A stretch of DNA of 24,806 nucleotides from a virus. Position numbers and translations under genes: made by a program. The DNA lies in IMG/VR virus record IMGVR_UViG_3300043436_002567, positions 1 through 24,806 of that record; one strand, 5' to 3'. Positions within the stretch are counted from its first letter, which is position 1; every line of letters starts with the position of its first letter. Shown piece by piece: positions 1 to 24,806 of this stretch. The notes beneath the pieces are model-generated. The model made no database searches and had not been told where the DNA came from. It worked only from the letters and a program-made list of their open reading frames with translations.

Positions 1-243
1 CTCTTTTGATTTTGTGTCATAAGTAGCCTCACCATTTGCTGAAAACTCTCCTGCCCATGAACCATAGTCTAATTGATCAGACATTTGGTCTATCAACCAT
101 TCAGCTTCTTCACTAGAAACTTGTTCACCATCTACTTCCATGTAGACCCAGCCAGAGTCTCCTCCGCCTTCCCATTTCAACACTACTTCTTTTTCTTGGG
201 CAACTTGTGCGTCGCACCAATCAATTACTTTTTGAATGTCCAT
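1..243 (-). CDS. Hypothetical acidic protein, 3' end cut by the window edge
   Basis: The frame opens with ATG at 243 (MDIQKVIDWCDAQVAQEK...) and stays open to the first base, so the C-terminus lies outside. The visible 81 residues are acidic and rich in Trp and Gly, with an amphipathic first helix. The start lies 3 nt from the stop of the next gene upstream (247), which fits co-transcription. I recognise no family. The open frame, composition and spacing support a real gene. Confidence 0.7.
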   Translation of the reverse strand, partial: MDIQKVIDWCDAQVAQEKEVVLKWEGGGDSGWVYMEVDGEQVSSEEAEWLIDQMSDQLDYGSWAGEFSANGEATYDTKSKE

Positions 244-246
244 CTC

Positions 247-636
247 TTACTTTTTGAATGTTTTTACATAATCTGATTTGTCCTTTGCGATTTCTTGAAG
301 AACTTTTCTTCCTTCGCCTGGTTTATACATCCACCCTGTGATGTTCATGTTGTCAAGGTAATCTTTTATTGTAGGGATCCAACCAAGATCTTCCATACAA
401 TGTTGTTCGCCAATTGCTCTTACAGGTACTTTTTTACCATCAGAGTTTACAATGTACACTCCAAACTCTTTCTCACACCAGAAGATGCCTTCTGTGTGAT
501 GTCTCAATGCTCTGTGACGCATGTCTGGGTAATGCATCTTTGTTTCGTCAAACCAATTATGAATTGGTAGATAATCTTCTTCAACACCTCCCCATTTCTT
601 TACAGAAGAGATGCTATGATGTAATGGATGACTCAT
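247..636 (-). CDS. DUF6915-like conserved protein
   Basis: 129 aa. The start MSHPLHHSISSVKKWGG is chosen because an 18-codon extension would run through the upstream gene. The His-rich opening, the segment DYLPIHNWFDETK, the RHRALRHH motif, the GIF.CE stretch and VPVR.IGEQH are the hallmarks I recall for DUF6915. That family is common in bacteria and phages, and its function is not known. The many conserved His, Asp and Glu residues would suit metal binding, but that is inference. It overlaps the upstream small gene by 23 nt. Confidence 0.85.
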   Translation of the reverse strand: MSHPLHHSISSVKKWGGVEEDYLPIHNWFDETKMHYPDMRHRALRHHTEGIFWCEKEFGVYIVNSDGKKVPVRAIGEQHCMEDLGWIPTIKDYLDNMNITGWMYKPGEGRKVLQEIAKDKSDYVKTFKK

Positions 637-826
637 GATTTGTAAGTTTTTGTACAATTTGTAATGCTTCATCTCTGTTTGTAGCTTCAAAAGGGCCTAC
701 AACAGTTTCACAAAATGGTGATTCATTTGCTTCTCGTATATCCAAAGGTTCAAAGTATCTCTTTGCTTGGTATGTTCCAGAAACATGCTTATATCCCCAC
801 CATTTGAATTTTGGTAACTCACTCAT
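614..826 (-). CDS. Small conserved phage-type hypothetical protein
   Basis: 70 aa, beginning MSELPKFKWWGYKHVSG. The WGYKHVSGTYQAKRYF segment and the later ESPF...VGPFEA pattern resemble short proteins often seen beside DUF6915-like genes in phages; I know no function. It overlaps the upstream gene's stop by 8 nt and the downstream gene's start by 23 nt, so the three are probably translated from one message. Confidence 0.75.
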   Translation of the reverse strand: MSELPKFKWWGYKHVSGTYQAKRYFEPLDIREANESPFCETVVGPFEATNRDEALQIVQKLTNHESSITS

Positions 827-1445
827 GATTTTCTTTTAAAGTGTAATCTAAATCCTCAAGACTGTACTTTTCTTCAAAGTGTTCTTTAAGAATTGTCTCA
901 CCTTCCTTTTCAGAAAGTTGTTCTCCATCATACCAGAATTCTATCTCTTGGTATGGTATTCTTGTCTTAAACAATGTTGTATAAGAATGCTTTACATCGT
1001 AATCATTTGACTTTACAAAACAAAACAATGGCACGCGATCATTATCAATTGTGGTATTGACAAGCATTAACGTTTTGTTTTCAAGTTTTTCATACAACTT
1101 GTCAAGGTCTGTTTTAGAAGTGTATCTTCCATATGCTAAATAAGGGCAAACTCTTAATGAGTATTCACCACAACTTCTGTGCACTGGTAGATCTGCAATT
1201 GCGCCTCTTTTATGAAACACAGATGCAGGACCACCTATAAACCAACTATCATCTTTTAATTCTGTACCACAAACTGAACAGCATTTGTTATTAATGCAGT
1301 ATGCAAGTTTGTGATGATCATTGATTTTGAAATGGTGTACATCACCTTCTTTTAAAACAATAAAGGGGACATATAGCCCCCTTTTATCTTTGTCACAATT
1401 TTCTTCAATTACTTTTGGTACAGGTATCTCTTTGAAATGCTTCAT
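819..1445 (-). CDS. Cys-rich putative zinc-binding protein, 208 aa
   Basis: A CSVCG pair near residue 56 and a later VHRSCGEYSLRVCPYLA segment give a spaced set of four Cys plus His residues, as in a treble-clef or zinc-ribbon fold. GGPASVFHKRG lies between the two Cys pairs. The C-terminal 90 residues are acidic and carry no motif I know. Similar proteins with a CxxCG...HxxCxxYxLxxCPYLA pattern occur in phages and plasmids without a known role. The zinc site is inferred from Cys spacing only. Confidence 0.75.
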   Translation of the reverse strand: MKHFKEIPVPKVIEENCDKDKRGLYVPFIVLKEGDVHHFKINDHHKLAYCINNKCCSVCGTELKDDSWFIGGPASVFHKRGAIADLPVHRSCGEYSLRVCPYLAYGRYTSKTDLDKLYEKLENKTLMLVNTTIDNDRVPLFCFVKSNDYDVKHSYTTLFKTRIPYQEIEFWYDGEQLSEKEGETILKEHFEEKYSLEDLDYTLKENHE

Positions 1446-1450
1446 ATCTG

Positions 1451-1708
1451 TTATAGAATTGATTTGTTTTTGCTAGAGTTCATTGCCTCTATGAATTCAT
1501 CAACTTTAAAGGCTGAATAAGGCATTACCATGCCATTGCGATTATAATACTCAACTCGTTCTATTTTGTGCGCGAGAGCTTGCTCTAAGGGCATATAATC
1601 TGCACGCCAATAATCTTTGTTGCGTACTTTTCTCCAATCATCAAAGCTAAAGTCAACAGTTAAATTTGCAAGAGTTTCCTTTAAACGTTTACTCTGATAC
1701 GTTTCCAT
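1451..1708 (-). CDS. Hypothetical protein, 85 aa
   Basis: The frame begins METYQSKRLKETLAN and is predicted mostly helical, with aromatic residues in the middle (DYWRADYMP, VEYYNRNG). It overlaps the upstream gene by 20 nt and ends 5 nt before the next start. No family is recognised. Confidence 0.65.
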   Translation of the reverse strand: METYQSKRLKETLANLTVDFSFDDWRKVRNKDYWRADYMPLEQALAHKIERVEYYNRNGMVMPYSAFKVDEFIEAMNSSKNKSIL

Positions 1709-2015
1709 CTGATGATGGTTCTTCTACCACGGCTTCTTCTACCACAGACTCTTCTGGTTGTGCAAGTTTTAAATCTTTGATAGCAAACTCAACTGCCATG
1801 TAAACAAGCTTTGCAACTGCACTCCATTTAGCAAATGATTTGTGTGACATTCTACCAGAGAATACAAAACCACTCATTCTATCGCCAGGTATAACCTCAA
1901 AGCTATTAGCAACTTCATCAACTTTTAACAAAACTACTGCTGTTTCTACTTTACCTTCTGTAGTTGTGTACTCTTCTGTGAACTTGTAAGTTCTACTTGC
2001 TGTTTCAATATTCAT
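1689..2015 (-). CDS. Hypothetical protein with acidic tail, 108 aa
   Basis: Residues 1-85 look like a small beta-rich domain (alternating hydrophobic strands, then a helix KLVYMAVEFAIKDLK). The last 20 residues are a disordered Glu/Val-rich tail (EESVVEEAVVEEP). It overlaps the genes on both sides. Function is unknown; a single-strand DNA- or protein-binding role would only be a guess from the acidic tail. Confidence 0.65.
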   Translation of the reverse strand: MNIETASRTYKFTEEYTTTEGKVETAVVLLKVDEVANSFEVIPGDRMSGFVFSGRMSHKSFAKWSAVAKLVYMAVEFAIKDLKLAQPEESVVEEAVVEEPSSDGNVSE

Positions 2016-2235
2016 CTTCTTGTTGTTCTATGTTAAACTGATCACCTATTTTGCGTATTGTATTGGCCAGGTGTTTAGCCAAGTTTCTGAGAGATTCAAT
2101 CTCTAATGTTTGTAACCACTCATCTTGTTTACTTGATGGGCAGTCTTCAAAGCATGTTGGTTCACGCTTATCTTCGTCGTCAAACTTGTGAAATATGTAG
2201 ACGCCACTTAGGTTTCTACGATTTACTTTTTCCAT
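2005..2235 (-). CDS. Hypothetical protein, 76 aa
   Basis: Begins MEKVNRRNLSGVYIFHKF, followed by a helical second half (LQTLEIESLRNLAKHLANTI). A CFEDCPSSKQDEW segment recalls short phage proteins with a C...D.P...Q.EW pattern. Overlaps of 11 and 20 nt with its neighbours indicate one operon. Confidence 0.65.
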   Translation of the reverse strand: MEKVNRRNLSGVYIFHKFDDEDKREPTCFEDCPSSKQDEWLQTLEIESLRNLAKHLANTIRKIGDQFNIEQQEDEY

Positions 2236-2482
2236 GCAGCTGATCTAAAAAGTTTTCTTTAATCGTGTCTTCAGCAATATCTAATGCTGGTGGTTCTTCG
2301 TCACTCCAAATGATTTCAGTAACTTCTACCATATCATTTTCCAAATCACTTTCAACAGCTACTGTAAAGTCAAAGTCTCTGATTTGTGCTTCATCATCAG
2401 TTTCTGAAACATCAGATGTATAACTGCCAGAGTAAAACTCAATTTTACCAAAAGCTTTTTGCTCAATTTTAAATCTTCCCAT
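2216..2482 (-). CDS. Acidic hypothetical protein, 88 aa
   Basis: Strongly acidic in the middle (SETDDEAQIRDFDF, ESDLENDMVEV), with a beta-rich start (MGRFKIEQKAFGKIEFYSG). It overlaps the upstream gene by 14 nt and the downstream gene by 20 nt. No family is recognised. Confidence 0.65.
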   Translation of the reverse strand: MGRFKIEQKAFGKIEFYSGSYTSDVSETDDEAQIRDFDFTVAVESDLENDMVEVTEIIWSDEEPPALDIAEDTIKENFLDQLHGKSKS

Positions 2483-2834
2483 TACTTGAAATGTTTTTAT
2501 TTATTATATCACCAAGATTCTTATATGAATCATTAAAGCGTTTATCACAATCATTACAATAGTATTGGTCATATGGACCAGAGTCAGCAATAACATTTAC
2601 TTTTTGATTAACTGTGCACCACATTAATTCTTCTATATTTGTACTGTTGCATTCTCTGCAAACATAAACATCATCAAGGTGCATTAACTCATGTAAATAA
2701 ACTTCTGCCTCTGAGACCTCATTCTTTACAAGAGCACTTTCGTCATCAATGTATTCAACAAGGTCATACACACCAGATGAGTTACCATGATCTGGATCAT
2801 TCCAAAATACTTTTTGTCCAATTTTAAATTCCAT
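2469..2834 (-). CDS. Hypothetical protein with two Cys pairs (putative zinc ribbon), 121 aa
   Basis: The likely start is MEFKIGQKVFWNDPDHG. A longer frame would begin inside the terminator stem at 2850-2873, so the extension is rejected; the ATG at 2840 (MCMEF) is the alternative. Residues 1-50 look like a small beta domain (VFWNDP...SGVYDLVEYI). Then come VCREC and YYCNDC pairs about 37 residues apart, suggesting one zinc ribbon. It follows the terminator and may start a new transcript. Confidence 0.7.
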   Translation of the reverse strand: MEFKIGQKVFWNDPDHGNSSGVYDLVEYIDDESALVKNEVSEAEVYLHELMHLDDVYVCRECNSTNIEELMWCTVNQKVNVIADSGPYDQYYCNDCDKRFNDSYKNLGDIINKNISSNGKI

Positions 2835-2840
2835 ACACAT

Positions 2841-2873
2841 AAAATAAAAAAGCACTTGCCTAGACAAATGCTT
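2841..2873 (-). terminator. Intrinsic terminator
   Basis: Read on the minus strand, AAGCATTTG and CAAGTGCTT pair (9 bp with one G-U) around a 6-nt loop, followed by TTTTTATTTT. It lies just after the stop of the 62-aa gene at 2896-3084 and separates that gene from the run downstream. Confidence 0.75.
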
Positions 2874-2895
2874 TATTTAGTAATTAAAAACGCCT

Positions 2896-3084
2896 TTACT
2901 TTTTTAGCTTAGGGTTATTTTGAAAATTGATAAAAGACTGAGCACCACGACGTGTTTCATAACACAATCTTGTAGGTGCAGTTTTTGACATAACATATTC
3001 CCACTTTGTGAAAAAGAAGAATACTGTTTTCTTTTGCTGTATACAGTAGTATCCAGGTGACTCATTAACAATTCTGTACTCCAT
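2896..3084 (-). CDS. Small basic hypothetical protein, 62 aa
   Basis: MEYRIVNESPGYYCIQQKK is followed by a Phe run (FFFFTKWEY) and a basic tail. The pattern 'GYY.IQ.KK..FFF..WEYV' with a short helical end occurs in small Bacteroidota phage proteins of unknown role. It is followed by a terminator and preceded by a 58-bp AT-rich gap, so it may have its own promoter. Confidence 0.65.
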   Translation of the reverse strand: MEYRIVNESPGYYCIQQKKTVFFFFTKWEYVMSKTAPTRLCYETRRGAQSFINFQNNPKLKK

Positions 3085-3142
3085 AATTTAAACTTTTAAA
3101 GGTTACACTTAAACAATTTTGTCACAAATATAATAAATTGTG

Positions 3143-3451
3143 CTATATAATTGTTTTACGTTTACACTTTGGAGAACAACCTAAGTTGATAGAGATACTG
3201 AAATCTCTTTTCTCATAAGGCTTTAGCTTTAAAGTCTTGTCATTCAAGTACTTTTCTAAGATTTCGTCAAACTTTTCTTGATCCATTTCATGTTCAAGAA
3301 ACTTGATTTCCTTTCTACCATCCTTGTCAACAGGTGCTTCTTCGTACAGCTTATCAAAATCTGCAGGTGGATCACACGCTGCATACATTTCTCTATAGCA
3401 ATTGAAAGCTGCTTCTGTCAATTGTTTTAGTCTTTTTGGTCGCATCATCAT
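3143..3451 (-). CDS. Hypothetical protein, 102 aa
   Basis: Opens with three consecutive Met codons (MMMRPKRLKQLTEAAF); the first overlaps the upstream stop as ATGA. It is helical and charged, with a CSPKCKRK tail. No family is recognised. Confidence 0.65.
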   Translation of the reverse strand: MMMRPKRLKQLTEAAFNCYREMYAACDPPADFDKLYEEAPVDKDGRKEIKFLEHEMDQEKFDEILEKYLNDKTLKLKPYEKRDFSISINLGCSPKCKRKTII

Positions 3452-3687
3452 GAAAGTGGAGTTGATTTCAATGTTTCGTAGATTGCTTGCACTTCTGCAA
3501 CAGCCTCGTCCTCATCTTCAATCTCATTCACTTTGAACGCCATTACACCAAACATACACATCATACCTGCAAGAAACCCCTTGCGCATTTCAGTATACTG
3601 AATGTCATCTTTAGGCATTGCACCTAAACCAATTGTGTCCATGAAGACATCAAACTCTTCATCTGGATTTAATAATTTACTACTCAT
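3448..3687 (-). CDS. Hypothetical acidic protein, 79 aa
   Basis: MSSKLLNPDEEFDVFMDT is followed by a hydrophobic helix (KGFLAGMMCMFGVMAFKV) that could be buried or membrane-associated, and then an acidic helix. ATGA overlaps with both neighbours mark it as part of a translationally coupled operon. Confidence 0.65.
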   Translation of the reverse strand: MSSKLLNPDEEFDVFMDTIGLGAMPKDDIQYTEMRKGFLAGMMCMFGVMAFKVNEIEDEDEAVAEVQAIYETLKSTPLS

Positions 3688-4076
3688 TCTTCTTCTTTTT
3701 TAGTTAAACCATTGTCATCTGCAACCATGTGTATAGCAAACCATATCTGCTCCATTGTTGCTTCATTTGTTAACGCATTTTCAAGTACATGGTGTGCGTC
3801 ATCGTCATCGCAAAGATAACGACTTTTTACGTCATCAGTGTGCCAGAGATTGTCTACAAAATAGCCTGCATCGCGCAGTACTTGTTTTGCATGTTCAACT
3901 CTGAAATCATCTTGAGGCTCATCATTTTCAAATTGTGGCTCAAGGTACTGAAGAAGATATTTTGCATAAGCTGTAAGCATCTGCTCACCTTTAAATTCAA
4001 AAGATTCTTTCCCAGTACCCTTAGTCAATTTGTACTTTGCTTTAAGTTCCTCATACAGGTCCTTTGTAAAATTCAT
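3684..4076 (-). CDS. Hypothetical acidic helical protein, 130 aa
   Basis: Begins MNFTKDLYEELKAKYKLT. It is rich in Asp/Glu and helical throughout, with HTDDVKSRYLCDDDDAHHVL in the second half. Similar short proteins with 'D..H.VLE.AL' tails occur in Bacteroidota phages; function unknown. ATGA overlaps on both sides. Confidence 0.65.
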   Translation of the reverse strand: MNFTKDLYEELKAKYKLTKGTGKESFEFKGEQMLTAYAKYLLQYLEPQFENDEPQDDFRVEHAKQVLRDAGYFVDNLWHTDDVKSRYLCDDDDAHHVLENALTNEATMEQIWFAIHMVADDNGLTKKEEE

Positions 4077-4234
4077 TTCTTGTCTTTTGGGTTATTACTT
4101 TTTGTCAAATTGAAACCATATTCTACAGCCTCAATAATAATTTTAGCAACATGTTTTGTTGCAAATGCGTCAGGATGGAACTTCTTGCTTATGGCGAATT
4201 CCCTTGCCAGTTTTCTCAACTCTCTTTCACTCAT
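4073..4234 (-). CDS. Small hypothetical protein, 53 aa
   Basis: A short frame reading MSERELRKLAREFAISKKFH to a Lys-rich end (NNPKDKK). Its stop overlaps the next start as ATGA (4073-4076), and its start overlaps the upstream stop. This is the same coupling as in neighbouring genes and supports a real gene filling the gap. It is predicted all-helical. Confidence 0.65.
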   Translation of the reverse strand: MSERELRKLAREFAISKKFHPDAFATKHVAKIIIEAVEYGFNLTKSNNPKDKK

Positions 4235-4452
4235 TTAATTGGGGGTAAAGGTGAATAAATTCCTTTTTGCTTTTGAACATGCGTTCTCATGCAAACATGT
4301 CTCATCTCAACTTTCTGAGCATGCCCACCACAATTCAAACAGTAATACCTCTTGCTATGCTGCTCGTAAAACGTTTCTGATTCACAGCACAGCGCGACAA
4401 GAAGCATTCCTTCAGGATTGATAGCTCTCTTTGAATAATTTGGTGCAAACAT
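4231..4452 (-). CDS. Small Cys/His-rich protein, 73 aa
   Basis: First gene of the leftward operon. MFAPNYSKRAINPEGMLL leads to CCES, CLNCGG and a C-terminal HVCMRTH, giving enough Cys and His for one zinc site. It borders the 499-bp divergent control region, so its transcription probably starts there. Confidence 0.65.
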   Translation of the reverse strand: MFAPNYSKRAINPEGMLLVALCCESETFYEQHSKRYYCLNCGGHAQKVEMRHVCMRTHVQKQKGIYSPLPPIK

Positions 4453-4494
4453 ATTTGATAAATTTTAGTCTAGTCTTTCCCAGTGTCTTCTAAC

Positions 4495-4512
4495 CTGTTC
4501 TTAGTAGTCAAC
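4495..4512 (+). repeat. 18-bp direct repeat, copy 1
   Basis: CTGTTCTTAGTAGTCAAC. It matches copy 2 at 4738-4755 in 17 of 18 bases, 243 bp apart and in the same orientation. Confidence 0.7.
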
Positions 4513-4737
4513 CTGTAGCACGGTTTTTAGTTACTCTCTGTTTTAGCACCCTTTTTTACAAATTTGATTTACAACAATGTAAAAAATAGGGTCAAGCTGA
4601 GAACTCATTCGCGTTGATGTACTCCTTCTCATTTTGTAGTACACTTTTTATATTATACATTCCTTTCTCAAGGGAACAACACGTCCAACATTACTGCTGA
4701 TATTTTATTTATACTCCTCAATGTTTTGGAGGCCAAT

Positions 4738-4755
4738 CTGTTCTTGGTAGTCAAC
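4738..4755 (+). repeat. 18-bp direct repeat, copy 2
   Basis: CTGTTCTTGGTAGTCAAC, differing from copy 1 only at base 9. On the minus strand it reads GTTGACTAC, which resembles a -35 hexamer, but no fitting -10 is seen. Confidence 0.7.
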
Positions 4756-4810
4756 AGGTTTTAAGACCCTTGTCCTGAAATGAGCATGTGTTTACAGTAA
4801 CTATAGTAAT

Positions 4811-4828
4811 GTAAACAAAATTGTTTAC
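4811..4828. repeat. Palindrome, possible operator
   Basis: GTAAACAA-AA-TTGTTTAC has 8-bp arms around 2 bp. A further TGTTTAC lies about 15 bp upstream, so GTTTAC-type half sites occur three times within about 40 bp. This arrangement suits a dimeric repressor better than an RNA hairpin, because the spacer is too short for a loop. Confidence 0.5.
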
Positions 4829-4951
4829 AAGACATTTTGGCTTTTGTATCAATGCTTAAGTGCTCGTCCTTGTTCTTTGACCTGCTTTTATCTTTAATGT
4901 TCTAATTTAATTTTTGTATATTATAGTTGTAGGGACACTCAAATATATTTT

Positions 4952-5986
4952 ATGTCAAATTCAACTAAAAAACGTGGCCGTCCAACATCACCTACAACTG
5001 AAATTGTGAAAGACTATTTGTCAAAGTTTCCAAATGCTCCAAGCAGAACACTTTCTGCAAAAATCTATAAGGAGAATTCAAAATACTTTACAAGCTTTGA
5101 CTCAGTCTACGATAAAGTTAGGTACTACAGAGGCCAATCTGGAAGTTCTAAAAGAAAAGCTCTTTCTGAAAAAACATATGTACAACCATTAAAAGCTCAT
5201 GTTATGACAAATTATGAAACAATGCCTCCATCTCTCACAGAGAAAAGAGGAACATTTACATTTCCAACTGCTTGCAAAAAGCTTGGTGTTATTGGTGATA
5301 TTCACTTACCATATCACGATGAAGATGCTGTTGAAACAGCGTGTGACAAAATGGAAGCAGAAAACATTGACAGTTTACTTATCAATGGTGATTTATTAGA
5401 TTTCTATCAGCTTTCATTCCATGAAAAAGATCCTAGAAAGGTTCATTTTAAAGAAGAAATTGAAGCTGGTAGACAGTTTCTTGCGTATTTAAGATCAAGA
5501 TTTCCTGACATTCCAATATATTACATACCTGGAAATCATGAAAACAGATTTGAAAGATACCTTAGAATTAAGGCATCAGAACTACTTGATGTAGATGAAT
5601 TTAGATTGGATGTGCTTTTGCGCGTTGCAGAAAGCAAGATAGAATACATACCATTCAGAACCAAACTTATCTTTGGAGACTTTTTGATTGAGCATGGTGA
5701 TAAGATTCCTGGAGCAGGAGGTGTTGTTCCTGCAAGAACTGCACTTATGCGATTGAAAACAAATTGTATTATCAATCACTTCCACAAAACATCTCAAAGT
5801 TCTCAGAGAGTATATGGCGCAGGTGATAGTGTAAGCATTAGAGCTTACAGTCTTGGTTGTCTTTGTGAGTTGGCTCCTGATTATATGGAGATCAACGAAT
5901 GGAATCATGGCTTTGCAATACTTACAAAACTTGACAGCATGGTGTCTGTTAGCAACTATAAAATTGAAAATAACACTGTTTTATAA
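4952..5986 (+). CDS. Metallophosphoesterase with N-terminal DNA-binding-like region
   Basis: 344 aa. Residues 1-70 are basic, with an AT-hook-like KKRGRPTSP and a helical region (ILSAK-like, then VRYYRGQSG), suggesting nucleic acid binding. From about residue 110 the calcineurin-type phosphoesterase core is complete: GDIHLPYHD (115-123), NGDLLDF (145-151), GNHENR (194-199), EHGD (247-250) and NHFHK (275-279). These supply the two-metal site. The substrate is unknown; the basic N-terminus makes a nucleic acid or nucleotide end plausible. No Shine-Dalgarno precedes ATG. It is the first gene of the only rightward unit here and overlaps the next start by 1 nt (TAATG). Confidence 0.85.
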   Translation: MSNSTKKRGRPTSPTTEIVKDYLSKFPNAPSRTLSAKIYKENSKYFTSFDSVYDKVRYYRGQSGSSKRKALSEKTYVQPLKAHVMTNYETMPPSLTEKRGTFTFPTACKKLGVIGDIHLPYHDEDAVETACDKMEAENIDSLLINGDLLDFYQLSFHEKDPRKVHFKEEIEAGRQFLAYLRSRFPDIPIYYIPGNHENRFERYLRIKASELLDVDEFRLDVLLRVAESKIEYIPFRTKLIFGDFLIEHGDKIPGAGGVVPARTALMRLKTNCIINHFHKTSQSSQRVYGAGDSVSIRAYSLGCLCELAPDYMEINEWNHGFAILTKLDSMVSVSNYKIENNTVL

Positions 5987-6288
5987 TGTTTTTACCAGTA
6001 AAGTTTTCTGAGAAAGATGGTAAGTCTTATTTTGAGCATATCAACATAACACATATTACACGACTTTCTTTTGTCAACATAATGAATCCTGATGCAGGAA
6101 CCAAAATCCATCTAAGAACTGGAGAAGTATTAATTACTCCAGTTCCTATGGATATTTTTCAATGTGACATTGATGATTGTTTCAAGTCGTCTACTGCTTT
6201 ACTGATATACAGCGTAGTTGCTGAAAAAGCAAAGTACTTTAAGCATGATGACGACGAAGACGTTCAAAATTCTGAATCAACTGAATAA
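5986..6288 (+). CDS. Hypothetical protein, 100 aa
   Basis: Begins MFLPVKFSEKDGKSYFEHIN. The first 60 residues are beta-rich (ITHITRLSFVNI, TKIHLRTGEVLITPVP), a pattern seen in FlbD/LytTR-like small beta domains. The tail is acidic (KHDDDEDVQNSESTE). It is translationally coupled to the phosphoesterase and converges with a minus-strand gene over the last 50 nt. Function unknown. Confidence 0.7.
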   Translation: MFLPVKFSEKDGKSYFEHINITHITRLSFVNIMNPDAGTKIHLRTGEVLITPVPMDIFQCDIDDCFKSSTALLIYSVVAEKAKYFKHDDDEDVQNSESTE

Positions 6289-6499
6289 CGTCTTCTACTC
6301 TTTCAATTACTATTGAAGGCCAGTCCCAATTGTGGACTTGCCAATTATTGTCAATTACTGTATCACTATCATTTGAGATAAGTGATAAACCTTCTGTTAC
6401 ATCAAGGTTGTAGTAATGGTAGTCAAAACCATTATTTGAATCTTTATTGAGAATTTCAACTTTCTCAAAACCTAAACTTATTAATTCCTGCTCTGTCAT
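6239..6499 (-). CDS. Conserved hypothetical protein, 86 aa
   Basis: The start MTEQELISLGFEKVEI is chosen because it overlaps the upstream stop as ATGA. The pattern 'LGF.KVE...YYN.D...GLSLISND.D' with a C-terminal EDV..L...FE is common in small Bacteroidota proteins and has no known role. The gene end overlaps the rightward gene's end. Confidence 0.7.
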   Translation of the reverse strand: MTEQELISLGFEKVEILNKDSNNGFDYHYYNLDVTEGLSLISNDSDTVIDNNWQVHNWDWPSIVIERVEDVIQLIQNFERLRRHHA

Positions 6500-6654
6500 T
6501 TGTGTAACTCTTTTACAATTTGTTTTGCCAAATACTTGGAGCATTTATATCTGATCATAACATAAGTCTCAATGGTGCTTGCAGCCATCTCATTGATATT
6601 TTTGTTTTCAGATCTCAACTCTTGAATAATCTGTGCTTTCATGATTTTACTCAT
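6496..6654 (-). CDS. Small basic helical protein, 52 aa
   Basis: A short frame (MSKIMKAQIIQELRSENKNI...). Its stop overlaps the next start as ATGA, and its start follows closely on the upstream frame. It is basic and helical, with the tail KYLAKQIVKELHK. It fills what would otherwise be a 200-nt gap. Confidence 0.6.
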   Translation of the reverse strand: MSKIMKAQIIQELRSENKNINEMAASTIETYVMIRYKCSKYLAKQIVKELHK

Positions 6655-6719
6655 CACTCTATGTTTTTGTAGATGATGTTAATTACAATGATGAAAGCTA
6701 TTTCAAATATCTTCTTCAT
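6654..6719 (-). CDS. Possible 21-aa hydrophobic peptide
   Basis: MKKIFEIAFIIVINIIYKN plus two residues. A basic start and one membrane-spanning stretch fill the gap between two genes. It begins inside the last codons of the gene at 6703-7107 and ends in TGATG with the next start. The coupling supports translation, but so short a frame can arise by chance. Confidence 0.35.
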   Translation of the reverse strand: MKKIFEIAFIIVINIIYKNIE

Positions 6720-7107
6720 ATGCCTTAACTTTTTGTTTATCAAAACGATATAAGATTTCTTTCTTTATAAGTTCTATGTGCCAGTCTGCACCACCATAGT
6801 CAAGTACAGCTTCTAAGTAGTCATCATCCATATCGCATATCGCAATCCACGATAAAGGTTGATCACCATCTTTACCTCTACTTCCTCTTGTTGCGTATTG
6901 ACGCACAAGTTCAAAGTCATCATCAGTATAAACTGCAAAGATTTTGATTTTACCCATATCTTTTGCACCATATCTAAGATAAGCTGTACCTCCATCAACC
7001 ATTGCCTCATTTGGGCAAGAGCAGATTTTGTAGTCATGTCTATGATAACTTACTATTGTTTCATTGCACTCCTGGCATGTCACAGAATTATAAACTAATT
7101 GTCTCAT
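6703..7107 (-). CDS. DUF7695-like zinc-binding protein, 134 aa
   Basis: The start MRQLVYNSVTCQECNET is chosen for its ATGA overlap with the upstream gene. CQEC...HDYKICSCPNEAMVDGG matches a short zinc-ribbon family I recall as DUF7695 (pattern CxxC...HD...CxC...VDGG.xYxR). The second half (YTDDDFELVRQYATRGSRG, WIAICDMDDDYL) is a partner region common in such Bacteroidota and phage proteins. The number of the DUF is from memory; the zinc-ribbon pattern is clear. Confidence 0.75.
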   Translation of the reverse strand: MRQLVYNSVTCQECNETIVSYHRHDYKICSCPNEAMVDGGTAYLRYGAKDMGKIKIFAVYTDDDFELVRQYATRGSRGKDGDQPLSWIAICDMDDDYLEAVLDYGGADWHIELIKKEILYRFDKQKVKAYEEDI

Positions 7108-7415
7108 TTCTCTGAATTTTCTTTTGGATAAACGCCATTCCACCACTCATATTCTGAGTTTTCTGTTCTAAAGCGAACATAGTCAACGTCATCGTTGGTT
7201 ATCTCCTCAAGTATTTCAACTACAACAGTTGTTAACCACCAATCATTTCTTGAATATGACCTTCCTGTAAGTGATCCTACAAGCATTGAGCATCCAACTG
7301 TTGGTCTATGACTGACAATCTCTTTAAAAGATTTGTCTTCATTCCACGCAATTGCTTCACTGCGAGCACCACTATCACCTACATGATCTGATACTCTAGA
7401 TAAATGGAAACTCAT
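7104..7415 (-). CDS. Hypothetical beta-rich protein, 103 aa
   Basis: The start MSFHLSRVSDHVGDSGA is preferred to a longer frame that would overlap the 35-aa membrane peptide gene. Features are VGCSMLVGSLTGRSYSRNDWW in the middle and an aromatic C-terminus (EYEWWNGVYP). The SxxxGSxTxRSYxxxDWW-like core recalls small phage beta-sandwich proteins. Function unknown. Confidence 0.65.
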   Translation of the reverse strand: MSFHLSRVSDHVGDSGARSEAIAWNEDKSFKEIVSHRPTVGCSMLVGSLTGRSYSRNDWWLTTVVVEILEEITNDDVDYVRFRTENSEYEWWNGVYPKENSEK

Positions 7416-7419
7416 GGCT

Positions 7420-7527
7420 TTAACGTCTATTTTTTGGTGTCCAAGCGTTACCAATAGAAACCATGGCAAGAACAACAAAGAACGTTGTCCATGGATAGTC
7501 ATAAATTGCTTCTAAAAATTCTCTCAT
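7420..7527 (-). CDS. Single-span membrane peptide, 35 aa
   Basis: MREFLEAIYDYPWTTFFVVL continues into a hydrophobic segment and a basic end (NAWTPKNRR): one transmembrane helix with the positive end on the C-terminal side. The start overlaps the upstream stop as ATGA. Short membrane peptides with a similar 'YDYPWTTFF' start recur in phages and Bacteroidota; role unknown. Confidence 0.65.
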   Translation of the reverse strand: MREFLEAIYDYPWTTFFVVLAMVSIGNAWTPKNRR

Positions 7528-7955
7528 ACTTCTGGTTTTGATGTTTTAGCATTAATTAGTGACAAAATTGGATCATTTACACCATTTTCATCTACCCAAC
7601 TAAGTGCTGTTTTAAAATTAATTGTGTCTCTAAAAGTACCACTAAAATTTTTAAAATCATCATGATGAGAAAGTCTGCCTTCAGTAGGCTTTAAATCAAG
7701 ATCATGCAAAGTGCATAAATCATTTTCGTCAAGAAAAGCACAATGCCCATTCTCAAGAGCTAAAGGTTGTACCATTTTTATTGGTCTATTGATTTCACCA
7801 GAAACTAGACCAACCATCCATGTGGATTGAGCAAGCTTATCTGCATGACCTGCCATGATAATCTTTAAGATATCTTTAGGCGTACCAATACAAGGCTGCT
7901 TTTTGCACATGTTCTTACATGTATCACATGAACAAGCTGTTTCTTCTAGTACCAT
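7524..7955 (-). CDS. YkgJ-like Cys-cluster protein, 143 aa
   Basis: N-terminal CSCDTCKNMCKKQPC places five Cys within 15 residues, followed by GTPKDILKIIMAGHADKL. Then come GHCAFLDENDLCTLHDL and the motif LKPTEGRLSHHD. This is the pattern of the YkgJ-type 'zinc- or iron-chelating' domain, in which Cys residues bind a metal or Fe-S cluster. The enzymatic role is unknown in the family. It sits among other small Cys-rich proteins. Confidence 0.75.
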   Translation of the reverse strand: MVLEETACSCDTCKNMCKKQPCIGTPKDILKIIMAGHADKLAQSTWMVGLVSGEINRPIKMVQPLALENGHCAFLDENDLCTLHDLDLKPTEGRLSHHDDFKNFSGTFRDTINFKTALSWVDENGVNDPILSLINAKTSKPEV

Positions 7956-7958
7956 CAG

Positions 7959-8132
7959 TTAAGAGTTTTTGCAAAACTGACAGATAACAGGAATACCTGC
8001 AGCACTACCATCAGCTGGCATGTTCATTTTATGTCCTGTTTCTTGAACATAGACTTTTTCTTTTGGATCTAAGTATACGCCACATTCAGCGCATACTTCA
8101 CCATTAATCATTGAGTCAGCTATCTCTCCCAT
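7959..8132 (-). CDS. Small zinc-finger protein, 57 aa
   Basis: Begins MGEIADSMINGEVCAECGVY and ends in VICQFCKNS. The two CxxC pairs about 34 residues apart would form one zinc ribbon. The 'GEIAD.MINGE.C..CG' start is a recurring phage mini-protein pattern. It overlaps the upstream gene by 17 nt and stops 3 nt before the next start. Confidence 0.75.
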   Translation of the reverse strand: MGEIADSMINGEVCAECGVYLDPKEKVYVQETGHKMNMPADGSAAGIPVICQFCKNS

Positions 8133-8316
8133 CTTCTTGAGATTTTAATAAGGTTAATAATTCTTTCCAGCAATCTCTTGTTGCCATTGCTTTGTACGTA
8201 AACTTGGCGTAAGTATGAGCATTATTTCTGTGCTTTTCAGCAACATTTTCATAATGCACTTGACGTTCTTTCCATTTTTCAACCAGTTTGTGTAGTTCTT
8301 CTTCTGACAAACTCAT
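8116..8316 (-). CDS. Small coiled-coil hypothetical protein, 66 aa
   Basis: MSLSEEELHKLVEKWKERQ starts an amphipathic helix that covers most of the protein, with 'HR.NAHTYAKF.YKAMATRD' in the middle. It is coupled to its neighbours by overlaps of 4 and 17 nt. No family beyond helical phage proteins of this size. Confidence 0.65.
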   Translation of the reverse strand: MSLSEEELHKLVEKWKERQVHYENVAEKHRNNAHTYAKFTYKAMATRDCWKELLTLLKSQEDGRDS

Positions 8317-8504
8317 TGATCTGCTTTTATAAAGCCAATCAGTATCCAGTTTACAAATCCAATAAGTATATAAATTGCATAAATTGGCACTGGACTGATT
8401 CCTGTTTGTTGCTCATACCATTGACAAAATATTGGCAAAAATATAGGCGATAGCACTGTCACAATCAGTGACATAATAATGTGAGTGTTTCCTGCAAATT
8501 TCAT
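8313..8504 (-). CDS. Two-helix membrane protein, 63 aa
   Basis: One hydrophobic helix near residues 8-28 (MSLIVTVLSPIFLPIF) and another near 42-58 (YAIYILIGFVNWILIGF), joined by a short polar turn. Size and topology fit a small phage membrane protein; holin-like activity cannot be claimed from this. Confidence 0.6.
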   Translation of the reverse strand: MKFAGNTHIIMSLIVTVLSPIFLPIFCQWYEQQTGISPVPIYAIYILIGFVNWILIGFIKADQ

Positions 8505-8505
8505 G

Positions 8506-8673
8506 TTATTCTTCTTTTACAAATAAATTAATAGCAAATGTCACCACTAAAAGACTTAGCAGTGCAATTTGCAAAGTTCCTGCGTTAACTCTATAGCAAT
8601 ACTCTGCTATTGTTCCAATTGCAAATCCATTACTGAATCCTACAAGCTTGTGTAATCTTGCCTTGTTACGCAT
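8506..8673 (-). CDS. Small membrane protein, 55 aa
   Basis: The start MRNKARLHKLVGFSNGF is preferred because the alternative upstream ATG lies deep in the neighbouring gene. It has a basic N-terminus, a possible weak helix around residues 12-25 and a clear hydrophobic helix (IALLSLLVVTFAINLF) before KEE. Confidence 0.6.
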   Translation of the reverse strand: MRNKARLHKLVGFSNGFAIGTIAEYCYRVNAGTLQIALLSLLVVTFAINLFVKEE

Positions 8674-8836
8674 CTTTTTCTTTGATATAGGTGTAAGTAG
8701 CTCTACCTCCCACAAAGGCCATACAACTTATCCAACCACATAAAAAATCTGGTATAAAGTCATCTGTGTACATGTTTACTAACGTTAGTAACACCATTGT
8801 TGTCACTGCAAACGTAAATCCAATTAACGATTTCAT
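8666..8836 (-). CDS. Small membrane protein, 56 aa
   Basis: MKSLIGFTFAVTTMVLLTLV is one hydrophobic span. A second, weaker span (CGWISCMAFVGG) is followed by a polar end (IKEKDA). It overlaps the next gene by 8 nt. With the two neighbouring genes it forms a cluster of three tiny membrane proteins. Confidence 0.6.
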   Translation of the reverse strand: MKSLIGFTFAVTTMVLLTLVNMYTDDFIPDFLCGWISCMAFVGGRATYTYIKEKDA

Positions 8837-8837
8837 T

Positions 8838-9101
8838 TTACTTTTCTGTTAAAGGTTCATAATTCTCAAGTATAAACTTGGTAAATTCAGTGAAGTGTTC
8901 CTGCACACTTCTTGCATTCCAGATAATTGGAGTCCATAGACCCTTGTATCTTGGGTTAAACTTTTGATAGTCTAATCCTTTTGATTTAAGGAAGGCAGCT
9001 GTCATATCAGCAGTAGTCTTGTTGGTTACTTTGTAACCTTTACTTCTTAACCAGCACTCAATTCCATAAGCTGCTCTGGTTCTGTTTTGTAAATTACTCA
9101 T
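8838..9101 (-). CDS. Hypothetical protein, 87 aa
   Basis: MSNLQNRTRAAYGIECWLRS, mostly helical, with KGLDYQKFNPRYKGLWTP in the middle. ATGA overlap with the upstream gene. Function unknown. Confidence 0.65.
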   Translation of the reverse strand: MSNLQNRTRAAYGIECWLRSKGYKVTNKTTADMTAAFLKSKGLDYQKFNPRYKGLWTPIIWNARSVQEHFTEFTKFILENYEPLTEK

Positions 9102-9460
9102 TTTGACTGTTTTTCTACAATTTTAATTAACTTTTCAAGACAAGCTGCTTCTGCTTCTTCATGTGTAAGATAATCTAAATCATCATGTTCAATTACTTTA
9201 GTACCATAAGCAAATATGTATGTATCAACATCATCTGGAATTGGTTGTATGAATGATTTTAGATTATGCTCCTTTCTAAACCATCTAAATGCTTGTTGGA
9301 ATAGTGGTGCTGATATTGTATCGTACTTGTTGTGATTAAATGGTTCTTCATATCCTCTTAAAAACATACCATCTTCCCAATAAAACTTAATACAAGGTTC
9401 ATCAAATCCAAGTTGTTTGATTTTTAGAGCCAACTCATAAGGCACAAATTCTTTTTCCAT
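9098..9460 (-). CDS. Conserved Bacteroidota/phage hypothetical protein, 120 aa
   Basis: The start MEKEFVPYELALKIKQLGFD is chosen because it follows the upstream stop at 9463 directly. The scaffold 'YELALK.K.LGFDEPC...Y' with ISAPLFQQAFRWFR and a C-terminal HEEAEAACLEKLI is one I recognise as widespread in Bacteroidota and their phages. It is useful as a lineage marker, but its function is not known. Confidence 0.8.
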   Translation of the reverse strand: MEKEFVPYELALKIKQLGFDEPCIKFYWEDGMFLRGYEEPFNHNKYDTISAPLFQQAFRWFRKEHNLKSFIQPIPDDVDTYIFAYGTKVIEHDDLDYLTHEEAEAACLEKLIKIVEKQSK

Positions 9461-9462
9461 AC

Positions 9463-9615
9463 TTACTTGTTTTTCCATTCTTTCCATTCGTCAAAGTCTT
9501 TCAACTTTTCCATTTGTTCTTTCATCCACAGTGCTCCTGCTATCCAGTTATCAGTTTTACAGATGTTTGGATCAGCTAAATTAGCAGCAGCTTCTTCAAT
9601 TTTCTTTTGGTCCAT
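9463..9615 (-). CDS. Small hypothetical protein, 50 aa
   Basis: MDQKKIEEAAANLADPNICK leads to WIAGALWMKEQMEKLKDF and a charged end. The 'F..GA.W...Q' type segment is common in tiny Bacteroidota phage proteins often found beside the 'YELALK' protein. It overlaps the upstream gene by 20 nt. Confidence 0.7.
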   Translation of the reverse strand: MDQKKIEEAAANLADPNICKTDNWIAGALWMKEQMEKLKDFDEWKEWKNK

Positions 9616-9763
9616 GCTCTTCTATTTTAACGATTTTATAATTGTGACCTTTGGTTAAAGACATATAATGCTTATTGGCACAGTGAACACACATTGTGAA
9701 TGTCTTCTTAGGACTCTTAAAAGTCACACTAATGGTTGTTGTTTTGCCACATCTACATTTCAT
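9596..9763 (-). CDS. Zinc-ribbon mini-protein, 55 aa
   Basis: The start MKCRCGKTTTISVTF is chosen because the longer frame runs through the upstream gene. CRC...CVHC pairs about 22 residues apart give a compact zinc ribbon, followed by a basic tail. It lies 4 nt from the stop of another Cys-paired mini-protein. Confidence 0.65.
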   Translation of the reverse strand: MKCRCGKTTTISVTFKSPKKTFTMCVHCANKHYMSLTKGHNYKIVKIEEHGPKEN

Positions 9764-9767
9764 GACA

Positions 9768-9902
9768 CTATTTCTTTTTTTTCTCAGGAGTTTTAAGTTT
9801 CTCCAAACACTCATTACATATCCAAACCCCAATTTCTTGCATTTTAGATTTGTCTTTCATTACATGACACCTGTAACAAGGTTTTTTTGTGTCTTTTACC
9901 AT
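9768..9902 (-). CDS. Zinc-ribbon mini-protein, 44 aa
   Basis: MVKDTKKPCYRCHVMKDKSK, then WICNECLEKL and a Lys-rich end. The CxxC pairs lie about 20 residues apart. A longer upstream frame overlaps the next gene entirely and is rejected. Confidence 0.65.
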   Translation of the reverse strand: MVKDTKKPCYRCHVMKDKSKMQEIGVWICNECLEKLKTPEKKKK

Positions 9903-9903
9903 T

Positions 9904-10119
9904 TTACTCTGATTTAGTTGATGTGTTGTACAAGTGTTCCAAGTACGCTTTTTTCTTTTCATTTGGTTCTTTAGACCAATCCTCAACTTTCTTCTGAGAA
10001 TACTCAATACGAGTTTGTTTGACAGTTTCTTTTGGAACTTCAGCGTTGACTCCAAAAGTAAAGTAGCAGACTATTGAACCAATAGCTGCTACCATACCTA
10101 AATACTTTAATGCCTTCAT
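9904..10119 (-). CDS. Membrane-anchored or secreted small protein, 71 aa
   Basis: MKALKYLGMVAAIGSIVCYF is a short hydrophobic N-terminus after one or two Lys, reading as a signal peptide or anchor. The rest is charged and helical (VKQTRIEYSQKKVEDWSK). Start codons at 10128 or 10137 would add 3 to 6 residues. Confidence 0.65.
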   Translation of the reverse strand: MKALKYLGMVAAIGSIVCYFTFGVNAEVPKETVKQTRIEYSQKKVEDWSKEPNEKKKAYLEHLYNTSTKSE

Positions 10120-10120
10120 C

Positions 10121-10501
10121 TTAATCATTGATTTCAATGTGAGGTGCTCTGTCTTTTAATTGTTTAACATAAGCAATTAATTCTACAACAGACTCAAGAT
10201 AGATTGTCTTGTACTTTCCATTGTTTAACCACAACTCACAATGAGGTTTGTAATAAACTTTGTCATCCACAATTGTAAATCTTGAATGGCTAAAGTCTTC
10301 AACTGCACAGCGAAATCTTTTATCCCACAGTCCAGAAACTTCAACCACTGCTTTAGGAATGATTTTGTAGATAGGTTTGCCCCACCATTTTCTTCCAATT
10401 TTAAGTTTAAAGTTTGTTTCAACTTTATAATCCCAATCTGCTAGTACTTTAGGGTACACTCTGATCAAGGATATGGCATTTGTAAATACAATTACTTCCA
10501 T
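10121..10501 (-). CDS. Hypothetical protein, 126 aa
   Basis: MEVIVFTNAISLIRVYPKVL; beta-rich and Lys/Trp-rich (KLKIGRKWWGKPIYKI, GLWDKRFRCAVED). A 60-bp AT-rich gap without features separates it from the phosphoesterase upstream. No family is recognised. Confidence 0.65.
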   Translation of the reverse strand: MEVIVFTNAISLIRVYPKVLADWDYKVETNFKLKIGRKWWGKPIYKIIPKAVVEVSGLWDKRFRCAVEDFSHSRFTIVDDKVYYKPHCELWLNNGKYKTIYLESVVELIAYVKQLKDRAPHIEIND

Positions 10502-10561
10502 TTTACACTTGTTTAAATTTAACTTCTTTTCTTTTTTAGCATTTGATCATGCAGTTACAAG

Positions 10562-11119
10562 TCATAGTCCTCTACGAATGTTTCTGTATTTTTTGCCATA
10601 CAAATCATCAATACTCAATGGTTGATAACCAATCAGATGAGCATCAACATTATAATACTTGTCAACGGTTGGCGCAGGTTTACTGTCTTTATCCAAATAA
10701 CTATCATTAACAACAACTTCTTCAAGTCTGTTAATATGGTGGATGTGAGCATGGATATTTCCACGATAAAACTGCACCTCATTAGGATGTATTGGAACAT
10801 GCGTAATGATAAATCCTTTGTAGTCAACTGCACCAGCAACTCCATCTACATGCATTAGTAGCTGTTTAACATTCTGATGTTTGTCATGATTACCAAGAAC
10901 AACAATCTTTCTACCATTAAGCTGATCTAACTTATAGTAGTCATTTGGTTTTTCCATGGTAACGTCTCCTACAATGTAAGTTGTGTCTCGTTTACTGACA
11001 ACCTTGTTCCATTCTTGAATAAGGTGTTCATCTTGTTCTTCTGCATTGTTCCATCCACGATGAATTGCAATGTTTGTATGCCCAAGATGCAAGCATCCTA
11101 TAAATCTTACTATACTCAT
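10562..11119 (-). CDS. YfcE-like metallophosphoesterase, 185 aa
   Basis: Motifs in order are GCLHLGHTNI (8-17), GDVTM (51-55), LGNHDK (75-80), THVPIHP (106-112) and GNIHAHIH (120-127), with a final NVDAHLIGYQPLSIDDL as in small single-domain phosphoesterases. The usual first motif is D.H; here a Cys takes the place of the Asp, while the His residues, GD, GNHD and the final H.H are kept. Activity is plausible but metal coordination may differ. This is the second enzyme of the superfamily in the window and is unrelated in layout to the one at 4952. Confidence 0.8.
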   Translation of the reverse strand: MSIVRFIGCLHLGHTNIAIHRGWNNAEEQDEHLIQEWNKVVSKRDTTYIVGDVTMEKPNDYYKLDQLNGRKIVVLGNHDKHQNVKQLLMHVDGVAGAVDYKGFIITHVPIHPNEVQFYRGNIHAHIHHINRLEEVVVNDSYLDKDSKPAPTVDKYYNVDAHLIGYQPLSIDDLYGKKYRNIRRGL

Positions 11120-11137
11120 AGCTTTTTATTAAATTGT

Positions 11138-11277
11138 TGGTGGTGTAGACAGGACTTGAACCTGCAAGACCAAGATTCCTACGGGCAGATAGCTAATCCC
11201 CTCGTACTCAGTCGCTATGCTATGCGTTGCGTTTACCATATCAGATACAAATTGCATCCTCATTCCGCCACTACACC
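11138..11277 (-). tRNA. tRNA-like element of 140 nt, degenerate or inserted
   Basis: A perfect 7-bp acceptor stem (GGTGTAG/CTACACC), an encoded ACCA end and a good T-arm (CAGG-TTCAAGT-CCTG). The 5' part reads TGGCGGAAT...GGTAAACGC, as in tRNA-Leu. The element is 140 nt, about 50 nt longer than a normal tRNA-Leu. Some 24 extra nt, which form a GATGC/GTATC hairpin, interrupt the D-loop. The middle offers only an ATAGC/GCTAT stem around a 20-nt loop, so no anticodon can be assigned. It could be an intron-bearing tRNA, a decayed tRNA or a tRNA mimic. Confidence 0.55.
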
Positions 11278-11281
11278 ATAT

Positions 11282-11355
11282 AACCAAGGTACCTTACATT
11301 AGACCACTGACTTGCTTTAAGTCTGTGACAGTATTAGCTGCCAATCCCCTTGGTT
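11282..11355 (-). ncRNA. 74-nt closed RNA domain next to the tRNA-like element
   Basis: AACCAAGG and CCTTGGTT pair perfectly (8 bp) around 58 nt. Inside is a hairpin GACTT/AAGTC, extended beyond a 1-nt mismatch by CAC/GTG. Size and layout recall a cloverleaf, but there is no T-loop sequence and no U before a plausible anticodon. It lies 4 nt from the tRNA-like element. Confidence 0.4.
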
Positions 11356-11408
11356 TTTGAGAGTTTATTCACTGCAACTCACAAGCGTTCCCTAACATCA
11401 GAGACCAA

Positions 11409-11435
11409 TCTCACAAGTTTTAAATGGATGTGAGA
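11409..11435 (-). terminator. Hairpin after the lipoprotein gene
   Basis: TCTCACA and TGTGAGA (7 bp) around a 13-nt loop, directly after the lipoprotein stop. No T-run follows, so it may be an RNA-stability or processing structure instead of a terminator. Nothing further is recognised between it and 11356. Confidence 0.35.
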
Positions 11436-11440
11436 CCATA

Positions 11441-12010
11441 TTATCTAATTTTATCCATCATTACTTTAAGCTCTGCAGCTGTCTTGACATTGATGACTGT
11501 TAACCTGTTGACAGGTTTTGTAAATGACAATGGTACTGTTGATACAATGTAGTGCATGTTGTGCTCTATGTAGATATCTTCAGGAGTAAATCCAAATACT
11601 GCATCACCATTAGTTCCATATGAACCATCTTCTGCTGGACTTGGTAATATAGCAGAGCCTGCTGAATAGTCACCATGAGGATCATCAACTAATTGTTCTG
11701 TATTAGTAAGTTGAGAATTCACAGAAGAAACTTTATTTACTTGATAGTATCCAATAGGATCAGACACACCTTCAACAAATACATACATGTAAAAGGAAAT
11801 TGTTCTATCATTCTGCAGCTTGAATCTCTTGATGAGGTTATCACGCTCTAATGACCATGAAATCTTTGGTGCTGGTTGAATTGCGTTCAAATCTCTCTGA
11901 TTGATTTCTGTTCGTGCTTGTTCATCTAATGCAGATGTGTTGTCTGCTTCAGTACGACCACATGATGTTACTACAAACATCAATGCTAAAATTGCTAATA
12001 ATTGTTTCAT
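11441..12010 (-). CDS. Lipoprotein, 189 aa
   Basis: MKQLLAILALMFVVTSCGRT has a Lys, a hydrophobic core and the lipobox VTSC, with Cys17 as the predicted lipidation site. The mature part begins with a polar linker and is beta-rich (FYMYVFVEGVSDPIGYYQV). It would sit on the outer or inner membrane facing the periplasm. Phage lipoproteins are sometimes superinfection-exclusion factors, but no motif here shows that. It is the last gene of an envelope-directed trio. Confidence 0.75.
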   Translation of the reverse strand: MKQLLAILALMFVVTSCGRTEADNTSALDEQARTEINQRDLNAIQPAPKISWSLERDNLIKRFKLQNDRTISFYMYVFVEGVSDPIGYYQVNKVSSVNSQLTNTEQLVDDPHGDYSAGSAILPSPAEDGSYGTNGDAVFGFTPEDIYIEHNMHYIVSTVPLSFTKPVNRLTVINVKTAAELKVMMDKIR

Positions 12011-12014
12011 CTTT

Positions 12015-12407
12015 TTAATTATTACAGTTAAACTCTTGATTACTTAATTGATATGGCAAACTACTTGATTTCCACAAGCTACGTCCCCACATCTTTGATT
12101 TTGCATTGTACTCCTCAATCCATTTGTTAAGATTTGTTCTTAACGTAAGAATGCGTTGTGCTTTGCTAAACTGATCAAACATTGGATCATCTTCAGGAAC
12201 ATCCTTCATGTTGCAAAGATCTGTGTTGAGCTTTGTACATGTGTTGTAAATTTCCTGGAACTCTTCATAGTTCTGAACAGCTGTGTCAATGCGAGTTGCT
12301 TCACGCATTTTGTGGACAATATATCCACCAGTTGATAATACAATGGATAAACCAATTACCCAATAGATGATTCTTTTTATGAATCTTACTTCTTCATTTT
12401 GACTCAT
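12015..12407 (-). CDS. Membrane-anchored hypothetical protein, 130 aa
   Basis: One transmembrane helix near residues 13-31 (IIYWVIGLSIVLSTGGYIV) after a short basic N-terminus. A soluble helical domain follows, with two Cys (NTCTKLNTDLCNM) and one near the C-terminus. It is probably anchored in the inner membrane with its bulk in the periplasm. It lies between the secreted protein and the lipoprotein genes. Confidence 0.7.
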   Translation of the reverse strand: MSQNEEVRFIKRIIYWVIGLSIVLSTGGYIVHKMREATRIDTAVQNYEEFQEIYNTCTKLNTDLCNMKDVPEDDPMFDQFSKAQRILTLRTNLNKWIEEYNAKSKMWGRSLWKSSSLPYQLSNQEFNCNN

Positions 12408-12431
12408 GTCTTTTAAATTAAAAGGTTTGAA

Positions 12432-12905
12432 TTACTGTGCAAGCATGTATGTTAATGCTGCAGAACTACTTGTCATTTTAAACTCATGGGTTTCTTCCCC
12501 ACAATCCTCATCGTTTACTCTTACTTTCATAAGAGAACTTGCTTTAAAGTCATCAACAAAACTTTGATTGCTCATCATATCAGTAATGATGAACACAGTT
12601 TTATGACTTGTACTTGTCAATCCTGTAAATGTGTATTTTTTGTAGGCACCATTCACTAAGAATGCCATTTCTACAATTGGTTCCACATCACATGTATATG
12701 TACCACTGACGTATAAAGCAATCTCGCCTTCTACGTTTTCCAATTTTACAAAAATGTTGTTATTTCTGTAAGTTGAGGCACTTGCATCACAATACGCAAT
12801 TCTGTATGCAGTATCAAGGCCATTGTCTATTGTTTTGTAACTCCACTGACTGTGAGCCACAAATGCTAATGCTAGCATTGCAAAAGATAAAACTAATTGT
12901 CTCAT
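12432..12905 (-). CDS. Secreted/periplasmic protein, 157 aa
   Basis: The start MRQLVLSFAMLALAFVAHSQ gives a clean signal peptide with likely cleavage after AHS or nearby. The mature domain is beta-rich with four Cys (CDAS, TCDV, DEDCGEET) that may form disulfides. No family is recognised. The ATG 6 codons upstream is less suited to a signal peptide. Confidence 0.7.
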   Translation of the reverse strand: MRQLVLSFAMLALAFVAHSQWSYKTIDNGLDTAYRIAYCDASASTYRNNNIFVKLENVEGEIALYVSGTYTCDVEPIVEMAFLVNGAYKKYTFTGLTSTSHKTVFIITDMMSNQSFVDDFKASSLMKVRVNDEDCGEETHEFKMTSSSAALTYMLAQ

Positions 12906-12915
12906 AATCTTGTCT

Positions 12916-13062
12916 TTAATCACCTTCTTCGTTGTTGACGCCTCTTAAGACAATTCTTTGTCTTTTCATAGCATGTTTCTCAGAAGCAGTGATAGTTGCT
13001 TTCTTCTTCTTTTTAACTAAAATAGAAGTCTTTCTTAAAAAATGTACCTGATCTTGTTCCAT
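12916..13062 (-). CDS. Small Lys-rich protein, 48 aa
   Basis: MEQDQVHFLRKTSILVKKKK continues to TASEKHAMKRQRIVLRG and an acidic end. It starts 28 nt inside the end of the radical SAM gene and stops 10 nt before the secreted protein gene, filling the gap. The high positive charge could suit nucleic acid binding. Confidence 0.5.
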   Translation of the reverse strand: MEQDQVHFLRKTSILVKKKKKATITASEKHAMKRQRIVLRGVNNEEGD

Positions 13063-13925
13063 GGTATCATACTGTTATGTAGTTTAACAAACTCATCAAT
13101 TCTTTCAGCCTTATATCCTGATTTGTAACGTAGAGCAAAACCACCATACTGACTTACCTTATCTTCTTGATTATGAGGTGTCCACAAATAATGTTCACCA
13201 GGTAATTCATGAAGTAAATTATAGTCGTGCTTCTCTCTGTTGTGTGTCAAAAATATAACTTCTGCCTTAACCAACTCACTTTGCCATTGATCTTTTTGCA
13301 TTGTATCCTCAATCTGAGAGAACAATTCTTTATAATCATCTAGCCATCCATCATACACAATAACAGGACTGAAATTTAGATGCACATCGTATCCTGCAAG
13401 TTGGAATTTCTTCACAGCATCTAATCTCTCTTGAATAGTGCTTGTGTTTGGTTCCAATTCAACTCTGAGTTTCTCAGGCATAACACTAAATCTTATTCTT
13501 ATTTTAGATTTAGGGTTAAACTCTAAAAGTTTATTGTTTACAAATTTAGTTGCAAAAGAACCCATTGCCAAATCATGATCTCTAAAAAATGTAAAAATTC
13601 TTTGCCAATCATGATACTTTGCATGTAAAGCAAAATCCTCATTACATGATATGTCATATGTGATATAGTTCTCATGCGTTTGATTTGGCTTTTCAGTTGT
13701 ATCAAACCATACATGTGAGTTAATCTCAGTGAGAATATCAGTAACACTTTTTGCATTAGCGATAGTTAAACCTTCTGGTTTATTGCGTTTCATGTAGCAA
13801 TAACTACAGTTGTACAAACAACCATGACCAAAGGAAGGAGCAATAAAATCTGTACTCCTTCCACTGGGTCTAATAATCAGGCTTTTTCTTTCTACGACTT
13901 CTACGAGGTTCTTGAACTGGCTCAT
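13035..13925 (-). CDS. Radical SAM protein, spore photoproduct lyase-like
   Basis: 296 aa. GHGCLYNCSYCYMKRNKP carries the CxxxCxxC motif (Cys36, Cys40, Cys43) that binds the [4Fe-4S] cluster and SAM. The whole has the length and layout of SPL-family radical SAM enzymes, which repair thymine photolesions in spores and have many uncharacterised phage and bacterial relatives. Cys94 (TYDISCNEDFAL) lies about 50 residues after the cluster, near where known lyases have a catalytic Cys; that equivalence is tentative. It overlaps the upstream gene by 56 nt. DNA photodamage repair is plausible, but the substrate is unproven. Confidence 0.85.
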   Translation of the reverse strand: MSQFKNLVEVVERKSLIIRPSGRSTDFIAPSFGHGCLYNCSYCYMKRNKPEGLTIANAKSVTDILTEINSHVWFDTTEKPNQTHENYITYDISCNEDFALHAKYHDWQRIFTFFRDHDLAMGSFATKFVNNKLLEFNPKSKIRIRFSVMPEKLRVELEPNTSTIQERLDAVKKFQLAGYDVHLNFSPVIVYDGWLDDYKELFSQIEDTMQKDQWQSELVKAEVIFLTHNREKHDYNLLHELPGEHYLWTPHNQEDKVSQYGGFALRYKSGYKAERIDEFVKLHNSMIPWNKIRYIF

Positions 13926-14529
13926 ATGCTTCTTCTGTAGTTACTGGATATTGTACACTAACATCTTCATCATTGGTAAATAAACCTGGTTCCAAATGAT
14001 TTTCAATGTGATTTTGAAGAGATTGTGCAATGTTTTTAAGATAGTTTATCATCAAGACTCTCTCTTCTTTTTTATTGCTAATCTGCTTATCCAATTTGAC
14101 AACCTTCTCAGCTTCAAAGTCAGGATCTTCCTTGTTACGCTCAAACTTTACACTTGCTTCTAAGCTGTTTATGGCAAGCTCATGATTGACTTGTGCTAAA
14201 TGAAGCGACACTATTGCATCTACAACACTACTCTCGTGTATTGATATGTTAGTATCTTTAGTAATCTCGTCATGTCCAAGCATGGATTGTATATCAGGCA
14301 TTGAAATCCTTGTGGTTCCTAACAATTCATTCAGTCTTCTGATGCGATTAGATACGTGGTCAGATAGCGACAATGTGCTGTTGAGAGGACCTTTTGTGAT
14401 GTTAAAAGTTGTTTTGTTGTACAACTTCATGAATAAAACTAAAAAGCGACCTAGTTCAAAAGGATTTTCAGAAACAGTTTCTTTCAAATCATTTGCATAA
14501 TACAGGTCATCTAATGTGCGTAATTCCAT
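13870..14529 (-). CDS. Hypothetical helical protein, 219 aa
   Basis: MELRTLDDLYYANDLKETVS. It is helical throughout, with a long amphipathic stretch (residues about 100-170, FERNKEDPDFEAEKVVKLDKQ) and a basic tail (EPRRSRRKKKPDY). It lies between the VWA gene and the radical SAM gene. No family is recognised; a scaffold or DNA-associated role would be guesswork. Confidence 0.65.
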   Translation of the reverse strand: MELRTLDDLYYANDLKETVSENPFELGRFLVLFMKLYNKTTFNITKGPLNSTLSLSDHVSNRIRRLNELLGTTRISMPDIQSMLGHDEITKDTNISIHESSVVDAIVSLHLAQVNHELAINSLEASVKFERNKEDPDFEAEKVVKLDKQISNKKEERVLMINYLKNIAQSLQNHIENHLEPGLFTNDEDVSVQYPVTTEEAYEPVQEPRRSRRKKKPDY

Positions 14530-14546
14530 ATAAATAAATTTAGTAT

Positions 14547-14576
14547 AAACCCCAGAAGTTTAAACTCCCAGGGTTT
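14547..14576 (-). terminator. Hairpin between the VWA gene and the next
   Basis: AAACCC and GGGTTT arms around an AGTTTAAACT core, in the 51-nt gap after the VWA stop. An AT-rich tail follows but no clean T-run, so termination is only possible. Confidence 0.4.
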
Positions 14577-14580
14577 AAAG

Positions 14581-16446
14581 TTACAACATTACACGTTCTT
14601 TAACAAGTCTATCAATCTTGCGAGACATGTATGATACCATCTCACGTGGTAATTCCTTGATATTTGTCATTTTGATAAAATGCTCAAACATTTCTGCAGA
14701 AGGTACAGCCTCTTCAATTGCAATCTGTATGACTTGGAAGCCAAGATTTTGCGCTTTAAGAACTTTGTCACGTGTATCTCTGATACCTTCCTTACCACCA
14801 TAATCGTATGCAGCAGGCTGACCATCAGATAAAACAAACAACAAACCTACGTCTTCTGTCTGTTTTCTGATACGCTTAGCAGTTGCAAGAATCGCATCAC
14901 CATCGCGGTTGTTTGATCTTGCTGATACTGTACCTAATGCATAAGGTTCTGCGTGAAACTTAGGCTCACGATAGATTCTGATTTGAGTAGTACCATATCC
15001 ACCCTCGTCTGCTGTATGACCATAAATGTACAATTGCACATCACGCATACCTTTGAAGACTTCATTGATGAAAATAGCAGCATCACGTGCTTTTTGAATT
15101 TTACTTCCACACATTGAACCAGACTCATCAATAAGAACACCTACACAGATCTTATCAGTCTTTACTTGACCATAACGCTCATACACAGTTGGTACTCTTT
15201 GAACTGCCTCAGCAATCTTGTTAGTATCCAATCTACCTGAACGCATAGATTTCATAGCAAACTGATAGTCTTTGCTTTTTCGTGCAAATAACTTCTGTAA
15301 TACAGCAGCTTTGGTTGTGTCAATATTCTTTACAGAACGTTGATAAGAACCTTTGTCAGAGTTGGCTTTGATAAAACTAACAGTTCCATCAGATGAAGAA
15401 CCTTCAGCTTCATAGTCCATGTTTTTTCTACTCAATGGTTCATCTGTCATATCATCAACAAAATCATTGAATGCTGACATTTCAGATTCATCTCCTTCAT
15501 CAGATTCATCTTCACCAAAAGAGTTATCCATCATTTCCTTAGCAAACTCGTTGACTTCACTCTTACTCATGCCTGGCATACCAGCACCAGATGATTTTGA
15601 TTTGTCTTCACCTTCATCATCTCCGTCACCATCTTCATCATCACTTCCTCCACCGCCTGGTGGCTCTTCTTCTTCCTCAACATACTTGTAGACAATGTTT
15701 GCAAGGCTTGTAGCCATAGACATACAGTCATCACTTGTTGCAGGTATACCACCATGCTTTTTAAGCAATCTTTCAATTTGCTTAAGTGGTGCAGCAAACT
15801 CCTCAAGTTCTTCTTCAGTCACATTTGCAGGATATCTCAACATTCTTGTCAGAAGGTCAAGAAGCCTTTTCTGTGGCTTTTCTTCTTCACTTAAAGGCTC
15901 ATAGTTTTTATCAAACAAATGGTCTTTGTACTTCTGCACAAACTTCAAGTAACCAGGTAATCTGTTTGAAAGCTTTTTGTCAATACGCTCAGTATTCAAG
16001 ATACTAAACATGTAGTCTTTCAAAGAGAAGTGCTTTCTTGAAGTATCTCTGCAGGTAATAGATTTACCATACTCGCTTGTAGTCTGCATTGATGCAAGCG
16101 CAGCGTTTTGTATAGCAGCACCATAAAATGCATCAAGAATTTCAGGATCTGGTTCGCGATACTTACCATCTTCGTCTTTCAACATGTGAACAGGAATCTG
16201 CAACTGTTTGTTGTTCTTAGGGTCTCCTGCCTTGTACTCAAATGTCTTTGGAACACCAATTACTCTAAACATAGAGCCAATCATCTTTGCAGATGTTTGT
16301 AAACTGTCTGTGGACTTTGTAAAGAAAGAAGAGTAATTACTTCTTCCACTATCCCAGTTAAAGAACCTATTGGTGTTGTCCTTGTACGTGTAGGATTCTT
16401 CTTGTCTCCTACCAAACCAGTCTTTGGCATAGTTATTTTTGCTCAT
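14581..16446 (-). CDS. CobT-like VWA (MIDAS) protein
   Basis: 621 aa. Residues 1-255 are helical. Residues 255-345 are a very acidic, Gly/Ser/Asp-rich linker. From about 380 comes LDTNKIAEAVQRVPTVYERY, and then a von Willebrand A domain at 433-600. Its MIDAS residues are visible: DESGSM (440-445), a DGD near 516 and LSDGQP (540-545). This matches the C-terminal half of CobT-type proteins that partner CobS/MoxR ATPases. Phage copies are not thought to make cobalamin, since no other chelatase genes are here. Probably an adaptor that presents a target to the ATPase encoded upstream (16608-17894). Confidence 0.85.
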   Translation of the reverse strand: MSKNNYAKDWFGRRQEESYTYKDNTNRFFNWDSGRSNYSSFFTKSTDSLQTSAKMIGSMFRVIGVPKTFEYKAGDPKNNKQLQIPVHMLKDEDGKYREPDPEILDAFYGAAIQNAALASMQTTSEYGKSITCRDTSRKHFSLKDYMFSILNTERIDKKLSNRLPGYLKFVQKYKDHLFDKNYEPLSEEEKPQKRLLDLLTRMLRYPANVTEEELEEFAAPLKQIERLLKKHGGIPATSDDCMSMATSLANIVYKYVEEEEEPPGGGGSDDEDGDGDDEGEDKSKSSGAGMPGMSKSEVNEFAKEMMDNSFGEDESDEGDESEMSAFNDFVDDMTDEPLSRKNMDYEAEGSSSDGTVSFIKANSDKGSYQRSVKNIDTTKAAVLQKLFARKSKDYQFAMKSMRSGRLDTNKIAEAVQRVPTVYERYGQVKTDKICVGVLIDESGSMCGSKIQKARDAAIFINEVFKGMRDVQLYIYGHTADEGGYGTTQIRIYREPKFHAEPYALGTVSARSNNRDGDAILATAKRIRKQTEDVGLLFVLSDGQPAAYDYGGKEGIRDTRDKVLKAQNLGFQVIQIAIEEAVPSAEMFEHFIKMTNIKELPREMVSYMSRKIDRLVKERVML

Positions 16447-16469
16447 AAAATTGAGTTATTGAATTAATA

Positions 16470-16508
16470 CTAATAGAAAAGAGAGAAGGACACTGATGTC
16501 CCTCTCTC
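16470..16508 (-). terminator. Intrinsic terminator between the AAA+ and VWA genes
   Basis: On the minus strand GAGAGAGGGACA and TGTCCTTCTCTC pair around TCAG, followed by TTTTCTATT. The stem is strong, 12 bp with one mismatch. It lies upstream of the VWA start, so it would separate or attenuate transcription between the two partner genes, and the VWA gene may need readthrough or its own promoter in the 23 nt beyond. Confidence 0.75.
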
Positions 16509-16607
16509 ATGTTCTACATTGCTGATCCTACTACAGCATGTTTCGTGTTAGCAAACATAATCTTCTGATAATGGTCTGCTACAGTCAAAAGGATCCCAGT
16601 TTGGTTT

Positions 16608-17894
16608 TCAGAACGCAGATACAATTGAAAGTACCTTGCTACGCTCAGACACGCCAATACCATCCTCAAACAATGGCATAATAGTAGACAACAATGCTTT
16701 GTCTACATCAAACCCATCAGACACCAAACTTGCTGCCTGAAGTGTGTGACGAACTGAAATCGCAGAAGATAATTCCTGCTCTTTGTACTGCTTACGTATT
16801 TCATTAGAAACACGCACAATTGCAGTTGCAACTTTTTCCTCAACACCTGTACGAAGCATAAGGATTTTAACCTCATCTTCTTGCTTAGGATAGTCAAGTT
16901 CAATAGGAAAGAAGCGGTCAAGCAATGCTCTATCTATTGCCTGTGTACCTGAGTACTCAGAACCTAGATTGGCAGTTGCAAAGAACACAGTGCTGTCGTT
17001 CACTTGAACTGTTCTGTCACCTTCATCGCAAGCGATATCAACAGGCAAGTAACGTCTCTTATCCAAACATGGAAACAAGATATTATTTGCTGCCAATGGT
17101 GCGCGGTTAAGCTCATCTAACAACACAATTCCTCCAGACTTGATATGTCCTACAAAAGGAGCATAATCAAAAGCTGAATGACCTTCTTTGTTGATACGGT
17201 GAACACCTAACAAGGCAGATTGAGCATCTTGTACAGTACCCATATCTTGAGTAAACAATTCTTTACCCATTGCCTTTGCTAAGTGCATCAAGATTTCTGT
17301 TTTACCAGAACCTGTAGGCCCTACCAACAAAGTGTTCTCTCCACGCAATACGTTACGCACCATCAAGAACCAAATGTCTGGATCAATGTGGAATCCACAA
17401 TCCTCACGTTTTGGCACTGGATAATGCGCAGCAATTGTACGCTTCAAGTTTGTTCCAGAAGGAATCTCTCCTTCTTCAACTGGCTTAGGTGCTACCTTAG
17501 TATCCCAGTCAAATTTGTATCCAAATGATGCAAATTGATTTGCCATTTCTTTGACATAATCTACATCATAATGTCCACAGTCTAACAAGTAGTCAACTGT
17601 GAAATCACACACGTCTTGAATCTTTTCTTCACCCAACATAGAAATTGGGAAAGCAGATTTCTCAAAGAACAATGCTGTTACATGTTCTTTCATGATATGC
17701 AAATGGTCGTCTTCAGGGAAGTCATACTCATCTGCTATGAAAATGGTACCAAGTGGAAACTTTGCAAATTCTGCAATAGGACCTGTAATTTTCAAGTCTT
17801 CAATGCTTCTTGTAAGTTTTTTCTCAAATGCTTGACCTGGTAAAGTCTTAATTTGGTAACTTGTACCTTCAATGATTGATTGCAATAGGATCAT
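16608..17894 (-). CDS. MoxR/CobS-like AAA+ ATPase
   Basis: 428 aa. Residues 1-150 are a family-specific N-terminus. The AAA+ core has Walker A GPTGSGKTE (192-200), Walker B IVLLDELNRA (256-265), a sensor-1 region FFATANLGSEYSG (304-316) and an Arg-finger segment DRALLDRFF (321-329). MoxR-clade ATPases form hexamers and work with VWA partners as chaperone-like machines; cyanophages and other large phages carry CobS-like versions. The VWA gene follows directly. A short hairpin (GCAGCA/TGCTGC) and a TTGACA lie in the leader. Confidence 0.9.
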   Translation of the reverse strand: MILLQSIIEGTSYQIKTLPGQAFEKKLTRSIEDLKITGPIAEFAKFPLGTIFIADEYDFPEDDHLHIMKEHVTALFFEKSAFPISMLGEEKIQDVCDFTVDYLLDCGHYDVDYVKEMANQFASFGYKFDWDTKVAPKPVEEGEIPSGTNLKRTIAAHYPVPKREDCGFHIDPDIWFLMVRNVLRGENTLLVGPTGSGKTEILMHLAKAMGKELFTQDMGTVQDAQSALLGVHRINKEGHSAFDYAPFVGHIKSGGIVLLDELNRAPLAANNILFPCLDKRRYLPVDIACDEGDRTVQVNDSTVFFATANLGSEYSGTQAIDRALLDRFFPIELDYPKQEDEVKILMLRTGVEEKVATAIVRVSNEIRKQYKEQELSSAISVRHTLQAASLVSDGFDVDKALLSTIMPLFEDGIGVSERSKVLSIVSAF

Positions 17895-17983
17895 CTGTTT
17901 TATTTTTTAAAAACGTTAATAAATTCATCGCAGCATTTTGCTGCATCTTGTCAAAAACTCTATCTAGAGTACTTAATGGGCAT

Positions 17984-18012
17984 AAAAAAAGGTGATTTTA
18001 AAAACCACCTTT
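17984..18012 (-). terminator. Intrinsic terminator overlapping a gene end
   Basis: AAAGGTG and CACCTTT (7 bp) around an 11-nt A/T-rich loop, then a run of seven T's ending in ATG. The stem includes the last codons of the gene at 17998-18501. It ends that transcript before the AAA+ gene, which therefore probably has its own promoter in 17895-17983. Confidence 0.8.
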
Positions 18013-18501
18013 GAAATCATTTAAGTTGAACTCAGGATCATCTCCTGAATTTCCACCTTTTCGCTTCTTGTAAGCTCTCATTTCTTCAAGAATTTTGTCC
18101 AAAGCATCTTTGTCTCTTGCTTCCATGGCAGCTTTAGCTCTGTTCTGGATGTCTTCAAGAAAAGCAATGTCATCAAATGTAAATCCTTTAAGAACATTAT
18201 CCAAATCAGCCATGATGTCTGCAGGATTGCGAGCAGATCTTTCTTCTCGTTTTGAGCTTGTACTCATCTCACGATTTTGAATCTCTTCTAACTGCTGATA
18301 TGCTGTTTGTCTTGCCTCTTCAAGTTTCTCAGAAAGTAAATCTAACATTCCAATGGACATGATAGGACTTCCCTTTACTTTAGTGACAATACCCATAGGC
18401 ATACCGTCGTCTGAAACCTCAATACCAATGATGATATGTTGTCCATACTCTTTTTCTTCTCTTTCAACTAGTTCTTTTAAGTCTAAAATTATACTCTTCA
18501 T
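17998..18501 (-). CDS. Hypothetical protein, 167 aa
   Basis: MKSIILDLKELVEREEKEYG. The first 60 residues look like a small alpha/beta domain (HIIIGIEVSDDGMPMGIVTK). A Ser/Arg-rich linker (MSTSSKREERSARN) follows, then a helical C-terminus with KKRKGG and an acidic end. It may serve the AAA+/VWA pair downstream, but nothing in the sequence proves that. Confidence 0.65.
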   Translation of the reverse strand: MKSIILDLKELVEREEKEYGQHIIIGIEVSDDGMPMGIVTKVKGSPIMSIGMLDLLSEKLEEARQTAYQQLEEIQNREMSTSSKREERSARNPADIMADLDNVLKGFTFDDIAFLEDIQNRAKAAMEARDKDALDKILEEMRAYKKRKGGNSGDDPEFNLNDFKGGF

Positions 18502-18519
18502 CTTTTCTTTTTTAAAGGA

Positions 18520-18834
18520 TTATTTTACTTCGTCAGCCAACTTCTTTAGTTCTGGGCTGCACTCTTCAATCAACTCTACAATTGGTCTTAACTTGTCTAC
18601 AACAGAGTTAACCAACGCAAAGTATTGCGTTTCTTTAAACTTTTGAGCATGACCTTCTGGAATGCTAACAATAGCTATTCCATTACCAAATGGAGTGTCA
18701 ACGTTCTTTGACATCACATTCTTCTCAAGGTTTTCATTTAAACTCTTCAAGTACTTATCAAAACGATAGTACACAAGGATAATCTCCTCGTTTGTTAGAC
18801 CTTTCATGTCTAATTGCTTGCTTTCTTCACTCAT
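18520..18834 (-). CDS. Hypothetical helical protein, 104 aa
   Basis: MSEESKQLDMKGLTNEEIIL, almost entirely helical with YRFDKYLKSLNENLEKNV. ATGA overlap with the upstream gene. No family is recognised. Confidence 0.65.
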   Translation of the reverse strand: MSEESKQLDMKGLTNEEIILVYYRFDKYLKSLNENLEKNVMSKNVDTPFGNGIAIVSIPEGHAQKFKETQYFALVNSVVDKLRPIVELIEECSPELKKLADEVK

Positions 18835-19355
18835 GGCAGCTGAATTTCTGTGCTAATTACTAAAAAGTTCTTTGGCAAAAGCTTGCGATTGATGAACTCA
18901 TCTATCACATCTTTGGTTGATATTCCTAAATTACGCAAAGTTGCAGATTTAGGCAAATCTAAGTACCATTCATAGTCTTTTTGCCCAATATTGGTACCAA
19001 AAATAGCATTAATGATCTTAGTTTCACCTACAAAAAGCTTCTTTGCTTTAAGAACATGAAGGTATTGCTTAGCTTTATTGTAATCAGATACAATTCTGCT
19101 AAGTGTAGAAGGTGAAAAAGAAGCAATCTGCTCAGGAGAATACTCTTTCAAACCATACATCAAACGTCTAAACATTTGTCTCTGAACCATGTTCAAGTGA
19201 ATCTTTTCCACTTGTTCCTGTGTTCTCTTGACAGCGTTTGATCTTGTAATCTTGTTTTGCGCAAGCTTGTCATACCTAATCATTTGAGCTTTACCGTTCA
19301 AATCATAGGTAACAATACCTTGTGCTGTGGCTGTAATGGATGCAAATTTCTGCAT
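18831..19355 (-). CDS. Basic hypothetical protein, 174 aa
   Basis: A short beta start (MQKFASITATAQGIVTYDLN) is followed by a basic helical region (TRSNAVKRTQEQVEKIHLN, RRLMYGLKEYSPEQI) and a segment SPSTLSRIVSDYNKAK that could be a helix-turn-helix. Predicted nucleic acid binding is inference from charge. No Shine-Dalgarno is seen. Confidence 0.65.
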   Translation of the reverse strand: MQKFASITATAQGIVTYDLNGKAQMIRYDKLAQNKITRSNAVKRTQEQVEKIHLNMVQRQMFRRLMYGLKEYSPEQIASFSPSTLSRIVSDYNKAKQYLHVLKAKKLFVGETKIINAIFGTNIGQKDYEWYLDLPKSATLRNLGISTKDVIDEFINRKLLPKNFLVISTEIQLP

Positions 19356-19404
19356 AATTGATAATTAAAAAGTGAATACTTCAGCGTTCTTTACGCTATT
19401 TTAG

Positions 19405-19608
19405 TCATTTCCTCTGCCAGAGAGGTGTTTCAAGATCCCATAAATGAGATGCAAGTTTAATTGCCATCACTGTAACTAAGGTCAAAGGACCAAGTACAGT
19501 GTGAAGAAGATCTCCAATGTCATATCTTCCTACTTCTGAGGCATGTTGCAAAATAATTGTTGTGTTCACAACATACAAAAACATAATAATAAGCACCAAT
19601 GCTAACAT
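19405..19608 (-). CDS. Two-helix membrane protein, 67 aa
   Basis: The start MLALVLIIMFLYVVNTTIIL is chosen because the longer frame overlaps the next gene upstream. One clear span covers residues 1-20. A second covers VLGPLTLVTVMAIKLASHLW, before a short basic end. Confidence 0.6.
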   Translation of the reverse strand: MLALVLIIMFLYVVNTTIILQHASEVGRYDIGDLLHTVLGPLTLVTVMAIKLASHLWDLETPLWQRK

Positions 19609-19619
19609 ACTCTCTAAAT

Positions 19620-19847
19620 TTAAAATGGTAAATTTTCCTCTTTCTCTTGCTCCAACGCATGTCCAGAACATGGTGGTACTTTATTCACAGGAAGCTTGGC
19701 TTCTCTGCTCATTTCTTCATCAGCCTCTTTCTCATAAAGTTCTTGCCATTTAGCTTGTTCAGCCCAATACGCGTCATCTTCATATTCAAAGCCTTCATTT
19801 GGATCATCTTCACGCATTTGCATGAATAACTCTTTCATTCGTCCCAT
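19620..19847 (-). CDS. Acidic hypothetical protein, 75 aa
   Basis: MGRMKELFMQMREDDPNEGF, rich in Glu, Asp and aromatic residues (EYEDDAYWAEQAKWQELYEK). Probably helical. It starts 2 nt after the upstream stop. Confidence 0.6.
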   Translation of the reverse strand: MGRMKELFMQMREDDPNEGFEYEDDAYWAEQAKWQELYEKEADEEMSREAKLPVNKVPPCSGHALEQEKEENLPF

Positions 19848-19849
19848 GC

Positions 19850-20098
19850 TTAAAAGTTTTGGCGTTGATAATCTCTAATTTTGTTTAACAAGTCTTCATT
19901 GTAATTTGTGAAAAAACTTGTTGACATCAATGTTGTACCTACAATAGCTTTTTCGTTGCCTAGATAAGGCATACTTGTAGCACCTACAGGTATTGGTCTT
20001 TCTATACCATCATCATCAATGTATGTAACATCTGCTTTCAGATTGAATCCTAAGACAGATGTAATTACGTTGTTAAATCTACTCTGAGACATCGTCAT
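19850..20098 (-). CDS. Hypothetical protein, 82 aa
   Basis: MTMSQSRFNNVITSVLGFNL; a second ATG two codons in may be the real start. It has DVTYIDDDGIERPIPVGATS in the middle and a helical end. Function unknown. Confidence 0.6.
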   Translation of the reverse strand: MTMSQSRFNNVITSVLGFNLKADVTYIDDDGIERPIPVGATSMPYLGNEKAIVGTTLMSTSFFTNYNEDLLNKIRDYQRQNF

Positions 20099-20113
20099 TA
20101 ATTTAAGTTAATA

Positions 20114-20374
20114 CTAGTGTGACTTTACATAAGCCCACAAGAGTAAAAGCATTGCAGCACCAATAAATCCATACAGCATGTATTTCATAGGACGAAACAT
20201 GCGTTCATCTTCTCTGATTTCATCTGCTATAGATTCTAATTGAGCAATCTTCAACTCTAGCTCATGCCTTCTTATACGATACCAAGCCTCACTTGGCTCA
20301 TAAATGTGCAATTCTTCAAGCTCATTTTGATAGCCTTCAATCTTTGCATTCACTTCTTTGAGTTTTCTATTCAT
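20114..20374 (-). CDS. Coiled-coil protein with C-terminal membrane anchor, 86 aa
   Basis: Residues 1-58 form a long coiled coil (MNRKLKEVNAKIEGYQNELE..., LKIAQLESIADEIRED). Residues 64-82 are a single transmembrane helix (YMLYGFIGAAMLLLLWAYV). The tail-anchored layout is seen in some phage lysis or membrane-associated proteins, but a lysis role is not shown. Confidence 0.65.
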   Translation of the reverse strand: MNRKLKEVNAKIEGYQNELEELHIYEPSEAWYRIRRHELELKIAQLESIADEIREDERMFRPMKYMLYGFIGAAMLLLLWAYVKSH

Positions 20375-20411
20375 TTGATTTAAGTTTTACAAGTTCAACA
20401 TAGCCAAGTAA

Positions 20412-20441
20412 AGGTGGGTGAATGTCATCAAACACCCACCT
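20412..20441 (-). terminator. Strong hairpin, probable terminator
   Basis: AGGTGGGTG and CACCCACCT (9 bp, GC-rich) around a 12-nt loop, with TTTAC on the minus-strand 3' side. It follows the stop of the gene at 20474-20875. Confidence 0.6.
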
Positions 20442-20473
20442 ATTCCAAGGTCATCTACAACCACATAGAATAT

Positions 20474-20875
20474 TTAATTCTCTTCGTCCTCTTTCAAAAA
20501 TCTGTGTGCAACAAAGCGCAATAACAAATTCATGTGATACTCTACGTCTTCTAAAGTAATCTCACCTGTCATTAAAGCACCTTTGTTGAATGCATCTTTC
20601 ATTTGCTGCACTGTTCTGTACAAGAAATCAAACACATCATCATGTTGCTTTGCAAGTTCATCAAACTTCTTAAGCCAGAATTCTTCACTTTCAGCTTTTG
20701 CATTAAAAATCTGAAGCAATTCTGAGTATGCATTCTGTGTTTCAAGCAATTGCCTTTTACACTCTACACCTTCTTGAGCTTGCTTGTTCATCTCATTCTG
20801 AAGCAGTTTAATGTGTTGCTTATCACTAATGAGTTTCTTTGTCTCACTTTTTTCTTTTGTCTGACTTTTTGCCAT
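20474..20875 (-). CDS. Coiled-coil hypothetical protein, 133 aa
   Basis: A Lys/Glu-rich start (MAKSQTKEKSETKKLISDKQ), a long coiled coil to about residue 80 (AKAESEEFWLKKFDELAKQ) and an acidic helical end. It starts inside the end of the 56-aa Cys protein gene. No family is recognised. Confidence 0.65.
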   Translation of the reverse strand: MAKSQTKEKSETKKLISDKQHIKLLQNEMNKQAQEGVECKRQLLETQNAYSELLQIFNAKAESEEFWLKKFDELAKQHDDVFDFLYRTVQQMKDAFNKGALMTGEITLEDVEYHMNLLLRFVAHRFLKEDEEN

Positions 20876-21014
20876 TTTGATAGATATTTAAGTTACGTTT
20901 TGATCCTTTGATTGTCCCTTCAATCACTACTTTATAGGAAGTATCAGATGTCTCAATACACACATTGCATGTTGAGACATCATCTGAAATACATACTTTA
21001 CAAACACTCTTCAT
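20844..21014 (-). CDS. Small Cys-paired protein, 56 aa
   Basis: MKSVCKVCISDDVSTCNVCI carries two CxxC pairs only 7 residues apart, followed by a beta stretch and a basic end (NGKKSDKRKK). One zinc or Fe-S site is possible. The frame fills the gap between two genes, overlapping the downstream start by 32 nt. Confidence 0.6.
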   Translation of the reverse strand: MKSVCKVCISDDVSTCNVCIETSDTSYKVVIEGTIKGSKRNLNIYQNGKKSDKRKK

Positions 21015-21015
21015 A

Positions 21016-21288
21016 TTAGTAAGCGTCTTGTTCAGGTCCTAAACTAATCCAGTCACTATCTTCCAAAATCCAAACTTCACCTATGTATCCATCAGGACGC
21101 AAAACGTAAATTGTAGTAGGAAACTCTAGTACTATATAGCTATCAGCACGTTTTACAATGCTACCAAGCCTTTCGTCAGTCATTTTTATTACGTTTTTGA
21201 CAAAACGTTTCTCTTCGCGAGTTAGGTCTTTTTGGCTGTTTGCCTTGGACGCACCTAAGAGGACCAATAACATCATAATAAACTTCAT
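21016..21288 (-). CDS. Secreted small protein, 90 aa
   Basis: MKFIMMLLVLLGASKANSQK is a short signal peptide ending near ANS-Q. The mature part is a small basic then beta-rich domain (DSYIVLEFPTTIYVLRPDGY). ATGA overlap with the upstream gene. Role unknown; periplasmic location inferred. Confidence 0.65.
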   Translation of the reverse strand: MKFIMMLLVLLGASKANSQKDLTREEKRFVKNVIKMTDERLGSIVKRADSYIVLEFPTTIYVLRPDGYIGEVWILEDSDWISLGPEQDAY

Positions 21289-21587
21289 ATTTCGTAGTTG
21301 TTTGGATCAACAAAAACACCAATCAAATGATAAGTGTTATCTTGTAAAAGTTCGCCATAGACTCTTTGTCCTGGCTCGTAATCATCAAGTTTGATAGTGA
21401 CAAGCGTATTACCAATAACATGTTGTTCTTTGGTTATCCTGTCGTTTACGCTGAGGTCATCAGCTGACATGTCGTATAACTGTCTTGTGACAGTCCAGTT
21501 GTCATCTTTGTCTTTAGATAAATACGCGAACATCTCAATTTTGGATTTCTTAAACGTATCTATGACATCTTTGAGTCTTTTCTCTTC
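21285..21587 (-). CDS. Hypothetical protein, 100 aa
   Basis: The start MEEKRLKDVIDTFKKSK is chosen because the longer frame runs into the GC-rich leader without gene character. The second half is beta-rich (VIGNTLVTIKLDDYEPGQRV). It begins about 77 nt after the terminator at 21664. Confidence 0.65.
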   Translation of the reverse strand, partial: EEKRLKDVIDTFKKSKIEMFAYLSKDKDDNWTVTRQLYDMSADDLSVNDRITKEQHVIGNTLVTIKLDDYEPGQRVYGELLQDNTYHLIGVFVDPNNYEI

Positions 21588-21663
21588 CATAAAAAATAAG
21601 GTTTTTGTGTGTGATTGGATACCTGCAACAACATGCAACACCCCTGCTGCATGCTATTACAGA

Positions 21664-21685
21664 TAAAAATGAGCTACTTTAGCTC
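21664..21685 (-). terminator. Intrinsic terminator of the twister A transcript
   Basis: GAGCTAAAGTAGCTC forms a 6-bp stem with a 3-nt loop, followed by ATTTTTATC. It ends the RNA that carries twister A, giving a 3' cleavage product of about 199 nt. Confidence 0.8.
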
Positions 21686-21693
21686 AGGACATG

Positions 21694-21802
21694 TACTCTT
21701 ACAAGGTTGCAACCCTTGGAGGTGGTCATCCCATTAAGTGATTGCGTTAAAAGACAGACGACGTCTAATAGCATCCTATCCTTACCTGCTTGGATAAGAG
21801 TA
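21694..21802 (-). ncRNA. Folded RNA domain 3' of twister A
   Basis: TACTCTTA and TAAGAGTA (8 bp) close a 109-nt domain directly after the ribozyme. Its outer strand shares base 21802 with ribozyme stem P1, and that stem is short. Inside are smaller hairpins (TATCC/GGATA, AGAC/GTCT, GGTTGCAACC). An open frame crossing this area is not credible as a gene. Confidence 0.5.
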
Positions 21803-21867
21803 TTCCCCTCTGCATTCAGTACGCGTATACTGTCAGCCCTTGGGAAGCTGAAATGATGCATTAAAAT
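21802..21867 (-). ncRNA. Twister self-cleaving ribozyme A
   Basis: On the minus strand: short P1 (ATT/AAT), then UUAAUGC with predicted cleavage between U and A (21863/21862). P2 is UGC/GCA. The P4 hairpin CAGC-UUCCCAAGG-GCUG carries the conserved CCCAAG. An extra hairpin CAGTA/TACTG follows, and then GCAGAGGGG. T1 pairs loop CCC with GGGG; T2 pairs UC (after AAUGCA) with GG of the loop. Known twisters (rice, env22) have the same order, with GC/GC in T2. The extra hairpin is an allowed variable element. Cleavage would free the 3' end of the upstream 68-aa gene's message. Confidence 0.82.
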
Positions 21868-21932
21868 GGGAGCCTTGTGGTTATCCAAGCTCCAGCCAAC
21901 CTTTTTAGTAGGATTTTTCAAAAGAGGACTGC

Positions 21933-22139
21933 TTACTGAGCTGCTTTCCATTTAGCTTTGGCAATCTTTAACTCTTCTTTCTCAATGTCAGTTTTTGAAA
22001 ACGCAGCACGATCAATAGACACTTTGTGTTTATTAATCAACGTGTTCAACTCCTGACGAAGTGAATTAGCAGAGTTACCTGCCTCAGCTTTAGGAACCAA
22101 CTTTACAGAGACTCTCGTCGCAAAGTGTATGTTCTTCAT
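21933..22139 (-). CDS. Small hypothetical protein between two twister ribozymes, 68 aa
   Basis: MKNIHFATRVSVKLVPKAEA, then a basic helical body (LRQELNTLINKHKVSIDRA, KAKWKAAQ). Its reading frame and composition suggest a real gene, and it is the only one between the two ribozymes. A TATATA sits just upstream of the ATG, after terminator 22184-22212. Downstream of its stop a GGAGC/GCTCC hairpin (21868-21896) precedes twister A. It may bind RNA; that is inference from charge. Confidence 0.65.
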   Translation of the reverse strand: MKNIHFATRVSVKLVPKAEAGNSANSLRQELNTLINKHKVSIDRAAFSKTDIEKEELKIAKAKWKAAQ

Positions 22140-22183
22140 CGCTTATATAAAAAATTGTGTAAATAATCTTCTGACAGTAAAGA

Positions 22184-22212
22184 TAAAAAAAAGAGGTATA
22201 TTTCAACCTCTT
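22184..22212 (-). terminator. Intrinsic terminator of the twister B transcript
   Basis: AAGAGGT and ACCTCTT (7 bp) around an 8-nt loop, followed by seven T's on the minus strand. The 3' product of twister B would end here at about 195 nt. Between it and the ribozyme is a CAAAG...CTTTG-closed hairpin region. Confidence 0.85.
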
Positions 22213-22266
22213 CTCCTACTTCCTACGGTATGACAAAGCTCTATTGAGCTAATGCTTCTTTGTTTG

Positions 22267-22383
22267 TGTCCCCTCTGCACTCAATTGCAATATGACTGAC
22301 AAGATGTATACAGTCTGTACCCAATCACATGGTAGATATTACAATTGCTCACCCTTGGGAAGTGAGTTGTGGTGCATTAAACA
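22267..22383 (-). ncRNA. Twister self-cleaving ribozyme B
   Basis: The same plan as copy A with different bases in the stems: P1 TGT/ACA, UUAAUGC with cleavage at 22379/22378, P2 UGC/GCA, P4 CTCAC-UUCCCAAGG-GTGAG, and GCAGAGGGG at the 3' side. T2 reads CC/GG. The insert between P4 and the 3' core is long: a 12-bp helix (CAATTGTAATAT/ATATTGCAATTG, one G-U) topped by a GACTG/CAGTC hairpin. The changes between copies keep pairing in P1, P4 and T2, which is strong evidence for a functional fold. The 5' cleavage product is the 265-nt RNA at 22388-22652. Confidence 0.85.
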
Positions 22384-22387
22384 TAGT

Positions 22388-22652
22388 CACCAGGTGAATG
22401 AAACGTATAGAAAAAGATAAAATCAAATGCAAGATCAAAGACCTTTCTCTCAGCAAAGGCAAATGCAAGAACTCAGACCTGGTTTGAACATCCAATTATA
22501 CTTGAGTACGTAACTCAAAGTATGCAACCTGTATGTCATGTCCTAGGACCTTAAAGAGTTTTGAGAGAAAGCGGTATGGCATCAAGCCTCGTGCATATGT
22601 AGTTAATAAACTATAACTTTTATATCTTTTTAAAAATTTCATTCACCTAGTG
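22388..22652 (-). ncRNA. Structured RNA of about 265 nt closed by a long-range helix
   Basis: CAC-C-AGGTGAATGAAA (22388-22403) pairs with TTTCATTCACCT-A-GTG (22637-22652): 15 bp with one mismatch, closing 233 nt. Inside, CTTTCTCTCA (22443-22452) pairs with TGAGAGAAAG (22562-22571), 10 bp. A TTGAGT-ACGTA-ACTCAA hairpin lies within that, and the 11-nt CAAATGCAAGA occurs at 22424 and 22460. It ends 4-9 nt before the twister B cleavage site. No open frame of merit covers it. No named RNA class fits that I know. Confidence 0.6.
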
Positions 22653-22656
22653 TAAA

Positions 22657-22691
22657 GAACAAGGGAATCAGCTTGTGCCTATCCCTTGTTC
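22657..22691 (-). terminator. Hairpin after the 300-aa gene
   Basis: GAACAAGGGA and TCCCTTGTTC (10 bp) around a 15-nt loop, 16 nt past the stop codon. Only TTTAC follows, so it may terminate partially or mark the 5' boundary of the structured RNA. Confidence 0.55.
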
Positions 22692-22706
22692 ACCTAATAG
22701 GTAGTC

Positions 22707-23609
22707 CTAAGACGCCAAAAACATGTCAATGACATCTTGGAATCTTGGATCAACACTAATTCTTAGTGCTGCAGTCTCTTTGATAAGAGTTTCGCGTTCA
22801 ACTTCTGCTTCTTGTTGAGCAGCCTTGCGAGCAGATGACCATTCAGTATAAGCAATCTGATACTGAGTGTTATACTCAGCTTCAAGTCTATTATACTCGT
22901 TCAACATGTCCGCATTGACTCTTGCAATACGTGCATTCTCATCACTCACGAGGTTCTTTACCTTCGCTTTGTAATAGTTTACACGTTGCTCATACTCACG
23001 ATGAAGCTTAGCCAATTCCTCATGCTTGGCATTAAGCCCAGCAGCTGTGTGATGTTTCACTACTTTGACAGGAGTCTTCTCTCCGTCTTTAATAGTAATC
23101 CATTCTAACGAGGCAATTTTGGTTATTTGCTCTCGTAACACAGACAGAATTCCACGCTTGTGGATGAACTGACCAATATGGCTTGCATAAGCCTCTTGCT
23201 CTAAGTACTCATTGTACTCAGAATCAGTCAATTGTTTCCAACCCCAATCCTCATCAACAGAATCAAGCAAAGAAATACGCTCAGGTTCTTGTCTTTCAGG
23301 AGCAAGAACGTCATGAACATATGACATCTTTCTCAGAGCAACAAGTTCTTGGTCTTTGCTTTTTATAGCCTCCATCAAGAACGCTTGAGTAGCGTGTAAC
23401 CTTGCTTTTTCCTTAAGCAATTCAGTGACATTCGTAGGAAGTGGGATAGCTTCCTGTTGCTCATAAGATACACCACCAATAGTGATGCTCTTACTCACGT
23501 TGTTCACTGAGTCAAGTTGATCAGCAATGTTTTGTGCTCTCTGATTGCAAAGGTTGCTAATAGATTGCGCTTGGGACATGCTTAAACCCTTTGTAGACAA
23601 GTTTCTCAT
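22707..23609 (-). CDS. Coiled-coil protein, 300 aa
   Basis: Begins MRNLSTKGLSMSQAQSISNL, a start that recurs in Bacteroidota phage proteins of similar length. Two coiled coils are visible, near residues 68-95 and 195-285 (KLHREYEQRVNYYKAKVKN, RKAAQQEAEVERETLIKE), with an acidic middle. No enzymatic motif is seen. It is flanked on both sides by non-coding structured DNA, so it probably has its own promoter and RNA-stability controls. A structural role is possible but unproven. Confidence 0.75.
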   Translation of the reverse strand: MRNLSTKGLSMSQAQSISNLCNQRAQNIADQLDSVNNVSKSITIGGVSYEQQEAIPLPTNVTELLKEKARLHATQAFLMEAIKSKDQELVALRKMSYVHDVLAPERQEPERISLLDSVDEDWGWKQLTDSEYNEYLEQEAYASHIGQFIHKRGILSVLREQITKIASLEWITIKDGEKTPVKVVKHHTAAGLNAKHEELAKLHREYEQRVNYYKAKVKNLVSDENARIARVNADMLNEYNRLEAEYNTQYQIAYTEWSSARKAAQQEAEVERETLIKETAALRISVDPRFQDVIDMFLAS

Positions 23610-23795
23610 AATACAGTTTTTAGAGATTTATAATGGTTAAAAAAATTCATTTTGACGACTTGCCTGTGCTAGGAACACAGGACTTGATAAGATTTTAGGT
23701 AATATTGATTGCTCAATATCAAATAGTAATAGACAAATGTGATACAGTTTCCTACACTGCATTTAGACCGCTGAGTCTTCATTTGAATTAAACTG

Positions 23796-23851
23796 GATTC
23801 CACTCCAGTCAGCTAACATTCTCCCAAGTGGAATCTTTGTGGAAGAGAATG
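23796..23851. ncRNA. H-type pseudoknot 1
   Basis: GATTCCACT (23796-23804) pairs with AGTGGAATC (23827-23835), 9 bp. CATTCTC (23817-23823), inside that loop, pairs with GAGAATG (23845-23851), 7 bp. Crossing pairings of this length are unlikely by chance. The strand cannot be told from the pairing alone. Confidence 0.55.
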
Positions 23852-23991
23852 GATAACAATCATACCAATAGTCCAGTAGCCCTAAGCCCTGCTATACCAT
23901 AGGATGAAATAGTTTAAACTAAACTCACATAGCTTTATCAAAACACTATATGTAAAATACCTGATTTTAAAGTCTGCACTAACTTTGGATT

Positions 23992-24034
23992 ATATCACTG
24001 CAAATGATATGTAGCACTGTAAATCTCTTTGCAG
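23992..24034. ncRNA. H-type pseudoknot 2
   Basis: ATATCA (23992-23997) and TGATAT (24005-24010) form a stem whose whole 7-nt loop CTGCAAA pairs with TTTGCAG at 24028-24034. Confidence 0.5.
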
Positions 24035-24264
24035 GAGAAATACAGAACCCAATAGTAGCCCCACAGGTTTGTCACTGTTTGCTAACAGTAATGATGATCA
24101 GGTTCTCACCCTGATCGTATCCCTCTTTGTCCAACTCAGAAGACAAGCTTCGCAACAAAAAATGGGATTGTTCATTATGTACTCAGTTGAACTCTGGCCA
24201 GTAGCTTACTGGATAGACGCCTGGTTAAAGGAAAGACGCCAATACTTTAAGAAAGAACAGCCTC

Positions 24265-24588
24265 TTAATCCATAGGACTAAGAAGCCATTCAAATTCTTT
24301 CAGGATATCTTCAGTAGAACGATAAGGCTCTTTGTAAAAAGCCTCTGATTCTAACTCAGGATAACCATCAACTTTACGCATATGCACAAAGTGATAATAG
24401 GTAAAGTTACCTACACGATGTTGGTATACATACCCATAATACGAAAGCTCAGTGAACTCAACTTTTGCGGTAGATTCTTCTTTATCTACAAGAACCTTCA
24501 TAGAAGAGTAATACTCATGCTCACTAATAGAAAGAACTAACTCTATAAAGGGAAGTTCTAAGTGTGCTAACATTTGTGCTTTGTTCAT
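24265..24588 (-). CDS. Hypothetical protein, 107 aa
   Basis: MNKAQMLAHLELPFIELVLS, with beta-rich aromatic stretches (FTELSYYGYVYQHRVGNFTY) and an acidic helical end. Its start is preceded by TTGACA at 24637-24642 and TATAAA at 24609-24614 on the minus strand; the 22-bp spacer is long for a standard promoter. Function unknown. Confidence 0.65.
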   Translation of the reverse strand: MNKAQMLAHLELPFIELVLSISEHEYYSSMKVLVDKEESTAKVEFTELSYYGYVYQHRVGNFTYYHFVHMRKVDGYPELESEAFYKEPYRSTEDILKEFEWLLSPMD

Positions 24589-24672
24589 TGTTCTTGAGTT
24601 TAGATTTGTTTATAGCTATCTACTGCGCAACTAGGTTGTCAAAAAAAGAGGTGTTTATGTTGTCAAAGAAAT

Positions 24673-24696
24673 GTGGTGATGGTGACTACTCACCAC
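24673..24696 (-). terminator. Hairpin after the partial gene
   Basis: GTGGTGA and TCACCAC (7 bp) around a 10-nt loop, 36 nt past the stop of the gene at the right edge. The tail ATTTCTTTG has few T's in a row. Confidence 0.45.
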
Positions 24697-24731
24697 CACT
24701 CACACTCTCTAAACAACTAAAACTCAGGCAA

Positions 24732-24806
24732 TTACTCACCTGCAGGGAAGCTTGCACTACCAGCACTTAACTTGCTAGTTGCAACTTCTGCTTGATTGTC
24801 ATGAGC
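24732..24806 (-). CDS. C-terminal end of a gene that starts outside the window
   Basis: The last 24 codons read AHDNQAEVATSKLSAGSASF and end PAGE before TAA. Small residues and Ser/Ala suggest a flexible tail. Too little is visible to name it. Confidence 0.5.
   Translation of the reverse strand, partial: AHDNQAEVATSKLSAGSASFPAGE

Follow-up and report, generated by a model that had tools for sequence, protein, structure and literature searches.

The question raised by positions 22,267 to 22,383 of the window (the whole 24,806-nt stretch of viral DNA analysed here) is whether the minus strand at this locus encodes a self-cleaving RNA of the twister type, as put forward in the original prediction, and how such an RNA relates to the known families. 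The minus strand from 22383 to 22267 (copy B) reads UAAUGC, with the predicted cut after its first U, a hairpin with the loop UUCCCAAGG, the segment GCAGAGGGG and an inserted 12-bp helix. The predicted ends were exact on this reading, and the twister order and spacing were borne out together with helices P1, P2 and P4. The 5′ strand of P1, UGUU (22380-22383; U22383, G, U, U22380), faces GACA (P1′; G22270-A22267) and is followed by UAA (22377-22379), which comprises the predicted cleavage site and two conserved adenines (A in 84/84 and 83/84 of the copies described below). The 5′ strand of P2, UGCAC (22372-22376), forms five pairs with GUGCA (P2′; G22280-A22276). C22371 and A22370 then lead to P4 (22348-22366), a CUCAC-UUCCCAAGG-GUGAG hairpin whose strands C22366-C22362 and G22352-G22348 enclose the loop U22361-G22353, within which CCC at 22357-22359 forms the 5′ side of the T1 pseudoknot. 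The P5 element (22282-22347) consists of the 12-bp helix C22347-U22336/A22293-G22282 and a further hairpin, so that the predicted inserted helix is real and lies at the P5 position; the single residue A22281 separates it from P2′. GAGGG (22271-22275) places G22275 at the position of the catalytic guanine of twister and provides GGG (22271-22273) as the 3′ side of T1. A second member with a short P5 (copy A; 21802-21867, minus strand, predicted cleavage between U21863 and A21862) shares with copy B the order P1 - U/AA - P2 (UGCAY) - CA.. - P4 with loop UUCCCAAGG - P5 - A - P2′ (RUGCA) - GAGGG - P1′, the slash marking the predicted cut, and its ordered motif pattern was found in 0/100 shuffled windows.

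Scanning the whole window with Rfam at E ≤ 5 returned no twister model and no family at copy A or copy B, and in a scan of 641 bp (21780-22420) at E ≤ 10 neither copy was reported by any family, the twister models included, an outcome that the original prediction had itself named as counting against it. No twister call was obtained for relatives in the family either: the variant members L213, L214, L216 and L217 were without a match, whereas four canonical type-P1 twister control loci, fetched by pattern from prokaryote genomes and run alongside them with the same tool, scored 33-60 bits, also below the RF03160 cut-off of 67.2 bits. As the canonical controls were matched and the variant members were not, the miss is due to the Rfam model and not to the tool. 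A single match of RF03160, below threshold at 21.3 bits, coincided exactly with a member of the family.

Pattern scans of IMG/VR were used to collect relatives, yielding 5 and then 51 further contigs, followed by more with relaxed T1 and P2. A covariance model, R1, was constructed from 22 pattern-found members, with copies A and B in the training set, and in the window it found these two alone, with scores of 76.2 bits for copy A and 69.3 bits for copy B against 13.3 bits for the next best match. In the collected loci R1 gave 84 cmsearch matches, 83 of them distinct, corresponding to about 80 more copies in IMG/VR phage contigs. Every record in a first set of 50 carried at least one R1 match at E ≤ 0.1; further matches within those 50 records were often 0.2-2 kb apart, and several records held tandem copies. 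Canonical twisters were scored at 15-25 bits by R1, which is weak evidence since those loci had been picked by a sharing pattern.

Covariation was assessed in 21 short members over 21 pairs, encompassing P1, P2, P4, P5 and the T1 pseudoknot. In this set 95.9% of cells were paired and two-sided changes were present at 20/21 pairs, a result reached by 0/500 shuffles, and pairing fell to 34-49% when the partner was slid by one to three columns. P2 and P4 were paired in 99-100% of cells and both covaried, P4 at all five pairs, and the base of P5 covaried at four pairs. Over the 84 copies P1 was paired in 69% of cells, compared with 49% after shuffling (maximum 56%), and all four of its pairs were formed in only 31/84 copies; pairing of P1 is weaker than that of the other helices but real. 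When T1 was left free in the search, the departures from CCC (CCA/UGG, CAC/GUG, UCC/GGA, UCA/UGA and CCU/AGG) were all compensated, and three loci from that search (L150, L152 and L156), a chance hit or broken pattern matches, were set aside. Over all 84 copies nine changed triplets were compensated and one (CCA/GGG) was not, bearing out the predicted T1 pseudoknot. P2, usually UGCAY/RUGCA, covaried at four of its five pairs when it was freed (UGUAC/GUACA, AGUAC/GUACU, AUUAC/GUAAU and AAUAC/GUAUU), so that search patterns with T1 or P2 free still gave compensated T1 and P2. The positions matching the active site are near invariant in the 84 matches (UAA; CAAG; GA, with its G in 82/84), an invariance that is partly built in, since most of these letters were fixed by the search patterns and R1 was built from pattern hits. 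The folding energy of copy B is ordinary (z -0.82, single-sequence folding), and the case for this copy rests on comparison.

The Rfam twister-P1 consensus, ccuuUAAcgCcGCC...GcCGGUCCCAAGCCCGggUAAAgGcgGAGGGaagg, agrees position by position with the variant (UAA-P2-...UCCCAAG...-P2′-GAGGG). Twister type P1 (RF03160, clan CL00120) and the variant have in common the order P1-UAA-P2-P4-(U)CCCAAG-P4′-P2′-GAGGG-P1′, the T1 pseudoknot and the cleavage and active-site letters. Thus the essential stems P1, P2 and P4 are present in type-P1 order, T1 joins L4 to L1, and the conserved L1/L4 nucleotides (UAA, CAAG, GA) are found, albeit partly imposed by the search patterns; of the features by which twisters are recognised, the match to an Rfam twister model is missing. 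However, the variant has neither the GCC in L2 nor the GCC following CAAG, which carry the T2 residues of twister (PMC5408937). Where canonical T2 joins GC in L2 to GC in L4, the variant has YC in L2 and GG in the loop, the latter closing as UU...GG instead of U...GCC, and its P2 comprises five covarying pairs compared with four in the canonical form. In place of the A-rich canonical L2 strand the variant has the P5 hairpin and one A, the hairpin lying on the 3′ side of the P2-P4 internal loop, as in twisters with a P5 stem. Among annotated twisters, P5 is reported for 1% and P3 for 78% (PMC6154101), whereas P5 was found in every copy of the variant and P3 in none.

The original prediction had described T2 as CC/GG, which does not hold: the first L2 residue (Y) covaries with the P2 purine (14 C-G and 7 U-A, with no mismatch, in the 21 short members) and therefore belongs to P2. 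As this residue pairs in P2 and the loop keeps GG, at most one T2 pair is left. A pattern with both positions free returned no variants of the T2 pair. We infer that P2 gained its fifth pair at the expense of one T2 pair, with C22371-G22354 kept as the proposed sole remaining T2 pair (C in 84/84 copies) and the length of the stack preserved. A structural study, reported in PMC5408937, suggested that the active site might be disturbed if P2 had more or fewer pairs. Because T2 as defined for twister is absent, the variant is called twister-like, and it is this large replacement of one of the two pseudoknots that causes the standard RNA databases to miss it. Covariation of the helices and T1, combined with the near-invariant active-site letters, points to the twister fold, and the element is, on these comparative grounds, a T2-reduced twister-like variant with that fold, outside the present family models.

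Two other assignments of the element itself were weighed against this evidence. Membership of copies A and B in the separate twister-sister class is very improbable: loop sequences are alike between twister and twister-sister (PMC6154101), and the P4 loop of the variant has the similarity described for twister in general, but twister-sister is described without an L1-L4 pseudoknot and as cleaving the opposite strand, whereas T1 is shown here by covariation, and the Rfam scans gave no match to any family at either copy worth taking seriously. That the hairpins are arranged fortuitously, or that the locus is a coding or DNA feature, would be in keeping with the unremarkable folding energy of copy B alone and with an ORF readable through copy A; its probability is negligible, as covariation across unrelated contigs excludes a chance arrangement and 72/77 copies are intergenic, the remaining five lying inside an ORF of at least 90 aa.

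Copies A and B are very likely cis-acting self-cleaving RNAs of the type-P1 twister fold, and copy B is probably cut between U22379 and A22378, at exactly the coordinates originally predicted. P1, the UAA at the cut, P2, P4, the loop UUCCCAAGG and T1 (CCC with the GGG of GAGGG) would together build the twister active site, with the fifth P2 pair replacing one of the two T2 pairs at the P2/T2 end, and G22275 and A22378 would occupy the places of the catalytic guanine and of the adenine after the cut. A phage mRNA would thereby be cleaved between co-directional genes, leaving an upstream product with a 2′,3′-cyclic phosphate just downstream of the structured 3′ end of the upstream gene, and a downstream product with a 5′-OH that retains the ribozyme body. 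The reduced T2 and lengthened P2, the weak P1 of many copies (all four pairs in fewer than half of them) and a G-to-A change at the catalytic guanine position in 2/84 copies would also suit a twister-derived RNA that kept its fold and lost cleavage, acting at the junctions of transcripts as a structured spacer, as a stabiliser or as a site for protein binding. We regard this as unlikely, since the cleavage-site and active-site letters stay while every helix changes, and twister cleavage can proceed without P1 (PMC5408937).

The T2-reduced twister-like variant has so far been found in viral contigs only. One exact-pattern scan of prokaryote genomes (84,980 species), covering short inserts, gave no match. 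Among cultured phages, BLAST found no match for a relative, and those for copy B were weak and partial, covering 35% of the query or less (E ≥ 0.3); R1 had no match in two phages that share the MoxR gene. The carrier contigs are uncultured, and the Bacteroidota host assumed in the original prediction is not established. No description of a twister variant with reduced T2 was found in the open-licence literature. Near-identical P5 inserts with different flanks and partly different P4 were observed in L027/L031, L014/L028, L021/L024/L056, L010/L025, L033/L040 and L007/L045, and give the impression of an insert that is mobile or selected in its own right.

Further elements were noted in the window and in the carrier contigs. 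Directly after copy A lies a motif, E1 (21802-21693, minus strand), of the form UACUCUYA-UCCAA(UU)GCAGG-variable insert-CAAGGRUUGCAACCUUG-URAGAGUA, unannotated and present in 26 instances in the collected phage contigs, with a nearly unvarying outer helix and a few compensatory changes; E1 is possibly a new structured RNA or ribozyme. Insert modules common to E1 and P5 were sought and discarded, as one pair was strong (score 20, with shuffles reaching up to 18) and the rest were at chance level. A second unannotated motif, E2, with the core UAUCCAGUAAGYURCUGGC, occurs upstream of the twister-like copy in L024, L027, L028, L045, L050, L013 and L005. The minus strand of the window also contains a tRNA-like match with long insertions (11277-11141; 29.5 bits, cut-off 29; none by ARAGORN) and encodes a spore photoproduct lyase-like protein (13925-13035), a CobT-like VWA protein (16446-14581) and a MoxR-type AAA ATPase (17894-16608), the top cultured-phage relative of which is in Bacteroides phage BS162P1 (43%).

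The genomic setting of the copies bears on their role. The nearest ORF was co-directional upstream in 62/66 and downstream in 67/67 cases. In the window, a hatchet ribozyme (RF02678; 24095-23959, minus strand, 80.7 bits, above the cut-off) is followed by a 300-aa gene, a structured segment and copy B, so that a self-cleaving class with an unrelated fold is present in the same phage as copies A and B. The relative G012 has its hatchet at 103037-102901, and the order and spacing from hatchet to twister are as in the window. Hatchet as a regular companion was rejected, being above the cut-off in only 2/51 carrier records, namely the record of the window and G012. The structured segment (22387-22652, minus strand) is closed by a 17-bp long-range helix that encloses 230 nt, ends 3 nt before P1 of copy B and is preserved in the homolog L039 with no broken pair; the folding energy of 22387-22660 is -79 kcal/mol (z -5.34). 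Elsewhere, a GOLLD RNA ends 2-3 nt before the match to the twister-like model (G042:6590-6984, G031:14355-14750 and G035:38912-38517), with GOLLD scores of 88.6-100.8 bits, under the 150-bit cut-off of that family. GOLLD adjoins a twister-like copy in two lineages; the scores of G031 and G035 are similar, and the two may represent a single lineage. No open-licence literature joining 'twister ribozyme' with GOLLD was found. The simplest role for the variant, and by inference the probable one, is that it divides phage transcripts into units and in doing so forms the 3′ ends of structured RNAs.

Engineered twister pairs yield RNA ends suited for circular ligation, and copies B and A, which flank a single 68-aa ORF, might act as a pair to release a 516-nt RNA with ends fit for ligation into a circle, an account that competes for the role and not for the fold. 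The tandem copies of several other records, 0.2-2 kb apart, fit with it; however, no RtcB was detected in 25 carrier records (search controls positive), and the relative L039/G012 (83-85% identical) has a counterpart for copy B only. A T4 Rnl1-type ligase also gave no match, though the controls of that search gave no match either. Circle release is quite improbable, and the processing of transcripts into units is preferred. More tentatively, the copies may constitute a phage-specific twister subclass with one T2 pair swapped for a fifth P2 pair, forming a transcript-processing module that includes 3′-end formation of GOLLD and travels with E1, itself maybe a ribozyme; we consider this composite possible, though doubtful as a whole.

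If the present reading is true, the second pseudoknot of twister would be largely replaceable in nature, which would put the requirements of the fold to the test. The family also shows that at least tens of ribozyme-like phage RNAs escape the covariance models now in use. The intergenic placement, beside a hatchet in this phage and at a GOLLD 3′ end in others, offers a concrete test case for the role of ribozymes in phages.
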